From: Sulfurivermis fontis
GTDB lineage: Bacteria > Pseudomonadota > Gammaproteobacteria > Thiohalomonadales > Thiohalomonadaceae
Reading direction: 5' to 3'
DNA: 64,000 bases
Assembly: GCF_004001245.1 (NCBI RefSeq)
Contig: NZ_AP018724.1
Coordinates: 984,501-1,048,500, forward strand
Below the pieces are notes generated by a model, which was not told the DNA's origin, did no database searches, and saw only the letters and a program-made list of their open reading frames with translations. This document shows positions 1 to 64,000 of this stretch, piece by piece. Within the stretch, counting starts at the first letter, position 1; the number at the start of each line of letters is the position of its first letter. Both the position numbers and the translations under genes were made by a program.

Positions 1-1
1 A

Positions 2-139
2 GTGCATGTGGCTCTGGGTGGCGCCTGGGAGCGACGCACGGTGGTCGCCATGACGCTGCGCACGTTGGTGTGGGCTGGCATAGCGGCCATCGCCTGGCGC
101 CGGTCAGCGGCGAATGCGCCGGTCGCACGCGAGCACTGA
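2..139 (+). CDS. C-terminal end of an unidentified protein (partial)
   Basis: An open frame enters from the left edge and stops at TGA 137-139, giving about 45 residues. It holds one short hydrophobic stretch (LRTLVWAGIAAIAW) followed by a basic tail. It ends 27 bp before the HlyD-like gene and on the same strand, so it could be the first gene of that operon. The remaining sequence is too short to assign a family, and chance coding is possible. Confidence 0.35.
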   Translation: MHVALGGAWERRTVVAMTLRTLVWAGIAAIAWRRSAANAPVAREH

Positions 140-166
140 GCACCTTTATCCAGCGGAAACCCATCG

Positions 167-1207
167 ATGAAAACTCCAAACCTCCTCTTCAAGAAAACCC
201 GTTGGGTCGTGATCGCCGTCGTCGTGCTCGCTCTTGGCGGCGCACTGGCGTTCTGGTTGTCGCGCGACCATGGACAACAAGATGCATTGCGCCTCTACGG
301 CAACGTCGAAATCCGCGAGGTGCAACTGGCCTTCCGTCAGCCCGGGCGCGTGATGCAAATGTTTTTCGATGAGGGCGATGCCGTCAGTGCCGGTGCGCGG
401 CTGGCGACGCTCGACGCGCAGCCGTATCGGGAAGCCCTTGCGGCAGCGCAGGCCCAGGTGCAGGTGGCGCAGGCGGAACTGGCCAAGCTGCGCCGCGGCC
501 TGCGACCGCAGGAAATCACCCAGGCGCGCGAAGCCCTCAGGCAGGCCCAGGCGCTCGCCACCGAGACCGAGCGCAATTTCCAGCGCCAGAGTCGCCTGCT
601 GGCATCGGGCGCCAGCAGCCAGCGCACGGTCGATGCAGCCCGCACGGCGCGCGACCAGGCAGCCGCTGGCGTCGAAGCGGCCAAGGCGGCCCTGTCGCAA
701 GCATCCGAAGGTTTTCGCAAGGAAGACATCGCCGCGGCAGAAGCTCGCCTTGCGGCCGCACAGGCTGCCGCAGCGCAAGCCGCGACAGCCTTGGCGGACA
801 CCGAGTTGATGGCGCCCAGTAGCGGCACCGTCATCGCACGAGTGCGGGAGCCCGGCAGCATGGTCGCAAGCCAGAGCACGGTCTACAGCCTGAGCCTGGA
901 CAAGCCGGTTTACGTGCGCGCCTACGTGGGCGAGTCGGACTTGGGGCGCATCGCGCCCGGTACTGTGGTGCGCGTCAAAAGCGATTCATCAGAGAAGGTC
1001 TATCGCGGCCAGATCGGCTTCATCTCGCCGCGCGCCGAGTTCACCCCCAAGACGGTGGAGACGACGGATTTGCGCACGGATCTGGTCTACCGCCTGCGCA
1101 TCGTCATCGACGAAGCCGACAGCGACAGTGCCTTGCGCCAGGGCATGCCGGTGACGATCGAGGTCGATGCGAAAGCCGGCACCCGTATCCCGGCGGGGGA
1201 GCGTTGA
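167..1207 (+). CDS. HlyD/YbhG-like membrane fusion (adaptor) protein
   Basis: This 346-residue protein is the periplasmic adaptor that links an inner-membrane ABC exporter to an outer-membrane channel. Residues 11-31 form an uncleaved membrane anchor, followed by a lipoyl half-motif near residue 55 and a long Ala/Gln/Arg-rich coiled-coil hairpin (about 85-205). The second lipoyl half follows (MAPSSGTVIARVREPG), then a beta-barrel region. Length and layout match YbhG of E. coli. The downstream genes (double ATPase, two permeases, outer-membrane factor) follow with almost no spacing, which indicates one tripartite efflux operon. The substrate cannot be read from the sequence; cationic drugs are typical for the family. 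Confidence 0.9.
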   Translation: MKTPNLLFKKTRWVVIAVVVLALGGALAFWLSRDHGQQDALRLYGNVEIREVQLAFRQPGRVMQMFFDEGDAVSAGARLATLDAQPYREALAAAQAQVQVAQAELAKLRRGLRPQEITQAREALRQAQALATETERNFQRQSRLLASGASSQRTVDAARTARDQAAAGVEAAKAALSQASEGFRKEDIAAAEARLAAAQAAAAQAATALADTELMAPSSGTVIARVREPGSMVASQSTVYSLSLDKPVYVRAYVGESDLGRIAPGTVVRVKSDSSEKVYRGQIGFISPRAEFTPKTVETTDLRTDLVYRLRIVIDEADSDSALRQGMPVTIEVDAKAGTRIPAGER

Positions 1208-1208
1208 A

Positions 1209-2977
<1,769 letters not shown>

Positions 2978-2981
<4 letters not shown>

Positions 2982-4147
2982 ACGGCACCACAAAGCACAA
3001 GGACGGGAATGGACCACAGCAGACCGACCTGCGCCATTTTGATCTGCGGCGCTTGATCGCCCTGGTCACCAAGGAAAGCTACCAGGCGCTGCGCGACCCC
3101 TCGACGCTGCTGATCGCGTTCGTGCTGCCGGTGGTGTTGCTGCTGCTGTTCGCCTATGCGGTGTCGCTGGATGCGAAGGATGTCCGCGTCGGCGTGGTGC
3201 TGGAGTCGCCCGGCGCTGCAGCGCAGGAGCTTGCGGCGGCCTTTGCCGGCACAAAGTTCCTGGATGCCCACTTCGCCCATGACCGGCGCGAAGTGGCCGA
3301 CCAGCTGGTCTCAGGCGACCTGCGCGGCTACGTGGTGATCCCGCAGGACTTCGAGCAGCGGCTGGCCCAGCGTGGCAGCGAGCCGCTGGTGCAGATCGTC
3401 ACCGACGGCTCCTACCCCAATACCGCCAACTACGTCGAGAACTACGCCCGCGGCGTGGTCCAGTCCTGGCGTGCCGGACTGGACGTCGGAGCACCAGCGC
3501 AGGCCGTCATGCTGGAACCGCGCTACTGGTTCAACCCCGAGCTGGAAAGCCGCCGCGCACTGATTCCCGGTGCCATCGCCATCGTCATGACCATCATCGG
3601 CACCATGCTGACTGCACTGGTGGTGGCGCGTGAATGGGAGCGCGGCACCATGGAGGCGGTGCTGTCCACGCCGGCCTCGGTGGCCGAAATCCTGATCGGC
3701 AAGCTGCTGCCGTACTTCGTGCTCGGCATGCTGTCCACGCTGGGTGCGGCGGCGCTGGCGGTGTTCGTGTTCGGGGTCCCGATGCGGGGCTCGCTGGCGG
3801 CGCTGCTGCTGCTGTCGGCGGTGTTCATGGTGCCGGCGCTGGGTCAGGGTCTGCTGATTTCCTCCTTGGCACGCAACCAGTTCCTGGCCGCGCAGATTGC
3901 GCTGTTCTCAGGCTTCCTGCCGGCCTTCATGTTGTCGGGCTTTCTGTACGAGATCGACGCCATGCCGGCACCGATCCGCGCCATCACCCGGCTGGTTCCG
4001 GCGCGTTACTTCGTCGATTCGCTGAAGACGGTGTTCCTGGCCGGCGACATCTGGGCCGTGTTCCTGCCCAACCTGGCGGTCATGGCGGCGATCGGGGTGC
4101 TGTTCTTCGTGATCGCCAAGCGCGCCACGCGCAAGAACCTGGAGTGA
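2978..4147 (+). CDS. ABC-2 type transporter permease (YbhS-like)
   Basis: This 389-residue inner-membrane permease has a first membrane helix around residues 40-58 and a large periplasmic domain (about 60-180). Five further hydrophobic segments follow from residue 190 to the end, including a long helix starting LIPGAIAIVMTIIGTM. This is the ABC2_membrane_3 layout. It overlaps the ATPase stop by 4 bp and precedes a second, related permease, so the exporter is probably a permease heterodimer. The N-terminal 20 residues are hydrophilic. Confidence 0.9.
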
Positions 4148-4151
4148 CGCG

Positions 4152-5270
4152 ATGTTGACTTCCGCATTCTCGTTCACCCGCCTGCGCGCCCAGTTCATCA
4201 AGGAAGTGCTCAGCGTCCTGCGCGACCCGCGCAGCCGCATGGTGGTGTTCGTGCCGCCGATCCTGCAGTTGCTGGTGTTTGCCTTTGCCGCGACGCTGGA
4301 AGTGCGCAACGTCGATATCGCCGTCTACGATCAGGATGCGGGGCGGTGGTCGCACGAGTTGGTACAGCGCCTGGACAGCGCCCGCTTCATCACCCACGTC
4401 CGGCATGTCCACAGCCAGCAGCAGCTGCACGAGCTGATCGACCGTGGCGAGGTGATCGCCGCGCTCGCTATTCCCGTCGATTTCTCGCGCGCCATCGCCG
4501 CCGGTGACAGCGGCCGCGTGCAGGTACTGGTCGATGGCCGGCGCAGCAACTCCGGGCAGATCACCGTGGCCTATCTGTCCACCATCGCCGCCGATGTCGG
4601 CGCCGAGGTCGTGCCCGACGCCCAGGCACCAACGCCCGTGGTCGTGCGCCACTGGTTCAACCCGAATCTGGTCTACCGCTGGTTCATCGTGCCCGGCCTG
4701 ACGGGCATCCTGGCGCTGTTCAGCGCGCTGCTCATCACCTCGCTGTCGATTGCGCGCGAACGTGAACTCGGCACCTTCGACCAGTTGCTGGTGTCGCCCA
4801 CCTCGACGCCAGAGATCATCATTTCCAAATCACTGCCGGCACTCGCAATTGGCACTGCGCTGGGCCTGTTCATGATCAGCGCGGGCGTCTTCCTGTTCGG
4901 CATCCCGTTTACGGGCTCGTTTGCACTCCTGCTTGCCAGCCTGGTGCTGTTCATCGCCTCGGTGGTCGGCATCGGTCTGATGATTTCCGCGGTCAGCATG
5001 ACGCAGCAGCAGGCCATCCTGGGGGCGTTCGCCGTCGGCGTGCCGGCGGTGCTGATGTCCGGCTTTGCGACGCCTGTGGAAAACATGCCTGTCGTCCTGC
5101 AATGGCTGGCTCAGGCCATTCCACTGACCCATTTCCTCATCATCGTCGAAGGCAGCTTTCTCAAGGCCATGCCGCCCGGTGACATTCTCGCCAGCCTGTG
5201 GCCGCTGGCGGTCATCGCCCTCGCCACGCTGACCATGGCCACCGTATTCGTCCGAGGACGCCTGCAATGA
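4152..5270 (+). CDS. ABC-2 type transporter permease (YbhR-like)
   Basis: A 372-residue paralogue of the preceding permease with the same layout: one N-terminal helix, a periplasmic domain, then a five-helix bundle with LVSPTSTPEIIISKSLP before helix 3. It starts 4 bp after the preceding stop, with GGAG correctly spaced at the end of that gene, so the two are translationally linked. Order and sizes match ybhR downstream of ybhS in E. coli. The stop overlaps the start of the outer-membrane factor gene. Confidence 0.9.
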   Translation: MLTSAFSFTRLRAQFIKEVLSVLRDPRSRMVVFVPPILQLLVFAFAATLEVRNVDIAVYDQDAGRWSHELVQRLDSARFITHVRHVHSQQQLHELIDRGEVIAALAIPVDFSRAIAAGDSGRVQVLVDGRRSNSGQITVAYLSTIAADVGAEVVPDAQAPTPVVVRHWFNPNLVYRWFIVPGLTGILALFSALLITSLSIARERELGTFDQLLVSPTSTPEIIISKSLPALAIGTALGLFMISAGVFLFGIPFTGSFALLLASLVLFIASVVGIGLMISAVSMTQQQAILGAFAVGVPAVLMSGFATPVENMPVVLQWLAQAIPLTHFLIIVEGSFLKAMPPGDILASLWPLAVIALATLTMATVFVRGRLQ

Positions 5271-6823
5271 AATCCAAGCCCCGCACTCCCTTTCTTCGCG
5301 CAACCGTCACAGGCCTGACCCCTGGGCGCGCGCGTCCGCTCGCGCTGGCCCTGTCCTGCGTGCTGCTGACTGCCTGCGCAAGCGTGGGCCCCGACTACCG
5401 CGAGCCGCCGCCGGTCGACGTCGGCAGCGGCTGGAGCTTGCCGTTGGCAAGCGAATCCCAGTCCGCAGACTTGAGCCAATGGTGGTCTGCACTGGACGAT
5501 CCCATCCTCGATCGCCTGATAGCCACGGCGCTGGCACAGAACCTAGATCTGCGCCAGGCTGCGGCACGCATCGATGAGGCACGCGCCCTGCGCGATCGTG
5601 TGGCCGGCGAGGCATTGCCCACCGCCGCCGCTGGCGCGAGCGTCAACCGGCGCCGTCAAAGCGAGAACGGACCCCTGCCCGTAGGCTCGATCCCCGGCCT
5701 TGACGCCACGCAGACCATCTACGACGCGGGCTTCGACGCGGCCTGGGAGGCTGACTTGTTCGGGGCCAGGCGGCGCGCGCTGGAAGGCGCCAGCGCCCGC
5801 CTGCAGGCGACCGAAGCCGAGGCACAGGGCGTACGCATGCGCGTCGTGGCCGAGGTCGCGCGCACCTGGTTCACCGCCGTCGGCGCCCGCTACGAGTTGC
5901 ACGCACAACAGGCCACACTGGATACGCTGCAGCAGACCTTGGAATTGGTGCGCCTGCGGCATGCGCTGGGCGACGCGTCGGCCGCCGACGTGGACGCGGC
6001 GTACGCCCAATGGACAGCAGTCAACGCGCTCATCCCGGATATCCAGGCGCGACAGCGCGCCGCGATACTCAGCCTGGGCGTGCTGCTGGGCGCGCCGCCG
6101 GAGCGGGAGCTGGCACTACTGGATGGCCCCTTGACGCCGAGCACGCTGCGGGCGCTGCCGGCGCTGCCGGTGCTGCCGGTGGGCGAGCGCGCAGAGATGC
6201 TGCGCCGGCGCCCGGACGTGCTGGCTGCGGAACGTCGCCTGGCAGCGAGTTCCGCCGACATCGGCGTGGCCATGGCCGAGTTGTTCCCCAAACTCTCCAT
6301 CGGTGTCGGCGGCGGGTTCCAAGCGCTCAGTACGGGCGATTGGTTCGATGCATCCAGCTCGCGTTTTTCCATCCTGCCGCTGATTTCCTGGCGCCTGTTC
6401 GACGGCGGCCGTGTGCGCGCCGAAATTCGGGCACGCGAGGCGGCCGAGCGGCAGGCCGCGCTGGCCTATGAGCAGGCGGTGCTGACGGCGCTGGGCGACG
6501 CCGAGCGCGCGCTGGGCGACTACCACGGCGCGCTGGACACGCTTGAGCGCCGCGGTATGGCACTGGATGCCGCGCGCACCAGCTACGGCCACGCCAAGGC
6601 GCGCTACGCGGCGGGCGACATTGCGCTGGTCGAACTGCTGGCTGCCCAGCGCAGTCTGCACGAGGCCGAAACCGCAGCCGCACGCGCGCATACCAACGCC
6701 GCCGTGCAACTGGTGGCGCTGTACAAGGCCCTTGGTGGCGGCTGGGACGTATCCACGACGGCATCGACCGCAACCCATCCGCTGCGGGGCGCTGCCGCCC
6801 CCGTCGCGTTTTCAAGCCGTTGA
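5267..6823 (+). CDS. Outer-membrane efflux lipoprotein, NodT/OprM family
   Basis: The 518-residue protein is the outer-membrane channel of the exporter. ATG 5267 overlaps the permease stop (ATGA) and gives a signal peptide with lipobox LTAC (acylated Cys37); a start 69 bp upstream would lie inside the permease gene. The mature protein begins ASVGPDYREPP, typical of NodT-type lipoproteins. Two repeats of outer-membrane-factor helices follow, with the landmark MLRRRPDVLAAERRLAASSADIG shortened here to MLRRRPDVLAAE near residue 310. It closes the tripartite efflux operon. Confidence 0.92.
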   Translation: MKSKPRTPFLRATVTGLTPGRARPLALALSCVLLTACASVGPDYREPPPVDVGSGWSLPLASESQSADLSQWWSALDDPILDRLIATALAQNLDLRQAAARIDEARALRDRVAGEALPTAAAGASVNRRRQSENGPLPVGSIPGLDATQTIYDAGFDAAWEADLFGARRRALEGASARLQATEAEAQGVRMRVVAEVARTWFTAVGARYELHAQQATLDTLQQTLELVRLRHALGDASAADVDAAYAQWTAVNALIPDIQARQRAAILSLGVLLGAPPERELALLDGPLTPSTLRALPALPVLPVGERAEMLRRRPDVLAAERRLAASSADIGVAMAELFPKLSIGVGGGFQALSTGDWFDASSSRFSILPLISWRLFDGGRVRAEIRAREAAERQAALAYEQAVLTALGDAERALGDYHGALDTLERRGMALDAARTSYGHAKARYAAGDIALVELLAAQRSLHEAETAAARAHTNAAVQLVALYKALGGGWDVSTTASTATHPLRGAAAPVAFSSR

Positions 6824-6843
6824 CTCAACACAAGGAGACCGTA

Positions 6844-7053
6844 ATGCAAATCAACGTTGGAAGTCTCGACCGCATTGTCCGCATCGTCGTCGGACTGGTT
6901 CTGCTCAGCCTCCCGCTGTGGCTGGATTCATCCTGGCGTTGGCTGGGACTCATCGGAATCATGCCCCTCATCACCGGCCTGGCTGGCCGCTGTCCGGGCT
7001 ACCGTCTGCTTGGCCTGAGCACTTGCCCGATACAAAAGAAAAAACCGGAGTGA
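6844..7053 (+). CDS. Small DUF2892-like inner-membrane protein
   Basis: A 69-residue protein beginning MQINVGSLDRIVRIVVG, with two hydrophobic helices (about 10-27 and 32-50) and a cysteine pair near the end (GRCPGYRLLGLSTC). This is the usual form of DUF2892/YgaP-like membrane domains, whose function is unclear. ATG 6844 is chosen because AAGGAG lies 8 bp upstream; an in-frame ATG at 6820 overlaps the preceding stop. It lies 20 bp after the efflux operon and 7 bp before the metallo-hydrolase. Confidence 0.8.
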   Translation: MQINVGSLDRIVRIVVGLVLLSLPLWLDSSWRWLGLIGIMPLITGLAGRCPGYRLLGLSTCPIQKKKPE

Positions 7054-7060
7054 GCATCCC

Positions 7061-8470
7061 ATGAAACTGCATTTTCTGGGCGCTGCGCGCGAAGTCACCG
7101 GGTCGTGTTTCTTGGTGGAAGCGCTCAACGTACGCTTCCTGGTGGATTGCGGCATGGTTCAGGGCGGCCGCACGGCGGCGGCGCGCAACCATGAGCCATT
7201 CCCGTTCGACCCGGCGTCGATTGATTTCGTGCTCCTGACCCATGCCCATATCGACCATAGTGGGCTATTGCCCAAACTCACGCGCGCCGGGTTCAAGGGG
7301 CCCATCTACGCCACGCCAGCGACGGTTGATCTGCTCGGGGTGATGCTGCCCGATAGCGCTCACATCCAGGAAAGCGATGCCAAGCGGGTTGCCAAGCGGC
7401 TCAAAGAAAAGACCGTGCCGCCACCCCTGTATACCCTGCAGGATGCACACGAATGCCTGCAGCAAGTACGAGGCATCGAATACGACCGGGAGTTCGCGCC
7501 CCGCGTCGGGGTGCGCGCCCGTTTCCGCGATGCCGGGCACATTCTTGGGTCGGCCATCATCGAGGTCTGGGTCACCGAATATGGCTACCCGACAAAGCTC
7601 GTTTTCAGTGGCGACCTCGGCCAGCCGGGGCGCCCGATACTGCGCGACCCGACAACCATCGAGGACGCCGACATCCTCGTCATCGAGTCCACCTACGGCA
7701 ACCGCCAGCACAAGGATTTCTCGGCGACCGAAGAGGAAATGATCGGCATCGTCGAAAAGACATTGTTCGAACGCGGCGGCAATGTCATCGTGCCGGCCTT
7801 CGCGGTCGGCCGAACCCAGGAAATCCTTTATCACCTGCACCGACTCACCTGCGAGGGGCGGCTGCGGCAACCGAAGGTATTCGTCGATTCGCCGATGGCC
7901 ACGCAGGCCACGCGCATCACGCGCGAGCATCTCGAATTGTTCGACGAACAGGCGAAGCGGTTGGCCGGCTGGCACGCGCGCGGCGAGAACCTCCCATACC
8001 TGAGTTTCACAGCGAGCGCTGAGGGGTCCATGGCGCTGAACCGGATCCGCTCCGGAGCCATCATCATTTCTGCCAGCGGCATGTGCGATGCGGGACGCAT
8101 CCGGCACCACCTGCGCCACAACTTGCCACGCCGCGAATGCAGCATCTTGTTTCCCGGTTTCCAGGCGCAGGGGACGCTTGGCCGGCGCCTGATCGAGGGG
8201 GCCGAACGTGTACGCATCTTCGGCGAGGACATCCCGGTACGTGCGGCGATCCACAGCGTGGACGGCCTCTCGGCGCATGCCGACCAGAAGGCGTTGCTGA
8301 ATTGGGCTCGGGGTTTTGTTCACCCACCGGCGCAAACCTTCGTGGTGCATGGGGAACTGTCTGCCGCGCAGGCCTTCGCCGAACTCCTGCAACAGCAACT
8401 CGGCTGGCAGGTCACGGTGCCCGAGCATGGTCATGCGCTGCGCTGGCCGGAATTTCTGGCGCACGAGTGA
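7061..8470 (+). CDS. Beta-CASP metallo-beta-lactamase-fold hydrolase
   Basis: A 469-residue protein of the YSH1/RNA-processing branch of the MBL fold. The metal motif HAHIDH is at residues 61-66, a second histidine lies in RDAGHILGS and an Asp in FSGDLGQPGRP. The beta-CASP insert spans roughly 210-360, and the C-terminal RMMBL motif is VDGLSAHAD. Family members act as RNA (sometimes DNA) nucleases, so an RNase role is inferred. Its stop shares one base with the next start (TGATG), so it is translationally coupled to the LOG-family gene. Confidence 0.9.
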   Translation: MKLHFLGAAREVTGSCFLVEALNVRFLVDCGMVQGGRTAAARNHEPFPFDPASIDFVLLTHAHIDHSGLLPKLTRAGFKGPIYATPATVDLLGVMLPDSAHIQESDAKRVAKRLKEKTVPPPLYTLQDAHECLQQVRGIEYDREFAPRVGVRARFRDAGHILGSAIIEVWVTEYGYPTKLVFSGDLGQPGRPILRDPTTIEDADILVIESTYGNRQHKDFSATEEEMIGIVEKTLFERGGNVIVPAFAVGRTQEILYHLHRLTCEGRLRQPKVFVDSPMATQATRITREHLELFDEQAKRLAGWHARGENLPYLSFTASAEGSMALNRIRSGAIIISASGMCDAGRIRHHLRHNLPRRECSILFPGFQAQGTLGRRLIEGAERVRIFGEDIPVRAAIHSVDGLSAHADQKALLNWARGFVHPPAQTFVVHGELSAAQAFAELLQQQLGWQVTVPEHGHALRWPEFLAHE

Positions 8471-9336
8471 TGACGCCCGCCGAAGATCTCGCTGAACGCC
8501 TGCGCGCCATCCGCGAGTCGCCAACGTACCGTCTTGCGTACGAAGACATCGAACTGCTTGGCCAGGACGAACTGCGGCCGCTGCGACTGCAGCTCGAACT
8601 ACTCAAACCTGAGCGCATCCTGCACGAGAAAGGCATCCGCTCGACGGTAGTGGTCTTCGGCAGCGCACGCGTGAGCGATGCCGAGACGGCAGAAGCCCGC
8701 CTTGGCGCGCTGGAGCGTCAGGCGCGCGTCACTCCGGAGGATGTCGGGCTGAGGCAAGAGCTTGCCCGAGCCAATCGCCGGGTCGAACAGGCACGTCACT
8801 ACGAGCAAGCGAGGCGTTTCTCGGGCCTTATTTCGGCGCGTTTCCAGCAGCAAAACCGCCGTGATTTCGTCGTCGTCACCGGAGGTGGGCCCGGCATCAT
8901 GGAGGCCGCCAACCGCGGTGCTTTCGAGGTTGGCGCACGTTCGATTGGCCTCAACATCACGCTGCCCCACGAACAGGCACCCAACCCCTACATGTGCCCG
9001 GATTTGGCGTTCCGATTCCACTATTTCGCGCTGCGCAAGATGCACTTCTTGTTGCACGCCAAGGGCTTGGTGGCATTCCCGGGTGGCTATGGAACGCTCG
9101 ATGAGCTGTTCGAGGTGCTCACCTTGATCCAGACCGGAAAGATGCAGCGTATTCCGGTAGTGCTGGTCGGCCGTGCATTCTGGCGTCGCGTAGTTGATTT
9201 CGACCTTCTGCTCGACGAAGGCTATGTCTCTCCATCCGATCTCGACTTGTTCACCTGCGTAGACGAAGCCGAGGAAATCGTCAGTGCCCTCGAACGCTTT
9301 TACGTCAACAGGGCAGCAGGCGATGGGGCGACATGA
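8470..9336 (+). CDS. LOG-family (TIGR00730-like) nucleotide hydrolase
   Basis: A 288-residue protein with the family's two signature motifs, GGGPGIMEA (138-146) and PGGYGTLDE (204-212), in a Rossmann-like fold. LOG enzymes hydrolyse nucleoside 5'-monophosphates (AMP, or cytokinin monophosphates in plants), and 'lysine decarboxylase' labels for them are historical misannotations. The N-terminal 55 residues plus an insert (about 75-130) make it longer than the roughly 200-residue core. ATG 8470 overlaps the previous stop by one base; an upstream in-frame ATG at 8083 would run through the metallo-hydrolase gene and is rejected. Confidence 0.88.
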   Translation: MTPAEDLAERLRAIRESPTYRLAYEDIELLGQDELRPLRLQLELLKPERILHEKGIRSTVVVFGSARVSDAETAEARLGALERQARVTPEDVGLRQELARANRRVEQARHYEQARRFSGLISARFQQQNRRDFVVVTGGGPGIMEAANRGAFEVGARSIGLNITLPHEQAPNPYMCPDLAFRFHYFALRKMHFLLHAKGLVAFPGGYGTLDELFEVLTLIQTGKMQRIPVVLVGRAFWRRVVDFDLLLDEGYVSPSDLDLFTCVDEAEEIVSALERFYVNRAAGDGAT

Positions 9337-10532
9337 TCGGCGTCGACGGGTATTGCCGGAGCCTGTGCGGCACCAAGGTGCAGCAGTCGATGCAGTGCGC
9401 CACCTTGTTGATTGCCTGTGCATTGTTCAGCCCGATTGCTGCTTTCGGTTCCGAAGTCTCGCTCTCTGCAAATCCTCCCTCCTGCTCACCAGAGCAATCC
9501 CTGCGCTGGCGGGGCGGCACTCTGCGTCTGGAGAACGATTTGTTCACCGGCTCCGATCGCAACTACACCAACGGTGTCGCGCTAACAGCAGTCTCACGCG
9601 ATCTGCAAGGCGGGCTCCGTCCGGAATGCCTGCCCCAGCCGATTGGCTTGTACGCCCGCTTCATCGGCTGGGCTGATCCAGGCTTCTGGCACGACGCCGG
9701 CGCCCACTCGTCGTCGCAAAACCTCGTCGTGCGCTTTGGCCAGTCCATGTACACGCCCGAGAACAAGACGCGCACCGACGTGATTCCAGATGACCGACCG
9801 TACGCTGGTTTGCTCTACCTGGGTTTGGCGTGGAATCGCCGCATCCACCCACAAGCCGCCAGCTACGAAATGCTTGACGTGCGTGAGCTGACCCTGGGCG
9901 TGATCGGCCCCTGGTCGCTGGCCGAGCAATCTCAGGATCTGGTGCATCGGGCACGCGGCATTGAGCGATTTCGCGGCTGGGACAACCAGTTGCGCAACGA
10001 GCCGGCGTTTCAGATGGCCATGGAGCGCAAGTTCAAGCCGTACACGGAGGGTGCGGTCCGCCCTGGATGGGGCAGCGACGTGATCGGCAGCTATGCCCTG
10101 CGGGTCGGAAACATCGAAACCGCCGCCAGTACCGGCGTGGAGTTTCGCGCGGGCTGGAACATACCGAACGACTTCGGCAGCTATCCGATCCGCCCTGGCG
10201 CAGAGAACCGCCCGCCCTCTGGTGTTGCCGATCTGCGCACGACAACGCCGCAGTCGGTCCTGGCGCCCAAACCTGGGGCACATGTCTTCCTGAATCTGGA
10301 GGGTAAAGCCGTCGCCTGGGACTTCTCACTCGACGGAAACATGTTCCGGCATAGCCATCACGTCAGCCGGCGGCCTTGGATCGCGCAAGCAGCTCTCGGC
10401 ATCAGCAGCCAATGGATCGTTGCTGGACGTGGCGTACGGCTCGCCGTGATGCGCGTTTGGAGAACCCGCGAGTTCGACCAGCAGGCGGGCCATCACGCAT
10501 TCGGATCGATCGCGCTGAGTCTGGAATTTTGA
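9333..10532 (+). CDS. LpxR-like lipid A 3'-O-deacylase family outer-membrane protein
   Basis: About 399 residues, or 380 if ATG 9390 is used, which begins a clean signal peptide (MQCATLLIACALFSPIAAFG). The mature region has the LpxR/DUF2219 landmarks LRLENDLFTGSDRNYTNGV and DRPYAGLLYLG, with the Asn/Asp and His/Ser-type catalytic residues of LpxR inferred from family alignment. The C-terminus ends in Phe (ALSLEF), as outer-membrane beta-barrels do. LpxR removes the 3' acyl chain from lipid A. ATG 9333 overlaps the upstream stop by 4 bp; both starts are possible. Confidence 0.85.
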   Translation: MIGVDGYCRSLCGTKVQQSMQCATLLIACALFSPIAAFGSEVSLSANPPSCSPEQSLRWRGGTLRLENDLFTGSDRNYTNGVALTAVSRDLQGGLRPECLPQPIGLYARFIGWADPGFWHDAGAHSSSQNLVVRFGQSMYTPENKTRTDVIPDDRPYAGLLYLGLAWNRRIHPQAASYEMLDVRELTLGVIGPWSLAEQSQDLVHRARGIERFRGWDNQLRNEPAFQMAMERKFKPYTEGAVRPGWGSDVIGSYALRVGNIETAASTGVEFRAGWNIPNDFGSYPIRPGAENRPPSGVADLRTTTPQSVLAPKPGAHVFLNLEGKAVAWDFSLDGNMFRHSHHVSRRPWIAQAALGISSQWIVAGRGVRLAVMRVWRTREFDQQAGHHAFGSIALSLEF

Positions 10533-10580
10533 GGACACCTGCAACCAATCGTTAGACCCAAAGCATTCGTCACAACATCA

Positions 10581-11048
10581 ATGGAGAAATTCGTGAACCA
10601 GCCCTTGAAACCCAGATCGTTTTTCACCGTCCCGCTGTCCGTGTCACTCGGTGCGCAGTCCGTAGAGGCGGCAAAGCCAATGGCGCTTCGTACCATAATG
10701 GAAAGACTCGGTCGCGACATGCAAGCCGTCACGGGCGCGATCTCCAAAGAAGACTGGCCGCTGGTCGCCGAGCTAGCACCACGAATCGCCAAGCATGCCG
10801 AGCCGCCCATGTCGGAAAAGATGCGCATCCTTGCTTGGCTTGGGGCAGACGCTGGAAAGTTTCGGGGTCTTGATGGACAGGTCCATGACGCCGCGACCGC
10901 CATGGGCGAGGCTGCACAGCGGAATGACGGCCAAGCAGTCATCGCGGCTTTCTCCTAGACCCAGCAAAGCTGCCTAGCCTGCCACCAGAGTTACCGTCGC
11001 TCGTTCGTGGGAAAGTTCTACCTGATTAGCCCCGACCCTCAGCCATGA
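10581..11048 (+). pseudogene. c-type cytochrome gene with premature TAG, then cut by IS1595 element
   Basis: Codons 1-125 encode a cytochrome c'-like helical domain ending QAVIAAFS, then TAG at 10956-10958. Reading on in the same frame gives TQQSCLACHQSYRRSFVGKFY: the haem-binding CxxCH (CLACH) lies six codons after the stop. A single A-to-T change (AAG to TAG) would explain it. The frame then enters the IS1595 left end at about 11,020 and stops at 11046-11048. The truncated product would lack the haem site and so should be inactive. A GTG at 10593 with GGAG upstream may be the native start. Confidence 0.85.
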
Positions 11049-12093
11049 AAATTGCTCGCAGCGCGCAAGACCGGCTCGGGGCAAGGCTTGCAGCGCAGCA
11101 TGGCGGTGGCCAGTCGCGGCAGCATCTCATGCAGGCGGAAGCGACGGTTGAACCGGTAGGCGGCTTTGGCCAGGTAGCGCCGCGCGTACTTGGCCTGGCG
11201 GATGGCGTGGTAGGTGCCGTTGATGGCGCGCTTGACGTTGCCCAGCAGCACGTTCACCCAACGCGCGCCCGGCGCCTCGGTGGCGGCACGGCCGCCGCCG
11301 GTGTCCAGCGTGGTGTGGGCGTGGCCGGCGTCTTCGAGCCGGCGGAAGCAGGCCAGACCGTCGGTATAGGTCTCGCACCCGGGCGCCAGGCGCCGTGCGA
11401 TCCAGTCCTCGAGCGAGACGTTGTCGAAGCTGCGCACCGGCTCGATCACGGCCAGGCTCGGCGCGGCGAAGCGGGCGTCGGTCTGCACCGCGATCACGAA
11501 GGGTTGCTTGCCCTCGGCACCGCGCCCGCGCTTGCCGCCGTTGCGCTCGCCGCCGAGGTAGGCATCGTCGATCTGCACGAAGCCATTGAGCCGCCGGGGT
11601 TCCTCGCGCTCGGCCATGGCCTGCATGATCTTGTGCTTCACCCGCCAGGCGGTCTTGTAGTTGACTCCCAGGTGGCGCATCAGCTCCAGCGCGGCGAGGT
11701 TGGTCTTGGTCGCGGTCAGCAGGTGCAGGGCCAGCAGCCAGGTGCGCAGCGGCAGCTTGGTGCCCTCGAACATCGTGCCGGCGGTCAGCGTGGTCTGGTG
11801 CCGGCAGGCGCGGCACTGGTAGTAGACCGTCGTCCCGCGCCGAAACCGCGAGCGGGCCCGTCCAGTGCAGGCCGGGCAGCGGAAGCCTTGCGGCCAACGC
11901 CACTGGTACAGGGCACGGTAGCACTTGGCCTCGGTGCCGTAGCGGGCGATGAACTCGGCCATGGACAGGCCAGCCTGGAACTGCACGGAATTGATGCTCA
12001 TGACGCCACCTCGTCGCCTTCAGGTGGCCGTATGCTCGGCGGTGGGCGACGCACATCCTGCGACTGGCGGCTGAGGGTCGGGGCTAATCAGGT
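11020..12093. mobile_element. IS1595-family insertion sequence, complete
   Basis: Perfect 25-bp terminal inverted repeats at 11020-11044 and 12069-12093 (outer end ACCTGATTAGCCCCGACCC) bound a single transposase gene on the minus strand. The element is about 1.07 kb, normal for this family. I found no 8-bp target duplication at the two outer junctions, and the right junction meets another IS after only 15 bp, so the original flank has probably been rearranged. Confidence 0.9.
11039..12001 (-). CDS. IS1595-family transposase (ISXO2-like)
   Basis: The 320-residue protein has an N-terminal zinc ribbon (CPAC near 43-46 and CRAC near 66-69) and an ISXO2-type DDE nuclease domain with IDDAYLGGERNGGKRG near 145 and DGLACF near 215. 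Length and domain order are typical of the IS1595 family. The stop codon lies inside the left terminal repeat. No frame disruption is visible, so the element may be active. Confidence 0.92.
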   Translation of the reverse strand: MSINSVQFQAGLSMAEFIARYGTEAKCYRALYQWRWPQGFRCPACTGRARSRFRRGTTVYYQCRACRHQTTLTAGTMFEGTKLPLRTWLLALHLLTATKTNLAALELMRHLGVNYKTAWRVKHKIMQAMAEREEPRRLNGFVQIDDAYLGGERNGGKRGRGAEGKQPFVIAVQTDARFAAPSLAVIEPVRSFDNVSLEDWIARRLAPGCETYTDGLACFRRLEDAGHAHTTLDTGGGRAATEAPGARWVNVLLGNVKRAINGTYHAIRQAKYARRYLAKAAYRFNRRFRLHEMLPRLATAMLRCKPCPEPVLRAASNFHG

Positions 12094-12108
12094 CTGGAGT
12101 TGAGGACT

Positions 12109-13623
12109 TCGTCGGCCCTGAAGAATCCGCCTCTCATCCCCGTGCGGGTACCGTTGGCTGCGATCCAGCCGTGATGAGCGAAATCAACGCCCCCAGCATC
12201 CAGGCACAAAAAGCCGCGATCCAGCGCATCAGCCAGCGCAGGTTGTAGCCCGCCGCGCACAGGACCGCGTGCATGGCGTCCCCTTGCGCGCCCTTCAGCC
12301 AGCAGCGGCGCAGGCCACAGTCGTCCTTGACGTGGCCGATGATCGGTTCGATCGCCTGGCGACGCTTCACCCAGCGCCATTGGCTTCGGGTCAGGCGCTT
12401 GGGCTTGCCTCGATGCAGGATCTCCACGCCCGCCACTTCGCGGCCCCGGTAGCCAAGATCCACAATCGCCACCTTCGGCTTGCAGCCGCTCACGATCTCG
12501 GCCTGCTCCAACTGCTCGGCCAGCGTGTCGCCGTCGTACGGATTGCCGGGAAAACTGCGGGCCCCGACGATCAAGCCCTGCCTGGCGGTCACCGCCAGGC
12601 CGACCTTCACCCCGAACTCGTACGGCTGTCGCGACTTCCCCTTGCCTATGCACTCCACCTCCGGGGCATGCAATGCGTACAGCTTGCCCTTGTCCTTCGG
12701 ACGCTGCGCATGCAGCCGCTTGGCGCGATCCAGCCACGTCCCAAGTGCCGCTTTGGCCGCCTCTCCGGCATCGGCCAGCTTGCGTTCGATGTCGCGAATC
12801 ACCCGGCCCAGTACCGTGCGCTGGCGACGCAGCACACGGCGCATCCGCTTGAACTGCTTGGCGTGTGCATAGCCGCCAGCACGGCGACGGAGCGTGGGCC
12901 CTTCCCGTTCGTAGCTCTGCCGCAGCGCAATGCCGTGGCGCTTGGCCAGGAGCACCAGCTTGCGGCGGCCCGCCTCCAATAGTCGGCTGTCGGTCGGGTA
13001 CGCCACCGCCTTCTCCTGCACGGTGCTGTCCACGATCACCCGTTCCAGGTCCCGTGCCTTCACCGCCTTCATCGAGCGCGCAGCGGCAATCGTCTGGGCC
13101 AGCAACTCCTCCATGCCCGCCTCGCCCAGACGCTTGCGCCAGCGCACCAGCGAACTGGGGTCGCACGGCAGCCGGGTCTGGAAGAATTCCTCGCCGGTGA
13201 AGAACTGCCAGTACGGGTTCTCCAGCCAACGCTCGCACACCGCCTCGTCCGACAGGTCGTAGGCATGTTTGAGGTAGAGCAGACCGGCCATCAGCCGAAC
13301 CGGCAACGCCGGTCGCCCGCCGCCGCTCACGGTGGGCGCGGGCAACGTGCACGAAAGCGCTTCCTCCAGCGCCGTCCAGGGCATGCGGCAGGCCAGCTGG
13401 GCCAGCGGATGACGCAGGTCGATCTGGGTTTCCAGGCGGGCCCGGAACAAGTCATCGGGACGGACCGTCGGGTCCTCGGCGGGCGTCGAGCGGCGGCGCA
13501 TCGGGTATCCGAATCTGCAAGGAATCGCGGGGGAGATTATCCGTTCCCGGCAAACTCAACACGACCCCTCGGCGCCACAGGCCGCATGGCTGCTGGCTAT
13601 GAGGGGTTCTTCAGGGCCGACGA
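12109..13623. mobile_element. IS5-family insertion sequence
   Basis: Seventeen-bp inverted repeats at 12109-12125 (TCGTCGGCCCTGAAGAA) and 13607-13623 bracket a 455-codon transposase gene. The element is about 1.5 kb. No short target duplication is visible. The right repeat lies within sequence that itself encodes part of another IS5-type transposase, so the true outer end may differ by a few bases. Confidence 0.75.
12134..13501 (-). CDS. IS5-family transposase
   Basis: A 455-residue DDE transposase. The N-terminal DUF772-like region reads DLRHPLAQLACRMPW and later VRLMAGLLYLKHAYDLSD and ENPYWQFFTG, the common IS5 landmarks. The catalytic region includes IVDSTVQEKAVAYPTD and KVAIVDLGYRG, with KRRQAIEPIIGHVKDD near the end carrying the catalytic Glu. 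It is full length with no frameshift. Its ATG lies about 105 bp inside the right inverted repeat. Confidence 0.92.
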   Translation of the reverse strand: MRRRSTPAEDPTVRPDDLFRARLETQIDLRHPLAQLACRMPWTALEEALSCTLPAPTVSGGGRPALPVRLMAGLLYLKHAYDLSDEAVCERWLENPYWQFFTGEEFFQTRLPCDPSSLVRWRKRLGEAGMEELLAQTIAAARSMKAVKARDLERVIVDSTVQEKAVAYPTDSRLLEAGRRKLVLLAKRHGIALRQSYEREGPTLRRRAGGYAHAKQFKRMRRVLRRQRTVLGRVIRDIERKLADAGEAAKAALGTWLDRAKRLHAQRPKDKGKLYALHAPEVECIGKGKSRQPYEFGVKVGLAVTARQGLIVGARSFPGNPYDGDTLAEQLEQAEIVSGCKPKVAIVDLGYRGREVAGVEILHRGKPKRLTRSQWRWVKRRQAIEPIIGHVKDDCGLRRCWLKGAQGDAMHAVLCAAGYNLRWLMRWIAAFCAWMLGALISLITAGSQPTVPARG

Positions 13624-13680
13624 CTTCTCGATCTCGTCCCACGGCATGCGCGTGGCCAGTACCGCCAGCGGGTGGTGACC
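13600..13680 (-). pseudogene. Remnant of a second IS5-type transposase (N-terminal fragment)
   Basis: Read on the minus strand this stretch encodes GHHPLAVLATRMPWDEIEKS, closely parallel to DLRHPLAQLACRMPW in the intact transposase next door but clearly a different sequence. Only about 25 codons remain. The rest was lost, presumably when the neighbouring IS5 and IS3 elements moved in. Confidence 0.6.
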
Positions 13681-14105
13681 TGCCGGATTTCTTAGGACCA
13701 CCGATCAGTTGAGGATGGCCGGGGTGGTTGATGATTCGTCTTGTTGCTTCTGCTCTGCCTTGAACTGCTTCGGTGTGCGGTAGCCGAGGCTCGAATGCGG
13801 CCGGTCTTCGTTGTAGTGCCGCCGCCAGGTCTCGATCAGCACCTTGGCCTCGAACCGATTCCGGAACCACTCCATGCTCAGGCACTCATCACGGAACTTG
13901 CCGTTGAGGCTCTCGGCGGTGCCATTCTGCCAAGGCTTGCCCGGTTCGATGAAGGCGGTCTCGATGCCTTCGCCGTGCAGCCAGCGCAGGATGGCCCGGC
14001 TGACGAACTCCGGGCCGTTGTCGGAACGAAGATAGCGCGGTGCGCCATGTTCGCTGACCAGCTTCGCCAGCACTTCGATGACCCGCCGCGACCGGATGCT
14101 GCCCT
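13681..14105 (-). mobile_element. IS3-family element, 5'-truncated remnant
   Basis: The outer end near 13685-13705 (GGATTTCTTAGGACCACCG) resembles the terminal repeat of the complete IS3 element at 14536. The remaining sequence encodes only the C-terminal 130 residues of an IS3 OrfB. The inner boundary, about 14,105, is where the reading frame changes to Vsr. OrfA, the N-terminal half of OrfB and the other terminal repeat are missing. Confidence 0.75.
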
Positions 14106-14436
14106 GCATAACGGCAAAACCCATTGCGATGAGGCTCTTCGTGATTGCCTGGTCCCGCGCAATGTTGCGTTGAATTTTTGCATCCCAGTACTCTGTATTT
14201 CTTGCAACGCCTTTGTAGTGGATTGGGCAACCGTGCCAGAAGCACCCGTCCACAAATATGCAAAGTTTGTGCTTCGGGAAAAATATGTCGGGCCGCCCCG
14301 GGAGTTGGACGTCTAGTCGATATCCACGAAGCCCTCGCCGCCAGAGCTCCTTGCGGAGCAGAAGTTCAGGCTTCGTATCACGCCTCTTGATTGAGGCCAT
14401 GATTTTTGATCGGGACTCATCTTTTACCCGCGCCAA
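13705..14436 (-). pseudogene. vsr: Chimera: Vsr mismatch endonuclease truncated and fused in frame to an IS3 transposase tail
   Basis: Residues 1 to about 110 match very-short-patch repair endonuclease: MASIKRRDTKPELLLRKELW, the metal-binding Asp in GRPDIFFPKH, and the catalytic FWHGCPIH. Residues from about 113 to 243 are the C-terminal half of an IS3 OrfB (SDNGPEFVS, PGKPWQNGTAESLNG). Vsr nicks 5' of the T in T:G mismatches left by deamination of 5-methylcytosine. The native C-terminus, which usually carries a WE-H-containing helix, is replaced, so activity is doubtful. It lies in line with the methyltransferase-McrBC operon and was probably its last gene before the IS3 element at 14536 separated them. 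Confidence 0.85.
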
Positions 14437-14592
14437 GCCAAGCCTACCATTCCTATGTAATCAAGGCAGAAGCCTGGGCTATAGAATTCGTAACCGGCAG
14501 GCCCTTCTCTGTAATTAGCTTCCTAAGCAATGGAGTGCTCCCCGAATTTCGGACCACTGGCTAGTTGAGGATAATAAGCCAGTGGAGGACCT

Positions 14593-14856
14593 ATGAAGAA
14601 GTCGAGATTCACCGAAGAGCAGATCGTTGGGATAGTGCGGGAGAGCCAGGCCCATGGGGTGACGGAGACCGCCCGCAAGCACAAGGTCTCGGAGCAAACA
14701 CTGTATACCTGGCGCAAGCGCTATGGCGGTATGGAGGCAAGCCAGGTCACGGAGCTGAAGCGGCTGCAGCAGGAGAATGCCCGCCTCAAAAAGCTGGTGG
14801 CCGAGCGGGACCTCGAAATCGAGGTGATGAAGGAGATAGCGGCAAAAAAATGGTAG
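14593..14856 (+). CDS. IS3-family transposase OrfA
   Basis: An 87-residue helix-turn-helix protein (KSRFTEEQIVGIVRESQAHG, then SEQTLYTWRKRYGG) followed by a leucine-rich coiled coil (LKRLQQENARLKKLVAERDL), the standard IS3 OrfA. It ends IAAKKW-stop on a run of seven A residues at 14844-14850, the slippery site for the -1 frameshift that makes OrfAB. Confidence 0.93.
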   Translation: MKKSRFTEEQIVGIVRESQAHGVTETARKHKVSEQTLYTWRKRYGGMEASQVTELKRLQQENARLKKLVAERDLEIEVMKEIAAKKW

Positions 14857-15677
14857 GCGTGCCGGACCGCCTCGAAGCGGTGCGGCACGCGACCGAACGC
14901 GGTATCTCGCAGCGTCGGGCCTGCCGGTTGCTGGGGGTGTCGCGCTCAATGGTCACCTATCGGTATCGGCAGCCGGAGAAGGACAAGGCACTGTGTGAGG
15001 CCATTGAGGACATTGCCAAGGCGCACTCGGCCTGGGGTTACCGTCTTGTAGCCGGATGGCTGCGCGAGAATGGTTCTAGTGCGAGCCTGAAGCGCGTGCG
15101 GCGGTTGTGGCGCCAGGAGGGCTATACCGCCCACTGGCGTAAACGCCGCAAGAAGAAGCGTACAGGCGCGCGCCTTGATCCGCCGCCCCATGGGCCGAAC
15201 AGCGTCTGGTGCATGGATTTCTCCGAGGACCGTTTAGAGAATGGCCGGCGTTTTCAGACCCTGCTCGTCAAAGACGAGGCGACAGCCTATTGCCTGGGAC
15301 TGCCGGTGGCGCGCTCCTTCAAGGCAGTGGATGTCGAGCGGGAGCTGGATCGGATGGTGGAGCAATATGGCTGCCCCGATTTCGTCCGCTGTGACAACGG
15401 TGGTCAGTTCATCGCCTTCGTGGTGCAGCGTTGGGCTCAGCGTCGTGGCATACGCATGGCGCACATCGACCCTGGCAAGCCTTGGCAGAACGGGGCGGCT
15501 GAAAGCCTGGTGGCCACCTACCGCCGCGAAGTGCTCGATGCGGAGCTGTTTCACACCTTGCTGGAGGCTGAGGTGATCAGCGAGAGATGGCGCCGGATGT
15601 ACAACGAGCAACGACCGCACAGTCGTTTGAACTATCGGCCTCCGGCTACCGCCTATCCGGCAAAGAAGGTAGTCTAG
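14850..15677 (+). CDS. IS3-family transposase OrfB (integrase core)
   Basis: A 275-residue rve-type integrase domain that reads as the -1 frame extension of OrfA, overlapping it by 7 bp at the A7 run. An HTH_21-like region (HSAWGYRLVAGWLRENG) precedes the catalytic triad: Asp in VWCMDFSED, Asp in VRCDNGGQF and Glu in GAAESLVATYRRE. It is full length and undisrupted. It can start at its own ATG at 14850 or be made as a fusion with OrfA. Confidence 0.92.
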   Translation: MVGVPDRLEAVRHATERGISQRRACRLLGVSRSMVTYRYRQPEKDKALCEAIEDIAKAHSAWGYRLVAGWLRENGSSASLKRVRRLWRQEGYTAHWRKRRKKKRTGARLDPPPHGPNSVWCMDFSEDRLENGRRFQTLLVKDEATAYCLGLPVARSFKAVDVERELDRMVEQYGCPDFVRCDNGGQFIAFVVQRWAQRRGIRMAHIDPGKPWQNGAAESLVATYRREVLDAELFHTLLEAEVISERWRRMYNEQRPHSRLNYRPPATAYPAKKVV

Positions 15678-15686
15678 AGAGCGAAA

Positions 15687-16976
15687 CTAAAGAACCCGGT
15701 GGTCCGAGATTTGGGCTCCAGTCAGCAAGTCCCTTGCAACCATGAGCGTGGGTGCAAGCAGCGGTATCTTCAGGACATGGACCGAATACTTTCGAGCACC
15801 TAAGATGGACTCGAATTTTTGGTAGTAACCGGTCTTGCCTGTCTCGTTTGTCACGTCGGGGTATAGGAGGACAACGTCGGCGCAATTGAAGCGCGACCCA
15901 TAAGTCAAGACTTGATAGATGTCTTCGCGCGAAATGCCAAGATGACGCTTGCGCATGTCAAGGGACTTCCACTTGGTGTCCACTATCAGCGCAGTCTTTC
16001 CACGGTCGTCAATCAATCTCACATCCGGAATCAACTCAAAAACACCTTTTCCGTCGCCTCGTGAGCATGTAAATGTCCCTCGATCCTGCGCTTTGGAGAC
16101 CAAGCCGGCTGCCGGCGAGATCCAAGACAGTTCCTTGGCCACAAATTGCTCAAAAAGGCGTGACGTAAAGACAATCTCTGCCGTGGCAAGCTTGTCTCCA
16201 GCAAAAACTCCGGCACCCTCTTCATCCAAGAGGGCCTTGCTTTGCCGAAGCAAGGAGTGATAAATGGGTGGAAGCCGGTCCGCGCGCACCTTTGCCCACT
16301 CCAAGCGGTGATCTCCGGAAGCATCAACGGAGTCGAGTTCGGATAGACATAGATCAATGCGGCCGCGGATTCGTGCAGAGCATCGCGGCCGGTAGCGGAG
16401 TAAGACTTCCTTGAATATCCTGTTTTCAGGGACGTCTTCGGTGAGTGCCACCCACGCAGACGCGAAGCGGCCTGGTCTCCGAATGCTCTCATAGCACTGG
16501 CCCGGAAACGATATTCGGCCTCTGGGCGAGGGCAGGCTATCGGAGGTCGATGCGTATCTTCGGATTACTTGGCGGCGACGCGCGAGTTGCAGTTCATCGC
16601 AGAACATCTCCATAAGAGCGTCATGCCTACTGCCATCTGCGCTTATGGATGCCAGTCCCGCTGTCATTGACTGGGCCGACAAGGCGGTTGCCAGCATCGC
16701 CGACAAGCTGCCATCCAGGTTGGACCGTAGTTCTGGTTCGAGTTGCTTCGCCCCAATCGGCGCAACCTCAAGGACTAAAAGCTCGGTTTCCAGCGTGCCC
16801 GTCCAGAATTTGGGCACTAGCGCTCCTGGCAAAATGTCGAAGTACGCGTCGGGATCTTCGCCGGTACTATACTTCCAGCCGGCAACAATCGAGGTAAGTT
16901 CTTCTAAGGACTCCAGCTCAAGTCCGGGACCTACGCGCAGCTTTGACCATTCCTCACACCGCAGCAGGCGCTTCAT
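15687..16976 (-). CDS. McrC/LlaJI-R2-like restriction endonuclease subunit
   Basis: A 429-residue McrBC-family nuclease partner. The C-terminal third carries the PD-(D/E)xK site: LIPDVRLIDD near 345, then IVDTKWK near 362, followed by GISREDIYQVLTYG and VVLLYPD, all characteristic of McrC. Its start overlaps the end of the McrB-like gene by 23 bp, so the two are coupled. The last seven codons (ISDHRVL) come from the right end of the IS3 element, so the native C-terminus has been replaced; the nuclease motifs lie well upstream of that. GC content is clearly lower than in the host block or prophage. Confidence 0.88.
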   Translation of the reverse strand: MKRLLRCEEWSKLRVGPGLELESLEELTSIVAGWKYSTGEDPDAYFDILPGALVPKFWTGTLETELLVLEVAPIGAKQLEPELRSNLDGSLSAMLATALSAQSMTAGLASISADGSRHDALMEMFCDELQLARRRQVIRRYASTSDSLPSPRGRISFPGQCYESIRRPGRFASAWVALTEDVPENRIFKEVLLRYRPRCSARIRGRIDLCLSELDSVDASGDHRLEWAKVRADRLPPIYHSLLRQSKALLDEEGAGVFAGDKLATAEIVFTSRLFEQFVAKELSWISPAAGLVSKAQDRGTFTCSRGDGKGVFELIPDVRLIDDRGKTALIVDTKWKSLDMRKRHLGISREDIYQVLTYGSRFNCADVVLLYPDVTNETGKTGYYQKFESILGARKYSVHVLKIPLLAPTLMVARDLLTGAQISDHRVL

Positions 16977-18936
16977 TCACTTCCCCCTCGACGTCACCAG
17001 AGTTCGGAGGAACTGGCGATCCTGATTGACAAAGCTTCAGTAGACAGCTAACTGCATAAGCTTCGTCATCAGGCCCGGGAATAAGCCTTGTCGGATTCCA
17101 AAATCGGGAGTCCAGCTCAAGGCTCTTGGGAGTCTTGTGAGGGCGGTAGCCGTAGGCGGACGCCGTATCCTGATCTATTCCAAATAGCGTCTCGAACTGC
17201 TTCTCAGGGGGATTGAGCTTGAAGAAGTTCGCAGTCTGCGAGGCAGAGTCCCCAAGGACCATCAACATCAAGCCCTCGTTGCCATAGAAATACTCTCGCA
17301 GCAACGGAATGACCTTAGTCGCTAGTCGCTCGATCACTTTTGCGTTGGTATCGCAGCCGATAAAGTAGCCATGACCGATGCAATGATCTGCATCTAGCAG
17401 ATGCTCGATCCTGGCATTGATCGTTCGCAGAAGCAGCCCGCAATCTATCGATTGCGCATCTGTCGTGCTTCGCAGCAGGGAAGGCTCTGGCGGAATTTGA
17501 ATGAACTCAAACCTGCGTCGAAGCGCATGATCAACGAGCGCGATATTCCGATCGGACGAGTTCATTGTCCCAATCAAATGTAGGTTTGACGGCATAAAAA
17601 GCCGGGATTCCAACTCTTCTGCGCGGGGGTATTGAAGCTCTATTCCAATCGGGAATTCAGCTCCAACTCTCTTGTCAGAATCCAAGGTTGATATCAACGG
17701 ACCCAGGATTCGGCTGACATCACCTCGATTTATCTCATCTACGACAATCACAAACTCCTTCCCAGGCGTCTGAAGCGCTCGCCGGATCATGCGGAGTAGC
17801 AAACCCTCGTGCACTCTGTAACGAAGCTGACCTTTTGGTGAGGCTTCGTCAGGCGTATCGCCTTCATCGCCAGGGGCGTCATTGTCATCGGATATCACCG
17901 GCCGAATCGATTCGACAAGGTCCTCGTACTGAAGCGAAGGATGAAAAGTGATGAAAGCGCACTGATCTCGATAGTCGTTGAATTTTTCGAAAGACGTCGT
18001 CGGGTTTCCCTTGTCGTCGAAGCCTGGCTCGACAAGTTTCACCGCTTCGCGGACGGCTGCTAGGGTCTTACCGGTGCCGGGTGGGCCATAATAGACGCGA
18101 ACGATAGATCGGGTTGAGCTCTTCTTCCGTAATAGCAACCGCGTACCGGCTGCGGCCAGGTCCTGCAGCGCAAGGGCCCGGAGAGCCTCAAATTCCTCGA
18201 GGCTCCTGAATGGGTAGACCTTTGCGGAGAGGTATTTCGCGGAAACTGCCAATTCCATGAGCTCGCGATGCAGGTCGGCCTGGGCAACCGAGTTGGGCAG
18301 AACTTTGACCGCGACAAAGGATGCCAATATCTTCTTGAGCGTTGTTGTTCGAATGTCTTTCAGAAAGACAACGTCTGGGGCAACGGAGATGCCTGCGATG
18401 GACGCTAGCGGAGTCGGAAATAAGCCGTTCTGGTCCCAGTCGGCGCTTGAGATCTTGCGGCCGTACATTGGCCCTTGCCCATCGTTCACCAATGCTTCCG
18501 AGGCGATGTCGAAGAGAAGATTCGATACTTCGCCGAGCCTGTTGTGATTCTGGGCGTTTTGATAATGGGACGCCAAACCTACCAAGATCGCGCCTGCCCG
18601 TGGCAAGGCCATGAGAACTAGGCGCCAGCCCGCGTTACTTCTGTAGCGCTCAAAGAGGCTTTTGCGGTAAATCCCGATGTTCAGGAAATGGACGTCCCCA
18701 AGCCAAGTCCCGTAATCCGCTTCACCAAGGCCGGCAGTCTCGAGCTTGTTCTTGATGCCCCGGCGAAGCTCATTGGTCCAAAGGTTGTCAATGTTGGCTT
18801 GTGTGTAATAGTTGAAGTCGGCGTCCACCCCCCACTCTGTGTCCGGGAATAGCCCGCCTATCTCAGCGAGGGCGCTTGTGCGCTCAGCTTCGCAGGTCGG
18901 CTTGCTGTTTGATCGTAGAAGGTCGAGAAGAGCCAT
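16954..18936 (-). CDS. McrB/LlaJI-R1-like AAA+ motor subunit
   Basis: A 660-residue protein with an unrecognised N-terminal domain (about 1-275) that probably binds DNA or specifies the target, then an AAA+ module. Walker A is GPPGTGKT (284-291) and Walker B is VVDEINRGDVSRI (about 398-410). The McrB-type motif GTMNSSDRNIALVDHALRRRF lies near 460-480. McrB proteins hydrolyse GTP and translocate DNA for the McrC nuclease. The lack of a recognisable McrB N-terminal domain and the linked cytosine methyltransferase point to an LlaJI-like system rather than classical McrBC; that is inference from gene content. Confidence 0.88.
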   Translation of the reverse strand: MALLDLLRSNSKPTCEAERTSALAEIGGLFPDTEWGVDADFNYYTQANIDNLWTNELRRGIKNKLETAGLGEADYGTWLGDVHFLNIGIYRKSLFERYRSNAGWRLVLMALPRAGAILVGLASHYQNAQNHNRLGEVSNLLFDIASEALVNDGQGPMYGRKISSADWDQNGLFPTPLASIAGISVAPDVVFLKDIRTTTLKKILASFVAVKVLPNSVAQADLHRELMELAVSAKYLSAKVYPFRSLEEFEALRALALQDLAAAGTRLLLRKKSSTRSIVRVYYGPPGTGKTLAAVREAVKLVEPGFDDKGNPTTSFEKFNDYRDQCAFITFHPSLQYEDLVESIRPVISDDNDAPGDEGDTPDEASPKGQLRYRVHEGLLLRMIRRALQTPGKEFVIVVDEINRGDVSRILGPLISTLDSDKRVGAEFPIGIELQYPRAEELESRLFMPSNLHLIGTMNSSDRNIALVDHALRRRFEFIQIPPEPSLLRSTTDAQSIDCGLLLRTINARIEHLLDADHCIGHGYFIGCDTNAKVIERLATKVIPLLREYFYGNEGLMLMVLGDSASQTANFFKLNPPEKQFETLFGIDQDTASAYGYRPHKTPKSLELDSRFWNPTRLIPGPDDEAYAVSCLLKLCQSGSPVPPNSGDVEGEVNEAPAAV

Positions 18937-18996
18937 ATTTATCCTGGAAGAAGAAAAGGGGCGACTTGCCCCTGTGAATACAATCTTATTCGCTGC

Positions 18997-20345
18997 TCAG
19001 TCGGCAACAATCCCCGAGAAGATCTTTTCCTGCGCTGAAACCTTGGGGCGCTGTCTTGCTGGCAGCGCGGGGGATGCAGCGGCAGATTGCGCATTCAGCA
19101 AGTCAAGAAGGTTGCGCAACGCTAGACCAAGACCTTCAGCCATCAGCGGCGGCACTGCATTGCCCACTTGCGAGCACCTTGCTACGTCGTGTTTTCGGCG
19201 CGGTCCGTTGATCGTATATCGGCCGTAAAAGTGAAAGTTGTCAGGAAATGATTGAAGTCTTGCCATTTCGCGGACAGTAATATTCCGCGGCTCAGCATAA
19301 TGAATAAATTCATCCGGGTGAGTCGTGATCGTCGACACTACCGCTGACGCATCGATGAGAACTTTCTTGTCCTTCTTTGTGCCGTTTTCAAGCAAGAACG
19401 CTTTCGACAGTCGCCCAGGGGTTGGGTCTGATGAGCCAGGTTGTACAGTGCCTGGATTCGCTCGCCATGTTTCGAGAAACGGTGGGAGTCCGGAATGCTC
19501 CCCGTCTTTTGCCCCCTCCTCATCGCGCGTGCATATGCGGAGGTGGCCTTGGTGTATACGGCCGACTCAAACTCTGTTGAATCGGGGCACACCACCCGGG
19601 CGCCGCCTGTGAGGTCGGCTATGGCTTCCTTCGCAGTGACGTTCTTGGTTTGATGTAGACCCCAATGTTGGCGTACTGCGACTGCTGATTTACTCAGCAT
19701 CTCGTTAAAGGTCGCCTTAAGGTCTGCAGGAGACATCGGACAGTCTTGAATGCCCACAATGACCACGCGGCGCCTGGATTGGGGAACTCCGAATAGACTG
19801 GCATCGAGCACATCAAAGATGCTCGTATAGCCAAGATCTGAGAGCCGTTCGATTACCGATTCAGCAACAGAGGTGCTCGCCTCGCCTGGGCGTGCAACGA
19901 ACCGGCGTGCAATCCCCTCAACATTCTCAATCAGCACGACTCGCGGGCGAACCAGCTCAACCATGTCAAGCATTTGGTAAACGAGGCTGTTCCTTTCGTC
20001 TGCACCATCGCGGCGCCCTCCGACGCTGAATCCTTGACATGGCGGCCCTCCCGCTATCATCGTCACCGCACCACGCAAAGATCGAAGGTGCTTCCGCACT
20101 GATTCGTTCTTCAGGAGGGCCACGATGTCATGGTTTGTCTTTGGCAGCCATGCAGGCCAGTCTGCAAAACTCGCGTATGGCGCCCCCGGAACCAGGAAGT
20201 TCTGAGACAGGGTTTCGAACGCCATTGGGTCGCGCTCGATTGCGAAGAGCCCGCTCCAGCCCGCTTCCTTAAGCCCGAGACTCAGGCCACCACATCCCGC
20301 GAAGAGGTCGATGCAGGAAAGTCTTGGCTTATTTGGTGTTGTCAC
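18997..20345 (-). pseudogene. C5-cytosine DNA methyltransferase with a 1-bp frameshift
   Basis: The first frame (from 20345) carries motif I DLFAGCGG (13-20), motif IV GGPPCQGFS (99-107, catalytic Cys103), motif VI ENVEG and motif VIII QSRRRVVIVG. After QTQPLGDCRK it leaves frame and stops at 19338. The next frame, open from 19395, resumes with FLLENGTKKDKK and motifs IX-X (REMARLQSFPDNF, GNAVPPLMAEG) and stops at 18997. One missing base at about 19399-19404 explains both halves. Unless it is a sequence error, the enzyme lacks its C-terminal domain. It would have protected host DNA from the linked nuclease. Confidence 0.87.
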
Positions 20346-20360
20346 TTCTTGGTTCCCGTT

Positions 20361-20576
20361 CTATCGGCTCTTCTTTGCACTTACGGAATCCCGTTCCTTG
20401 CTGGAGGCTGGGGTGAGCAATGACCCCTGGAACGGGTACTGCTCTCTATCCAAGTGCTCCTTGATCAGTCGAACAATCAGCGTCGATTTCTTGTACCCAC
20501 GTTCGTTGCAGAAGGCTTCAAAGCGACGAGCTTCGTCATCGGGGACAAGTACTGAGATCTTCGTTGGCACAGCCAC
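20361..20576 (-). CDS. Small ribbon-helix-helix-like regulator
   Basis: A 71-residue protein beginning MAVPTKISVLVPDDEARRFEAFC, a beta strand followed by helices (YKKSTLIVRLIKEHLD) as in Arc/CopG-type repressors, with a basic Ser-rich tail. It has an AAGGAG ribosome binding site and ends 15 bp before the methyltransferase start, so it is the first gene of the leftward operon. It may regulate the system in place of a classical C protein; that role is inferred from position and a palindrome upstream. Confidence 0.7.
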   Translation of the reverse strand: MAVPTKISVLVPDDEARRFEAFCNERGYKKSTLIVRLIKEHLDREQYPFQGSLLTPASSKERDSVSAKKSR

Positions 20577-20589
20577 GGTGGCTCCTTGT

Positions 20590-20640
20590 ACAGGGTATAC
20601 CTCATATTAGACCACCAAAATCCTCACAAAGCAAGACAAA
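20590..20640 (-). promoter_or_regulatory. Putative promoter and palindromic operator of the restriction-modification operon
   Basis: On the minus strand TTGTGA is followed after 17 bp by TATGAG, a weak sigma-70-like pair. Just downstream is the perfect palindrome GGTATACC (20594-20601), between the presumed start of transcription and the ribosome binding site of the RHH gene. Its position suits an operator for the RHH protein. Inference only. Confidence 0.4.
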
Positions 20641-20673
20641 TGCGTACTTGTGCGCAATCAAGCGCCTACGAAG

Positions 20674-21156
20674 TCACGCAGCTCCACTTTTCAGTGGATC
20701 GACGTCAAGGTGCGCAACCTCTGCCTCTCGCCTCAAAGCCAAACCTGGCAAGATCCGGCCTCCGCCGTATACCCAGCGGCGTAGCTCTTGCGTTGCACCG
20801 CGCCAGTCCCGCTGATTGACCCGCCGCCGCAGCGTCGAGGTCTGCAGCCGCCCGGCGCCGAGGTTAAAGGTGAAGTCCACGATGGCTGCGAGCCGGTTCT
20901 CGGGCTCCGTAGCCAGCACCGGGCAATAGCGCAGTGTGGCGGCGAGCGCCACCTTCAGATCCTGGGCGAGGTAGGCCTCGGCCTCGCCTTCCGTGATCGG
21001 CGGGTGCTTCGGATCGCACAGATGCCCGTAGCCGATCGTCGGATAGCCGGCCGGACAGATGTACGGATAGGCGCGGTTGGGATCGTGCTTTGGAACGCGG
21101 TGGAAGCCCTCGAAGCGTTTGGCCAGCTCGATGGCCGCTTGGGGTACCGCAATCAC
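20674..21156 (-). CDS. Phage lysozyme (endolysin, T4-type GH24)
   Basis: The 160-residue muramidase cleaves the peptidoglycan sugar backbone for lysis. It starts at GTG 21156, overlapping the holin stop as GTGA. The catalytic triad spacing of T4-type lysozymes is visible: Glu16 in FEGF, Cys34 at the Asp/Cys position and Thr40 (C-x5-T) within CPAGYPTIGYGH. Later regions VDFTFNLGAG and RRREAEV-like residues fit the family. No signal or SAR segment is seen, so export should depend on the upstream membrane proteins. Confidence 0.9.
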   Translation of the reverse strand: MIAVPQAAIELAKRFEGFHRVPKHDPNRAYPYICPAGYPTIGYGHLCDPKHPPITEGEAEAYLAQDLKVALAATLRYCPVLATEPENRLAAIVDFTFNLGAGRLQTSTLRRRVNQRDWRGATQELRRWVYGGGRILPGLALRREAEVAHLDVDPLKSGAA

Positions 21157-21629
21157 GGCCGCACCCGGTCGAACACGCGGCCGAGGAACCAGAAGTTCAG
21201 CACCCCGGCCCACAGGGCCTGGTCGGCCTCGGTCCAGGCCGCCTGGATCGCCGGGATCCAGTCCGCCCCGGCCTCGACGGCGCCCACGAAGGCGGCGGTC
21301 TTGGCGGCGCAGTACAGGGCCATGAGCCAGTAGGTGATGACGGGCCGCACGCTCGCCGACAGCGCATCGGCCCAGCGGGCGCCCGATCGCTGCCCCTGGG
21401 CGGCGACCGCTTCGCGCAAGGTCTCGAGGGCGCCCACGTTCCAGGCGGCATCGGCCCCGGCGCCGATCTCGGCCATGCGCTGGGCGCCGCGCAGCTTCTC
21501 GAACTCCAAGGCCTTGTCCTGCATGGCGAGTTCATGGCTGCGCTCGCCCTTGCGGTCCAGCCACTTGAGAACCTCGGGCGCCAAGCGGAAGGCTCCGCCC
21601 AGGAGGCCACCGAGCAGTGTCTCGATCAT
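21153..21629 (-). CDS. Putative phage holin (3-TM type)
   Basis: The 158-residue protein begins MIETLLGGLLGGAFRLAPEVL. It has one N-terminal hydrophobic segment, a charged middle, and two hydrophobic segments near the C-terminus (VITYWLMALYCAAKTAAFVG and WAGVLNFWFLGRVF). This three-segment form next to an endolysin matches 3TM-type holins. ATG 21629 overlaps the preceding stop by 4 bp. The holin role is inferred from topology and position. Confidence 0.75.
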   Translation of the reverse strand: MIETLLGGLLGGAFRLAPEVLKWLDRKGERSHELAMQDKALEFEKLRGAQRMAEIGAGADAAWNVGALETLREAVAAQGQRSGARWADALSASVRPVITYWLMALYCAAKTAAFVGAVEAGADWIPAIQAAWTEADQALWAGVLNFWFLGRVFDRVRP

Positions 21630-21913
21630 TGGCCACCTCCAATCTTGAGCTTGACGATGGCACCAGCGACGATCATCAAAATGAACCCAGTCGTAATGAT
21701 GCGAATCAGGGTGTGCCAGGCGGTGTGCTTGGCGGCGTTGAATGCATCGAGCAGGTTGCGCAGCTCGCGGATGTCGTGGGCGGCATCCTCGCCGTCGAGG
21801 CCGACGTCGGCCAAAGCGCGCCTCGCGCCGCGCTCGGCGGCGCACTCGAGCATCTTTTCGAACTCATCACGCGGCATGACGACCATGCCGTCTTGCATGG
21901 TGGGTGGGCTCAT
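21626..21913 (-). CDS. Lysis-module membrane protein (DUF6127-like)
   Basis: A 95-residue protein with a hydrophilic N-terminus, a conserved-looking stretch ECAAERGARRALADVGLDGE and DAAHDIRELRNLLDAF, and one C-terminal membrane helix (LIRIITTGFILMIVAGAIV). Such proteins are common directly before holins in prophages. It is the first gene of the lysis triplet and starts just after a strong terminator-like hairpin. It may be an antiholin or accessory holin. Confidence 0.65.
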   Translation of the reverse strand: MSPPTMQDGMVVMPRDEFEKMLECAAERGARRALADVGLDGEDAAHDIRELRNLLDAFNAAKHTAWHTLIRIITTGFILMIVAGAIVKLKIGGGQ

Positions 21914-21922
21914 TTTGGGTCT

Positions 21923-21955
21923 CCAAAAACAAAGACCCCGCCAGGTGGCGGGGTC
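21923..21955 (-). terminator. Rho-independent terminator before the lysis genes
   Basis: On the minus strand a perfect 9-bp stem GACCCCGCC/GGCGGGGTC with a 4-nt loop (21934-21955) is followed by TTTGTTTTTGG. It ends the tail operon after gene 21984-22202 but lies only 10 bp before the lysis gene ATG, so lysis expression would need partial read-through or antitermination. Confidence 0.8.
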
Positions 21956-21983
21956 GTGGGTTGCAAATGAAGTGGACGAACAG

Positions 21984-22202
21984 TCAGACGGGCAGCACCC
22001 TCTTGGCCGTGGGCGCCTTGATGGCGATGCCGTTGTCGATTCGCACGCGATCGCCGACGGCGAGGGCGTCGAGCGCCTTGGCGGTGACTGCGCCGCGCTC
22101 GGTGGCGATGCGCACCACGGAGCCCTTGATCGCGACCACGATGCCCATGGTTGCCCTGTCTTGCGTGAGCAGGCGTGATAGCTCTTTGAGCGCGAAGGTC
22201 AT
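21984..22202 (-). CDS. Small phage protein of unknown function
   Basis: A 72-residue protein: MTFALKELSRLLTQDR, then a small beta-rich domain (MGIVVAIKGSVVRIATERG, GDRVRIDNGIAI) resembling a KOW/SH3-like barrel. It is the last gene of the tail operon before the terminator and overlaps the stop of the preceding gene by 4 bp. I do not recognise the family. Confidence 0.7.
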   Translation of the reverse strand: MTFALKELSRLLTQDRATMGIVVAIKGSVVRIATERGAVTAKALDALAVGDRVRIDNGIAIKAPTAKRVLPV

Positions 22203-22495
22203 CGCGGCTGCTCCAGGGTGAGGCGGGTCTCGATCGAGGCCTCGGTCACGGTGATCTGGATGCCCGTGACCTTGGCGCGGTAGGGTTGTGCGGTGGACGG
22301 GTCGATGGCCTCGATGAGCTGGCCGAGACGGATGCCGGGCCGAAACACCACATCCATGTCGATGCGGTTGAAGGCGTGGGCGTTGGCGTCCATCTCGGCC
22401 CGACCGCGATGGATCAGGGCGTCGTCGGAAAGCAGCGGCTCGACGATGGGCGAGCCCGGGCGCACACCGTCACCCCGATAGACCTCGATGATCAC
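22199..22495 (-). CDS. Phage tail-region protein of unknown function
   Basis: A 98-residue protein, MIIEVYRGDGVRPGSPIVEPLLSD, with GRAEMDANAHAFNRIDMDVVF and a C-terminal part rich in beta strands. It overlaps both neighbours by 4 bp and is co-translated with the baseplate-hub-like gene group. The content suggests a tail-tip or hub accessory protein, but no family is recognised. Confidence 0.7.
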   Translation of the reverse strand: MIIEVYRGDGVRPGSPIVEPLLSDDALIHRGRAEMDANAHAFNRIDMDVVFRPGIRLGQLIEAIDPSTAQPYRAKVTGIQITVTEASIETRLTLEQPR

Positions 22496-22998
22496 GACGC
22501 CACCCCCTTGATGAGCGCCAGGATCGAGAAGTCCGTCTCGCCGTTGAGGGTGGCAGGGGAGGAGAGCGCATAGACCAGGGCCTGGGCGTCGTAGGTGACC
22601 TTGGCCACCGCCACCCCCTTGACCTGGGCCTTGACCGTGATCTTGTCGGACTGCAGGGTCAGGCCACCGAGGCTGCGCCCATACCAGACCGTCTGCGAGA
22701 GGCCGGAGCGCGCCGGTTTCGGTAGCGTGGCCGTGTCGGAATCCTCGAACATCAGCTCTTCCGTGACCGTCACCACGGCGCTGCCCTGCGCAGAAAGTGA
22801 TCCTGCCGAGCAGATGGCGTCCGTGATGGTGACGTTGTCGGTCTTGTAGACGAGGATGTAGGCGGTTTCGCCCGGGTTGAACGCGCTGCGGCCACCGTTC
22901 AGGCCATCGGGCCGGGTGTCGACCTCTGCTGATAGGTGACCATCCGAACCCGTCCCGTCCGGGTTGCCGAATTGAACGCGAATGGTGGCATTGGCCAT
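22492..22998 (-). CDS. Phage structural protein of unknown function
   Basis: A 168-residue, Thr/Ser/Ala-rich, beta-strand-rich protein (MANATIRVQFGNPDGTGSDG) with no Cys cluster other than one Cys. Its composition is that of a virion surface or tail-tip protein. It lies 9 bp after the hub-like gene and overlaps the next start. No family assigned. Confidence 0.7.
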   Translation of the reverse strand: MANATIRVQFGNPDGTGSDGHLSAEVDTRPDGLNGGRSAFNPGETAYILVYKTDNVTITDAICSAGSLSAQGSAVVTVTEELMFEDSDTATLPKPARSGLSQTVWYGRSLGGLTLQSDKITVKAQVKGVAVAKVTYDAQALVYALSSPATLNGETDFSILALIKGVAS

Positions 22999-23007
22999 GA
23001 TGTGTCC

Positions 23008-24501
23008 TCAGGCATCGACCAGCACGAACTGCACTTCCTCATCGATGGGAAGCGCGACGCGCCAGTCGAGTGACGTTGTGGTGTAGGTGATGCGTAGCAG
23101 GCTGTAACCGCCGGTGGCCGCCGTGAGGTCCTGGCCCGAGGCAGACACGTCTCCCAGGTTCGCGTGCTGCCAGGCGAGGTTCACGATGGCCGCCACCGGA
23201 TAGCGCGTACTCGCCCGCCCTGCGACGAACTCGACCGTCTCGGTCTCGGTGCGGGTGACCGCGCCGAGGCTTTCGATGACCGTTGCGGGATGGCCGGTGT
23301 GGGCCAGTGTCACCGCCCGCTCGCGGGCGAGATAGGCGCGCACGGTGCCACGATGGGCATCATCGGGGTCCGGGACGTACTCGATGGTGTCATTGGTCGT
23401 GTCCGCGCCGCCCTCTTCATTGGCGATGGTGACCCGGTCGTAACCGCGCAGGGGGGCGATCTGCGCCTGCGCCGCCATCACGTCGGCATCGAACAGGCTG
23501 TGCGCGACCGGCGCGGTACCGTACTGCGGGATGCTGACCGGGTGTCGTAGGCGACAGACCACCGTTCCATCGGGTCGACTCTCGATGAGTCCGCCGATGG
23601 CCGTGACGAGGTGGCGGGCGGCGGCCAGCGGCGTTGCCCCTTCGAGCATCAGGCGGCCTGCCGGGATGATCCAGTCCGGCAATTGCCAGTCCACCGGGCC
23701 GATGAGGTTCTCTACCGCCGCGCGGGCTGAGACCGCGCCATGCTCGTAGAGGCGGATGGCACCGGCGAAAGGGGCATCCAATCGCGCCACGGGCGAGACC
23801 GCCGTGATCTCCATGCTCCGCTCTGCAAGCGATGGTCGGGAGAGGGTCTTGCCGTCGACCATCAGCGCAAAGACCTCCTGCCCGAGCGTCAGGGTGACGG
23901 TGTCGCCGATTTCGATGGCGGCGAAGTCGGCGAGGTTCGCCAATGCGATGCGCGCCATCCAGACCGGGCTGTCCTCGTCGCAGGAGAGGGTGGCCTCGAT
24001 GATACGGATGCGCTGGCCGTTCCAGACGAGCTCGGGCGTGTTCGCCATCGCCTGAATGTACTGATCGGCAAGCAGCGACCATGGCGTCGTCATCCGCCGT
24101 TTGACCGGATCGACCTCGGTCACGGCATAGCTGGCGTCGTGCCTGGCGGATACGTGCTGTGTAAGCCAGTACGCGGCCCGCAGCGATTTTCGGCAGGCGC
24201 CGAGGTCGATGTAAGGCGATTGCATGCGCACCGCATGCTTGCGCATGTCGCCGTAGGGGTACTGTGCGGCACTCTCCAGGCGCAGGCCATAGACGGCATC
24301 GAATCGCGTGGCGAAGTGTATCGACCAATTCGTTGCACGCCGCCACGCGCGATGCCTGGCGATATCCCATCCCGTGGCATTGGCCACGAAGACCTCGGTT
24401 TTGCCCCAGGATGCCGTAAAACTCCGCTTGATGAGGGTCGGCCCTGCGTCCACATAGAGCCCAGCCCCCAGGGTCAGGCCAAGGGAAAGACCTATGGTCA
24501 T
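23008..24501 (-). CDS. Putative tail-tip/baseplate hub protein
   Basis: A 497-residue protein. The N-terminal third is rich in aromatic residues, and from about residue 195 it reads like a hub/protease-type tail protein (FAAIEIGDTVTLTLGQEVFALMVDGKTLSR, cut here to GDTVTLTLGQEVFALMVDGK), followed by WQLPDWIIPAGRLMLEGATP. It sits downstream of the tape measure, where hub proteins are encoded in lambda-like phages. The assignment rests on position and general character, not on a catalytic motif. Confidence 0.65.
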   Translation of the reverse strand: MTIGLSLGLTLGAGLYVDAGPTLIKRSFTASWGKTEVFVANATGWDIARHRAWRRATNWSIHFATRFDAVYGLRLESAAQYPYGDMRKHAVRMQSPYIDLGACRKSLRAAYWLTQHVSARHDASYAVTEVDPVKRRMTTPWSLLADQYIQAMANTPELVWNGQRIRIIEATLSCDEDSPVWMARIALANLADFAAIEIGDTVTLTLGQEVFALMVDGKTLSRPSLAERSMEITAVSPVARLDAPFAGAIRLYEHGAVSARAAVENLIGPVDWQLPDWIIPAGRLMLEGATPLAAARHLVTAIGGLIESRPDGTVVCRLRHPVSIPQYGTAPVAHSLFDADVMAAQAQIAPLRGYDRVTIANEEGGADTTNDTIEYVPDPDDAHRGTVRAYLARERAVTLAHTGHPATVIESLGAVTRTETETVEFVAGRASTRYPVAAIVNLAWQHANLGDVSASGQDLTAATGGYSLLRITYTTTSLDWRVALPIDEEVQFVLVDA

Positions 24502-25346
24502 AGCACATCGAACGAATCAGGCGCCGGCACGGCGTAGGGCTGCTGCCACTCGTCACCGATCATAGCAATCCAGCCTGGTGCCACGACCTCCTCTTGTGCG
24601 TAACCATCTGTGAGAATCAGAATCTCATTGAACTCACCGAGGATGCAGGCGCTGATGCCGCCGTCCCGATTCGGGAACTGCGGCACGGCCATCTTGGGCA
24701 TCGGCGATCCGGCGTGGCGTTTGCCGTTGAAACTCCATCCTTCGCCGAAAGGCGACCAGGTGCCCGCCCATGGTTGTATGTTGATCTCCCCGTTCTCGTC
24801 CTTCGCGTAGGCCGGATTCCAATCTCCTAAGGCCGTCCGCACGCCGTATCGCGCGCACACACCCTTGTGCATGTCGGACGGATAGCGCCGCGAGGTCGTA
24901 CCGGCGGCAGTGAAGAGCATCGATACCCCGGTGGCGCTGTTGGTGTCCACTTTATTGACATGCATCCACCACCACCCAGCTACGCCGTCGGCGGCGAACC
25001 AGACAGTGATCTCCGGTGTTGGATTGCCCGCCCACGAGGAATGCACGATGGTATAGCTATTGACGTAGGCATTGGCATCGATGTAGTCGTTGCCATAGAC
25101 CGAGTGCGCTCGGATCACTCCATATGGGTCCTGGTCACTGAAACTTAATGCCCAGTGCTGAATGTCATCGTCGGCGGTCCCTGCAGGTGCACCCATGCGG
25201 ATGAAGTCGATGTTGTATGGGTCGTCGATCAGCACATTGAACCCTGCATTCTTGACGTAAGTATTCATGTGTATAAACAAGGTTCGCACTGCGTTATTGT
25301 CGAAAGTGCCTTCTGGCCAGGTCTTTTTAAATCCTACTCGTGCCAT
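24498..25346 (-). CDS. Phage tail protein of unknown function
   Basis: A 282-residue protein, Trp/Tyr/Asn/Gly-rich (SSWAGNPTPEITVWFAADG, WAGTWSPFGEGWSFNG), with the composition of a carbohydrate-binding or fibre-like virion protein. ATG 25346 shares one base with the upstream stop. The stretch DDPYNIDFIRMGAP near the start is distinctive. It probably forms part of the tail tip; receptor binding is possible but unproven. Confidence 0.65.
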   Translation of the reverse strand: MARVGFKKTWPEGTFDNNAVRTLFIHMNTYVKNAGFNVLIDDPYNIDFIRMGAPAGTADDDIQHWALSFSDQDPYGVIRAHSVYGNDYIDANAYVNSYTIVHSSWAGNPTPEITVWFAADGVAGWWWMHVNKVDTNSATGVSMLFTAAGTTSRRYPSDMHKGVCARYGVRTALGDWNPAYAKDENGEINIQPWAGTWSPFGEGWSFNGKRHAGSPMPKMAVPQFPNRDGGISACILGEFNEILILTDGYAQEEVVAPGWIAMIGDEWQQPYAVPAPDSFDVL

Positions 25347-26356
25347 CACGCACTCTCCCCATGGATGGCGAGTGAGCAGTAGTCGTTCGCCAGACTGAAG
25401 GTACCAGCGGGCACTTGACGGCGATACCAGATCGGGATCGCCGCCGGGTGCGTCGTAAAGGTCACAGTGTCTCCCGCGGCAAAGCTCCCGCCCCAGGCGA
25501 GGGTCTGAATGCTGAAATACGGCGTGCCGGTCGCCGGGTTCAGCGGCGCGTAGTCCGCAGCGATGGAGCCGGGACTGGACAGTATGCCGACCGTCATTCC
25601 AGATACCGTGTAATCGGTGGCGCTGGTAAAGGTCAGCGTCCAGCTTTCCTCGATGGCCCCCATGTTGTGAACGCTGAGGTTGCCGACGGTGGCGGAATCG
25701 AAGGTGCCGCCCGCGCTCGTGACCGTGACATCGTTGTAACTGCTCACCACGCTCGGCAACTCAAACACGCTGGACACCAGCGTGTCGGCGGTGTCGTAGG
25801 CATTTACCAGTGCAGACGAGATATCCAGGGTGGCGTACTCGGCGCCGTAGGTTGCATTGGTCACTGTCACCCATTCCTCGTTGCCCGCACCGCCGGTGCT
25901 CGACCGGTTGGAAACGCGCACCAAATCGCCCGCCCTAAACGGCTGCAGGGTGGCGTATTCGGCGTTGTGCTCACATGCGACGAGGATTTGTGTGGCACCG
26001 GCGGCAAGGTTCGCATGGAGCGTGCCGATGCCGTAAGGGCGGCTGGTGACCTGGTCTTCGGTGTCGGTCTGCGTGCCCGGGTGGAATACAACGAAATCCC
26101 CAGCCGGCGTCATGGCATCGAGAAACAGGCGCACGTTCAGTAGCGCCGTGTCTTGCGCACTCGCCACATGGATGAACGCCTTGCGCCACTTGGTCGATCC
26201 ACTGGTGCGCTCGGACTGGGAGACGTCGGGAAAGAGGTTGTTTTTCACTCCCGACACCAGCTGCGAGAAGGCCATGCGGCCGCCGTTTTGGGCGGGGGTG
26301 GTGTCGGATACCATGGCGGCGGGACGCCAGACGATCTCGTTATCGAGTATGGGCAT
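25346..26356 (-). CDS. Phage tail protein of unknown function
   Basis: A 336-residue, Thr/Ala/Ser-rich, beta-rich protein starting MPILDNEIVWRPAAMVSDTT. The phrase MAFSQLVSGVKNNLFPDVSQ and the frequent Val-Thr strands suggest a tail-tip structural protein. It follows the 126-residue protein by 12 bp and overlaps the next gene. No family motif recognised. Confidence 0.65.
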   Translation of the reverse strand: MPILDNEIVWRPAAMVSDTTPAQNGGRMAFSQLVSGVKNNLFPDVSQSERTSGSTKWRKAFIHVASAQDTALLNVRLFLDAMTPAGDFVVFHPGTQTDTEDQVTSRPYGIGTLHANLAAGATQILVACEHNAEYATLQPFRAGDLVRVSNRSSTGGAGNEEWVTVTNATYGAEYATLDISSALVNAYDTADTLVSSVFELPSVVSSYNDVTVTSAGGTFDSATVGNLSVHNMGAIEESWTLTFTSATDYTVSGMTVGILSSPGSIAADYAPLNPATGTPYFSIQTLAWGGSFAAGDTVTFTTHPAAIPIWYRRQVPAGTFSLANDYCSLAIHGESA

Positions 26357-26368
26357 GATCGGTCTCCT

Positions 26369-26749
26369 TTAGACGGTCATGAGCTTGATGGTGGCGAGGT
26401 AGTAATCGGTCGGGCGCGGGTTGGCTACTGGCACCAACGGGCGGGCCTCGAAGGCAGGCGCGTCCTGGTGGCGGAACATCACCTGCATGGTCTGATCGCG
26501 CAGTTGCAAGGTATAGATGCCGCCCGGGCTGGCCGCGCGGATCGCCACGGCCTCGACCTGGGCACGGGTGAGCCAACCGGCATCGATCTCGGATTCCAGG
26601 GTGATGGGTAGCCCGGCCTGAAACTGGCCGTAGAACACCACCAGCGATCCGTCGAGGGTGCGGCGCGCGGTCTGGGCCACACGGCCCGCCGCAAACTCGT
26701 CCACCCAGACCAGGCCCGGCGGGAGTTGGATGCCATCCAAGAGGATCAC
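26369..26749 (-). CDS. Small phage tail protein
   Basis: A 126-residue protein starting at GTG 26749 with AGGAG 6 bp upstream. It opens ILLDGIQLPPGLVWVDEF, a pattern I associate with a family of small tail proteins in Burkholderia-type phages. It also contains RRTLDGSLVVFYGQFQAGLP and a C-terminal beta-rich part. Its role is presumably in tail-tip assembly. Confidence 0.65.
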   Translation of the reverse strand: MILLDGIQLPPGLVWVDEFAAGRVAQTARRTLDGSLVVFYGQFQAGLPITLESEIDAGWLTRAQVEAVAIRAASPGGIYTLQLRDQTMQVMFRHQDAPAFEARPLVPVANPRPTDYYLATIKLMTV

Positions 26750-26758
26750 GTGGGTCTC

Positions 26759-29113
26759 CTACCGGAACTCGGGATTGATGTAGTAGAGGAATCGCGTGCT
26801 GACCGTGGCGAGATCATCCAGACCGCCCACCTCGATCAGGCTGCCGGTTGGGCCAAGCAGGTATTCCCCCACCTCGAAGCCGCCGTTGTCGAGGAAACTG
26901 CCGAAACGCACCGCCGGATGGATGACGATGTTGCGGTAGTCTGGCCAACTGTCGGCGTTGGCATCGATCACCGCCTGGAAGGCGGAGCGCATGGCCGCCT
27001 CATCCACCAGCGCACCGTTCTGTGTGTAGAAGCGGTCAATCCACAAGACGTTTGTGAATGTCTCTGGATACTCCGGTGGGTTGTAGGCAACCGGTACGAA
27101 CCAGCGTATGTCGTCGCCATCCATCACCACGTACTCGACGACATCGAGCATGGCCGCCACCTGTTGCAACATCGGGCGGGTGAGTGAAATCGGCTCCGCC
27201 GTCACCGACTCCCAGACATACTCCGAGCCATTCCATGTGCGCTTCTCGCCATTGATCATGATCGGCACGGTGCGGCTCGGCCATCCAGAGTAAGTTGGCC
27301 ATGGCCGCTTGTGCCACGGGCTAACATAGTCGAGCGGCGATGTCTTGTATCCCGTCACGAAGAATGTCTCCGGATTGATTAACGGCTGGTAGCTTGGCTT
27401 GGTGATCGATCGGTTGATGCCAATGATTGCATCCTCACCAACATATCGCAGCTGGAGTTCATGCTCATAGCCATAGCGCCCATCAGACATGTATCGCTTG
27501 ATCGCGATCCACTCCGGCTCGCTTTGCGCTGTCCAATCGGTAATACTCCATATCCAACGCAGCCCAGTTTTCAATGCGGGCACGTTGGCCGGCGTCGTTT
27601 CCGGATTGTTCGGCGCTGTCAGAAACAGCTTGAAATCGACATACAACTGGCCGTTGTACGTCCAAAGGTAGTTACCGCCTGTGTTGAACAACCATCCACT
27701 GTTATCCCATTCCGGATGCAGAAAATAGGCAGGCGCGTTCGTCATCCCGGAAATCGAGATGGCGCCCGCCAGGTATTTCGTCTCGCCTGGCTCTAGTCGC
27801 ACCCACGCATGCAAACCAGCGGCTGTTACCACCAGTCCGATGGCGAAATCGAAGGTGTTGCCCACCTTGACCACGAATCGGAAAGTGGTGAGGTTCTTCA
27901 GGTCGAATGCGGCGTCGAACTCGATGCCATCGGCAAGCACCGGGCTGCGCGTGTAGGTCATCACGAACGGCGGAATGATGCCCTCGGACAGACCTGGCGT
28001 GTAACTGATCAGCGACGGCATGTGCGAGAACTGGATCGGTGCCAACGACATTCGCGCGCCGCCAGATGTTCCCGTCGCGTCGCTCGTCACCCAACGGTTG
28101 AAGGTCTGATAACCATAGGCCAGCAGGATGTAGCGCATCCGGTAGGTGCCGATCGCCGGCAGTCCGACGCTGGCCGGGTCGATTTGGTAGACAAAGTAAG
28201 TAAAATCCACGTTGTGATGCCGGATGATGCCGTCGGCATCCATCGACATCTGTTCCCATCCACTCGGCCACCGAGTGTATGGCGTCATCTGGGTTGGCGG
28301 GTAGTTTGTACCGTGTATGCTCCGATGCCAAATCTGCCCGGATTCCAGGTGGGTGACCTCGATCACGGCGGCGATGCCGAAATAGCCGCCCCCGGTGCTG
28401 ACCTGATAGGAGAGGGGCTGCTCTGGATCGACTCGATCAGTAACGGAAGACGGGATCGGTCGAGACTCGAAGATCACCCACAGATCGACAACCTTGTCGA
28501 GGAGGAGGCGTAATGTGCCGATGGTCTGCGTGCTGCCGCTGCTGTAGAACCCCAATGTTCTCCCGTAAAGATCGAAATACGGGTCAGCAGGCGCCGCTTG
28601 CCCATCCCATTCCCAGCGGAAGTTGCCGTTCGCAGGCCCGTGCAGCACGTAGCCGAAATCAACCGACCTGACGAAGAGCTCGCGCTGTAGCAGCGGACAG
28701 GGTGTTGGCGGAGGCGGAGGAAGGGCCGCCCCTCCCGCGAATGGCACGGACACCCGCGCCTCGATCCCTCTGCGTTCGGTGCTGCCACGTGTCACACCAC
28801 CTCGGTTGAGGCGGCTGGAAACCGCGATACGTAGACCTGGTTCTGGCTCTTGCTGCGAGGCGTAATGGCGTTCATTGCATTGGATGTATGATTGACTTGC
28901 AGCGAGGCTGAGTGCGGTGACGATTTGATTGTAGTATCCGCGCGACAGCGGACTGTAGTTTGCGCCGAACAGCAGTTCGGGATCGACTTGCGGCCAATTC
29001 AAAACCCAGGTATCGCATGGCCGCTGCAGGAGCGTCTCCTCATATATCTTTTCCCATTCACAGGCGAAGAATTGAATGGGCACCGCCTGCTGGAGATGGT
29101 CTTTGCCAGGCAT
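26759..29113 (-). CDS. Large tail-tip protein of unknown function
   Basis: A 784-residue protein directly after the tape measure. ATG 29113 shares a base with the tape measure stop and has GGGGAG 4 bp upstream; a GTG one codon earlier has no room for it. It is Trp/Tyr/Pro-rich and contains a Pro run (ALPPPPPTPCP) near residue 150 that may be a linker. Two later beta-rich regions follow. Position suggests a central tail-tip or fibre-anchor protein. No known domain identified. Confidence 0.7.
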   Translation of the reverse strand: MPGKDHLQQAVPIQFFACEWEKIYEETLLQRPCDTWVLNWPQVDPELLFGANYSPLSRGYYNQIVTALSLAASQSYIQCNERHYASQQEPEPGLRIAVSSRLNRGGVTRGSTERRGIEARVSVPFAGGAALPPPPPTPCPLLQRELFVRSVDFGYVLHGPANGNFRWEWDGQAAPADPYFDLYGRTLGFYSSGSTQTIGTLRLLLDKVVDLWVIFESRPIPSSVTDRVDPEQPLSYQVSTGGGYFGIAAVIEVTHLESGQIWHRSIHGTNYPPTQMTPYTRWPSGWEQMSMDADGIIRHHNVDFTYFVYQIDPASVGLPAIGTYRMRYILLAYGYQTFNRWVTSDATGTSGGARMSLAPIQFSHMPSLISYTPGLSEGIIPPFVMTYTRSPVLADGIEFDAAFDLKNLTTFRFVVKVGNTFDFAIGLVVTAAGLHAWVRLEPGETKYLAGAISISGMTNAPAYFLHPEWDNSGWLFNTGGNYLWTYNGQLYVDFKLFLTAPNNPETTPANVPALKTGLRWIWSITDWTAQSEPEWIAIKRYMSDGRYGYEHELQLRYVGEDAIIGINRSITKPSYQPLINPETFFVTGYKTSPLDYVSPWHKRPWPTYSGWPSRTVPIMINGEKRTWNGSEYVWESVTAEPISLTRPMLQQVAAMLDVVEYVVMDGDDIRWFVPVAYNPPEYPETFTNVLWIDRFYTQNGALVDEAAMRSAFQAVIDANADSWPDYRNIVIHPAVRFGSFLDNGGFEVGEYLLGPTGSLIEVGGLDDLATVSTRFLYYINPEFR

Positions 29114-32043
29114 CACGCTCCCCTCGAAAGTTCCCGCAGTGCCTTGGCCAGCTGCATGGCCGTATCGCGCGAGGACTGCGCCGTGTACTGCCTGTCGCCG
29201 ATATGGAAGCGCAGATCGACCACGTCGCGGCTCGGCGATGTACTGGCTGGCGTCCCTACCAGGCCGCCCATGGCGAAGCGCGGGATGGGCGGCAGGAGGC
29301 CGGCGTTGAGCGCGTCGAAAAAGGCCTGGCCGAACCGCCGCACGCTGGCGGCACGGATGACGTATTCGCCATGCGAGAGCAAGGCCGGGATGCTGTCGGA
29401 GGTCTCGGTGCCCGGGCCACGCACGCGCCCGAGCACGCGCCGGAATCCATCCGCGATGGCTTGCCCACCCTGCGCGAAGCGCTCGACGATGCCGCCCAGG
29501 GCGCGGGTCTCGACACGGCGCACATAGATCGTGTGGACGCTGGAGGTGTTGCGCAGCAATTCAGCGAGGGCAGAGCGATACTGGCTCATGTCGGTGCGCA
29601 CGGTATGGGTGGCCGAGGTCGGGGCCGACAGCACCGTCTTGGCGTCCATGGCGAAGGCCGCCAACTGCTGGCGGGGCTGGTCGAAGGACAGCAACGCTGG
29701 GATTTCCACGTTGGCGGCGGCCAGCACACCCTTGAGCCGGTCGATGTCGGCCATGACCTGTGTCGTGTCGGCCTCGACCTTGGCGATGATCGGCAGGCTG
29801 TCCGCGTCGGCCTTGAGCTTCTCCAGGGAGGCTTGTGCCTCCTTGGTGTCGGCCTGAATCTTGGCGACCATTTGCTGCGCCTCGGTCAGCGCCTTGATTT
29901 TCTCGATGCCGGCCTGGGCGGCATCGATGTCCAGCTCCAGCTTGATCTTGTCGCCCTTGAGCATCTCTTCGCGCAGCTTGCTCAGCTCGGAAGAAACCGA
30001 CTGCAACGCGCGCACGGCTTCCTGCGCGCCATTGCCGGCCTCCTGCGCAGCCTTGCGATGCGCGTCGCCCAATTTCTTTAGGGCCGCATCGGCGATGCTG
30101 GCAGCTTCTTTGATCTCGCCGATGGCGGTCGCCGCCGCTTGGCTTTCGGACACCACGGTCTGGGTGACCGTCTTGCCGTTCTGTTCCACCTGGCGGGTTA
30201 TCGCCGTGGCGGTACGCTCGGCCAGGGCCATGGCCTCCTCGGCGAGCTTGCGGGCCTGCTCGAAATTACCGGTGGCGAGTGCCGCGCGGGCCTGGGCCTG
30301 TTTCTCGTCGATCTGCCGCAGCCGATCCTGGTAGGCCGCATACTCGTCCATGCCCTTGCGAGCCAACTCGCGGATGCGATCCTCGACCGACAGGCGCAGG
30401 TTGAGACGGGCCTCGTCGGCCGCCTTGGCGGCTTGCAGGTGCCGCTGCTCCTCGGCGATCAGCCGATCGACGGTGGCGCGGTAGGCCGACTCCAGCTGCG
30501 AATAGATGGCGATTCTGGCATCGACCGCCTGCCGCTCGATGGCCTGCACATCCTGACCGGCAGCCCGGGCGAGTGCCACCGCCTGACCGTAGGTCGCCTT
30601 CCAGGCCGACTCCATCTGTCGCGCACCGGCTTCCACTGCCGCGAGCTTTTCGTGCTCGGCGTCGAGCAAAGCCTGGACCGACCCACGGATGGACGACTCC
30701 TCGGAACGCGCAGCATTCTGCGCCGCCGCCACCTGCCGCCGATAAGCCGATTCGATCTCGGCCACGCGGGCATCCCAGATCGCCTTAATGTCCGCGGCGA
30801 CAGACTTGTAGCTGGCGGAGAGCTGCTTGATGGTCTCGGCGGCCTTCTTGGATTCGGCATCGAGAGATTGCCGGATGGCCTGACCGACCTGGGTGGCGGC
30901 GCCCTGGATGGTGCGCAGCGCCTCCGCCGTGCCTGGCATGGCCGCCTTGAGTCGCTCGGCGGCCTGTGCTGCCATCATCATCTGGGTCTTGACGGAGAGC
31001 GTGCCGGTGTTGGCCAGTTCCTCCATCGCTGCCGACAACTGCTCCAATCGCTGGCGCTGTCGGCTCAACTCATCGATGGCGCGGTTGGTCTCGCGGATGT
31101 TCTGCACCATCTCGACGATGCCGCGCCCCATTTCCCAGGCCCCGACGGCGGCGAGCACTGGCAGGAAACGCATGAATGCAGCCCTCAGTGCCGCCAAGGC
31201 ACTACCCAACGCAGCCACCGCCGCGACGCCCTTGATGGCCAGCACAGCGACGATGATCTCGCCGAGTACCCGCAGCACGGCAACGATCTCCTCGCCGTGG
31301 GAGGCGAGCGCCACCAATGCATCGGCCAGTTTTTGCAGGGCCGGCAGCGCGGCCTCGGCCACTTTCATGGCGATGCCGGACAGTGCCTGCTTCACCGTGT
31401 CCATGGTGTCGTTGAAGGCCTCGGCGGACCTCGCCGTGTCGCCGGAAATCTCCAGGCCCAGTTCCTTGAACTTCTGCTTCAGCTGCTCGATGCCAGATCG
31501 CCCTTGATTGAGGAAGGGGATCAGTTCGACGCCGCTCTTGCCGAAGATCTTCATCGCCAGGGCCGATTTCTCGGCCCCATCCGGCATCGCGGCGAAGGCA
31601 TCGGCCAGGTCGAGCAATACATCCTCGGTCGGGCGCAGTTGCCCGGTGCTGTCGCGTAAGGCGATGCCGAGGCGCTCGAAGGCTTCCTTGGGCTCCTTCA
31701 TCCCGCCGGCCGCGTCGTACATCGAGGTGGCGAGCTTGCGCAGACCACTGGCCAGGCCCTCCAGCGAGGTGCCTGACTGCTCGGCGATGGGCTTCAGCAG
31801 TGACAGCGTCTCGACGGAGACGCCGGTCTCCTGTGCGAGCTTGGCCAGCTCATCGGCGGTGTCGATGGCCGCCTTGCCGGCGGCAACCAGCGCGCCGAGC
31901 GACAAGGCGGCACCCAGACTCGCCAGCACGCCATTGACCTTGCTGGCGGCAGACGACAACTGCTCCAGGTTGCCTTTGACCGAGGCGAGCGCCGACCTGG
32001 TCTGGTCGACGGCGGTGATGAGGATTTGGGCGCGGTCGGTCAC
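29113..32043 (-). CDS. Phage tail tape measure protein
   Basis: A 976-residue protein that sets tail length. The N-terminal TMP domain is clear (MTDRAQILITAVDQTRSALA, ETGVSVETLSLLKPIAEQSG), followed by hydrophobic segments around residues 270-310. A very long Ala/Glu/Lys coiled coil runs from about 330 to 800, and the C-terminal region has LLSHGEYVIRAASVRRFG, a common tape measure ending. The start is GTG 32043 with GGGAGG 4 bp upstream. The toxin-antitoxin pair lies immediately upstream on the opposite strand, separating it from the rest of the tail operon. Confidence 0.93.
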   Translation of the reverse strand: MTDRAQILITAVDQTRSALASVKGNLEQLSSAASKVNGVLASLGAALSLGALVAAGKAAIDTADELAKLAQETGVSVETLSLLKPIAEQSGTSLEGLASGLRKLATSMYDAAGGMKEPKEAFERLGIALRDSTGQLRPTEDVLLDLADAFAAMPDGAEKSALAMKIFGKSGVELIPFLNQGRSGIEQLKQKFKELGLEISGDTARSAEAFNDTMDTVKQALSGIAMKVAEAALPALQKLADALVALASHGEEIVAVLRVLGEIIVAVLAIKGVAAVAALGSALAALRAAFMRFLPVLAAVGAWEMGRGIVEMVQNIRETNRAIDELSRQRQRLEQLSAAMEELANTGTLSVKTQMMMAAQAAERLKAAMPGTAEALRTIQGAATQVGQAIRQSLDAESKKAAETIKQLSASYKSVAADIKAIWDARVAEIESAYRRQVAAAQNAARSEESSIRGSVQALLDAEHEKLAAVEAGARQMESAWKATYGQAVALARAAGQDVQAIERQAVDARIAIYSQLESAYRATVDRLIAEEQRHLQAAKAADEARLNLRLSVEDRIRELARKGMDEYAAYQDRLRQIDEKQAQARAALATGNFEQARKLAEEAMALAERTATAITRQVEQNGKTVTQTVVSESQAAATAIGEIKEAASIADAALKKLGDAHRKAAQEAGNGAQEAVRALQSVSSELSKLREEMLKGDKIKLELDIDAAQAGIEKIKALTEAQQMVAKIQADTKEAQASLEKLKADADSLPIIAKVEADTTQVMADIDRLKGVLAAANVEIPALLSFDQPRQQLAAFAMDAKTVLSAPTSATHTVRTDMSQYRSALAELLRNTSSVHTIYVRRVETRALGGIVERFAQGGQAIADGFRRVLGRVRGPGTETSDSIPALLSHGEYVIRAASVRRFGQAFFDALNAGLLPPIPRFAMGGLVGTPASTSPSRDVVDLRFHIGDRQYTAQSSRDTAMQLAKALRELSRGA

Positions 32044-32145
32044 GGCGCCTCCCGCCGTCCGGGACCGTGACCCCAGCCCCGGTTGCAGCGATGCATGCAG
32101 AACGGTAAGATGAATGCACTCATTTCATTGTTCTGGAGTGTTGTC

Positions 32146-32397
32146 ATGGCCATCCTGACGGTTCGCAATCTGCCCGACGAGGTACATCGCGCCTTGCGCC
32201 TGAGCGCGGCCAAGCATGGGCGCAGCACCGAGGCAGAGGTGCGCGCCATCCTGGAAGAGGCAGTGAAGCCGCAAGGGCGGCTGAAGCTGGGCTCGATGCT
32301 GGCCGACATCGGCCGGCGCCTCCGGCTCAGCGACGAGGAGCTCGCATTGATCAATCAGCGCGACAAGTCGGCCCCACGGGCGGTGGATCTGGAATGA
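32146..32397 (+). CDS. FitA/VapB-type antitoxin (ribbon-helix-helix)
   Basis: An 83-residue protein: MAILTVRNLPDEVHRALRL is the FitA/Arc-like RHH domain, followed by the toxin-wrapping tail (LGSMLADIGRRLRLSDEELA). ATG 32146 is preferred because CTGGAG lies upstream; an in-frame ATG at 32083 would add residues with no family similarity. It overlaps the toxin start by 4 bp. It should repress its own promoter; a small inverted repeat AATG-CACT-CATT lies at 32113-32124. It runs against the surrounding late operon. Confidence 0.88.
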   Translation: MAILTVRNLPDEVHRALRLSAAKHGRSTEAEVRAILEEAVKPQGRLKLGSMLADIGRRLRLSDEELALINQRDKSAPRAVDLE

Positions 32398-32822
32398 TCC
32401 TCCTGGACACCAACCTCATCTCCGAGCCGCTACGCGCCGCGCCTGAACCGCGCGTCGTCGCCTGGCTCGACGCCCAGCCGCTGGAGACGCTGTTCCTGTC
32501 CGTCGTCACCGTGGCCGAGTTGCGCTACGGGGTGGCCCGCCTGCCCAACGGTCGCCGGCGCAAGATCCTCGCCGAACACCTGGAGACCCAGGTGCTGCCC
32601 GCCTTCGCCACCCGCATACTGGCCTTCGACCTGCCGGCGACCCAGGTTTACGCCGACCTGATGGCCAAGGCGCAGGCCGCCGGACAGCCCATCGGCATGG
32701 CCGATGGATTGATCGCGGCGATTGCCCGGACCCATGGCATGAGGGTCGCCACACGCGACACGGCGCCGTTCGCCGCGGCGGGTGTTCCCGTCATCAATCC
32801 GTGGTCGGAGGGATCGCCGTAG
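32394..32822 (+). CDS. FitB/VapC-type PIN-domain RNase toxin
   Basis: The 142-residue PIN nuclease has all four acidic positions: Asp5 (LLDTN), Glu42 (VAELRYG), Asp104 (GMADGLIAAIA) and Asp122 (ATRDTAPF). Such toxins cleave RNA (for example initiator tRNA in VapC) and are held inactive by the partner antitoxin. It is coupled to the antitoxin by ATGA overlap. The cassette is an insertion between the gp10-like gene and the tape measure gene and may stabilise the prophage; that role is inferred. Confidence 0.9.
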   Translation: MILLDTNLISEPLRAAPEPRVVAWLDAQPLETLFLSVVTVAELRYGVARLPNGRRRKILAEHLETQVLPAFATRILAFDLPATQVYADLMAKAQAAGQPIGMADGLIAAIARTHGMRVATRDTAPFAAAGVPVINPWSEGSP

Positions 32823-32879
32823 CTGCGGCGCGTGCTGGATTTGTTCCGCAACCGCACAGGATTCCGTAGTCCATCAGTT

Positions 32880-33521
32880 CTATCCCAACTCCCGCTCGAT
32901 CGCCCGCGCCAGCCCCGGCAAGGCACCTTGCACGGACCCGGCCAGGTCGAAGCGTCGCTTGAGCGCCACGGACTTGACCAGCACGGCGATGGGGATCTCC
33001 TGGCCGCGCTTGATTTGCTTGGCGCCGGTGCGTTTGCGTTCGGCGCTTTTGAACCGTCGAAGTTGCGCGGCGTTCTCGCGGATGTTCTCGGCCATCAGGA
33101 TCACCTTGCCATCCTTCTGGATGAAGAATGCATTGCCGGAACGCATCAACCCGTCGATCACGTGGCGGAAGGCCTTACGGCCGATGCGCTGGTGCTCGGG
33201 CAGTAGCGGGATCAACATCCGGCCTCGGATGGTGCCACCTCGGACATGGATGCCAAGCCATGGGATGCGCGAACCAATGAGGAGACCAGGAAATTTGTCC
33301 GGGCTGCCCGCATAGACCTTGTGTCGCATCGAGCGCACGAAGCTCGCGCGACGGACGGCAAATGCGGATCGCATCCTGGCCTGGGCGGAGCGGGCCATCT
33401 CCTTGCCCGCCGCCCTCATGCCCGCCTCGACCGCCTTGCGGATCGCGCGGCGCTTCTCCGGAATCCAACTGTCGAGCCGATTCGGATCGAGCAGACCCGA
33501 GGCGGTGATCGAGAGCTTCAA
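32880..33521 (-). CDS. HK97 gp10-like/minor tail protein Z-like protein
   Basis: A 213-residue basic protein starting at TTG 33521, which overlaps the stop of the T extension (TTGA). It begins with KLSITASGLLDP, then RRAIRKAVEAGMRAAGKEMA, and has RMLIPLLPEHQRIGRKAFRH in the middle. This is the usual pattern of gp10/Z-type tail terminator or completion proteins. An upstream ATG would overlap the T frame and is rejected. A unique feature is its place after G/T, close to the tape measure, rather than before the tail tube. Confidence 0.75.
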   Translation of the reverse strand: MKLSITASGLLDPNRLDSWIPEKRRAIRKAVEAGMRAAGKEMARSAQARMRSAFAVRRASFVRSMRHKVYAGSPDKFPGLLIGSRIPWLGIHVRGGTIRGRMLIPLLPEHQRIGRKAFRHVIDGLMRSGNAFFIQKDGKVILMAENIRENAAQLRRFKSAERKRTGAKQIKRGQEIPIAVLVKSVALKRRFDLAGSVQGALPGLARAIERELG

Positions 33522-33790
33522 CGGTCGAGCTCCTTCAGCACGTGTTCGACATCCTTCGCGCTGCCGTGCTGCGCGACCCACAGCAGTGTGAGTCGCGCCG
33601 CCATCTCGGCGCGTTCCGCACGATCGATGGCCTCCAGGAAGGCGCGCACCTGCACCAGCGTGTAGCTCAGGATGTCGGTGTAGCGATGGCCGAATCGGAC
33701 GAGTCGCTGGATGACGTCAGACCAAGCCTCGCCGCGCCGATGGTCTGACTGGCGCGCACGATCTCCGGTGCCACACGGTGGACGAAAAAA
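33518..33790 (-). CDS. Tail chaperone T extension, reached by -1 frameshift from G
   Basis: In the -1 frame relative to the G gene there is an open stretch to TGA 33518-33520, encoding after the shift region SDVIQRLVRFGHRYTDILSY and ending VEHVLKELDR. It lacks a good start codon of its own. A TTTTTTC heptamer (minus strand, 33784-33790) lies in the G frame as T TTT TTC, the canonical slippery form. This matches lambda G and GT, which assemble the tape measure with the tube protein. The exact shift site is inferred. Confidence 0.65.
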   Translation of the reverse strand, partial: FFRPPCGTGDRARQSDHRRGEAWSDVIQRLVRFGHRYTDILSYTLVQVRAFLEAIDRAERAEMAARLTLLWVAQHGSAKDVEHVLKELDR

Positions 33791-34092
33791 TCAGCGTTGA
33801 CCATGAATACCGCCTCGGCCAGCCGGATGGCCTCATCCAGATCGAGGTCAGACACCCACTCCGACGGCCGGCGGCAGGCGATGGCCAGCGCCGCGATCAC
33901 CGAATCGCCGTCCTCGGACAGTAGGCGCAACCAGTCCGGATCGGTGCCGAGCTTGCTGGCGATGGGCAGGACGGCGCGCGCGAAGGCTGGCAACTCGCCC
34001 ACCTTGAGAGGCGAGATGTCGATCGATTCGCCACCGATGACCAAGGTCTCCGGGACGGGCGGCAACGAGGCAAGGGCATCGGTCATGGCCAT
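33667..34092 (-). CDS. Tail assembly chaperone (gpG-like)
   Basis: A 141-residue protein following the tail tube gene with TGATG overlap. It contains LVIGGESIDISPLKVGELPAF and DGDSVIAALAIACRRP, common in Mu gp41/lambda G-type chaperones. Its last 40 residues overlap the T frame, and a TTTTTTC slippery heptamer lies about 38 codons from the end. Chaperones of this type keep the tape measure soluble and recruit tube subunits. Confidence 0.75.
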   Translation of the reverse strand: MAMTDALASLPPVPETLVIGGESIDISPLKVGELPAFARAVLPIASKLGTDPDWLRLLSEDGDSVIAALAIACRRPSEWVSDLDLDEAIRLAEAVFMVNADFFVHRVAPEIVRASQTIGAARLGLTSSSDSSDSAIATPTS

Positions 34093-34847
34093 CACCCGAT
34101 CTGCACGATGCGGCCGAACTGGCCGAGCAGCGCATCATAGGGCTTGGACGCATCTGCCAGCAGCGAACCTTCCAGCTCGAACTTGTTGAGGTCGTTCGAG
34201 ATGATGTCCAGCTTCTTCAGCGGGTCGAAGGCCACGCGATACAGCTCGATCAGCACCTTGGCGTTGCCGGCGGCGGTGTTCAGGCCCTCGAAGCGCAGAT
34301 AGCGCTCGGGCAGAGGTTGGGTGAAGAGGCCGATCTCACTCACCGCGCCGAAGGTGTAGCTCGCCTTGAAGGGCGGGGTGAGGCCGGTGATGTCCAAAAA
34401 CTGGACGGCACCGAAATCCTCATCCGCGGTGTAGTGCGTGCCTGCCGTCAGGGTGACGGGCGTGGCGGCGGAGTCCACGATGGTCAGGGCCGATACCTTC
34501 GGGTGGGCCAGGAAGTAGCGATCGCCAACCACGGGCGAGGTCCCGCCCACGGTCTCGGCAGTGACGCTGCCGCCCGTGGTGTCGAGATAATTGCCATAGA
34601 GCGCAAGGGCCAGATTCTCCTTGGTGAACTCCTCGATGGTCAGGGCGATCGTCGCGGATTTTTGCTTGACCAGGCGCAGGTCGACGGCGCGCTGGCCGGA
34701 TTGGCTCTCGTAATGCTCGATGACGTCGGTCTTGAGCGAGAGCGAGAGATCGGCCACGTTGCCCGGCGAGCGGACATCGATGGGGTGGCCGTTGGCGTCA
34801 CGGTTGCCGAGATAGACCCGGCCTTGGAAACTGGCGTAATAGGACAT
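34092..34847 (-). CDS. Major tail tube protein
   Basis: A 251-residue protein with the character of a siphophage tube subunit: MSYYASFQGRVYLGNRD, GNVADLSLSLKTDVIEHYES and LRFEGLNTAAGNAKVLIELY. It sits between the connector genes and G/T, as gpV does in lambda. It probably forms hexameric rings around the tape measure. Confidence 0.82.
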   Translation of the reverse strand: MSYYASFQGRVYLGNRDANGHPIDVRSPGNVADLSLSLKTDVIEHYESQSGQRAVDLRLVKQKSATIALTIEEFTKENLALALYGNYLDTTGGSVTAETVGGTSPVVGDRYFLAHPKVSALTIVDSAATPVTLTAGTHYTADEDFGAVQFLDITGLTPPFKASYTFGAVSEIGLFTQPLPERYLRFEGLNTAAGNAKVLIELYRVAFDPLKKLDIISNDLNKFELEGSLLADASKPYDALLGQFGRIVQIG

Positions 34848-34853
34848 GATGGG

Positions 34854-35051
34854 TTACTCCTCGATGGGCTTGGTCGTCTTCGCCGTGGCAGTGGGCGCAT
34901 CTTGTGTTTGCGCATGGCGCTGGATGACCATCTCGCCGATCTGGTGGTCGATCATCCAGCGGGCGGTGTGTTCGTCCACGTCGATGACGTGGCCGGCGGG
35001 GTAGGCCACCCCGGCATGGGTGTGGGTGACCTTGAGTTTCAGCTTGGGCAT
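34854..35051 (-). CDS. Small phage protein (DUF7210-like)
   Basis: A 65-residue protein: MPKLKLKVTHTHAGVAYPAG then HVIDVDEHTARWMIDHQIGE, followed by a Thr/Lys-rich tail. This short beta-hairpin-plus-helix protein is common in phage head-tail regions and resembles the membrane-distal part of FI-type or decoration-like proteins. ATG 35051 has GGAGG 6 bp upstream; earlier in-frame ATGs lie inside the neighbouring gene. Function unknown. Confidence 0.7.
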   Translation of the reverse strand: MPKLKLKVTHTHAGVAYPAGHVIDVDEHTARWMIDHQIGEMVIQRHAQTQDAPTATAKTTKPIEE

Positions 35052-35052
35052 G

Positions 35053-35481
35053 TCAGCCTCCTTGGGTGATGTCGGAAACGAGGGTGCGATACGTGATGCG
35101 GTAGACGGCGGGGATGGCGATGGCGTCCATGTCCGCGTCCTCCGCCTGGTAGTCGGCCTCTGCCTCCGTGATGGCGAGCGCCAGCCCGCCGAGCGTTGGA
35201 TCGGCGAGCAGCGCGGCGTGCGCCTTGCAAACGAGATCGTCGGCCACGACGTAGCCGTCATCGAAATCACGGGCATGACCGATGAGGCGCAACACCAGCT
35301 CGCGCTCCAGGCGGTCGTTGCTGCGTTTTACCGGCGCATCGGACTCGACGAGCAGGACGAGGGCTGGCGTCTGTTCACGCGGGATGGCCGTGGTCGGCTG
35401 GCGCAGCACGCGCACCGGCGCGACCGCCGTCTGACATCGTGCCATCGCCTCGCGTATCAGGCGCTCACGCACCGAGATCAC
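35053..35481 (-). CDS. Minor tail/head-tail completion protein
   Basis: A 142-residue protein starting at GTG 35481 (GTGA overlap with the upstream stop). It opens ISVRERLIREAMARCQ and has LLVESDAPVKRSNDRLERELVLRL and a C-terminal VYRITYRTLVSDITQGG. This suits a tail terminator of the gpU kind, by position between a connector and the tail tube. No catalytic motif. Confidence 0.65.
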   Translation of the reverse strand: MISVRERLIREAMARCQTAVAPVRVLRQPTTAIPREQTPALVLLVESDAPVKRSNDRLERELVLRLIGHARDFDDGYVVADDLVCKAHAALLADPTLGGLALAITEAEADYQAEDADMDAIAIPAVYRITYRTLVSDITQGG

Positions 35482-35762
35482 GACACCCTCGCCAGCTTGG
35501 CGCGGCACTCCGAGCCATCACGCAGGGCAAACACCTCGCGCACGCGAAAGCTTGCGCCGCCGATCTCGACGCGATCCCCGGCGGCGAGCGAAAGGCGTGC
35601 CGTCGGGTACTCGATCTCGTAGTCGCGGGACAGCGCCAGGCCATCGAGCACCGTCTCGTCGGGTGCGCGGAAGACGCACTCGACGACCAGGGCGCCGGCC
35701 TTGACGGGGGTGAGCAGGCCGGCGCGGGCGGCGGCGTCATAGAGGTCGGCTACCGTGACCAT
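35478..35762 (-). CDS. Head-tail joining protein (gpFII-like)
   Basis: A 94-residue protein: MVTVADLYDAAARAGLLTPV, ECVFRAPDETVLDGLALSRD, and a beta-rich C-terminus (AGDRVEIGGASFRVREVFAL). Length, position right after the capsid gene and beta-rich form match lambda FII-type connectors. ATG 35762 shares one base with the capsid stop. Confidence 0.7.
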   Translation of the reverse strand: MVTVADLYDAAARAGLLTPVKAGALVVECVFRAPDETVLDGLALSRDYEIEYPTARLSLAAGDRVEIGGASFRVREVFALRDGSECRAKLARVS

Positions 35763-36766
35763 CAGGCCATCACGAGCTTGACCAACACACCGGGCCGGTG
35801 GCACATGGGCAGCGGATTGCTCTGGGTGTGCAGGTCGGTACCGCGGTCGAACTTGCGCGGCTCCTGCTTGGCGTAGAGCGGCTGGCCCAGGGTGTTCACC
35901 GTCTCGTTGAAGTCCGCCGGGGCGAAGTAGGTGGCGAAGGTGTCCACCGTGCCGAGCGGGAAGGCGTGGGCCTCGCCGGGGGCGATGAAGCGCCGCGTGG
36001 TGCCGTCCGGGGCGGTGGCCTGGCCGCGATATTCCTCGAAGGTGATGCCGGCGAAGGTGAAGCCCGAACGCACGTCGTTGATCAGCATCGCCCCTTGCTG
36101 CCAGTTGGCATAGGCTTCCTTGACCGCCTTGTGGGTGGTGAGTGCTCGGAAAAACTCCGGCGAGCAGAGCACGTGGACATCGGTCATGAACTCGCCCGCG
36201 AGATTGTCCTCGATTTCGGCCAGCACGTCGTAGCAGTGGGCTTTGATGTCGCTGTTGGCATTGGCGAGATCGAAGTTGATCGACGTCTGGGTCAGGCCGA
36301 ACTCGTTGTAGAGGTCATAGATGACGCTGCCGTCGGCATCCAGGATCTGACCCTTGAGCGCGCCCATGCGCAGGTGCTCCAGGGTGATGGCGTGCTTGTT
36401 GCGCATGGTCTCCAGATGCCGTGCGATCACGCCCGAGACAGCCTCCATCTCGGTCTCGGAGCCGAAGGCGCGGATGCCCTGCACCTCCTCGGGCAGCACT
36501 ACGTCGTCGTGCGGGATATGGGGAATGACGAAGGAGCGCAGCTTGCGCGTGCCACGCTCGCCCACGGTGCCCGGCGAGCCGGGCGGTTTGGTCGGCAGGA
36601 GGTTCAGTCGACCGGCGTACTCCTCGATGATGATCTGCCGGGTGCGCACCGGCTTGGCCGGAAAGAGGCCCAGCTGCTCGATGCGACCATAACGGTTGGG
36701 GATGATATTGATGGCCGTGGTGAGGCTGGCCATCGAGAAGGCAGGATTTTCAAACGGGTTTTGCAT
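35762..36766 (-). CDS. Major capsid protein (lambda gpE family)
   Basis: A 334-residue HK97-fold capsid subunit of the Phage_cap_E type. Landmarks are FENPAFSMASLTTAINIIPN, RTRKLRSFVIPHIPHDD, and near the C-terminus GEAHAFPLGTVDTFATYFAP and DFNETVNTLGQPLYAK. It is encoded directly after the decoration gene, as in lambda (D-E). A terminator-like hairpin lies between the two, about 15 bp before the ATG. Confidence 0.93.
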   Translation of the reverse strand: MQNPFENPAFSMASLTTAINIIPNRYGRIEQLGLFPAKPVRTRQIIIEEYAGRLNLLPTKPPGSPGTVGERGTRKLRSFVIPHIPHDDVVLPEEVQGIRAFGSETEMEAVSGVIARHLETMRNKHAITLEHLRMGALKGQILDADGSVIYDLYNEFGLTQTSINFDLANANSDIKAHCYDVLAEIEDNLAGEFMTDVHVLCSPEFFRALTTHKAVKEAYANWQQGAMLINDVRSGFTFAGITFEEYRGQATAPDGTTRRFIAPGEAHAFPLGTVDTFATYFAPADFNETVNTLGQPLYAKQEPRKFDRGTDLHTQSNPLPMCHRPGVLVKLVMA

Positions 36767-36780
36767 GTGGATTCTCCAGA

Positions 36781-36809
36781 AACGAAAAACCCGCCGGGCG
36801 GCGGGTTTT
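36781..36809 (-). terminator. Terminator-like hairpin between decoration and capsid genes
   Basis: A perfect 10-bp stem AAAACCCGCC/GGCGGGTTTT with loop GGGC (36786-36809), followed on the minus strand by a T-rich tail (TTTTTCGTT). It lies inside the head operon, so it probably attenuates transcription or is overridden by antitermination. It could alternatively protect the capsid mRNA 5' end after processing. Confidence 0.7.
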
Positions 36810-36829
36810 CAGTGGATGATGTGGCTTGC

Positions 36830-37207
36830 TTATGCTACGTCACGCACCAGGAGGCCAAGCGCTTCGAGCTGCGCTTCGGCAGCGGCTTTCTGCGCTGCGG
36901 TGATGCCCGCCGGCCAGATCAAGGCACTGCGCGCGACGATGGCGTGACGGGCGATCAGGATCGCATCTTCGCGGTCGATCAGCGTGGCATCGGTATCGGT
37001 GGCCAACACGCCCACGGCGATTTCCGTGCCGTCGGTGGCGTTCGGTGCCAGCACATACAACTTGCCGTCGGCAGTCTTTCTGCCGAGTACGGTGCCGAGT
37101 TGCAGGTTCTGGCCGGCGGCGACCGTCGTGGCCTCGCGGGAATAGAGATTCGGCGCCTCGTATTTCAGCAGGTCGCCGAGGTTCTTGTTCATGGTCATGA
37201 CAGGCAT
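36830..37207 (-). CDS. Head decoration protein (gpD family)
   Basis: A 125-residue protein with the HDPD pattern: LYSREATTVAAGQNLQLGTV, LGRKTADGKLYVLAPNATDG, AVGVLATDTDAT and the C-terminal WPAGITAAQKAAAEAQLEAL. gpD trimers stabilise the expanded capsid. It follows the protease-scaffold gene by 3 bp, the same order as lambda C-Nu3-D-E. Confidence 0.9.
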   Translation of the reverse strand: MPVMTMNKNLGDLLKYEAPNLYSREATTVAAGQNLQLGTVLGRKTADGKLYVLAPNATDGTEIAVGVLATDTDATLIDREDAILIARHAIVARSALIWPAGITAAQKAAAEAQLEALGLLVRDVA

Positions 37208-37210
37208 GGT

Positions 37211-37513
37211 TTACTCCTTGTGGACGAGTTTCTTGACGGCCGCGATCACCGGGGACTCGTGCCGCTCATGGGGTGGAACGATGGTGGAATGGATGGCCGT
37301 GGCCTCGGACTGCGCGGCCTTGGCCTCGATGAGCAGGCGACGCACTTCGGCCTCGGTCCTGCCTTCCGCGAGGTAGATGGCGGCCTGGTCGGGGCAGCCG
37401 GCGAGCGTGCAAAGCTCGACGATGGCCTGCGCGGCTTGCAGGCCTTCACGACGCGCTTGTTCGAGCATGGCGGCGGCCTGGTCGCCAGTCATTGCAATGG
37501 GTTCATCGGACAT
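37211..37513 (-). CDS. Nested capsid scaffold protein (Nu3-like), internal start
   Basis: In-frame ATG 37513 inside the protease gene is preceded by a perfect AAGGAGGT ribosome binding site with 4 bp spacing, far stronger than the gene's own. The product is about 100 residues, starting MSDEPIAMTGDQAAAMLEQA, largely helical and charged, ending ESPVIAAVKKLVHKE. This reproduces the lambda C-Nu3 arrangement, in which the scaffold is made from the 3' end of the protease gene. Confidence 0.8.
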   Translation of the reverse strand: MSDEPIAMTGDQAAAMLEQARREGLQAAQAIVELCTLAGCPDQAAIYLAEGRTEAEVRRLLIEAKAAQSEATAIHSTIVPPHERHESPVIAAVKKLVHKE

Positions 37514-38395
37514 GGATACCTCCTTCAATACCGCCCCGGATCGCGCAGCCCGAGCCTGGGGCGCCTTGCGGCCTCGGGAGCTGATGTAGGTCGAGAATTC
37601 ATCGAGGGTCGACTCCAGTGTGCCGACGGCATCGGCCAGACCGACCGCCGTGGCGTTCGGCCCGAAGTAGAGCGCGGCCTCGGTGGCCCGCACCGCCGAT
37701 TCCGGCATCTCGCGCATGGCGGCAACGAAACCGACGAAGAGGTCGTAGAGGCGATCCACCTCGTCTTGCAGCGTGTCCCGCGCGGCGTCGGTGAGCGGCT
37801 CGTGGGGTGAGTAGTCGTTCTTGTGCGCGCCCGCCGTGATCGCGGTGTAGCGGTAGCCGTCGTTGGCATCCTTGACGGACTGGTCGATGTGCAGGGCGAT
37901 GACGCCGATGGAGCCCACGCCGCCCGTCTCCGTCACGACGATCCGCTCTGCGGCGGAGGCGATGGCATAGGCGGCGGAAAAAGCGGCGTCGTTGGCCACC
38001 GCCCACACGGGCTTGATCTTCGTGGCATCCCGAATGCGGCGGGCGAGCTCGAAGCTGCCGGAGGCCTCGCCGCCCGGGGAGTCGATGTCCAGCAGGATGC
38101 CGTTGACGCTCGGATCGGCCAGCGCCGCCTCGAGCATCGCGCCGATGTCCTGATAGCTCGTCAGACCCGAGGCCGCCTCCAGCCCCAGGGTACGCTTGAC
38201 CAGCGTGCCATGGATCGGGATGAGCGCGATGCCTGGTGGTGCCGGCTTGGCGACGGCGCGGGCGGGCACCGCGAGATCGACCTCGGGCGCTTGGATACCG
38301 AGGCGATCCCCGATGACGGAGAGGATCACGTCGAGCTTGGCGCGCTGGATGAGCAAGGGCGTCCCGAAGATACGGGAGGCAAGATGGGGCAGCAT
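37211..38395 (-). CDS. Phage head maturation protease, S49/ClpP-like (gpC-like)
   Basis: About 394 residues. The serine protease domain (about 55-265) reads IALIPIHGTLVKR, GILLDIDSPGGEASGSFELA and, with the catalytic Ser, TGGVGSIGVI. A Lys/Asp-type partner is expected in the HKNDYSPHEPLTDAARD region. The C-terminal 100 residues form the scaffold domain, also encoded separately. ATG 38395 with GAGGAG 5 bp upstream is preferred over GTG 38401. It cleaves scaffold and capsid proteins during prohead maturation. Confidence 0.9.
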   Translation of the reverse strand: MLPHLASRIFGTPLLIQRAKLDVILSVIGDRLGIQAPEVDLAVPARAVAKPAPPGIALIPIHGTLVKRTLGLEAASGLTSYQDIGAMLEAALADPSVNGILLDIDSPGGEASGSFELARRIRDATKIKPVWAVANDAAFSAAYAIASAAERIVVTETGGVGSIGVIALHIDQSVKDANDGYRYTAITAGAHKNDYSPHEPLTDAARDTLQDEVDRLYDLFVGFVAAMREMPESAVRATEAALYFGPNATAVGLADAVGTLESTLDEFSTYISSRGRKAPQARAARSGAVLKEVSMSDEPIAMTGDQAAAMLEQARREGLQAAQAIVELCTLAGCPDQAAIYLAEGRTEAEVRRLLIEAKAAQSEATAIHSTIVPPHERHESPVIAAVKKLVHKE

Positions 38396-38397
38396 GA

Positions 38398-39870
38398 TCA
38401 CTCCTCTGGTTCTGGCGGCATGGGATGGGTTGGCGCCTTGTCATGGCGCGGGTCGGAGTCGAACACCAGACCCAGCGCATCGGCGCGGGCGTTATCGGTC
38501 GCAATCTCCTTGTCGACATCCTCGGCGTCGTAGCCGTAGGCCGAGATCGCCTCCGAACGGCTCATGAGTCCGGCACGAATGGCGAGCTTCATGGCGTTGA
38601 ACTCCTTTTGCGGATCGACCCATTGCCAGCCCTGCGGTATCCACTTGCAGGCCAGATAGGTGCGACGCCGCTCGGGGTTGGCGAAGCCCGGCAGGTCGAG
38701 TCGTCCGTCCATCACCGCCTGGTGCATCCAGGCACGCCAGATCGGGCGGCAGAGTTGGTGGACGATGACACTGTGCTGGATCACCTCGCAGCGGCGACGG
38801 AACTCCAACAGCCCCGCGCGGATGGAGGAATAGTTCACCTGGGTGAGATCGCCGGTGAGCATCTCGTAGGTGATGCCCATGGCGGCGGCCACGGCGCGGA
38901 ATTGCTGGCGCATGAACTCGGCATAGGAGCCGCCCACGTCGGCGGGGTCCGAGAACTTGATGTCCTCGCCCGGCTCCAGGATTTGCAGTGTGCCCGGCTC
39001 CATCCCGGCCAGCGCCGCGCCGTTGGCATCCGCCAAGCCTTCACCCATGAGGTTGTCCTCTGGGCTCGTGCGCGTAATGAACCCGGCGAACATCGCCGCG
39101 GTCTTCTTGCGCACCAGCTCGGCGTCGTCGTACTGGTCGAGCTCGTGGAGTTTCACCAACGCCCGGGCAAGCCACGGCTCGCCGCGTATCTGTCCAGGGC
39201 GCAGCGGGCGGAACAGATGCACGATCTCCTCGGCGGCGACACGCACGGTGTCCATGCCGCCCACGCCGGACATCGGCGACAGCAGACCATCCTCCGGATG
39301 CGCGCGGTAAAGGTGATAGGCCACCCGACGGCCCAGGCGGTCGAACTCGATGCCGGCGCGGATGACGTTGCCGTTCGGCAGGTCGCGATTCATGGTCAGC
39401 GGCAGGTGCTCGGGTTCGAGCACCTGGAGCTGGATTGGCACTGGCAGGTCATCCTCGGGACGCCGCCAGCGGATACGCACGATGGCCTCGCCCCCTTCGA
39501 TCATGGCGCGGCAGGCGAGCGCCTGGAGGCCGTAAAAGTCGGTGAGCCCGGCGGCGTCGGCATACTCCACCCAGTCCCACCACAGGCGCTGGATGGCCTC
39601 GCGCCGGGCGGCGTCCTGCACCATGCTCTGCGGCTTGATGCCGGTGCCGATGGCATTGGCGACGAAGGCCTCGATGCCGGCGGCAGCCCAGGCGTTGCGC
39701 CGCGCCATGTCGCGGCTTTTGGCCCGCAGCGCGGGTTGCGTCGTGGCCAGGGCGGAAACCGCGCCCGGGTTGCCCGGCATCCACGCCAGCGTGCGCCTGC
39801 CCATGCCTGCGGCATCGTAGGTCGGCGTATTGCCGAACAGGCGGCGCCGGAGGTGCGAGAACCAGCCCAT
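38398..39870 (-). CDS. Phage portal protein (lambda gpB family)
   Basis: A 490-residue portal of the Phage_portal_2 type: SRDMARRNAWAAAGIEAFVANA, WWDWVEYADAAGLTDFYGLQ, FRPLRPGQIRGEPWLARAL, and the lambda-type GDLTQVNYSSIRAGLLEFRR near residue 345. It overlaps the protease by 4 bp and gpW by one base. The portal ring forms the DNA entry channel. Confidence 0.94.
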   Translation of the reverse strand: MGWFSHLRRRLFGNTPTYDAAGMGRRTLAWMPGNPGAVSALATTQPALRAKSRDMARRNAWAAAGIEAFVANAIGTGIKPQSMVQDAARREAIQRLWWDWVEYADAAGLTDFYGLQALACRAMIEGGEAIVRIRWRRPEDDLPVPIQLQVLEPEHLPLTMNRDLPNGNVIRAGIEFDRLGRRVAYHLYRAHPEDGLLSPMSGVGGMDTVRVAAEEIVHLFRPLRPGQIRGEPWLARALVKLHELDQYDDAELVRKKTAAMFAGFITRTSPEDNLMGEGLADANGAALAGMEPGTLQILEPGEDIKFSDPADVGGSYAEFMRQQFRAVAAAMGITYEMLTGDLTQVNYSSIRAGLLEFRRRCEVIQHSVIVHQLCRPIWRAWMHQAVMDGRLDLPGFANPERRRTYLACKWIPQGWQWVDPQKEFNAMKLAIRAGLMSRSEAISAYGYDAEDVDKEIATDNARADALGLVFDSDPRHDKAPTHPMPPEPEE

Positions 39871-40100
39871 CAGAACCCCTTGTTGGTGAGAATGCGGATT
39901 TGCCGCGGCGGGCGCGGATACAGTCCGGTGGCCACGGTATCCTTGAGCATCGCGGCCTCGACCTCGGCGATGGCCGCCTTCAGTTCCTCGACGCTGCGAT
40001 ACTCGACCGTCTTGTCGCCGAAGGTGACGCGCCGCTCGCCACGGGCCAGCGCGTCCCGCAAGGCCTGCAGTTGCGCCTCGGTGTAGGTGGGATTACTCAT
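39870..40100 (-). CDS. Head-tail joining protein gpW
   Basis: A 76-residue protein with the gpW pattern: a helix (YTEAQLQALRDALARGERRV), a short beta hairpin (VTFGDKTVEYRS), then a second helix (EELKAAIAEVEAAML). It is followed directly by the portal gene, as W precedes B in lambda. The fit to PF02831 is good. Confidence 0.88.
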   Translation of the reverse strand: MSNPTYTEAQLQALRDALARGERRVTFGDKTVEYRSVEELKAAIAEVEAAMLKDTVATGLYPRPPRQIRILTNKGF

Positions 40101-40489
40101 CGATAGACCACCAGGTTGATCTCGGTCGTGTCGGCGAGCGACGCCGCGGCACTGGTGCAGACCAGTACGAGGGCGTCGGCGGTCTTGCCGTCGGTCGTAC
40201 TGCGCGCTGCCGCGAAGCGGATGGTCCCCGTCGCGATATTGCTCCTGCCGGTGGCGACCCAGCAGTAATCGGCGTCTGGAAACGGCGTCTCGAACACGAT
40301 GCGGTAGCGTCCCTTCGCCAACCGGCGAACCGAGGCGACGTTGTAGGCGGCGCGAACCACAATCGCGCCGTTGACGTAGCCGAAGTTCACCCAGGCGCGG
40401 GCGATGCCTGGGTGTTCGGGGCGGACGAGCCCCTTGATCTCCTGGCCGATGCGAGTGGCGAGCGCCGATAGTTGCGCACTGAGACTCAT
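40097..40489 (-). CDS. Fibre-like phage protein 1
   Basis: A 130-residue protein with a short helical N-terminus (MSLSAQLSALATRIGQEIKG) and a beta-rich C-terminal domain (YNVASVRRLAKGRYRIVFET, DADYCWVATGRSN). The latter resembles the C-terminal knob of tail-fibre proteins that ends gene products in many phages. It sits between terminase and gpW, where lambda has no such gene. It overlaps gpW by 4 bp. Confidence 0.65.
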   Translation of the reverse strand: MSLSAQLSALATRIGQEIKGLVRPEHPGIARAWVNFGYVNGAIVVRAAYNVASVRRLAKGRYRIVFETPFPDADYCWVATGRSNIATGTIRFAAARSTTDGKTADALVLVCTSAAASLADTTEINLVVYR

Positions 40490-40492
40490 CGC

Positions 40493-40984
40493 TTAGATCA
40501 GCGCAGCGTTGAAGATCGCCACGAAATCGGTGTTGACGTCACCGATGTCATCCACGCCGACGGCGCCGATGTTATCGCGCGCCTGCTGCCGTTCCACAGC
40601 GGTGAGCGTCTGCGGGGCGTCGAAGCGCACGCGCGTTTCGATGGCGGCGGTGAGCGCGGCGATGCCGCTTTGGTCGTTCTGCAAGGCCTGCTGGAGTTCC
40701 AGCAGGGTGTCATAGGCCGGATCGGCCCCGCCCAGGATGTCGGCCTTCAAGGCGTCGAGCAAGGTGACGATCTTGTTCGACGAGTAGGTGGTCGTCGTCG
40801 ATGCCTGGGTGTCGTCGATCGAGGTTGCCGCGAGGACTGCCGCCTTCACTTCGTTGATCGCCGCGACCAGGCTCGACTTGTCGGTCGTGGTCAGGTCAGT
40901 CAGGACGCCGGTGCGGCCCTTGACGGTGTTGAACTCCTCGGCGACGCGCAGGACGAGACTGTGGATTTGGGTTTGCAGACTCAT
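40493..40984 (-). CDS. Fibre-like phage protein 2
   Basis: A 163-residue protein starting MSLQTQIHSLVLRVAEEFNT, with LTDLTTTDKSSLVAAINEVK and the repeated helical pattern of tail-fibre shafts (LGGADPAYDTLLELQQALQN), then TAVERQQARDNIGA, seen at the ends of fibre proteins. AAGGAG precedes the ATG. The N-terminus parallels fibre-like protein 1, suggesting the pair arose as fibre modules. Function inferred from composition. Confidence 0.7.
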   Translation of the reverse strand: MSLQTQIHSLVLRVAEEFNTVKGRTGVLTDLTTTDKSSLVAAINEVKAAVLAATSIDDTQASTTTTYSSNKIVTLLDALKADILGGADPAYDTLLELQQALQNDQSGIAALTAAIETRVRFDAPQTLTAVERQQARDNIGAVGVDDIGDVNTDFVAIFNAALI

Positions 40985-41005
40985 GGGGAAGATCTCCTTC
41001 AGGTT

Positions 41006-42958
41006 TCAGGAAAGCCAGCGGCTCTTGATCACGCGCCGGCCTGTTTTCTGGGTTCCAGAAACGCTGAGGCCACCGCGTTGGGTGGCCTCGTTGTTCGATT
41101 CACTAGGTGTCTCGATGGCTGGCGGCGCCAGACCAAGTTGTCGTTCCAGTTCGCGCCAGTGCCGCTCCTCGAAACGGTCGAGACCGGCGGTACTGGCCGC
41201 GGCACGGGCATAGACGTAACAGTCCAGGGCTTCGTTTCGCTCGCGCAGTTTCTGCCACTCGCGCACCGGGAAGCCGTTACGGTTGCGGCGGGTGACGAGC
41301 TGTTCGGCGCAGAGCTGTTGCACGTATTCGGCATCGACCTTGGGCAGATGGACGAAGCCGGCCGGGTAGCGTACCGTCACGCCGTCCTCGGCAACTTCCG
41401 GGGACTTGCGCAGGTTGTTGTAAAACTCCAGCTTGGCGATGCCCACCGCGACCGAAAACACCTTGATGCCACGGCGCAGCTTGCGCCCGGACTGCGAGAC
41501 ATCGACGACAGTGGGTGTGCCGACGAGAGCCGCGCCCCTGGGCACACCCTTGACCGCCATCACCCGGCTGTCGCGCGCGCCGCGCACGAAGGCATAGGCC
41601 TCCTGTGTGGCAAAGCCGGTGTCCACGGCAAGCCTGATCAGCGGCAGGTTCGCGCCGGATGCATGCGTCCACGTCTCTTCGAGCAGCGCGCCGAGCGAAC
41701 GCCACACCTCATCCCGCGCGGTGTCGCCCATCAGCACGCGGTGCTCGACGAGCCAGGATTCCTTGCCACGCCCGAAGGCCCACACGGATACCTCGATGCG
41801 ATCCTTCTGCACGTCGGCCCCGGCGGTGAGCAGCAGGCCGCCCATGGGCACCGTGCCCAGCGGATAGTCCTCGCGCCGCTCGATGAGGCGCTGCCACTCG
41901 GGTGCTTCGCCTTCTTCCACCCAGGTCTCGCCGAGCTCGACGTTCTTGAATGTCTTGATGGCCGCGACAGAGCCGGCCTCTTTGCCGATCGCCGCCTCCC
42001 ACGAAGCCGCGATGTCGCGCCACGAACGCCAGCCCACCGGACTGTAGAGCGACGAGAGGTGAAACCCGGCCGTGCGCCCCGCATTCTCCGGCGCCGTGGC
42101 GCGCCACTCACCGTGTTCGAGCATCCATGTCTTGTGGTGCTCATCGATGGGGCGGTCGCAGGACTCGCACACATAGACCGCCGTCTCCGGTCGGGTCTTT
42201 TCCCACCGTAGCTGCTCGAAGCGCAGCCATTGACGGTGCGAGCAGTGCGGGCACGGGACGAAATAGCGGCGCTGATCACTCCTCTCGTACTCGCGCTCGA
42301 TGGCGCTCGCGCCGGCAATGGTCGGGGTCGAGACGATGAATAGCTTGCGCCGCGCAAAGGTGCGGGTGCGCGCCTCGGCCAGCGAAATCGCGTCGCCCTC
42401 GCCATCGACATCGAGCGGGTAGCCGTCCACCTCATCGAGGAAGAGGTAGCGCACGGGCATCGAGCGCAGGCCCACGGCGCTGTTCGCGCCGGTCATCACC
42501 AGCACGCCGCCCCTGAACTCTTTGGCAAGCACGGTGTTGCCGGAATCGCGCGCGCGCGCCGGGGCGATCAGCTCGGCAAGCGCTGGCGTCTCTTCGATCA
42601 GCGGGTCGATGCGCTGCTTGGAGTTGCGCTTGGCCATCTCCACGGTGGGCCACACCGCCATCATCGGCCCTGGGGCGTGGTGGATGACATAGCCGATCCA
42701 GTTCAGGCCAAGCTCCGTGCCGCCGACCTGTGCGCCCTTCATGAACACCACGCGCTCGATGGGCGAGGTGGGTGACAGACAATCCATGATCTCGCGCAAG
42801 TAGGGCGTGCGGCTGGTACGCCAGCGCCCAGGTTCGGCGGAGGCGCGACTGGACAGCATCCTGTGCCGGTCGGCCCACTCGGACACGGTCAGCATTGGGT
42901 CGGGCATCATGCCCTCGCGCCAGGCGCGCTCGATGTCGAGGGCCCCGTCGTACTCCAT
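41006..42958 (-). CDS. Terminase large subunit (lambda gpA family)
   Basis: A 650-residue packaging motor and nuclease. The GpA pattern is clear: MLSSRASAEPGRWRTSRTPY, MDCLSPTSPIERVVFMKGAQ, the Walker A-like VFMKGAQVGGTE and VRYLFLDEVDGY as Walker B. A zinc-type CPHCSHRQWLRF with VCESCDRP follows. The nuclease domain includes LLLTAGADVQKDRIEVSVWA and later acidic residues. ATG 42958 shares one base with the small subunit stop; a TTG one codon earlier is less likely. Confidence 0.93.
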   Translation of the reverse strand: MEYDGALDIERAWREGMMPDPMLTVSEWADRHRMLSSRASAEPGRWRTSRTPYLREIMDCLSPTSPIERVVFMKGAQVGGTELGLNWIGYVIHHAPGPMMAVWPTVEMAKRNSKQRIDPLIEETPALAELIAPARARDSGNTVLAKEFRGGVLVMTGANSAVGLRSMPVRYLFLDEVDGYPLDVDGEGDAISLAEARTRTFARRKLFIVSTPTIAGASAIEREYERSDQRRYFVPCPHCSHRQWLRFEQLRWEKTRPETAVYVCESCDRPIDEHHKTWMLEHGEWRATAPENAGRTAGFHLSSLYSPVGWRSWRDIAASWEAAIGKEAGSVAAIKTFKNVELGETWVEEGEAPEWQRLIERREDYPLGTVPMGGLLLTAGADVQKDRIEVSVWAFGRGKESWLVEHRVLMGDTARDEVWRSLGALLEETWTHASGANLPLIRLAVDTGFATQEAYAFVRGARDSRVMAVKGVPRGAALVGTPTVVDVSQSGRKLRRGIKVFSVAVGIAKLEFYNNLRKSPEVAEDGVTVRYPAGFVHLPKVDAEYVQQLCAEQLVTRRNRNGFPVREWQKLRERNEALDCYVYARAAASTAGLDRFEERHWRELERQLGLAPPAIETPSESNNEATQRGGLSVSGTQKTGRRVIKSRWLS

Positions 42959-43503
42959 CAATCCACCTGTGGGCGGACCTCGCCCAGTTCCTGCAAGTGC
43001 TCACGCACCGCCGTCTCCAGCGCAACGTGCAAGGCGTGCGCATCCACGCCAAGCCTGGCCGCCATCTGCGCCGAAACGCGCGCCGGCCAATTGAGCCAGG
43101 CATCACGCTCGGCGCGCGCGAGCTTGAACACATGGGCGATGGCCTGGTGGCGGTCGATCAACTCGCCCTTGAGGCGAGCCAGGCGCACCTTGTTGGTCTG
43201 CGCCTTGATTACCTCGTTGACCGTGCGCGCCTGCAGCAGGGATGTGCCACCCGTGGGCAATCCCGTCGGCATGTCGCCTACGGGCACACTGCCGGCGGCC
43301 TCCGGTGGCACGGCGCCCAGGACGGGCCTGGTGCGAGCGCCGGCGCGTGGCGCCTCGGTGTTCCTTGTCCACTGCGCATCGGCCTGATCTGGGTCGATGG
43401 TGCCGTCTGGTAGCGTCGTGATACGGCCGCTATCGATCGCCTTCTTGACAGCCACGTGAGAGACGCCGCGATGCCTGGCATAAGCACGTATCGATAGACC
43501 CAT
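42958..43503 (-). CDS. Terminase small subunit (Nu1-like)
   Basis: A 181-residue protein whose N-terminus is a winged-helix DNA-binding domain (LSIRAYARHRGVSHVAVKKA), as in gpNu1, followed by a linker and the helical VNEVIKAQTNKVRLARLKGE for gpA contact. It recognises cos or pac. ATG 43503 is used; in-frame starts up to 43515 exist. It is the first late gene and diverges from the small-gene cassette. Confidence 0.82.
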   Translation of the reverse strand: MGLSIRAYARHRGVSHVAVKKAIDSGRITTLPDGTIDPDQADAQWTRNTEAPRAGARTRPVLGAVPPEAAGSVPVGDMPTGLPTGGTSLLQARTVNEVIKAQTNKVRLARLKGELIDRHQAIAHVFKLARAERDAWLNWPARVSAQMAARLGVDAHALHVALETAVREHLQELGEVRPQVD

Positions 43504-43553
43504 GATTACCATCAAGCCGATCGCAGATGTTTTCCCGCGTTGCGATTCAGCGC

Positions 43554-43582
43554 TTGGCTTTTCTCCGCAGAAGCGCGTTCAT
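43554..43582 (+). promoter_or_regulatory. Leader repeat copy a (promoter-like)
   Basis: TTGGCT (43554-43559) is followed after 17 bp by GTTCAT (43577-43582), then ATCACCATCAACCACACC, AAGGAG and ATG 43617. It is the most divergent of the six copies but keeps the exact spacing. It lies in the divergent region between the terminase small subunit and the small-gene cassette. Confidence 0.6.
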
Positions 43583-43616
43583 GTCATCACCATCAACCAC
43601 ACCCAAGGAGAAGAGC

Positions 43617-43886
43617 ATGAACACCAACAAAATAGACGCCCTTGGCCAGAAACTGGCCGAAACCGCCATGACCCTGCTGGTACGCCTTTATCCGGAAGTG
43701 CGCCAGGCCAGCAACGCGCAGGTGGATGCTGCCGTGGCGGCGATGCGCGCCAAGTCAAGGTCGGTGATCGACGAGTTGATCGATGACGCCAAGGAGGCAC
43801 CCTGGGTGGCGCACATCGCGTTTCAGACCGCAGCCCTGACGCTCGCCCACGAGGGCATCAAGACACTCAAGGCGGGATGCAAATAA
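43617..43886 (+). CDS. Small cassette protein 1, unknown function
   Basis: An 89-residue, mostly helical, mixed-charge protein: MNTNKIDALGQKLAETAMTL, VDAAVAAMRAKSRSVIDELI, ending THEGIKTLKAGCK-like (AHEGIKTLKAGCK). The start has AAGGAG 7 bp upstream and follows leader copy a. It is the first of a run of + strand genes set between leftward terminase and methyltransferase genes. No family recognised. Confidence 0.65.
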   Translation: MNTNKIDALGQKLAETAMTLLVRLYPEVRQASNAQVDAAVAAMRAKSRSVIDELIDDAKEAPWVAHIAFQTAALTLAHEGIKTLKAGCK

Positions 43887-43911
43887 ATCTCCGAAGCCTT
43901 GCAAAAAGAGC

Positions 43912-43940
43912 TTGGCTTCCTGATCGAACAGCGCCTTAAT
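43912..43940 (+). promoter_or_regulatory. Leader repeat copy b (promoter-like)
   Basis: TTGGCT (43912-43917), 17 bp, CTTAAT (43935-43940). The spacer and the following 40 bp up to the ribosome binding site AAAGGAG are nearly identical to copy c. It lies 25 bp after the stop of the previous gene and drives gene 43975, if it is a promoter. Confidence 0.68.
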
Positions 43941-43974
43941 GCAATCACCATCAACAACCACAAAGGAGCACAGC

Positions 43975-44184
43975 ATGAAACCAACCAGCGCCATCCTCAC
44001 CCACAGCAACTACGACGCCGACGACTACGCCTACCTCACCGCCAAGGGCTGGAGCGATGACGAAATCCTGGCCCGCTGGAGCGAAGAGGCTGCGCGTGGC
44101 AACGGACCATGCCGCTGGGAAAGCGCGTCGGCCCGCGCCAAGCTGGCCGCCGTAACCGGTCGCAAACAGAAGAAGCATGGCTGA
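43975..44184 (+). CDS. Small cassette protein 2, unknown function
   Basis: A 69-residue protein, MKPTSAILTHSNYDADDYAY, LTAKGWSDDEILARWSEEAA, then a basic C-terminus (GRKQKKHG). The acidic helix followed by a basic tail suggests a small regulatory or DNA-associated protein. The start has AAAGGAG upstream and follows leader copy b. No family recognised. Confidence 0.65.
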   Translation: MKPTSAILTHSNYDADDYAYLTAKGWSDDEILARWSEEAARGNGPCRWESASARAKLAAVTGRKQKKHG

Positions 44185-44194
44185 AAAAGAAGCA

Positions 44195-44247
44195 GGAAGC
44201 CAAGCGTTTTCTAAACGCTTGGCTTCCTGATCGAACAGCGCCTTAAT
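44195..44247 (+). promoter_or_regulatory. Leader repeat copy c with perfect hairpin
   Basis: TTGGCT (44219-44224), 17 bp, CTTAAT (44242-44247). The first hexamer is embedded in a perfect 15-bp inverted repeat, GGAAGCCAAGCGTTT / AAACGCTTGGCTTCC, with a 3-nt loop (44195-44227). There is no U-run after the hairpin, so it is not a typical terminator; it could block read-through or serve as a protein-binding site. Confidence 0.68.
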
Positions 44248-44280
44248 GCAATCACCATCAACAACCACAAAGGAGCACAG

Positions 44281-44832
44281 ATGAGCACCATCCAACTCAC
44301 CCCCGCCCAACACGCCATCCTCGCCTACGCCATCGAACACACCGGCGGCAAGATCGAGTGGTTCCCCGACAAGCTCAATGGCGGCGCCCGCCAGAAGGTG
44401 CTCGACGGTTTGGCCAGTAAAGAGCTGATCGCCAACCATGGCGCCGGCTGGTGCGCCACCGCCAAGGCCTATCGTGCCTGGGCAGAATCCATTGGTCACC
44501 CGTCCATGGCCGCAGCGCACGAAACGCCCGAGCAGCACGAACACCTCGACGCCTACGACCGGGCAATCATGGCCGCCAAGGAGGGCGCAATGATTCGCAA
44601 GGCCCGCGAGGAGGCGATCACGAAACTTAAGCAACGCGACAGCAAGCAGGCCAAGATTCTCGAACTGCTCGAACGCCCCAACGGCGCGACGATCGCGCAG
44701 ATTTGCGCGGTCACCGGTTGGCAACCGCACACGGTGCGCGCCACATTCACCAACGTCATCAAAAAGAAGCTGGGCCTGAACCTGGTTTCAGAGAGGCCTG
44801 CCGGAGGCGAACGGATTTACAGGATCGCGTAA
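44281..44832 (+). CDS. DUF3489 domain protein
   Basis: A 183-residue protein. The N-terminus is MSTIQLTPAQHAILAYAIEH with ARQKVLDGLASKELIANHGA, and the C-terminus carries the DUF3489 winged-helix pattern DSKQAKILELLERPNGATIA, then GWQPHTVRATFTNVIKKKLG and ERIYRIA. DUF3489 genes often accompany DUF2924 and serine recombinase genes, both of which occur at the right end of this prophage. A DNA-binding role is likely but unproven. It follows leader copy c. Confidence 0.85.
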   Translation: MSTIQLTPAQHAILAYAIEHTGGKIEWFPDKLNGGARQKVLDGLASKELIANHGAGWCATAKAYRAWAESIGHPSMAAAHETPEQHEHLDAYDRAIMAAKEGAMIRKAREEAITKLKQRDSKQAKILELLERPNGATIAQICAVTGWQPHTVRATFTNVIKKKLGLNLVSERPAGGERIYRIA

Positions 44833-44846
44833 TTCGCGCGGGATGG

Positions 44847-44894
44847 GAAGCCAAGCAAAAAACGCTTGGCTTCTCAAGCAAACAGCGCCTTCAT
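44847..44894 (+). promoter_or_regulatory. Leader repeat copy d with hairpin
   Basis: TTGGCT (44866-44871), 17 bp, CTTCAT (44889-44894). A 10-bp inverted repeat GAAGCCAAGC / GCTTGGCTTC with loop AAAAAAC (44847-44873) overlaps the first hexamer. The downstream part, containing GGGTGTCGCAACGATAAAC and AAAGGAGA, is shared with copy e but not with b and c. Confidence 0.68.
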
Positions 44895-44932
44895 ATGGGT
44901 GTCGCAACGATAAACAGAAAGGAGAACACGCC

Positions 44933-45223
44933 ATGAAATTCACGACCGAACGCGATTACATGATCGACGCCGCCAAACAACATGCCCGCGATGCCATTGC
45001 CCAGGCACGCAGCACCCTGGAGCGCAGCTTGCGCGAGCTTGATCGTTACGCCGAGCGATTTGAAGCAGCCGAAACGGTTTACGACCAAGCAAAAACGATG
45101 AACTGGCTCCTGAACGAGCTTGCCAGCAACATCCTGCCCAACCTGCGCCTGGACTTGATCGCGGATGCGCAAGCAGAACTGGCCCGCGCGCACGAAGTCG
45201 CCCGCGCCGCCAACCAGGAGTAA
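44933..45223 (+). CDS. Small cassette protein 4, coiled coil, unknown function
   Basis: A 96-residue, strongly helical protein (MKFTTERDYMIDAAKQHARD, LERSLRELDRYAERFEAAET) with a predicted coiled coil and an acidic C-terminus. ATG 44933 has AAAGGAG upstream in leader copy d; an in-frame ATG at 44843 lies before the leader and is rejected. Three bp separate it from the zinc-finger-like gene. Confidence 0.65.
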   Translation: MKFTTERDYMIDAAKQHARDAIAQARSTLERSLRELDRYAERFEAAETVYDQAKTMNWLLNELASNILPNLRLDLIADAQAELARAHEVARAANQE

Positions 45224-45226
45224 GCG

Positions 45227-45538
45227 ATGAAGACGCCCCAAACCTATCCATGCACACGCTGCGAGGGGAAGGGGCGCCTTCCCCATTACGCCAACGTGCT
45301 GGGCGGCGTGTGCTTCAAGTGCGGCGGGACAGGCCGACAAAAGACCAGGCCAGCCGCCCCATCGCGCCGTTGGTCAGTGAATGCGATCCGCACCACCGAT
45401 CATCACGACTGCGTCGTGTTCCACGTCCGGGCAAAGACGGAGAGAGAAGCTCTCAATAAGGCCTCCGCCGCCCTATCCAGTGCGCGCGAGCAGATTTACG
45501 ACCCTACGACCATCCGGGTCACGCCATGGCCCGATTAG
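45227..45538 (+). CDS. DnaJ-type zinc-finger-like small protein
   Basis: A 103-residue protein with CTRCEGKGRLP and, 16 residues on, CFKCGGTGRQK: two CxxCxGxG motifs as in the DnaJ central zinc domain, enough to bind one zinc. The remaining part (TTDHHDCVVFHVRAKTEREA) is a small alpha/beta domain. It is translationally linked to the preceding gene (3 bp). Such proteins are common but uncharacterised in prophages. Confidence 0.72.
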   Translation: MKTPQTYPCTRCEGKGRLPHYANVLGGVCFKCGGTGRQKTRPAAPSRRWSVNAIRTTDHHDCVVFHVRAKTEREALNKASAALSSAREQIYDPTTIRVTPWPD

Positions 45539-45551
45539 ATTGAAAAAACGC

Positions 45552-45580
45552 TTGGCTTATCAATCGAACAGCGCCTTCAT
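45552..45580 (+). promoter_or_regulatory. Leader repeat copy e (promoter-like)
   Basis: TTGGCT (45552-45557), 17 bp, CTTCAT (45575-45580), then GGGTGTCGCAACGATAAACC and AAAGGAGA before ATG 45619. The sequence is close to copy d throughout, but the left half of the hairpin is missing. Confidence 0.68.
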
Positions 45581-45618
45581 ACGGGTGTCGCAACGATAAA
45601 CCGAAAGGAGAGCACACC

Positions 45619-45825
45619 ATGTCAGCTGTCGTAACCACCCAGCAAATCGAAGCCAACTACGCCAAGTTCATCGCCGAACTGACGGCGCTCACCCGCAAAT
45701 ACGGCGTCGCCATCCAGTCGGTCGGCGGTGTCCACCTCGCCGACGATCCACGCGATTTCCGCAACGTCCGCTACGTGGCCGATATCACCAGCGGCGACCT
45801 CTATCCGGAATTTCCCGCCGATTGA
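45619..45825 (+). CDS. Small cassette protein 6, unknown function
   Basis: A 68-residue protein: MSAVVTTQQIEANYAKFIAE, LTRKYGVAIQSVGGVHLADD, and an acidic, aromatic C-terminus (ITSGDLYPEFPAD). It follows leader copy e with AAAGGAG. It is the last gene of the cassette before a convergent terminator hairpin. No family recognised. Confidence 0.65.
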   Translation: MSAVVTTQQIEANYAKFIAELTALTRKYGVAIQSVGGVHLADDPRDFRNVRYVADITSGDLYPEFPAD

Positions 45826-45839
45826 CAACGCGTCGCACG

Positions 45840-45866
45840 CCAGGCCACCCGCCACGCGGGTGGCCT
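45840..45866. terminator. Bidirectional terminator-like hairpin
   Basis: Stem CAGGCCACCCG (45840-45850) / CGGGTGGCCTG (45856-45866), 11 bp perfect with a 5-nt loop, between two convergent gene ends (45825 and 45876). There is no U-run on either side, but GC-rich hairpins at convergent ends are often terminators in high-GC genomes. Confidence 0.55.
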
Positions 45867-45875
45867 GCTTCCAGC

Positions 45876-46091
45876 TCAACGCCCACGCAGCGCCTCGAAA
45901 CCACGGCGCAGCACGTAACTGCGGACCATCGACACCACCGTGAAGATCAGGCCGATTTGGAGGTTCTCCTGGACCGTGGCGTGCAGACCGAAGCGCGGGA
46001 ACACCATCCACTGGGTCGCCACCGCCACCCCATAGCCGACCAGCACATTGGCCACGGCCTCCACCAGCGACATCCATCGCGACTGCTTCAC
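45876..46091 (-). CDS. Small phage membrane protein (DUF7220-like)
   Basis: A 71-residue protein starting at GTG 46091 (GTGA overlap with the methyltransferase stop). It has two membrane helices (ANVLVGYGVAVATQWMVFP and LQIGLIFTVVSMVRSYV) joined by a short loop and ends with a basic RRGFEALRGR. This type is frequent next to phage methyltransferase or terminase genes. Function unknown. Confidence 0.7.
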   Translation of the reverse strand: MKQSRWMSLVEAVANVLVGYGVAVATQWMVFPRFGLHATVQENLQIGLIFTVVSMVRSYVLRRGFEALRGR

Positions 46092-47374
46092 AGCGACGCC
46101 TCTGCCTCTACCTCGGCGGCAGCCTCCGCCGTGCTGGCCAGGTCATCGAATTTCACCCCATCGGCTTCCCGCACCGCCTGCGCCCCGGCATAGTCCTGCC
46201 AGCGGCGCACGATCACGTCCGCGTACTTCGGGTCGAGTTCGATGAGCCGCGTCCGGCGCCCCGACTTTTCGGCGGCGATCAGGGTCGTGCCGCTGCCACC
46301 GAATGGATCGAGCACCACGTCGCCTGGGCGGCTGGAGTTGCGGATGGCCCGCTCGACCAGCTCCACTGGCTTCATCGTCGGGTGCAGGTCGTTCTTCTGC
46401 GGCTTGTTGAATTGCCACACGTCGCCCTGGTCGCGGTCGCCGCACCAGTGGCGATCCGCGCCCTCGGGCCAGCCGTAGAGGATCGGCTCGTACTGGCGCT
46501 GGTAGTCCGAGCGGCCCAGGGTGAAGGTGTTCTTGGCCCAGATGATGAACGTGGACCAGTGGCCGCCCGCCGCGCGGAAGGCCGCCTGCAGGGTGTCGAG
46601 CTCGCTCGACGACATGGCGACGTAGATCGCGCCGCGGGTGTGGGCAACGAGCAGCGACAGCGCGTCGTAGAGAAAGTCGTGAAAGCCTGCGCCGAGCGCG
46701 TCGTTGAGAATGGGACGGTGCTTGCCCCGCAGCTTGTCCTTGGCGCTGTTGGCGTAGTTCACGTTGTACGGCGGATCGGTGAAGGCCATGTCCGCCCGCT
46801 CGCCGTCCTGGAACAGCTGCGCGTAGGCCTCTGCCGCGGTCGCATCGCCGCAGACCAGACGGTGCTCACCCATGATCCAGACATCGCCAGGCCCGGACAC
46901 CGGCGACACCGGCGCCTCGGGGACGGCATCGTCCTCGGTCAACCCCTCGCGCGTGGTCTCCTCGCCCGCCAGCAGGTCGGCCAGGGCGTCGGCGTCGAAG
47001 CCGGTCAGGTCGAGGTCGAAGCCTTCGGCCTGCAAGTCCGAAAGCTCGATGCGCAGCAGCGCCTCGTCCCAGGTCGAAAGCTCCGCGAGCCGATTGTCGG
47101 CGAGCACCAGCGCCCGCCGTTGGGTGGGCGTCAGGTGATCGAGCACCACCACGGGCACCTGGGTAAGGCCGAGTTTGCGCGCTGCGGCCAGCCGGCCGTG
47201 GCCGGCGACGATCACGCCATCCGATCCGGCCAGGATCGGGTTGGTGAACCCGAACTCGGCGATGGAGGCGGCGATCTGGGCGATCTGCGCGTCCGAGTGC
47301 TGACGGGCGTTGCGGACGTAAGGGATGAGCTTGTCCGTTGGCCAGTGCTCGATCTTGTCGGCAAGCCAGTTCAT
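46088..47374 (-). CDS. ParB-like domain fused to DNA N6/N4 methyltransferase, copy 1
   Basis: A 428-residue protein. The N-terminal ParB/Srx-like domain (1 to about 100) has LIPYVRNARQHSDAQIAQIA and GVIVAGHGRLAAARKLGLTQ. The methyltransferase part has DPPYN as motif IV and, near the C-terminus, VLDPFGGSGTTLIAAE as motif I, the beta-class order. DPPY enzymes mostly make N6-adenine. ATG 47374 overlaps the stop of the related upstream gene (ATGA). It may protect phage DNA from host restriction. Confidence 0.9.
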   Translation of the reverse strand: MNWLADKIEHWPTDKLIPYVRNARQHSDAQIAQIAASIAEFGFTNPILAGSDGVIVAGHGRLAAARKLGLTQVPVVVLDHLTPTQRRALVLADNRLAELSTWDEALLRIELSDLQAEGFDLDLTGFDADALADLLAGEETTREGLTEDDAVPEAPVSPVSGPGDVWIMGEHRLVCGDATAAEAYAQLFQDGERADMAFTDPPYNVNYANSAKDKLRGKHRPILNDALGAGFHDFLYDALSLLVAHTRGAIYVAMSSSELDTLQAAFRAAGGHWSTFIIWAKNTFTLGRSDYQRQYEPILYGWPEGADRHWCGDRDQGDVWQFNKPQKNDLHPTMKPVELVERAIRNSSRPGDVVLDPFGGSGTTLIAAEKSGRRTRLIELDPKYADVIVRRWQDYAGAQAVREADGVKFDDLASTAEAAAEVEAEASL

Positions 47375-48903
47375 TTGCGATTGCGCCCCCATGGATTACG
47401 AATCGGGTTCTCCATCTTGGCCATGCGGTCGTTGAAAACGTCCGACAGGCGTTTTTTCACATCGCCATAGGTCGCCGTGACGCCTTCCGGCTCGCGCTCG
47501 GCCTTGACCGCCGCCCAGCTCTGGCCGGTCGTCTCCAGCACCGGCGCACGATCGGGGTGGGTCTTCATCCAGCGGATCACGGCCACATCGACATACTCGG
47601 GGGCAAGCTCGGCGGCACGCACGCACCGCCCGCAGGCCTCGCCCGCGAGGATCGTCGTGCCCGATCCCGAGAAGGGCTCGAACACGATCTCGCCTTCGTC
47701 GGTGTAGGCCTCCATGACGAACTTCGGCAGGCCGATGGGGAACACCGCCGGATGGTCGATCTCGCGGTCGCGGTCGATGGGTCCGCGCTGGCGAGTGACG
47801 GTGATGACGGAATCCGGGATGCGGAACTCTTGCGTCGGGAGTCCCGTGTGGCACCAGCCGGTGCGTGCTCCTTCCTTGCTCCTCAATCCGCCTGTGCTCG
47901 TGCCATCGGCGCGCAGGTGCACATCCTGCCCGGCGTATTTGCACGGCACGATCTTGTTGGGCTTGCGGATTGCGCGGTTGAAGTGGAACAGGAACTCGTG
48001 GCGCGGGGCCAGGCGCCCGACCCAGTCGCCGGGGACGGTGACGCCCTGGTCCCACACGTACCAGCCGAAGCGCCGCCAGCCTTGGCCCCGCATCCATTCG
48101 ATCCAACCGTCCCAGTACGGCTGCCACTCGCCGTCGCGATGGACCAGGCCGAGGTTGACCAGCATCTGGCCGTCCTCGCGCATGACACTCATCGCCGCGC
48201 CGAACACGCCCTGCATCAGCGCGTCCCAGTCCGCGATGCCGCCGGTGGTGTAGTTGCGCTGGTTGGCATAGGGCGGGCTGGTGAACAGCAGCGCCGCCTG
48301 CTCGCCAGCCATCAGGCGCTGCATGGCCGCGCGGTCGGAGGAGTCGGCGCAGATCAGGCGATGCTCGCCCAACAGCCAGACATCGCCCGGGCGGCTGATG
48401 ACGATCTTCGGCGGCGCGGGGATGTCCTCATCGTCGCGCGCCTGATCGTCCTCATCGGCCGTCGATGCGTCGGCGGGTTGAATATCCGCTTCGATCTCAT
48501 CGAGCAGCCGCTCGATCTCATCGTCACCCATGCCGGTGAGCGCCAGATCGAAGCCCGCCTCCGACAACTCGGCCAGCTCCAACGCCAGCATCTCTTCGTC
48601 CCACCCGGCGTCGAGAGCCAGGCGGTTGTCGGCGATCACGTAGGCGCGCTTCTGTGCCGGAGTGAGGTGGCTAAGCTCGATCACCGGCACCTCGGTGAGC
48701 CCGAGCTTGCGGGCCGCCGCCAGCCGCCCATGGCCGGCGATGATGCCGTTCGCTCCATCCACCAGGATCGGGTTGGTCCAGCCGAACTCGACGAGGCTGG
48801 CGGCGATACGCGCGATCTGCTCGTCGCTATGCGTGCGCGGATTGCGGGCGTAGGGGACCAGCGTCTCGACCTTGCGATATTCGACGCGCAGGGGTTCGGT
48901 CAT
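47371..48903 (-). CDS. ParB-like domain fused to DNA methyltransferase, copy 2
   Basis: A 510-residue relative of the neighbouring gene with the same two-domain layout (LVPYARNPRTHSDEQIARIA, NGIIAGHGRLAAARKLGLTE), but a different catalytic motif, SPPY (FTSPPYANQRNY), and FEPFSGSGTTILAGE as motif I. SPPY typically marks N4-cytosine or some N6-adenine enzymes, so the pair probably have different specificities. ATG 48903 is chosen because the preceding 30 in-frame codons are unlike any homologue. A terminator lies 60 bp upstream, so the gene may have its own promoter. Confidence 0.9.
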   Translation of the reverse strand: MTEPLRVEYRKVETLVPYARNPRTHSDEQIARIAASLVEFGWTNPILVDGANGIIAGHGRLAAARKLGLTEVPVIELSHLTPAQKRAYVIADNRLALDAGWDEEMLALELAELSEAGFDLALTGMGDDEIERLLDEIEADIQPADASTADEDDQARDDEDIPAPPKIVISRPGDVWLLGEHRLICADSSDRAAMQRLMAGEQAALLFTSPPYANQRNYTTGGIADWDALMQGVFGAAMSVMREDGQMLVNLGLVHRDGEWQPYWDGWIEWMRGQGWRRFGWYVWDQGVTVPGDWVGRLAPRHEFLFHFNRAIRKPNKIVPCKYAGQDVHLRADGTSTGGLRSKEGARTGWCHTGLPTQEFRIPDSVITVTRQRGPIDRDREIDHPAVFPIGLPKFVMEAYTDEGEIVFEPFSGSGTTILAGEACGRCVRAAELAPEYVDVAVIRWMKTHPDRAPVLETTGQSWAAVKAEREPEGVTATYGDVKKRLSDVFNDRMAKMENPIRNPWGRNRK

Positions 48904-48960
48904 CGGGAAACGAAGTTTCGGTGAAGGTTCGTGCGGCGTGGCCGCGTGTCGTCGGAGCCA

Positions 48961-48988
48961 AAACAAAAACCCGCCACGAGGGCGGGTC
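48961..48988 (-). terminator. Rho-independent terminator ending the early operon
   Basis: Minus strand stem ACCCGCC / GGCGGGT (48970-48976 and 48982-48988) with a 5-nt loop, followed by TTTTTGTTTT. It separates the DUF6362-like gene and replication genes from the two methyltransferase genes, which therefore need a separate promoter or read-through. Confidence 0.78.
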
Positions 48989-48999
48989 AGCAAAGGGTG

Positions 49000-49033
49000 G
49001 TAACCCTGGTGGTAACCGGTAACCCGGTAACCT
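49000..49033. repeat. Four direct GGTAACC repeats
   Basis: GGTAACC occurs at 49000, 49012, 49019 and 49027, four exact heptamers in 34 bp, with two directly adjacent. The spacing (12, 7, 8) is not a helical period. It lies 96 bp or more upstream of methyltransferase copy 2, where an operator could sit. Confidence 0.6.
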
Positions 49034-49314
49034 CGATTTCACGGCAGACGCTAGCGAAATGCCGCGCTCGCGCCCCCCGCATGGCTTTTCGGCCAGGAAG
49101 GACCCATCGCGCTCGGCGGGTCGGATCGCGAAGGCAGAAACGACGAAGGCCACGGATCGCTCCGTGGCCTTCGCACATGCTTCTCTCGCGAGGTTAGCGA
49201 AATCCTAGCGCAAAAACGGGTGAAGTGTTGCACGTCCAAAATGGCTCGAAACCGGCATCGTTCCGCATCCGCCCGCATGGCTTGGATCGCTTTGGAAACG
49301 ACCCGCAACTTCAC

Positions 49315-49710
49315 TCATGAAAGGCTGGCCACGGTCCGGCGGGTCTGCTCGTTCAGACGGCAGGCGACGATGTCGAGCGCCTTCTGCCACCGCCGCCAGG
49401 CCGTAGTGCGGTCGCAGCCGAAGCGCCGGCAGATCTCCCGCCACCCGCGTTCCTCGGCGCGCATCCAGACGAGATGGCGCTGCTCCTCGGTGAGCCACAG
49501 CACCCAGCGCATCGTCTCCTCCATGCGGTCGATGGCGGCCGGGTCGGGCGGAAAGCGGTACAGCACGTCGTCGCCCGAGTAGGTCTCCCACGGCTGGCGC
49601 AGGATGGCCGGCCAGGTGTTGAAGTAGCCCTGGACGCGTACCGGCGGCAGACGCCGCGCGGTCTGGGCGGCCTCCCGGAAGCGCTCGGCGACGTCGTCAA
49701 CGCTCCACAT
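49315..49710 (-). CDS. DUF6362-like phage HTH protein
   Basis: A 131-residue protein: MWSVDDVAERFREAAQTARR, RVQGYFNTWPAILRQPWETY, then a helix-turn-helix region (WREICRRFGCDRTTAWRRWQ) near the C-terminus. Such proteins are common in prophages next to RuvC-like and helicase genes and resemble sigma-4-like or terminase-small-like DNA-binding folds. Exact role unknown. It overlaps the preceding stop region by 14 bp. Confidence 0.78.
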   Translation of the reverse strand: MWSVDDVAERFREAAQTARRLPPVRVQGYFNTWPAILRQPWETYSGDDVLYRFPPDPAAIDRMEETMRWVLWLTEEQRHLVWMRAEERGWREICRRFGCDRTTAWRRWQKALDIVACRLNEQTRRTVASLS

Positions 49711-49912
49711 GGCCGTCTCCCTGGCGACCGTAGAGCCGCTCGCCGATGCGCTTCACCAGCTCCCGCTCGATCCAGTCGAGCCGCTCGTCGTCGAGCGAGA
49801 CCACCAGGATGCCTTGGTCCCGCCAACCGTCGCGTTTTATGGCATCGACGTCCGGGGGAGTCGGTTGCAGGCGCCCGAGGGGGCAACGATAGTGGGGGCT
49901 GGGTGCATTCAT
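49697..49912 (-). CDS. Small phage protein of unknown function
   Basis: A 71-residue protein, MNAPSPHYRCPLGRLQPTPP, DVDAIKRDGWRDQGILVVSL, ending RIGERLYGRQGDGHVER. The phrase GWRDQGILVVSLDDERLDW is typical of a short phage protein found between the RuvC-like and DUF6362-like genes. ATG 49912 overlaps the RuvC-like stop by 4 bp. Confidence 0.7.
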   Translation of the reverse strand: MNAPSPHYRCPLGRLQPTPPDVDAIKRDGWRDQGILVVSLDDERLDWIERELVKRIGERLYGRQGDGHVER

Positions 49913-50688
49913 GCCGGCATCTCCTGCGTCGTGATCGCCCACATCAGCAGCGCCAGTGCGTCGGCCTCGTTGTCGTCCTCGGGCCGGAAACCCAGGGCCT
50001 GCATGGCGGCCACCATCGCTTGCTTGCCGGCGTTGCCCTTGCCGGTGGCGTGCTTCTTGATCGTGCCCACCGGAACGCCCTGGTACGGGATGCCGTGGTG
50101 CTCGCACCAGGCGGTCAGCTGGGCCATGAAGCCGCCGTAGGCGTGGGCGGCATCCACTCCGGCGTGGCGGCGCACCTCCTCGAAGTACACCGCATCCAGC
50201 CCGTCCGCCGATTGTTTGACCTCGGTGAGCCAGCGCTTGAAGCGCAGGTAACGCATGCCGCCGCCCTCGAAGCGCTGGGGCTTGAAGCACTCCGAGCCGC
50301 TGGTGATGGAGCCGTCACGGCCGAGCAGCGCCCAGCCGGTCCGCGTGCCGAGGTCGAGGCTCAGGATGGCCGTGCCCGGTTCACGATCCCGACCGTCGAT
50401 GCCGGGCAGACCCCTTCGGGTCGGGGGAGAGGACACGACGTGGTCCTCTCCCCCCGAAGGGGGGAGGGAGTTTTCGCCAACTGGGAAATCCCCGAAAGGT
50501 AAGTAAAAACATGGTGTTAGCTCAGTTGGCAAATTGGCAGGCGTTGCCAACTGCCAACTTGCCGACTGATCTGTAATGCATTGATTTTTTTGATTTTCCA
50601 GTTGGCAGACGTTTGCCAACTGAATCCAGTTGGCAAAATTCGGGTTCCAGTTGGCAGAATTTTTGCCAACTTGCCTGCGCGTGTTCAT
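49909..50688 (-). CDS. RuvC-like Holliday junction resolvase
   Basis: The RNase H-like core starts ILSLDLGTRTGWALLG (first Asp in SLDLG), with the catalytic Glu in VYFEEVRRHAG and Asp residues in GFRPEDDNEADALAL. These form a complete RuvC-type site of about 150 residues. Such phage proteins resolve junctions and clear branched DNA before packaging. The frame is open up to ATG 50688, which overlaps the primase stop, but the first 90 codons run through the iteron array and a hairpin and are not protein-like. The real start is probably downstream, perhaps GTG near 50436. Confidence 0.78.
   Translation of the reverse strand: MNTRRQVGKNSANWNPNFANWIQLANVCQLENQKNQCITDQSASWQLATPANLPTELTPCFYLPFGDFPVGENSLPPSGGEDHVVSSPPTRRGLPGIDGRDREPGTAILSLDLGTRTGWALLGRDGSITSGSECFKPQRFEGGGMRYLRFKRWLTEVKQSADGLDAVYFEEVRRHAGVDAAHAYGGFMAQLTAWCEHHGIPYQGVPVGTIKKHATGKGNAGKQAMVAAMQALGFRPEDDNEADALALLMWAITTQEMPA
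50411..50462. repeat. Bipartite inverted repeat
   Basis: GGGGGAGAGGAC (50423-50434) pairs with GTCCTCTCCCCC (50443-50454), and CCCCTTCG (50411-50418) with CGAAGGGG (50455-50462), a long hairpin with one 4-nt bulge. The sequence resembles intergenic repeats common in high-GC proteobacteria. It lies inside the RuvC-like reading frame. Confidence 0.65.
50476..50671. repeat. Iteron-like GCCAACT array; candidate replication origin
   Basis: The heptamer GCCAACT occurs nine times exactly in either orientation (starting 50476, 50524, 50546, 50553, 50600, 50615, 50628, 50649, 50665), with two one-mismatch variants (50532, 50561). An AT-rich tract with TTGATTTTTTTGATTTT (50581-50597) lies in the middle. 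The array follows the primase-helicase gene directly. Dense iterons with an AT-rich unwinding tract beside a replication gene are typical of phage and plasmid origins. No replication initiator of the O type is evident, so the binding protein is unknown. Confidence 0.72.
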
Positions 50689-52874
50689 GCGTCCTCCTGC
50701 GGGTCGATGAAGTCGTCTTGGTAAACCCACACCTCGGGGTTCTCGACCGGCAATGCGGCCCCCGATTGCGGGCATTTGAAGTGGGTAGGTAATACCGGTA
50801 GCTCGCGCAGCGGCACTTCGCCGGTGTCGGGATCGGGCTCGCCCGCCGGTATGCGCAGCACCATGCCCTCGACGCACAGGTAGCCGTACTTGGTGCGGCC
50901 GATGCGTGGCAGGCCATAGTCCTGTGCGTTGCGGAAGTACTTGATGTAACCCTGGGTCGAAAGCGCAGAGAGGCGCTCGCGGATGGTGCGCTCGCCGCCC
51001 AGACCGGCCTTGCCTTCGAAGGATTCGGCGAACTGGTTGGCGGTGTAGCAGCGCCCCTGGGCCGCCTCGTCGAACAGGATCTGCAGGATGGCGTCGCGCT
51101 TGCGCCGGCGCTCGGCATCGAGGCGCTCGCCATAGTCCCTCATCACCAGCCGCGCGTTGGCATCCACCTCCCGCCACTCGCCCTGGATCTTGTCCACGTG
51201 CATCGACGGGATGGCGGCACCGTTGCGCAGCTCGAAGAAGAGCTGGCGCGTGGTGCGCGTCTCGTCGGGTCGAAACAGCAGCATGCCGGTGGTGTAGTAG
51301 CCGCGCAGACTCCCGGCCCCGGCCAGCGCCTGGAACGGGTCCTCCTCGAACTGCTTCTTGCCGAGCTTCTTGGTGTGGTGGGCCAGCACGACGCCGGCGT
51401 CCGGGTTCACCGCGTCGCGCAGGCGCTCGACCCGCTGTGACAGGAAGTAGAGCATCGCCGCGTTGTCGTTCTCGCCGCCGGCCTCCCCGCCGTCGAAGAC
51501 GTTGCGGATGGGGTCGATGGCGATGATGTCCGGCAGCTCGTCGCCGAAGGCCTGCTTGATCGCGGGGATGACCTGGGCGAGGCCGGCGTCGTCCAGGATC
51601 AGCCGCAGCTGCGGCGTGGCGACGAAGTTGACGCGCGCTTCACCGATGCGACTGGGCGGTAGGCGGATCTCCTTCACACGCTCGCGCAGGTAGTGGTACT
51701 GCACCTCGGCTTGCAGATAGAACACCCGCAGCGGGCGCGGCGGCGTCATGGCGAGGAAGGTGGCGCCCGCCGCCATGTGCGTGAGCCATGCGAGCAGAAA
51801 GTCACTCTTGCCGACCTTGGGCGCACCGCCGAATACCAGCAGGCCGCCGGGTGTGAGCACGCGCGGTGCGATGAGATCGGGCGGCAACGGCGAGTCGTCG
51901 TCGAGCAGCGCACCCAGGGTGAAGGTCGGCAGTGTCGGCGCCGCCCCCTTGACGACCCTGCGCTCGCCCTCACGAATGAAGGTGGCGCAGTCGAAGCCCT
52001 CGGCCACGGCATCGGCCGCGTCCCACTTGTCCGGTTTATCCATGGGCGGCACGAGGATGGCGACCGACGCCGCGCCCGCCGTCACGCAGGCACGGGCGGC
52101 GTTCTCCGCGTAGTCCCAGCCCGGGACGTCGCGATCCGGCCAGACCAGCACGTGCTTGCCCGCGAGCGGCGTCCAGTCGGTCTTGTCGATCGGCGCCCGC
52201 GCGCCGTTCATGGCCGTGGTCGCCGTGATGCCCGTCCCGATCAGGGCGCAAGCCGCCTTCTCGCCCTCGACCAGCACCACGTCACGCGCATTGGCCACGG
52301 CCGGCAGGTTGTAGAGCGGACGCGGATCGGGGGCGCGCCACATGCGGGCGCGCACGTCCCAGGGGCGGTACTCCTTGCCGGTGGGCGGGTCGTAGCGGTA
52401 GACGCAGGCGATCAGTCTGCCATCCGCCGTGAGGTAGTCCCACTTGGCGGTATAAGGGCCGAGTTCGTCGACGGGGGCGCTGCGGGCATTCGATCGCTCC
52501 GGGGTGTGACCGATGGATGGTGCAAGCCCGAGCCATTGACGGATTTCCTCCGCGATCCGGGGGAAGTCGTGCCGGGCGGAGAGTCCACGGGAACGGGCCC
52601 ACAGATCGATGACGTCGCCGCCTTCGTCGGTCGCGAAATCCTTCCACAGCCCACGCCGTTCACCATCGAGCTCGACCACCAGGCTCTTGCCGCGATTGCC
52701 GTCGATATCGCCGACATAGAATTTACCGCCGCGGATGCGGCCCTGCGGGAACAGGTAGAGCAGCACCGCCTCCAGGCGCTCGAGCAGGCCTCGGCGCAGC
52801 GAATCGGTATCGGGGAGTGCCATTCCCTGCTGTTCGGGTGCGTCGTTGTAGTCGAGCCAAATGACGTCTGCCAT
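50685..52874 (-). CDS. Phage primase-helicase (TOPRIM plus RecA-like ATPase)
   Basis: A 729-residue protein. The N-terminal region (about 40-115) contains FYVGDIDGNRGKSLVVELDG and WKDFATDEGGDVIDLW, typical of phage primase N-domains. The TOPRIM motifs are VEGEKAA (202-208) and WPDRD (245-249). The C-terminal RecA-like module has Walker A GGAPKVGKS (349-357) and IIAIDPIRN as Walker B, with HHTKK after it. A winged-helix region follows. It should prime and unwind phage DNA. ATG 52874 shares a base with the nuclease stop. Confidence 0.9.
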   Translation of the reverse strand: MADVIWLDYNDAPEQQGMALPDTDSLRRGLLERLEAVLLYLFPQGRIRGGKFYVGDIDGNRGKSLVVELDGERRGLWKDFATDEGGDVIDLWARSRGLSARHDFPRIAEEIRQWLGLAPSIGHTPERSNARSAPVDELGPYTAKWDYLTADGRLIACVYRYDPPTGKEYRPWDVRARMWRAPDPRPLYNLPAVANARDVVLVEGEKAACALIGTGITATTAMNGARAPIDKTDWTPLAGKHVLVWPDRDVPGWDYAENAARACVTAGAASVAILVPPMDKPDKWDAADAVAEGFDCATFIREGERRVVKGAAPTLPTFTLGALLDDDSPLPPDLIAPRVLTPGGLLVFGGAPKVGKSDFLLAWLTHMAAGATFLAMTPPRPLRVFYLQAEVQYHYLRERVKEIRLPPSRIGEARVNFVATPQLRLILDDAGLAQVIPAIKQAFGDELPDIIAIDPIRNVFDGGEAGGENDNAAMLYFLSQRVERLRDAVNPDAGVVLAHHTKKLGKKQFEEDPFQALAGAGSLRGYYTTGMLLFRPDETRTTRQLFFELRNGAAIPSMHVDKIQGEWREVDANARLVMRDYGERLDAERRRKRDAILQILFDEAAQGRCYTANQFAESFEGKAGLGGERTIRERLSALSTQGYIKYFRNAQDYGLPRIGRTKYGYLCVEGMVLRIPAGEPDPDTGEVPLRELPVLPTHFKCPQSGAALPVENPEVWVYQDDFIDPQEDA

Positions 52875-53629
52875 CAAGCCGACCCCCAACACCGGTCCTG
52901 CCAAGGGCACGACTTGCATGTGACATGGGTCGGCGTAGTGGCGTGTCGGGGCAGCAGCTCGCCCGCCTCGGTGGCGGTGATGACGCGCACGGCCCGGTCC
53001 GACATGCGCTGCGCGAGGCCACCGTCGAACGGCACGAGTTCGAACCACAGCTCCTGCGTGTCCTTGTTGATGGCGGTGAACAGCGCCGGATGGCGGGAGA
53101 TGCCGGGAACGTGCGCCTCCATGTAGGCCTGGTAGACGGCGATCTGGGCGGCGTAGATGGGTTTCGCCCGCGCCACCCCGTGCTTGACGGTCTCGCGCCA
53201 GGACTTGTCGTTCATCGTCTTGCACTCCCACAGCGCGGGATAAGCCAGCTCAAGGCTGGCGGGCCCGTTGGCGAGGATGCCGTCGACATGTCCCTGGATG
53301 CGGCCGCCGGCGGCGGCAAAGCCGAACTGCTCGTCGTTGGCCTTGCGCGTGTAGAGATCGAACCCCGCCAGGCGCAGCCAGCGGATCGCCAGCTCCTCCA
53401 GGGCATGGCCGACCTCGAACACCCGCAACACCCGCCCGGGCAGCTCGCGCCCCGGATCGACCGCGGCCTGGGCGTACTCGTACTGCAGGGCGCGCTCGCA
53501 GGCGGCCCCGAGGCGCGACGCGCCGAGGTAGAGGCGCGGCGCTTGAGCGGTCCGCTCGCGGGCCAGTGCCTCATCGATGACGGCCGTGACCTGTTCGTGG
53601 AATTTGGGGCGGTGGTTGTAATCGAGCAC
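52874..53629 (-). CDS. PD-(D/E)xK nuclease (Cas4/lambda-exonuclease-like)
   Basis: A 251-residue protein with a nuclease core: an acidic region GHVDGILANGPASLEL near 130, then ALWECKTMNDKSW near 150, the E-x-K half of the site. Three C-terminal cysteines (CKSCPWQDRC) could bind a metal cluster, as in AddB/Cas4-like enzymes. GTG 53629 is chosen because AGGAGG sits 5 bp upstream; a GTG two codons earlier overlaps it. It probably works in phage recombination with the RecA-like ATPase and helicase. Confidence 0.82.
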   Translation of the reverse strand: MLDYNHRPKFHEQVTAVIDEALARERTAQAPRLYLGASRLGAACERALQYEYAQAAVDPGRELPGRVLRVFEVGHALEELAIRWLRLAGFDLYTRKANDEQFGFAAAGGRIQGHVDGILANGPASLELAYPALWECKTMNDKSWRETVKHGVARAKPIYAAQIAVYQAYMEAHVPGISRHPALFTAINKDTQELWFELVPFDGGLAQRMSDRAVRVITATEAGELLPRHATTPTHVTCKSCPWQDRCWGSA

Positions 53630-53639
53630 GGGCACCTCC

Positions 53640-53996
53640 TCAGAACGGCACGTCATCGGGGGTGAGCTCCCGCAGGTTGTCGAAGTAGGCGGTGAGCACC
53701 ACGTCGACCATGTGCAGGATCTCCTCGCGGGAGTACGCCGCGAGCGACCGGTCCATGCCGATGGACGCCACGTACTCGCCAAGGCTGGGCAGCACGGCCT
53801 CCATCGCGGCCTTCTCGTTATGGGTGGGATCGATCACGACACCGCCTCCCGCCTTCAGTCGTTGCAGATGAATGTCCTGGCAGCGCATGGAGCAGAAGCG
53901 CTTGAACAGGCGCTTGCCGTCCGGCGCACGCGAGCCGTTCCTCGGCGACAGCCAGCAGAAGCCGCGTCCCTCTCGTCCGCAGATCGCGCATATCAC
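53640..53996 (-). CDS. Small zinc-binding phage protein (DUF6511-like)
   Basis: A 118-residue protein starting at GTG 53996 (GTGA overlap with the helicase stop). The N-terminus has two zinc knuckles (CAICGREGRGFCW and FCSMRCQDIH), followed by a helical part that ends LTAYFDNLRELTPDDVPF. It lies between helicase and nuclease genes and may be an accessory replication protein. Role unknown. Confidence 0.75.
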   Translation of the reverse strand: MICAICGREGRGFCWLSPRNGSRAPDGKRLFKRFCSMRCQDIHLQRLKAGGGVVIDPTHNEKAAMEAVLPSLGEYVASIGMDRSLAAYSREEILHMVDVVLTAYFDNLRELTPDDVPF

Positions 53997-55669
53997 GCCG
54001 CCCTCCGGTGTTCGTCGTTGGCTGCCAGCACAAGGCGATGGATCGACGACTTGTTGAACTGGAACGCGAGCAGCGCCGAGGCCTGGTAGCGGGTGAGCCC
54101 GAAGTCGGCGCGCATGGCCTGCGGCAGGTAGCGCAGCTGCTTCTCGGTGGGCGGTTCGTTGAGCCAGCGGCGGGTCTTGTGGGCGGTGTCGAGGGACTCG
54201 TTGTCGTTGAGCCAGTCGTCCGCCTTGGCCATGCAGACGCTGCGGTCGCCGACCGCCAGCAGACGGGGCGGAAGACTCCGGCCGCCACCGACCGCGTGCC
54301 AGCGCCCGTTGAGGAAGAAGATGCCGCCCCAGGCTTGGAGGCCGGTGGCCATCAAGGCATCGTCGCAGCCGAAGAGATCGCACCAGCGGAAGTTGGAGCG
54401 CTTGAGCAGGTCGATCTCCGTCATGACGAAGTCGTCCATGGCTTCCGCCTGCTCGGCCGGATCAATGGTCCACTCGAAGCCGCACAGTGGGCATTCGCGG
54501 CAGCCGAGCGGCACCGTCGCCTCGCAGGAGGGGCACTCCTTGGTGGGCGCCTGCCCCTGGTGCTGGTGGCCGTCCAGGTTGGCCTCCTGCTCCAGCGAGC
54601 CGTGCATGAGGGTCGCGGTGCCGAAGTCGAGGACGATGCAATCGGTCTTGACCACGCCGGGATGCTCGGCCGGATCGACGGTGCGCAGCCCCCGCCCGAT
54701 CATCTGGGTCAGCGTCGACTTGTGCGAGCTCGGGCGCAGCAGCACCACGCAGGAGGTAGGTGTGTAATCGTAGCCTTCAGTCAGCACCGCCACGTTGACG
54801 ACTACTTGTGCCTCGCCGCTTTCATATTCGGCGAGCCGGACCTTGCGCTCGGCGTCCGACAACTCGCCGTGGATGAGCACGGCGCGGATGCTGGCGGCGA
54901 CAAACGCGTCGGCCACGCACTGCGCGTGGGCCACGGTCGAACAGAACACGATGGTCTTGCGCTCGCCCGCCTTCTCGCGCCAGTGACGGATCACCGCGTC
55001 GGTGATCGGCGTCCTGTTGAGGATCGCCTCCACCTCGGTCATGTCGAAGTCGGTGGCGGTGCGGCGCACCTGGGCGAGGGCCGATTGCGCGCCGACATCG
55101 ATGACGAAGGTGCGCGGCGGCACCAGATGGCCGGAGGCGATGAGCTCGCCCAGGGTGATCTGGTCGGCCACGTTGCTGAAGACCTCCCGCAGCCCCTTGC
55201 CGTCGCTGCGTGCGGGCGTGGCCGTGGCGCCGAAGATCAGCGCCCTGGGGTTGCGCGACAGCACGCGATCGATCACGCGCCGATAGGACGGCGAGGCGGC
55301 ATGGTGCGCCTCGTCGACCACCAGCAGATCGAGCGTGGGCATCGCGTCGAGATGCGCGTCGCGTGAGAGCGTCTGCACCATCGCGAAGGTGGCGCGCCCG
55401 GCCCAGGACTTCTCCTTGGCATCGAACACCGAGGTCGCGACGCCCGGATTGACCCGGCCGAACTTCTCCCGGTTCTGGGCGGTGAGCTCATCGCGGTGCG
55501 CGAGGATGCAGGCCTTCGCGTCGGGCTCCTCCAACACGCCGCCGGCGACCGCCGACAGCATGATGGTCTTGCCGGAGCCGGTCGGGCCGATGGCCAGGGT
55601 GTTGCCGTGCAGGTAGAGCGCGGCGAGCGAGCGCTCCACCAGCAGGGCCTGACGGGGACGAAGCATCAT
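53993..55669 (-). CDS. DEAD/DEAH-box helicase (SF2, RadD-like)
   Basis: A 558-residue helicase: motif I GPTGSGKT (28-35), motif II VVDEAHH (117-123), motif III GATATPAR, and motif VI QMIGRGLRT near residue 315. A zinc ribbon (CPSCEATVPLGC, CPLCGFEW) follows, as in RadD-type SF2 helicases. The C-terminal 170 residues have no recognised domain. ATG 55669 or the adjoining ATG 55666 can start it, with AAGGGGG upstream. A replicative or branch-processing role is inferred. Confidence 0.9.
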   Translation of the reverse strand: MMLRPRQALLVERSLAALYLHGNTLAIGPTGSGKTIMLSAVAGGVLEEPDAKACILAHRDELTAQNREKFGRVNPGVATSVFDAKEKSWAGRATFAMVQTLSRDAHLDAMPTLDLLVVDEAHHAASPSYRRVIDRVLSRNPRALIFGATATPARSDGKGLREVFSNVADQITLGELIASGHLVPPRTFVIDVGAQSALAQVRRTATDFDMTEVEAILNRTPITDAVIRHWREKAGERKTIVFCSTVAHAQCVADAFVAASIRAVLIHGELSDAERKVRLAEYESGEAQVVVNVAVLTEGYDYTPTSCVVLLRPSSHKSTLTQMIGRGLRTVDPAEHPGVVKTDCIVLDFGTATLMHGSLEQEANLDGHQHQGQAPTKECPSCEATVPLGCRECPLCGFEWTIDPAEQAEAMDDFVMTEIDLLKRSNFRWCDLFGCDDALMATGLQAWGGIFFLNGRWHAVGGGRSLPPRLLAVGDRSVCMAKADDWLNDNESLDTAHKTRRWLNEPPTEKQLRYLPQAMRADFGLTRYQASALLAFQFNKSSIHRLVLAANDEHRRAA

Positions 55670-55683
55670 GCCGGCAGTCCCCC

Positions 55684-56280
55684 TTACTGCGCCCAGCTCG
55701 GACGGCCCGTGACCGGAGCGCGACCCGTGGCTTGGGCATATGCGTTGGGCGTGGTGGCCGAAGGCGCCGGCGCACGCGGTGCCCCCATCAGCGCGGCGTA
55801 GTCCTTGTGATCCGGCTGGATCGCCTGCTTGATGACGGCCTTGTCCTGGCCGTTCTGATCCTTCTCCCAATCGACCTTACCGAGGAACTCGATGCCGTCG
55901 AGGTCGGCGAACCCGGCGATGCGCCGCGCGTTCTGGGCCTGGGGGCTGGCGTCGCCCGGATGGACGCCGCGCGCGGAGTTCAGGATCGCCTTGACGAAGG
56001 CGCGGCCCATGTTGGCCCACTCGGGACCCTTGGGGCTGTAGAGACCGATCAGCGACCACAGCTTGCGACGGGCGTACTCACCCTCCATCACCACGAACTC
56101 GCAGTTGAGGTACACCGAGCCGGTGTTGTCGTTGCGGGTGGCGTAGCCGCCGGTCCAGCCCTGGCTCGCATCGTCGAAGCCGCCCGGGCGAATGGTCATG
56201 CGCACGCGCACCAGCGTGCCCTTGGGGATCAGGTCGAACGAAGACTGCTCGTTGGCATCGTTGAAATCGAAATAACTCAT
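55684..56280 (-). CDS. Phage protein beside RecA-like ATPase, possible ssDNA-binding protein
   Basis: A 198-residue protein starting MSYFDFNDANEQSSFDLIPK, then beta-rich KGTLVRVRMTIRPGGFDD and SVYLNCEFVVMEGEYARRKL, and a flexible Ala/Pro/Thr-rich C-terminus. The OB-like strands and disordered tail suit a single-strand-binding or annealing partner for the neighbouring RecA-like ATPase. Assignment is by position and composition. Confidence 0.6.
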   Translation of the reverse strand: MSYFDFNDANEQSSFDLIPKGTLVRVRMTIRPGGFDDASQGWTGGYATRNDNTGSVYLNCEFVVMEGEYARRKLWSLIGLYSPKGPEWANMGRAFVKAILNSARGVHPGDASPQAQNARRIAGFADLDGIEFLGKVDWEKDQNGQDKAVIKQAIQPDHKDYAALMGAPRAPAPSATTPNAYAQATGRAPVTGRPSWAQ

Positions 56281-56292
56281 GGTCGTGGCTCC

Positions 56293-57150
56293 TTATTGCT
56301 GTACGGGTTCGGAAGGCGCGGGGCGCGCGAAGTCGAGGCGTTCGAGGGCGGGGCGCGCGGGGCTGGCGATCTTGGCCATCAGCCGGCCGAGGTGCGGTTC
56401 CTCGATCTGGTCGAGGCGGCCGGAGCGGTCCTTGGCGGGGTAGCCCCAGGGGTTGAGCGTGTGGCAGACGAAGGCGCGGTAGGCGCTGCCGTCGTCGGCC
56501 TTGAGCTCGGCCAGCGTCACCACCTCGTCGACGATGCCGGGCAGCTCGAGCCCGGTCTTGGAGCCGTCGATCTGCAGCTGGAAGACGCGGCGATTGAAGT
56601 CGTCGAGACGCTCGTCGAGGATGCCGACGAACCACACGTTCTTGCCGCGGGTGTGCTGTAGGTGGGTGAGCCAGGCGATCATCTCCTGGCCCATCAGGCC
56701 GTAAGCGCCGCGTGTGTCCGGCTTGCCGGTCTTCTCCGAGTAGGCCTGCGGCTGGCCCTTGCACCATTGCAGGCACAGGCGCCCGGCGACGGTGATCGAG
56801 TCGACGAACACCGTGTCGTAGCGGTCGAGCACGGACGGGTCGCCGAAGCGCGCGCAGACGGCATCGAAGTGGGCCTGGCTGAAGGGCTGGTCCTCGCGCA
56901 GCGCCGGGTTCGGACCGCCGATGAACACCGCGAAGTCGCGGCACTCCTGCCAGGTGCGCGGGCGGATGGTGTCGCCGGCCCACCCCTCGACGGCGAGGTC
57001 GCCCGCCTCGAGGTCGAAGAACAAGGTGGCCTCGGGCGCCAGGGTCCAGAGCTGCGAGGTCTTGCCGATGCCGCTCTTGCCGACCAGCACGCCTTTCACG
57101 CCGCGCTTCTCGGCCAGACGCTGGTCGGCGGAGATGATGGGGAGGCTCAT
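56293..57150 (-). CDS. RecA-like AAA ATPase (Sak4-type)
   Basis: A 285-residue protein with Walker A VGKSGIGKTS near residue 23, FFDLEAGDLAVEGW near 45 and Walker B-like DTVFVDSITVAG near 120. The small size and the single RecA core match Sak4-like phage recombinases, which promote single-strand annealing with a partner SSB. It is followed by the putative SSB-like gene. ATG 57150 has GGAGG near it. Confidence 0.82.
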   Translation of the reverse strand: MSLPIISADQRLAEKRGVKGVLVGKSGIGKTSQLWTLAPEATLFFDLEAGDLAVEGWAGDTIRPRTWQECRDFAVFIGGPNPALREDQPFSQAHFDAVCARFGDPSVLDRYDTVFVDSITVAGRLCLQWCKGQPQAYSEKTGKPDTRGAYGLMGQEMIAWLTHLQHTRGKNVWFVGILDERLDDFNRRVFQLQIDGSKTGLELPGIVDEVVTLAELKADDGSAYRAFVCHTLNPWGYPAKDRSGRLDQIEEPHLGRLMAKIASPARPALERLDFARPAPSEPVQQ

Positions 57151-57428
57151 GAGCGGCCTCCTTTGTCGGCGAACGCGTGTCCGATCCGGTGTGCGCCGAG
57201 TGCGCCGTGTTTGCGGGCGAGGTCGTAGAGCTCCCGCAGAGCGTTCATGCGGCGGCTGATGGGCCGGACCTCGTTTTCGAGGGCGATGACGGCGAAGGCG
57301 ATCTGATCCAGGGTGGCATCTTCGATTGCCACGTCGGCGCCATTCGTCCCGATCCGTTCCGGCAGGGACTCCAGCAGATAGGGGTGCTGCTTTTTCAGCT
57401 TGTCGAGCAAAGTGCGGTTCTTGAACAT
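57147..57428 (-). CDS. Small phage protein of unknown function
   Basis: A 93-residue protein: MFKNRTLLDKLKKQHPYLLE, SLPERIGTNGADVAIEDATL, then a helical C-terminus (RPISRRMNALRELYDLARKH). ATG 57428 has GGAGGAG 8 bp upstream; GTG 57437, overlapping the previous stop, is an alternative. No family recognised. Confidence 0.68.
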   Translation of the reverse strand: MFKNRTLLDKLKKQHPYLLESLPERIGTNGADVAIEDATLDQIAFAVIALENEVRPISRRMNALRELYDLARKHGALGAHRIGHAFADKGGRS

Positions 57429-57433
57429 GACGG

Positions 57434-57904
57434 TCACTCCTCCAGCAGGGCGAGACGGAATCCGGGCTTGCCGGTCTTGAGCGTGCGGGCGGGGGCGAAG
57501 GCGCTCTTCAGCGATTCGGGCCAGGCGTTGAACTTGGTCTCGGAGACGCGGTAGGCGGTCTCGACGTACTCGGCCGGGTCCTCGCCGCCCTCAGCGATAC
57601 GGCGCACGATCTCGGCGAGCCGCTTCTGATCCCACTCGACCCGCTTGGGAAGGTCGGCGGTGACGCGCACGCGGCCGTCGTCGAAATGCACGACGCCGGT
57701 GTCCTTACCGGCGGCCATGCGCAGGGCATGGGCGCGGTCGGCGTACTTCATATCCAGCGCGCGTTCGAGGTGCTCGACGATGGCCTTGGCGGCCGAGAGC
57801 AGATCGGCGGCATCGTTCTTGAGCTGGAACAGCGCCTCGCTTTGCAGCGCGGCGAGCTCGCCGGCCGGCGTGGCGAGAACCTGGTCGGGGGTGAGGCGGC
57901 TCAT
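57434..57904 (-). CDS. Phage protein of unknown function
   Basis: A 156-residue protein: MSRLTPDQVLATPAGELAAL, KNDAADLLSAAKAIVEHLER, then KDTGVVHFDDGRVRVTADLP and KRVEWDQKRLAEIVRRIAEG. It is mostly helical, with a short central beta part. It is common in prophages at this place but not characterised. ATG 57904 overlaps the AlpA-like stop by 4 bp. Confidence 0.7.
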   Translation of the reverse strand: MSRLTPDQVLATPAGELAALQSEALFQLKNDAADLLSAAKAIVEHLERALDMKYADRAHALRMAAGKDTGVVHFDDGRVRVTADLPKRVEWDQKRLAEIVRRIAEGGEDPAEYVETAYRVSETKFNAWPESLKSAFAPARTLKTGKPGFRLALLEE

Positions 57905-58113
57905 GCCACACCTCCCGCGCCGACGCGCTCGGAGGTGCTCTTGCGCAGGCACTCCGCCTCGTAGGACTCGACGTCCTCGACACGGTAGAGCACGCGCCCC
58001 TGGATCTTGAGAAAGACCGGCCCGATTCCTTCGGAGCGCCAGCGTTCCAAGGTGGCTTCGCTGACGCCCCAACGGTCGGCCAGTTGGCGTTGGTTGAGGT
58101 GTTTGATACTCAC
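57901..58113 (-). CDS. AlpA/MerR-type small DNA-binding protein
   Basis: A 70-residue protein with a MerR-like helix-turn-helix: LNQRQLADRWGVSEATLERW, RSEGIGPVFLKIQGRVLYRV, EDVESYEAECLRKS. It starts at GTG 58113 with AAGGAG 7 bp upstream. AlpA-like proteins act as excisionases or transcription activators. As first gene of the early operon it may bind the GGGCAAA repeats just upstream; that is a guess. Confidence 0.82.
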   Translation of the reverse strand: MSIKHLNQRQLADRWGVSEATLERWRSEGIGPVFLKIQGRVLYRVEDVESYEAECLRKSTSERVGAGGVA

Positions 58114-58170
58114 GATTCGCTCCTTACGGGTTGTTGCGGAAACGTGAGGTCATTCTGGGTTTCAGGGGGT

Positions 58171-58220
58171 GGGCAAACCGGCGGGCAAAGCGGGCAGGAT
58201 GGGCGGGCAAATCGTGCAAA
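58171..58220. repeat. GGGCAAA direct repeats upstream of early operon
   Basis: GGGCAAA occurs at 58171, 58183 and 58205, with variants GGGCAGG (58192) and GTGCAAA (58214). The steps alternate 12, 9, 13, 9 bp. They lie 58-107 bp upstream of the AlpA-like start codon, suitable for an operator or activator site. Confidence 0.5.
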
Positions 58221-58240
58221 TCGGCCATGCGCAGAGACGG

Positions 58241-58276
58241 AAAAGAAAAAGGCCCGGAGTGGTTGGCTCCGGGCCC
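58241..58276 (-). terminator. Rho-independent terminator
   Basis: Minus strand stem GGCCCGGAG / CTCCGGGCC (58252-58260 and 58268-58276), 7-nt loop, followed by TTTTTCTTTTCC. It ends the transcript of the DUF2188 gene, and so separates the gene group at 58303-60781 from the early operon below. Confidence 0.85.
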
Positions 58277-58302
58277 TTATCGGGGGTGGAAATGCGGGGT
58301 GG

Positions 58303-58527
58303 TCAGCCGGGAGGCGGGAACGGATCTTTGCCGTAGCTGTTGCGCTCGCGGATCTTCCCGTCCTCGCCCTGGATGAGCACCTCGCTGCCCTGGTTGCGCG
58401 CGATGTCGCGTGCGCGCTCGAAGGCTTCCTGTTGCGTATCGTGTACGGAGGTCAGGCGGTCGTTGCCTTCCCCCCGGACACCCCACTTGTCGCCGTTGCG
58501 GACGACCCACTGGTTCTTACCACTCAT
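58303..58527 (-). CDS. DUF2188 domain protein
   Basis: A 74-residue protein: MSGKNQWVVRNGDKWGVRGE, then a helix QQEAFERARDIARNQGSEVL and IQGEDGKIRERNSYGKDPFP. This is the DUF2188 pattern (a small double-stranded-RNA-binding-like or stress-type protein of unknown function). ATG 58527 is internal to a longer open frame; the upstream part is not similar to the family. It is followed by a terminator. Confidence 0.85.
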   Translation of the reverse strand: MSGKNQWVVRNGDKWGVRGEGNDRLTSVHDTQQEAFERARDIARNQGSEVLIQGEDGKIRERNSYGKDPFPPPG

Positions 58528-58592
58528 GTCATTCACCTCATCGAGATCGAAGTTGAACTGCCGGATGAAAGGATTGCGCTTCGTTGGGTGCA

Positions 58593-59549
58593 TCACCTCC
58601 TTTGGTCGTTGACGAATTCGGGTTTCAGCCAATAGTGACCGTCGTTGTCGTGGGCGACGAAGGTGCGGTAGACGGCCTTGTGCCGCTTGCAGATGTCCGC
58701 GCCCTTGCACTTGTCGACATCGATTTCCAAAGCGTCGGCGATGGTGCGTTTATGGACGGGATCGCCGCCGCCCTGCGCGAGTACCGAAAGAAAGCCGTAG
58801 ACCTGGGGCGACAGTGCGTGCCGCTCTCCGTCGATCAGTGCGATGCGGCCGGAGTGCATGAGCCGCAGGGAGGTTTCCGAATCCCGTTCGCCGATCCCGG
58901 CGGAACCGTCGAGGTATGCGTCGAGATTCTCGATGACGAAGCCGGCCTTGCGGAGATGCGCCACGGCACGCAGCGGAACGACGAGATGGCCGGCGGCCTG
59001 GATCGCTTGGGCGACGTCGGGTGTAGTGGTGATGAGGACGCCGCAGCCGGGTGCGCAGGCGGTGCGCAAACGAGCTTCGATGATGGGCGTCAAGGCCGGG
59101 TCGCTCAGCCTCCGACCGAAGAAGATAGTGCGCCGCTTTCGTCGATGTTCGATCTCGCCCAGGCGCCACAGCGCTGTCGGAACCATCTCTTCATGTTGAT
59201 ACCGTCCCGCAAGGCCCAGGGCCGAGGCGAGCCACCGGACGATGCGCGTGATGTCCACCCTGAGCCGTGTCACTTGATCACTGGCCAGATCCACCCAGCC
59301 GCAGTCCGTGCAGTACCCCTGGCGGCCTCCTTGCTCGAAGCGAATCCCCTCCAGATCGCCCATTCCGCACCAGGGACAGAGGATGCTCGATCCGACACCA
59401 TCACCCGCCCCGATGGCGCCGAGGTCGAGGAGATGCCGATAAGCATCCATTTGTCCGGAATACCGGGCGGCATCCGGATGGAGGCTTCCCTCGGATTCCT
59501 CGACGAGCCCGCAGAGCAGGCCGAAGGCGATGTCGTTGCGCGCCTGCAC
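58593..59549 (-). CDS. Unrecognised zinc-ribbon protein, cassette gene 2
   Basis: A 318-residue protein starting at GTG 59549. Cysteines CPWCGMGDLEG and CTDCGW (about 58-86) form a zinc ribbon. The middle region (about 130-235) has RRKRRTIFFGRRLSDPALTP and ITTTPDVAQAIQAAGHLVVP, suggesting an alpha/beta domain. The C-terminus contains a winged-helix-like part (PQVYGFLSVLAQGGGDPVHK, TIADALEIDVDKCKG). It lies 8 bp after its partner and appears co-transcribed. I do not recognise the family; DNA or nucleotide binding is possible. Confidence 0.75.
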   Translation of the reverse strand: MQARNDIAFGLLCGLVEESEGSLHPDAARYSGQMDAYRHLLDLGAIGAGDGVGSSILCPWCGMGDLEGIRFEQGGRQGYCTDCGWVDLASDQVTRLRVDITRIVRWLASALGLAGRYQHEEMVPTALWRLGEIEHRRKRRTIFFGRRLSDPALTPIIEARLRTACAPGCGVLITTTPDVAQAIQAAGHLVVPLRAVAHLRKAGFVIENLDAYLDGSAGIGERDSETSLRLMHSGRIALIDGERHALSPQVYGFLSVLAQGGGDPVHKRTIADALEIDVDKCKGADICKRHKAVYRTFVAHDNDGHYWLKPEFVNDQRR

Positions 59550-59557
59550 GGCGGCTT

Positions 59558-60781
59558 CTACGCGACCAGGGCCAGTTCGACCTCGGTCGGTTCGGAGACG
59601 CGCCAGGCACGCAGGAGGCGCTCAGCGAGCTTGGCGTCCTCCTCTGCCATGTCCTGGAGGTTGGAGATCCCCGATTGCTTGAGGTCGATGTTCAGTACGC
59701 GACCGCGCTTGCCCATTTCGGCAGGGGCGAAATAGATGCTGATGAGGGCCTCGACGATATTGAACGGACCGCGGAACAGGTCGTGGTCCTTCAGGTGGGC
59801 GCTCGATGCAGCGAGCACGCAGTGTTCGGCCTGATCCGCCGGTACGCCTACCCAGAAGTCGCAGATCGGCGCCCTCGTGCTCCTGAGCCGGGCGCGGCGG
59901 AGGCGAATGCGATCAATGCCGTGGGCGGCGAGGTCGATGTCGCTGTCCTCCGGAAGGTCCAAGCCGTGCCGCAGCCGGTTGAGATAGAACATCGGCTGCT
60001 TCACTGCCTCGGGCTTGACCTCCTGTTTCAGCAGATGGCGTGCGAAGAGCGTCACCAGCGGCTGGTGGACCTTGGCTCCGCCCCGGCCGACGGTGTCGAC
60101 GATGCCGGATGCGGGGAAGTAGACCAGCGCGAGATTGGTCGCCGGGCGGGTCGTCCGGCGGCGCATGCCCTCTTCGACGAACTCCACCAGATCGTTGGGA
60201 TCGTCCTCCACGTAGACGCTGATCTGCACACCGCCGTCCAGGTGACGGTCGCAGACGTCTACGTGGCAGGCGCGCCGCGGTCCCTTGCGTTTCGAGAGCA
60301 CCTCGGACAAGGCGGCCTGCAATCCCTCGATGTCGGCAGCCTCTCGGGACACCGGCTCGGTCACCTTGATGGCTTGCCGTTTCCACGACCGCTTGCCGAC
60401 GCCGAGATCGAATTGGAGCAGCGCCTCGGCCGTCATGAAGGTTTGCGGCCAGTTCACCAACACCCACATGGCCCGCTCGGCGTGGTTGCGGAGCTGTCCG
60501 AAGTCCTCCCGAATAGCCACGTCGTTGTCGCTGGCGTTGAGGATCGCATCGATGCCTTTCTGGGTCGCGAGGGCGTGGACATGGCGCAGCTCGGCGTGCA
60601 GCAGGGCCTGTTGATCCGGTTCGAGTTCCTCCAGGAGGGCGATCAGGGCATCGGAAAATGCCTTTTCCTCGGCGCTCCAGTCGAAAGATTCGGGGATGGC
60701 GATGGAACGGGAGGACAGATACGCCTGCCAAGTGGTGGCCGGAACCTGACGGGCGAGGTGACGAGGGTTGAACGCGGTCAT
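59558..60781 (-). CDS. Unrecognised protein, cassette gene 1
   Basis: A 407-residue protein: MTAFNPRHLARQVPATTWQA, SFDWSAEEKAFSDALIALLE, ERAMWVLVNWPQTFMTAEAL. The middle carries DGGVQISVYVEDDPNDLVEF and RPATNLALVYFPASGIVDTV. The C-terminus has NIVEALISIYFAPAEMGKRG. There are no membrane segments or clear nuclease motifs. It starts about 100 bp left of the divergent promoter region facing the XRE repressor gene. Function unknown; its place suggests a lysogenically or repressor-controlled phage gene. Confidence 0.75.
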   Translation of the reverse strand: MTAFNPRHLARQVPATTWQAYLSSRSIAIPESFDWSAEEKAFSDALIALLEELEPDQQALLHAELRHVHALATQKGIDAILNASDNDVAIREDFGQLRNHAERAMWVLVNWPQTFMTAEALLQFDLGVGKRSWKRQAIKVTEPVSREAADIEGLQAALSEVLSKRKGPRRACHVDVCDRHLDGGVQISVYVEDDPNDLVEFVEEGMRRRTTRPATNLALVYFPASGIVDTVGRGGAKVHQPLVTLFARHLLKQEVKPEAVKQPMFYLNRLRHGLDLPEDSDIDLAAHGIDRIRLRRARLRSTRAPICDFWVGVPADQAEHCVLAASSAHLKDHDLFRGPFNIVEALISIYFAPAEMGKRGRVLNIDLKQSGISNLQDMAEEDAKLAERLLRAWRVSEPTEVELALVA

Positions 60782-60862
60782 GCCTTTCTTCTCCTTCTTC
60801 GAGACGGACGGTGCCCGGCATGCCGCAACATCCCAGAAGTACTCCTAGACAGGGATATTATG

Positions 60863-60951
60863 CGTTCGGTGTGCCGAACGATTCGGATTATTGATGGCTT
60901 GTGCTGGGTTTGTCAAGCAGATACCAAATCGTTCGGTACAGAGGTATACTT
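60863..60951. promoter_or_regulatory. Divergent lysogeny control region with operator
   Basis: Leftward: TTGACA (minus, 60911-60916), 18 bp, AATAAT (60887-60892), a good sigma-70 promoter for gene 59558-60781. Its start of transcription falls near the perfect palindrome CGTTCGG-TGTG-CCGAACG (60863-60880). Rightward: a TATACT (60946-60951) with weak -35, preceded by a second CGTTCGG (60931-60937). The shared CGTTCGG boxes look like sites for the XRE repressor, acting on the leftward promoter and its own. Confidence 0.65.
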
Positions 60952-60979
60952 TCAGGCCATTCAGAGAACGAGGTGCCAC

Positions 60980-61306
60980 ATGCCATCCCCGCTGGGAGAA
61001 AAGATACGGGGCCTCCGCAAACAGCGCGGACTCAGCCTCGAGCAGCTGGCGGAACAGACCGAATCCAGCAAGAGCTACATCTGGGAGCTGGAGAACAAGG
61101 ACAATCCGAAGCCATCCGCCGAGAAGATCGCGAGAATCGCTGGCGTGCTCAAGGTGACGCCCGAATATTTCATGGACGACCGGATTACCGAGCTTGAACC
61201 GTCGGAAGAGGACAAGGCCTTCTTTCGCAAGTATCGGGGCCTGTCGTCGGGAACCAAGAAGAAGCTGGACGACATCCTCAAGATCATAGAAGGCGATGAC
61301 AAGTAA
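60980..61306 (+). CDS. XRE-family phage repressor (HTH)
   Basis: A 108-residue protein with an N-terminal Xre helix-turn-helix: LGEKIRGLRKQRGLSLEQLA, SKSYIWELENKDNPKPSAEK, VLKVTPEYFMDD, and a helical C-terminus (SSGTKKKLDDILKIIEGDDK). ATG 60980 is preferred because GAGG is near and residues upstream are not family-like. It overlaps the ImmA gene by 11 bp. In ImmA-type systems the repressor is destroyed by its partner on induction. Confidence 0.92.
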   Translation: MPSPLGEKIRGLRKQRGLSLEQLAEQTESSKSYIWELENKDNPKPSAEKIARIAGVLKVTPEYFMDDRITELEPSEEDKAFFRKYRGLSSGTKKKLDDILKIIEGDDK

Positions 61307-62189
61307 TCCGACCACGCCCGGTGCTTGGGCCAACTTTCTCTCCAAGGCGTGGGGACGCGATCGTTTCCCGATCGACGTCAAGCTCATCGCTCAGGACATC
61401 AGTTCCCGCCAACCCGATCCGATCGCCCACATCCGGGGCGGTGACATCGGTGAGCTGGAGGGAATGCTGCTCAAACGGGAAAAGGGCTGGTACCTGCTCT
61501 ACAACGACCAGGTGCAATCGAGCGGACGCATCAACTTCACCATCGCCCACGAACTGGGCCATTACCTGCTGCATCGCAAAGAGGAAGACGCCTTCCGATG
61601 CAGCACGGAGGATCTGTTGGACTGGGGCTCGACAGCCCGGCAGCGGGAAGCCGATGCCGACAAGTTCGCGGCGACGCTGTTGATGCCGCTGGACGATTAT
61701 CGCAAGCAGGTCGAGTCGGCCAAGGTGGACATCGATCTGCTCGGCGCTTGCGCGGATCGGTATGGGGTATCGCTCGTGGCGGCCATCCGGCAATGGATCG
61801 AGTTCACGCCGCTGCGGGCGGTCTTGGTCGTTTCCAACGACGGCTTCATCAATTGGTCCTGGTCGAGTCGCAATGCTCTACGCACCAGGGCCAGGTTTCG
61901 GTTCTCAAAGGAGACGATACCCGTCCCCGAGGCGTCCTTGGCGGCGCAGACGATACGTCACCCTGATGAAAGAACGGGAATCGAGTTGCCTGCTCGCGTA
62001 TGGTTCAAGGAAGAGCCCGCCGACATGTCCCTGCGCGAGATGCGTGTCGTCTCCGATCAGTACGAACTCGTCATCACGCTGCTCATCCTCCCCGACCGCG
62101 AGCCCTGGGAGAAAAATGACGACGAAGAGGACGAACTCCTGGTCGACACCTACACAAATTTCATCCGCAACGGGCAGCATCCGTATTAG
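61296..62189 (+). CDS. ImmA/IrrE-family metallopeptidase
   Basis: A 297-residue protein with the zinc motif HELGH at residues 85-89 (FTIAHELGHYLLHR) and the third ligand in READADKFAATLLMP. The C-terminal part (about 165-297) probably senses the signal. ImmA proteases cleave their Xre-type repressor partner, here encoded directly upstream with an overlap, so it should trigger the switch from lysogeny to lysis. Confidence 0.92.
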   Translation: MTSNPTTPGAWANFLSKAWGRDRFPIDVKLIAQDISSRQPDPIAHIRGGDIGELEGMLLKREKGWYLLYNDQVQSSGRINFTIAHELGHYLLHRKEEDAFRCSTEDLLDWGSTARQREADADKFAATLLMPLDDYRKQVESAKVDIDLLGACADRYGVSLVAAIRQWIEFTPLRAVLVVSNDGFINWSWSSRNALRTRARFRFSKETIPVPEASLAAQTIRHPDERTGIELPARVWFKEEPADMSLREMRVVSDQYELVITLLILPDREPWEKNDDEEDELLVDTYTNFIRNGQHPY

Positions 62190-62306
62190 CGGGGTCGCGA
62201 CCTTCCGCATCCTTTCGTACCGGCCCGAAACTCCCTGATGGCCGAGGTCACGGCCTGACCGGACAATCTCGTCATCAAGCGAGTTGGACGTTCAGGACCG
62301 ATACCG

Positions 62307-62525
62307 ATGTGCACGATCAACCACCTACCACCCGAACGGATGACGCCGGAGCAGCGCCGGCGCGAAGCCGCATCCTTGCTGGCCCACGGCCTCGTCCGAC
62401 TGCGCGAGGCCGTGTTCGCCCAGTCCGCAGGCGGCCCCGCGGAGAGCGAGTTTGAGCTTGGCTTCTCCGGCCACCAGCGCCTTCATAGCCACCCCGTCAA
62501 CAACACTTTGGAGGAGGCTCCATGA
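62307..62525 (+). CDS. Small protein of the DUF2924-recombinase unit
   Basis: A 72-residue protein: MCTINHLPPERMTPEQRRRE, AASLLAHGLVRLREAVFAQS, a helical pattern I know from small proteins preceding DUF2924 genes. Its C-terminal 25 codons coincide with leader repeat copy f, so the end of the coding sequence and the repeat overlap. The stop overlaps the DUF2924 start (ATGA). Confidence 0.7.
   Translation: MCTINHLPPERMTPEQRRREAASLLAHGLVRLREAVFAQSAGGPAESEFELGFSGHQRLHSHPVNNTLEEAP
62458..62486 (+). promoter_or_regulatory. Leader repeat copy f (promoter-like)
   Basis: TTGGCT (62458-62463), 17 bp ending ACCAGCGC, CTTCAT (62481-62486), then GTCAACAACACTTT, GGAGGAG and ATG 62522. It is about 17 kb from the other copies and keeps the hexamers and the spacing exactly, although it lies within the coding sequence of the small upstream protein. 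Confidence 0.65.
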
Positions 62526-63015
62526 AGGCAAGCACCGTCCCACCCACCCCGCCGAGCGTCGTCGCCCGGATCGCCGGGCTCCCGGATCTCTCGATAGAGG
62601 AAATGAGGGCGCTTTGGCGAGAACTCTTCGGCAGCGACAACCCGACGCCCAATCGCCAGTTCATGGAGCGGCGGATCGCGTACAAGCTGCAAGAGATCGA
62701 GTTCCGCAAGGTCGATCCCAGCCTCTTGGAGCGCAACAAGCGGCGCATCAAGGCCCTGGTGGAGACCGGCAAGGCGCGCAAGCTCGATCGCGACATCCGG
62801 CTGATGCCCGGCACCGTGCTCACCCGGGAGTACCAGGGGATCGAGCACCGGGTGACGGTCGCCCAGGACGGACAGTATGAGTTCGAGGGCAGGCGCTACC
62901 CGAGCCTGTCCATGATCGCCCGCGAGATCACCGGCACCCGCTGGTCCGGGCCGCTCTTCTTCGGCGTGAAGGCACCGGCCAAGGCGAAGAATCCGAAGAA
63001 GCAGGGAGGTCGGCG

Positions 63016-63019
<4 letters not shown>
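62522..63019 (+). CDS. DUF2924 domain protein
   Basis: A 165-residue basic protein with the DUF2924 pattern: LSIEEMRALWRELFGSDNPT, NRQFMERRIAYKLQEIEFRK, LMPGTVLTREYQGIEHRVTV and YEFEGRRYPSLSMIAREITG, then GTRWSGPLFFG. The C-terminal part resembles a small DNA-binding RAMA-like domain. It is encoded directly before the serine recombinase and may help in recombination. ATG 62522 has GGAGGAG. Confidence 0.88.

Positions 63020-64000
<981 letters not shown>

Follow-up and report, generated by a model that had tools for sequence, protein, structure and literature searches.

A 30-bp block that recurs immediately upstream of small accessory genes is a real, strongly selected and lineage-wide regulatory module and most likely a promoter of unusual type; it probably serves a single lineage of temperate phages as a mobile promoter module. 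The block precedes approximately 30 unrelated small-gene families as well as DUF2924-recombinase operons and recurs in viral and bacterial contigs by the hundreds, chiefly in beta- and gammaproteobacterial prophages. The analysis started from a prophage of Sulfurivermis fontis, within a 64,000-nucleotide (64-kb) stretch of DNA referred to below as the window.

Leader copies in the window

Six exact matches to the pattern TTGGCT-N17-(G/C)TT(C/A)AT, all on the + strand, were located in the window at positions 43554, 43912, 44219, 44866, 45552 and 62458. Roughly 0.008 exact matches are expected by chance given the window composition (64% G+C), and a single further site was recovered in the 64 kb when one mismatch was allowed. 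The first-pass annotation, which had listed the same six sites, understated the case. The general form of the block is CTTGGCTTc-n6-GAACAGCGCGTTCAT (30 letters).

A profile of 42 columns was built from 330 non-redundant leaders, and the six window copies scored 39-52 bits against it: leader a (core 43554..43582) 39.2 bits, leader b (43912..43940) 51.7 bits, leader c (44219..44247) 51.1 bits, leader d (44866..44894) 51.1 bits, leader e (45552..45580) 50.1 bits and leader f (62458..62486, within a small upstream ORF) 42.0 bits. No other position in the 64 kb reached 8 bits with this profile, nor did any in three shuffles. In the six copies the block ends 33-38 nt before the ATG, with the Shine-Dalgarno (SD) sequence roughly 20-27 nt downstream of the block. 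The spacer end CAGCGC, earlier noted as a common feature, is present in five of the six copies and is replaced by AAGCGC in copy a, the most divergent of the window leaders. The two subtypes that had been proposed are real: b and c share an identical stretch of 64 nt, and d agrees with e at 64 of 71 positions. Inverted repeats overlap the left half of leader c (GGAAGCCAAGCGTTT..AAACGCTTGGCTTCC, 44195..44228) and lie at leader d (GAAGCCAAGC..GCTTGGCTTC, 44847..44873).

Cassette genes and prophage surroundings

The host element is a tailed prophage with recognisable head, tail and replication genes. Its cassettes are an island of + strand genes, flanked on one side by the terminase genes (41006-43515, - strand) and on the other by a ParB-like methyltransferase (46088-47392, - strand). 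The first border consists of the terminase large subunit with GpA domains (41006-42961, -) and a terminase small-subunit-like gene (42958..43515, -), and the AcaML1 gene at the equivalent place is annotated as the small subunit. The opposite border is the ParB-like DNA methyltransferase gene (46088..47392, -; phrog_498). Cassettes sit in this one hotspot, from terminase to ParB-methyltransferase; the lineage terminase was matched in 104 of 114 cassette loci, and the lineage methyltransferase likewise in 104 of 114.

All cassette genes lie on the + strand. Leader a is upstream of gene a (43617..43886, 89 aa), which has no Pfam match above the cut-off and whose relatives elsewhere are also leader-bearing. 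It is followed by gene b (43975..44184, 69 aa, MKPTSAILTHSNYDADDY, family f10), gene c (44281..44832, 183 aa), which encodes DUF3489 (PF11994, Pfam E=2.5e-27), gene d1 (44933..45223, 96 aa, MKFTTERDYMIDAAK, family f8), the Cys-rich gene d2 (45227..45538, 103 aa), which starts 3 nt after d1 without a leader of its own, and gene e (45619..45825, 68 aa), which, like every cassette gene other than c, was assigned to no known family. Downstream of leader f, the DUF2924-recombinase unit named in the first-pass annotation was borne out by Pfam and comprises the DUF2924 gene (62522..63019, +; PF11149, E=7e-44) and a large serine recombinase (63016..64000, +; PF00239/PF07508) that continues to genome position 1048874.

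The predicted model of the cassette protein family labelled WGFWG is all-helical and confident (pLDDT 87); a structure search with it found no solved relative and matched only uncharacterised phage proteins. PADLOC gave no convincing defence-library match for the cassettes, the weak matches being DUF3489 (CARF3) and DUF2924 (PDC-S14) at E 0.001-0.005.

Conservation of the block

Because pattern scans force the pattern on what they return, loci were also fetched by protein and the sequence upstream of their starts was inspected. Allowing up to two mismatches in 17 core bases, the block was present at 97 of 104 DUF3489 starts (perfect at 93), at 81 of 87 WGFWG-family starts, most of them with GTTACT, and at 44 of 66 DUF2924 starts. 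The spacing from TTGGCT to the last hexamer was 17 in 236 of the 237 protein-anchored loci. This conservation strongly supports the earlier proposal of a shared start-associated regulatory element that joins the small-gene cassette to the DUF2924-recombinase unit.

Throughout the 330 non-redundant leaders the block is near-invariant, with weak conservation onward to approximately position 46. A C at position 23 (C23) is rare (25/622) and is carried by window leaders b-e and f, and GTTACT replaces GTTCAT in 76 of 109 WGFWG leaders. Inverted repeats (≥ 8/10 matches) accompany 84 of 330 leaders (~25%, with ~10 expected) and have no T-run in the sense direction.

Distribution in genomes and viruses

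The host genome contains 15 exact pattern matches (14 forward, 1 reverse) and none to a reversed control pattern. Fourteen of these sites carry the full or nearly full block, the exception being a CAGGGTC site at 3123.0 kb, and the block-bearing sites are confined to the present prophage or to a 2.88-2.956 Mb region that includes a sister prophage and islands. The sister prophage (2.932-2.976 Mb) has its structural genes in common with the present one, with protein identities of 50-86% for many of them and of 99-100% for the recombinase unit, which is also shared. Its cassette order differs, and its copy of gene b stands behind another leader subtype.

Scatter over the host chromosome, which the first-pass annotation had taken as a sign against its reading, was looked for, and the leader proved to be rare in genomes and mostly clustered. 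Among 369 genomes of the class, 13 contained a fuller pattern, as did 3 of 399 genomes in a phylum sample, with multiple matches per genome clustered and with zero reversed-control matches in either set; most chromosomes were without the block. Pattern scans returned at least 120 stretches from a viral collection and at least 119 from a genome collection, and the genome matches listed were mostly from beta- and gammaproteobacteria but included the complete genome of Nitrospira defluvii. The orientation of the block was always sense, and a start codon mostly followed within 24-42 nt. Three copies precede homologous genes in Acidithiobacillus phage AcaML1, and 21 of 28 viral contigs scanned whole have the block in 2-6 copies each. 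A plasmid search with leader a produced chance matches only. The downstream proteins formed 32 clusters in > 50 distinct arrangements, a count in which a few clusters are doubtful singletons (possibly spurious ORFs) and which includes arrangements taken from partial contigs.

Shuffling of cassettes at the leader

TTGGCT follows the previous stop codon at a narrowly distributed distance (median 31, quartiles 27-32). Among WGFWG leaders, similarity to the left of the block tracks the upstream gene (0.50 vs 0.38), while the n6 and downstream parts are independent of it (0.68/0.67, 0.79/0.80 and 0.74/0.73) and right-hand similarity tracks the downstream gene. The linkage therefore breaks at the left edge of the block. 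This signal, which is less clean for the smaller f4 and DUF3489 sets, suggests that cassettes recombine at the shared leader.

A block that stands beside a recombinase and before every cassette, in many gene orders with breakpoints at the block, could be a site-specific recombination site of the linked serine recombinase within an integron-like cassette array. We consider this very improbable, as ordinary homologous recombination at the shared leader suffices and as the placement relative to the ribosome binding site (RBS) and start codon is of a regulatory kind. Set beside integron attC-type sites, the core has no dyad symmetry, a hairpin is not maintained and no closing site follows the last cassette. 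Both prophages of the host genome share sequence to ~2.3 kb past the DUF2924 leader, so that the attachment end likely lies elsewhere, and the attachment-site reading of the block was rejected on this ground.

The leader of the DUF2924 operon

Upstream of DUF2924 the element goes beyond the view of the first-pass annotation, with the block situated inside a small ORF and followed by a separate hairpin that hides the SD. In the window this ORF (62307..62525, +) is 72 aa long, leader f encodes its LGFSGHQRLH and its stop overlaps the DUF2924 start (ATGA). Across DUF2924 loci the block reads as LGFSGxQRVH close to the end of the small ORF, and the stop overlaps or abuts the DUF2924 start in 36 of 46 loci.

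Protein-level similarity, with the block encoding a conserved peptide (LGFxxEQRVH), was accordingly weighed. At DUF2924 loci it forms the C-terminal part of the conserved small protein that ends in overlap with the start of DUF2924, and the two variable codons and a TTC/TTT wobble are compatible with a reading frame. The codon choice, however, is frozen within the block and free elsewhere in the same ORFs: CTT was used in 37 of 39 coding DUF2924 copies vs 9% elsewhere (p=3e-28), and GTT (p=9e-14) and CAT (p=1.5e-8) were similarly fixed. Nucleotides, and not amino acids alone, are thus under selection. At cassettes an in-frame ATG with an RBS is rare for this frame (present, e.g., in 6/74 DUF3489 and 5/58 WGFWG leaders), and its relation to the frame of the cassette gene is not constant. 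The peptide explanation is thus very improbable.

The DUF2924 5′ UTR in the window (62487..62521, +) folds at -9.3 kcal/mol through a stem, AGCC.CCCC/GGAG.GGCU, that pairs with the Shine-Dalgarno region. DUF2924 5′ UTRs pair more strongly with their own SDs than with those of relatives (-8.17 vs -6.64 kcal/mol, p=2e-4), and the alternative SD stems GAACCCC/GGAGUUC, GACCCCG/CGGAGUC, CCUGU/ACAGG and ACUCC/GGAGU occur in these leaders. The signal was not significant in DUF3489, WGFWG or DUF6900 leaders. Together, the SD hairpin and the upstream ORF ending in ATGA suggest a second layer of control at this operon, in which translation of DUF2924 is probably coupled to that of the small ORF.

Promoter signals and alternative readings

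Using 189 leaders without an inverted repeat, A/T content before TTGGCT was found to peak at -5..-7 (up to 88%), -15..-17 and -26..-30 with dips in between, and the A/T autocorrelation peaked at lags of 10-11 and 21. The -26..-30 peak may partly reflect the adjacent stop codon. Position -6 is A/T-enriched in every class with a base that differs, being T in 34 of 39 DUF2924 leaders and mostly A elsewhere. With TTGGCT as the -35 element, the A/T peaks fall at the positions contacted by the RNA polymerase alpha-CTD. In the leader profile, position 34 is a pyrimidine in 98% and position 35 a purine in 75%, at the place expected for -1/+1, but in DUF2924 and AlpA leaders these two positions are mostly CC and not pyrimidine-purine.

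TTGGCT agrees with TTGACA at four of six positions, and the 17-bp spacing falls within the 16-18 bp range of sigma-70. Compared with TATAAT, the last hexamer (GTTCAT or GTTACT) departs at most positions and has no -11A, this position being T in every profiled copy, and an ordinary sigma-70 promoter was ruled out because of the missing -11A. No canonical sigma-70 site was detected in 43400-45900. Sigma-54, sigma-32 and ECF promoter readings were compared by eye, and their spacings or invariant bases did not fit. A phage promoter, as proposed by the first-pass annotation, is the best reading of these signals, qualified by a “-10” that lacks the -11A and by cassettes with no canonical sigma-70 site nearby. 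The invariant block of 30 bp exceeds what most promoters need, and a specific protein or a role as RNA must therefore be invoked.

The block might instead act post-transcriptionally, as part of a transcript that begins elsewhere, with a bound protein or RNA controlling cassette translation. The fixed place before the RBS and start in all families, the weak conservation past the block, the covarying SD-sequestering structure of DUF2924 leaders and the translational role proposed for the start-associated sequence (SAS) of cluster K mycobacteriophages (PMC3203893) would all agree with such a leader. We nonetheless judge it unlikely. Upstream phasing in which A and T are interchangeable is a signal of the DNA type, the SD-hairpin signal is absent from the three big cassette classes (DUF3489, WGFWG and DUF6900), and ribosomes traversing the small ORF before DUF2924 would clear a factor bound to the RNA of the block inside it. 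The core showed no RNA covariation, its internal GAAC/GTTC pairing being broken without compensation, and Rfam 15 gave no match at any leader even at E ≤ 5.

A refinement of the promoter explanation names the AlpA-like HTH_17 regulator (57901..58113, -), a candidate trans-acting factor, as the protein that specifically activates the block. Of 33 phage contigs with the block, 29 have an AlpA homologue, and AlpA-like genes in the host islands are themselves preceded by the block. AlpA is reported to activate the integrase gene of prophage CP4-57, as cited in PMC4936722. The recognition helices, however, diverge among phages with the same block (SEATLERWRSE, SVKTLRRWRQE and SPKTLQRWRSE), and AlpA is equally present in 10 contigs chosen for a DUF2924 leader without the block, several of which have the block elsewhere. 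Near-identical AlpA also coexists with both G23 and C23 block versions. Specific binding of this protein to the leader, which the first-pass annotation had proposed to test, thus fares poorly on the comparison, as AlpA is a core gene of these phages and yet its recognition helix varies where the block stays constant; we regard it as improbable. Coevolution of C23 with AlpA was rejected because of the sister prophage, in which the same AlpA accompanies cassettes of the G23 type, and leader-to-leader gene conversion is a simpler account of the C23 variant. A reader more conserved than AlpA, of host or phage origin, is more likely.

Comparison with known elements

The first-pass annotation had pointed to start-associated repeats in mycobacteriophages, and the comparable elements are SAS and ESAS of cluster K (PMC3203893). 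As defined by Pope et al. 2011 (PMC3203893), the SAS is a 13-bp sequence (GGGATAGGAGCCC) that contains the SD and lies 3-7 bp from the start. Like the leader, SAS/ESAS occur at non-structural genes only, nearly always in one orientation, before many unrelated families and with a host chromosome free of them; in both, a subset has an additional inverted repeat and the function is putative (PMC3203893). The leader block differs in its length of 30 bp, in a position that leaves ~20-27 nt between its end and the SD, and in being unrelated in sequence.

Regulation and shuffling are also combined in the PeSL elements of T4-type phages, which were reportedly described by Arbiol in 2010 and Comeau in 2014. 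A PeSL (PMC4503421) resembles the leader as a regulatory cassette between accessory genes that doubles as a shuffling site, and about a quarter of the present copies have a left-side stem-loop. A PeSL combines a host-like early promoter with a terminator stem-loop, whereas the promoter-like part of the leader is not a sigma-70 consensus and its stem-loop is usually absent and without a sense T-run. SIRV2 and other archaeal viruses also place a single, highly conserved regulatory sequence ahead of numerous unrelated small accessory genes, and it is usable as gene-discovery bait (PMC11065993). That sequence is an archaeal TATA/BRE promoter of demonstrated early genes, some of them demonstrated anti-CRISPRs (PMC11065993), whereas the cassettes behind the present leader gave no convincing defence-library match.

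In sequence, position and coding overlap the leader differs from SAS/ESAS, PeSL and the archaeal-virus sequence. A text search of the literature for the sequence or for DUF3489, DUF2924 and DUF6900 returned nothing relevant, with most subscription papers outside its scope. Within the searchable literature, then, no published element with this sequence was found, in line with the first-pass annotation, and the element appears to be undescribed.

Proposed mechanism and significance

The promoter-module reading builds on the observed conservation, position, orientation, phasing, modular breakpoints and SD-hairpin covariation, from which we infer a transcription start, recognition by RNA polymerase, a timing of expression and a trans-acting factor. 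Each cassette copy is a ~95-bp intergenic unit that begins with ~31 bp of A/T-phased DNA behind the stop codon of the preceding gene and continues with the invariant 30-bp block and a stretch of 24-42 nt ending in the ribosome site and start codon. RNA polymerase, aided by a factor conserved across the lineage or its hosts, would read TTGGCT as -35 while the alpha-CTD contacts the A/T patches upstream of it, and initiation would occur ~7 nt past GTTCAT. One common switch would thereby be carried by every accessory gene and by the DUF2924-recombinase operon, and as the block is shared, recombination at it would exchange cassettes.

In a bolder version, a phage transcription system not yet described would recognise the block through a sigma-like factor or activator that is specific to the lineage and works at a non-sigma-70 promoter, and would switch on a shuffled set of ~30 small accessory families and the integration recombinase together, so that the leader alone would identify the accessory arsenal of a global phage group. 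We hold this to be possible but doubtful.

One exact signal marks ~30 tiny phage gene families without known function and can thus be used as bait across genomes, a use with precedent in the anti-defence genes of archaeal viruses. The regulation and shuffling of phage accessory genes also become directly testable, as a single motif stands before many genes in a defined hotspot and is linked to the recombinase that controls integration. If the promoter reading holds, a non-sigma-70 signal kept across several orders of Proteobacteria would need a strongly conserved reader.

Leader copies in the sister prophage and other records

An additional leader, followed by a gene of the cassette-protein family f6, was found in the sister prophage of S. 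fontis (genome positions 2932071-2932099, minus strand), approximately 100 bp from the left-end limit of the similarity between this prophage and that of the window. The leader and its f6 gene were apparently inserted as a cassette at a second site of the sister prophage. In the DUF2924 leader of the same prophage (genome position 2973841; L022:3841), the 30-bp block was scrambled (CCGGAAGCAGCCTCAT), and despite this change the gene that follows was 99% identical to its window counterpart.

Leader matches (L178 and L211) were also recovered from a metagenome-assembled genome labelled Bacteroidetes (JAIXUS010000045), far from the usual host range; this record is likely a proteobacterial contig misbinned into that genome. 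Open reading frame (ORF) calling can swallow leaders, as in Acidithiobacillus phage AcaML1 (JX507079), where the gp29 ORF as annotated (record positions 20407-20787) reads through the gp28 leader because a sense codon stands where the window homologue has its stop (TAG, 45536).

AlpA-like genes and leaders in host islands

Upstream of the AlpA-like gene of the window, a strong hairpin followed by a T-run was located on the minus strand (58236-58311). Sub-threshold Rfam matches were obtained for this hairpin, which looks like an intrinsic terminator.

In two host islands, a Fic/DUF4172 gene was followed by the leader and then by an AlpA-like gene (L017:8586-9845, genome 2.879 Mb; L019:5286-6495, genome 2.916 Mb). 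The Fic/DUF4172 product was SoFic-like in the one island tested. Downstream of each AlpA-like gene, the islands share a near-identical stretch, GTGGGGCGGCAGCCTGCGCCAAAC...ACTCAGCGCCTT (L017:10260-10380 and L019:7510-7640). Restriction-modification genes adjoin the three-part unit in both islands, with an HsdS-like gene in one and HsdM plus a HerA-like helicase in the other, and thus the leader is also present in defence-like islands.

Follow-up and report, generated by a model that had tools for sequence, protein, structure and literature searches.

In phage lambda, the iterons lie inside the O gene, and in phage P4 a second repeat region, crr, is required. In the geminiviruses, according to a title of 2001, iterons were reportedly matched to initiator residues by a comparative approach. 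The closest described systems include the P4 alpha protein, the RSF1010 origin, and the origins of pRN1 and Bordetella phage BIP-1. As set out in PMC4234260, P4 alpha is a single polypeptide containing a Toprim-type primase, a helicase, and a winged helix that binds the origin repeats. For the oriV of RSF1010 (IncQ), the same text describes RepC iterons, the RepA helicase, and the RepB' primase with the ssiA and ssiB stem-loops. In pRN1 and BIP-1, a stem-loop, the sequence of which varies while its structure stays, is located right downstream of the gene for a primase-helicase with a C-terminal winged helix; these enzymes combine an archaeo-eukaryotic primase with an SF3 helicase, and no iterons are reported for them in that source (PMC4234260).

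In this work, a heptamer array proposed as a candidate phage replication origin was analyzed in the window (the whole 64-kb stretch of DNA under study) and at the corresponding place in related loci. The features of the region are listed below, with primase-helicase residues counted from 52982, which gives a 765-residue open frame.

49909-50688, minus strand: RuvC-like resolvase open frame; its ATG overlaps the primase-helicase stop, and the frame spans the array and the hairpin
50411-50462, no strand assigned: GC-rich hairpin, inner arms 50423-50434 and 50443-50454, outer arms 50411-50420 and 50453-50462
50476-50482, plus strand: iteron GCCAACT, exact word, solitary, outside the right block
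50524-50530, minus strand: iteron GCCAACT, exact word
50532-50538, minus strand: degenerate iteron, one mismatch, from the sequence
50546-50552, plus strand: iteron GCCAACT, exact word
50553-50559, plus strand: iteron GCCAACT, exact word
50561-50567, plus strand: degenerate iteron GCCGACT, one mismatch, from the sequence
50574-50586, minus strand: IHF consensus site AATCAATGCATTA, separating the two iteron blocks and agreeing with WATCAANNNNTTR at all 9 specified positions
50600-50606, minus strand: iteron GCCAACT, exact word
50615-50621, plus strand: iteron GCCAACT, exact word
50628-50634, minus strand: iteron GCCAACT, exact word
50649-50655, minus strand: iteron GCCAACT, exact word
50665-50671, plus strand: iteron GCCAACT, exact word, closest to the primase-helicase gene
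50685-52874, minus strand: primase-helicase gene, 729 aa if the ATG at 52874 is the start, as inferred
50688-51149, minus strand: C-terminal winged-helix domain, residues 612-765, predicted by AlphaFold2 (pLDDT 86.4, pTM 0.78)
50952-50993, minus strand: predicted recognition helix, residues 664-677 (AlphaFold2, column scan)
50988-50990 and 50979-50981, minus strand: codons of Arg665 and Arg668, respectively, within the predicted recognition helix

The original prediction described nine exact and two near-exact GCCAACT heptamers in both orientations within 196 bp, around an AT-rich tract and immediately after the primase-helicase gene, at a density beyond chance, and the sequence bears it out on each of these points. 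Nine exact copies, five on the plus and four on the minus strand, and two one-mismatch copies lie at 50476-50671; the AT-rich tract is located at about 50581-50597, and the first heptamer follows the primase-helicase stop (50685-50687, minus strand) after 13 nt. At the local composition, nine copies per 420 nt correspond to a Poisson log10 P of -16.9. The entire window contains 18 exact copies, compared with 7.1 (sd 2.5) in shuffled sequences, and thus half of all copies fall within 196 bp; the other nine are dispersed, close to the 7 expected for the window, and form no second cluster there. The GC skew across the window does not switch at the array, and in an Rfam scan of 49500-51500 nothing rose above the threshold; the weaker matches, to families of animals and plants, were taken as chance. 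The IHF consensus, the GC-rich hairpin, and the open frame of the next gene across the array are additions to the original prediction.

The window genome is a 3.25-Mb single contig that carries a second copy of the region 1.9 Mb away. Identity between this copy (G000:C1:2961510-2962108, L002) and the region in the window is 95% over some 600 bp and 100% over a 211-bp stretch that includes the array; they are probably two prophages that share the same origin. Among 95 genomes searched, a DNA match to the 211-bp stretch was found in two, the window genome itself and another genome from its class, as would be expected for a prophage. The neighboring genes match a Cas4-domain exonuclease, a DNA helicase, a Sak4-like annealing protein, and the RuvC-like resolvase. 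Two consecutive frames at 46088-48993 have a ParB-like N-terminal region and a DNA methylase-like region; the first (46088-47392) was matched in Pfam, and the second (47371-48993) was judged from the look of its translation.

The primase-helicase of the window matches the PHROG family "DNA primase/helicase" (2.2e-67) and the Pfam domain AAA_25. Pfam detects no Toprim domain in the window protein; Toprim_2 is just above the cut-off in one homolog (L164) and Toprim is below it in another (L043). For the helicase domain, taken as a predicted model, the best fold match is RepA of RSF1010 (1olo; Z 21.7, rmsd 2.8, 227 aligned). The C-terminus carries the motif GLG-x-x-[665]-[ST]-I-[668]-x-R, and AlphaFold2 models residues 664-677 as a single helix within a small domain at the C-terminus. 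In a structure search with this isolated domain, the best matches were, by title, largely winged-helix chains at Z 5.7-7.3, all of them below 8, the range where the tool warns of merely common arrangements; the origin-binding domain of P4 alpha was not among the best 50 matches listed, which excludes nothing. The Pfam winged-HTH family HTH_65 matches the window protein weakly, below the cut-off, and profile searches of PDB sequences returned nothing convincing (one gave a match at E 0.27, the other none at 0.01). Judged by these domain matches and models, a primase, a helicase, and a C-terminal winged helix are united in one polypeptide.

In this respect the protein resembles P4 alpha, with the binding of repeats inferred here from covariation (see below). 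However, its helicase is of the RepA/RecA type (AAA_25), whereas that of P4 belongs to SF3, and its array follows the gene directly, in both orientations and with an IHF site. Since the helicase is RSF1010-RepA-like and not SF3, the protein is not a member of the P4 alpha group; a second cluster of the word, as a possible counterpart of crr, was not found in the window. The likeness to RSF1010 includes the RepA-type helicase, by best structural match of the predicted model, and repeats with an adjoining hairpin, but the putative initiator, the helicase, and the primase are one protein here, and heptamers in both orientations stand in contrast to the repeats of a separate RepC. Neither a separate RepC-type initiator nor, in agreement with the original prediction, an O-like one was found among the ten proteins scanned against Pfam and PHROGs. 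With pRN1 and BIP-1 the locus shares an origin-like stem-loop downstream of a primase-helicase with a C-terminal winged helix; it differs in the AAA_25 helicase, the Toprim domain of the homologs, and the presence of iterons in addition to the hairpin. As in lambda, iterons lie beside an AT-rich tract in a phage early region, although the array here comes after the primase-helicase stop.

The family of loci was gathered by scans with the primase-helicase and four alignments of relatives, with the best 80 places taken per scan, so that the set leans to close relatives. At least 78 genome loci and at least 341 viral locus ids, many of which repeat one contig, were obtained. Of 425 loci, 400 included the end of the primase-helicase gene followed by 200 nt or more, and removal of redundancy left 198, both copies from the window genome among them. 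The array test searched the 330 nt that follow the primase-helicase stop, de novo, for a 7-mer that is over-represented. Absence of the array from close relatives with the same replication genes would have counted against the original prediction; an array was found at the same place in 192 of the 198 loci, compared with 0 of 196 control stretches inside the primase gene and 1 of 161 at 900-1240 nt downstream. The test failed in L024, where three copies are left, and in L034, L035, L070, L270, and L293. Two of the loci with no detectable array, L035 and L270, have Ser at position 668; their read-out is perhaps lost or altered past recognition.

The repeated word itself varies by lineage. In the window it is AGTTGGCA, with the reverse complement TGCCAACT, and elsewhere it is AGATTGCA, AGTTTGCA, AGATGGCA, AGTCGGCA, AGTGGGCA, or AGAATCCA; further lineage words are AGTTTCCA, AGAATTCA, AGTTGCTG, and AGTTTGGA. 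A word that drifts between lineages at a constant place suggests a binder whose specificity drifts along with it. In the L145-L148 lineage the leader is longer and the exact repeats number 13 or 14, which looks like an upstream duplication of the left block.

The layout is also conserved: two iteron blocks with an IHF site between them, then commonly a solitary iteron and usually a hairpin. The IHF consensus used is WATCAANNNNTTR, as given in PMC10380432; the motif was first noticed by eye and tested afterwards. The best match reached 9 of 9 positions in 71 of the 192 arrays (1.4 expected from dinucleotide shuffles) and at least 8 of 9 in 148 (36 expected), and stayed at 7 of 9 or below in 44, among them L039, L046, and L064 (6 of 9) and L051 and L067 (7 of 9). 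Of the 148 sites, 133 share one orientation and lie at +60 to +139 or, in the longer-leader group, at +240 to +249. Both IHF subunits are encoded in the host genome, with matches above the cut-off. The solitary repeat stands 46-50 bp past the right block in 27 of 37 layouts (counted by eye). The hairpin scored z < -2 in 59 of 82 diverse loci (82 of the 83 used for the tree described below), several long-leader loci being assessed at a stretch that overlaps the array; the best stems have 59 different arm starts.

The binder of the array can be approached through covariation between the word and the protein. The register of the word was fixed by A1, G2, T4, C7, and A8, with bases 5 and 6 left out, and the last 600 residues were scanned by column in the 186 loci (effective number 52) with a word and 540 aa or more. 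Base 5 has its highest-ranking column at residue 668 (normalised information 0.44; second column 0.37) and base 6 at residue 665 (0.65; second column 0.44), although common descent gives such a scan a high background, so that rank alone proves little. The other six bases (1-4, 7, and 8) have their best-scoring columns in other parts of the protein, with scores as high as 0.62 at base 4 (R625); the 0.89 of base 1 is owed to one deviant row. The pairings are Arg with G and Asn with T for position 668 and base 5, and Arg with G and Ser with C for position 665 and base 6. Contacts of Arg with guanine and of Asn with adenine, the partner of T, are usual in the major groove. This pattern, too, was first noticed by eye and tested afterwards.

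In the 83 diverse rows, the set left after near-duplicates were removed for the tree, Arg668 occurs with G5 in 43 rows and with another base in seven, and none of the 33 rows without Arg668 has G5. Arg665 occurs with G6 in 63 of 63 rows; of the 20 rows without Arg665, 14 lack G6. Six of the seven Arg668 exceptions (L054, L359, L268, L280, L286, and L288) have T5; all carry Asp or His at position 665 and belong to one clade, in which the putative code must be read differently. The seventh, L218 with the word AGCTTGGC, is by eye a register error of the script, and both G's are kept. A Shinella plasmid outside the set (L428) has His665 with Arg668, and the expected word is absent from it.

A quick tree built without the winged helix, 29 of the 80 inner branches of which are starred, was used to count independent changes. 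Six independent pairs on well-supported branches differ at residue 668; base 5 is concordant in 5.5 of them on average and opposite in 0, and the sign tests are small (median p 0.03, reciprocal 0.06). In the control, residue 668 set against base 6, no difference is seen in five or six of the six pairs, among those listed. Residue 665 offers one supported pair, which fails to separate base 6 from base 5. In a linkage control over 156 loci, the best column of RuvC, encoded on the other side of the array, reached 0.26 for base 5, compared with 0.52 for residue 668; for base 6 it reached 0.53, nearly as good as the 0.57 of residue 665. A natural pair of loci, L173 and L174, encodes proteins that are 94.6% identical over 560 aa; the former has Asn668 with AGTTTGCA and the latter Arg668 with AGTTGGCA. 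Their DNA identity is 80% in the helix and 88% in the 60 nt after it, rises to 97-100% in the final 180 nt of the gene, and falls to 67% in the array. The helix and the array thus differ across near-unchanged DNA, which one simple exchange of neighboring DNA does not explain.

Because the word covaries with residues 665 and 668 of the recognition helix, the primase-helicase is the likely binder, and we consider it very probable that it binds the array via its winged helix. The original prediction had called for a new binding protein, perhaps the primase-helicase, an AlpA-like or an SSB-like protein; the first of these candidates gains specific support from the ranking of 665 and 668 and from the L173/L174 pair, whereas "new" was too strong a word. 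That the array is the replication origin of the phage, with the primase-helicase encoded just upstream as its initiator, is a less certain step than the binding but still appears probable from the comparative evidence: the original reading as an origin candidate is supported by the presence of the array in nearly all of the relatives and by an IHF site and a hairpin that fit an origin. Evidence on the other side comprises the breakdown of the code in the Asp/His665 clade, the six loci with no array, the small number of independent contrasts, the high background of the column ranking, the RuvC column for base 6, the arrays with poor IHF matches, and the GC skew.

Covariation tells who binds and not what for, and the GC skew gives no sign of an origin at the array. 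Both points would suit binding for control, where the primase-helicase uses the array as a copy-number (handcuffing), partition, or incompatibility site and replication starts elsewhere in the phage. Nevertheless, the IHF site, the AT-rich tract, and the hairpin are arranged as in known origins, and the window offers no second cluster of the word, so that we regard such a purely controlling role as unlikely. Less probable again is an operator for a transcription regulator, such as the AlpA-like protein or a repressor, that would control the downstream resolvase and methylase genes. A stretch between two genes with repeated heptamers and palindromic pairs would also fit an operator, and the array does precede the resolvase gene; however, the word tracks the recognition helix of the primase-helicase, and the flanking genes lie on one strand, the start codon of one overlapping the stop of the previous one.

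The resolvase frame runs through the array, and its resolvase-like part covers about 49909-50376. In a survey of 190 loci, the resolvase motif was found in 148 and was missing in 42; the frame was open from the primase stop to the motif in 111 of the 148 and broken in 37, while each of the two other sense frames averages 2.5 stops. In 69 of the 111 open frames an in-frame ATG or GTG lies at most 120 nt from the motif, and the resolvase may therefore start there. Substitutions by codon position, counted over 479 non-independent pairs, are flat in the array (2447/3248/2986) and strongly biased to the third position in RuvC (1586/584/7352), with a mild third-position excess in the hairpin part (807/615/1413); the flat distribution indicates that the array is maintained as DNA. 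It is very improbable that the repeats are coding, as an N-terminal extension of the resolvase or as an RNA structure: the mostly open frame and the mild excess in the hairpin part would agree with such a role, but the codon-position test speaks against a coding repeat, the frame is broken in a quarter of the loci, and the repeats occur in both orientations. A role of the hairpin in the sense-strand RNA gained no support either, with no excess of G-T over A-C mismatches in the stems (27 vs 45). Arm-type sites together with IHF are also found in phage attachment sites, but a site for recombination (attP-like, with arm sites and IHF) or for packaging (pac) is hardly to be expected here either: the adjacent genes are replication and recombination genes, and the binder indicated by covariation is the primase-helicase.

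Related modules outside the window place the candidate origin in a wider context. RepA of phage WO of Wolbachia (HQ906662, L164) is a homologous primase-helicase with 33.6% identity. Repeats of AGTTGGCA and AGATGGCA directly follow its gene, with an IHF match of 9 of 9 and a solitary site 49 bp on, and Arg is present at both code positions of the helix; in contrast to the window, phage WO is AT-rich, and the resolvase in HQ906662 is about 3 kb away. In phage AcaML1 (L163), relationship to the window protein is confined to the N-terminal half of the primase, the helicase half being of an unrelated D5 type; its array word, CCGTCAGA, is unrelated to the window word. The Agarilytica plasmid pSU2 (NZ_CP021746.1; L426/L429/L430), which is circular, 71,672 bp long, and has no phage structural genes in its annotation, also carries the module; there the C-terminus is another one, and the array, made of GTTCCC words, is weaker. 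The modules of AcaML1 and pSU2, like the RepA-type fold of the window helicase, count in favor of the proposed origin and initiator. None of nine other pSU2 proteins scanned matched a replication initiator in Pfam; the gene table is incomplete and PLSDB lists a replicon type, and the plasmid may hold another replicon. No description of the array, the code, or the origin was found in the open-access literature, outside which most subscription journals lie, and PMC9203015, on phage WO, when searched gave no word starting with "iteron".

The best reading of these comparisons is that initiator, helicase, and primase would be one polypeptide that works in a P4-alpha-like way with a helicase of the RSF1010-RepA type. 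In the proposed mechanism, several copies of the primase-helicase would bind the inverted and direct heptamers via their C-terminal winged helices, and host IHF would bend the DNA between the blocks, so that the two iteron clusters meet. The AT-rich DNA nearby would then open, and the attached RepA-type helicase would load there directly, needing neither a separate initiator nor a loader. The first strands would be started by the primase part of this polypeptide, perhaps at the hairpin, as at the ssi sites of RSF1010.

A more general proposal, for and against which we see the case as evenly balanced, is that a large family of phages, from prophages of Luteimonas/Thermomonas and Burkholderiales to phage WO of Wolbachia, uses an undescribed one-polypeptide initiator, in which a RepA/RecA-type helicase has its own origin-reading winged helix. 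Its two-position code would be accompanied by swapping of the helix and the array as coupled parts, giving many replication specificities. In metagenomes, the array can serve for finding and typing the replication module. If the proposal is true, the origin and the initiator would be named together for a widespread phage family, phage WO of Wolbachia included, and the residue-to-base pairings would be open to testing with natural variants. It would also show a replicative helicase of the RepA type locating its own origin with no separate initiator, and would offer a set of natural data on how the specificities of an initiator and a multi-copy binding array change jointly.
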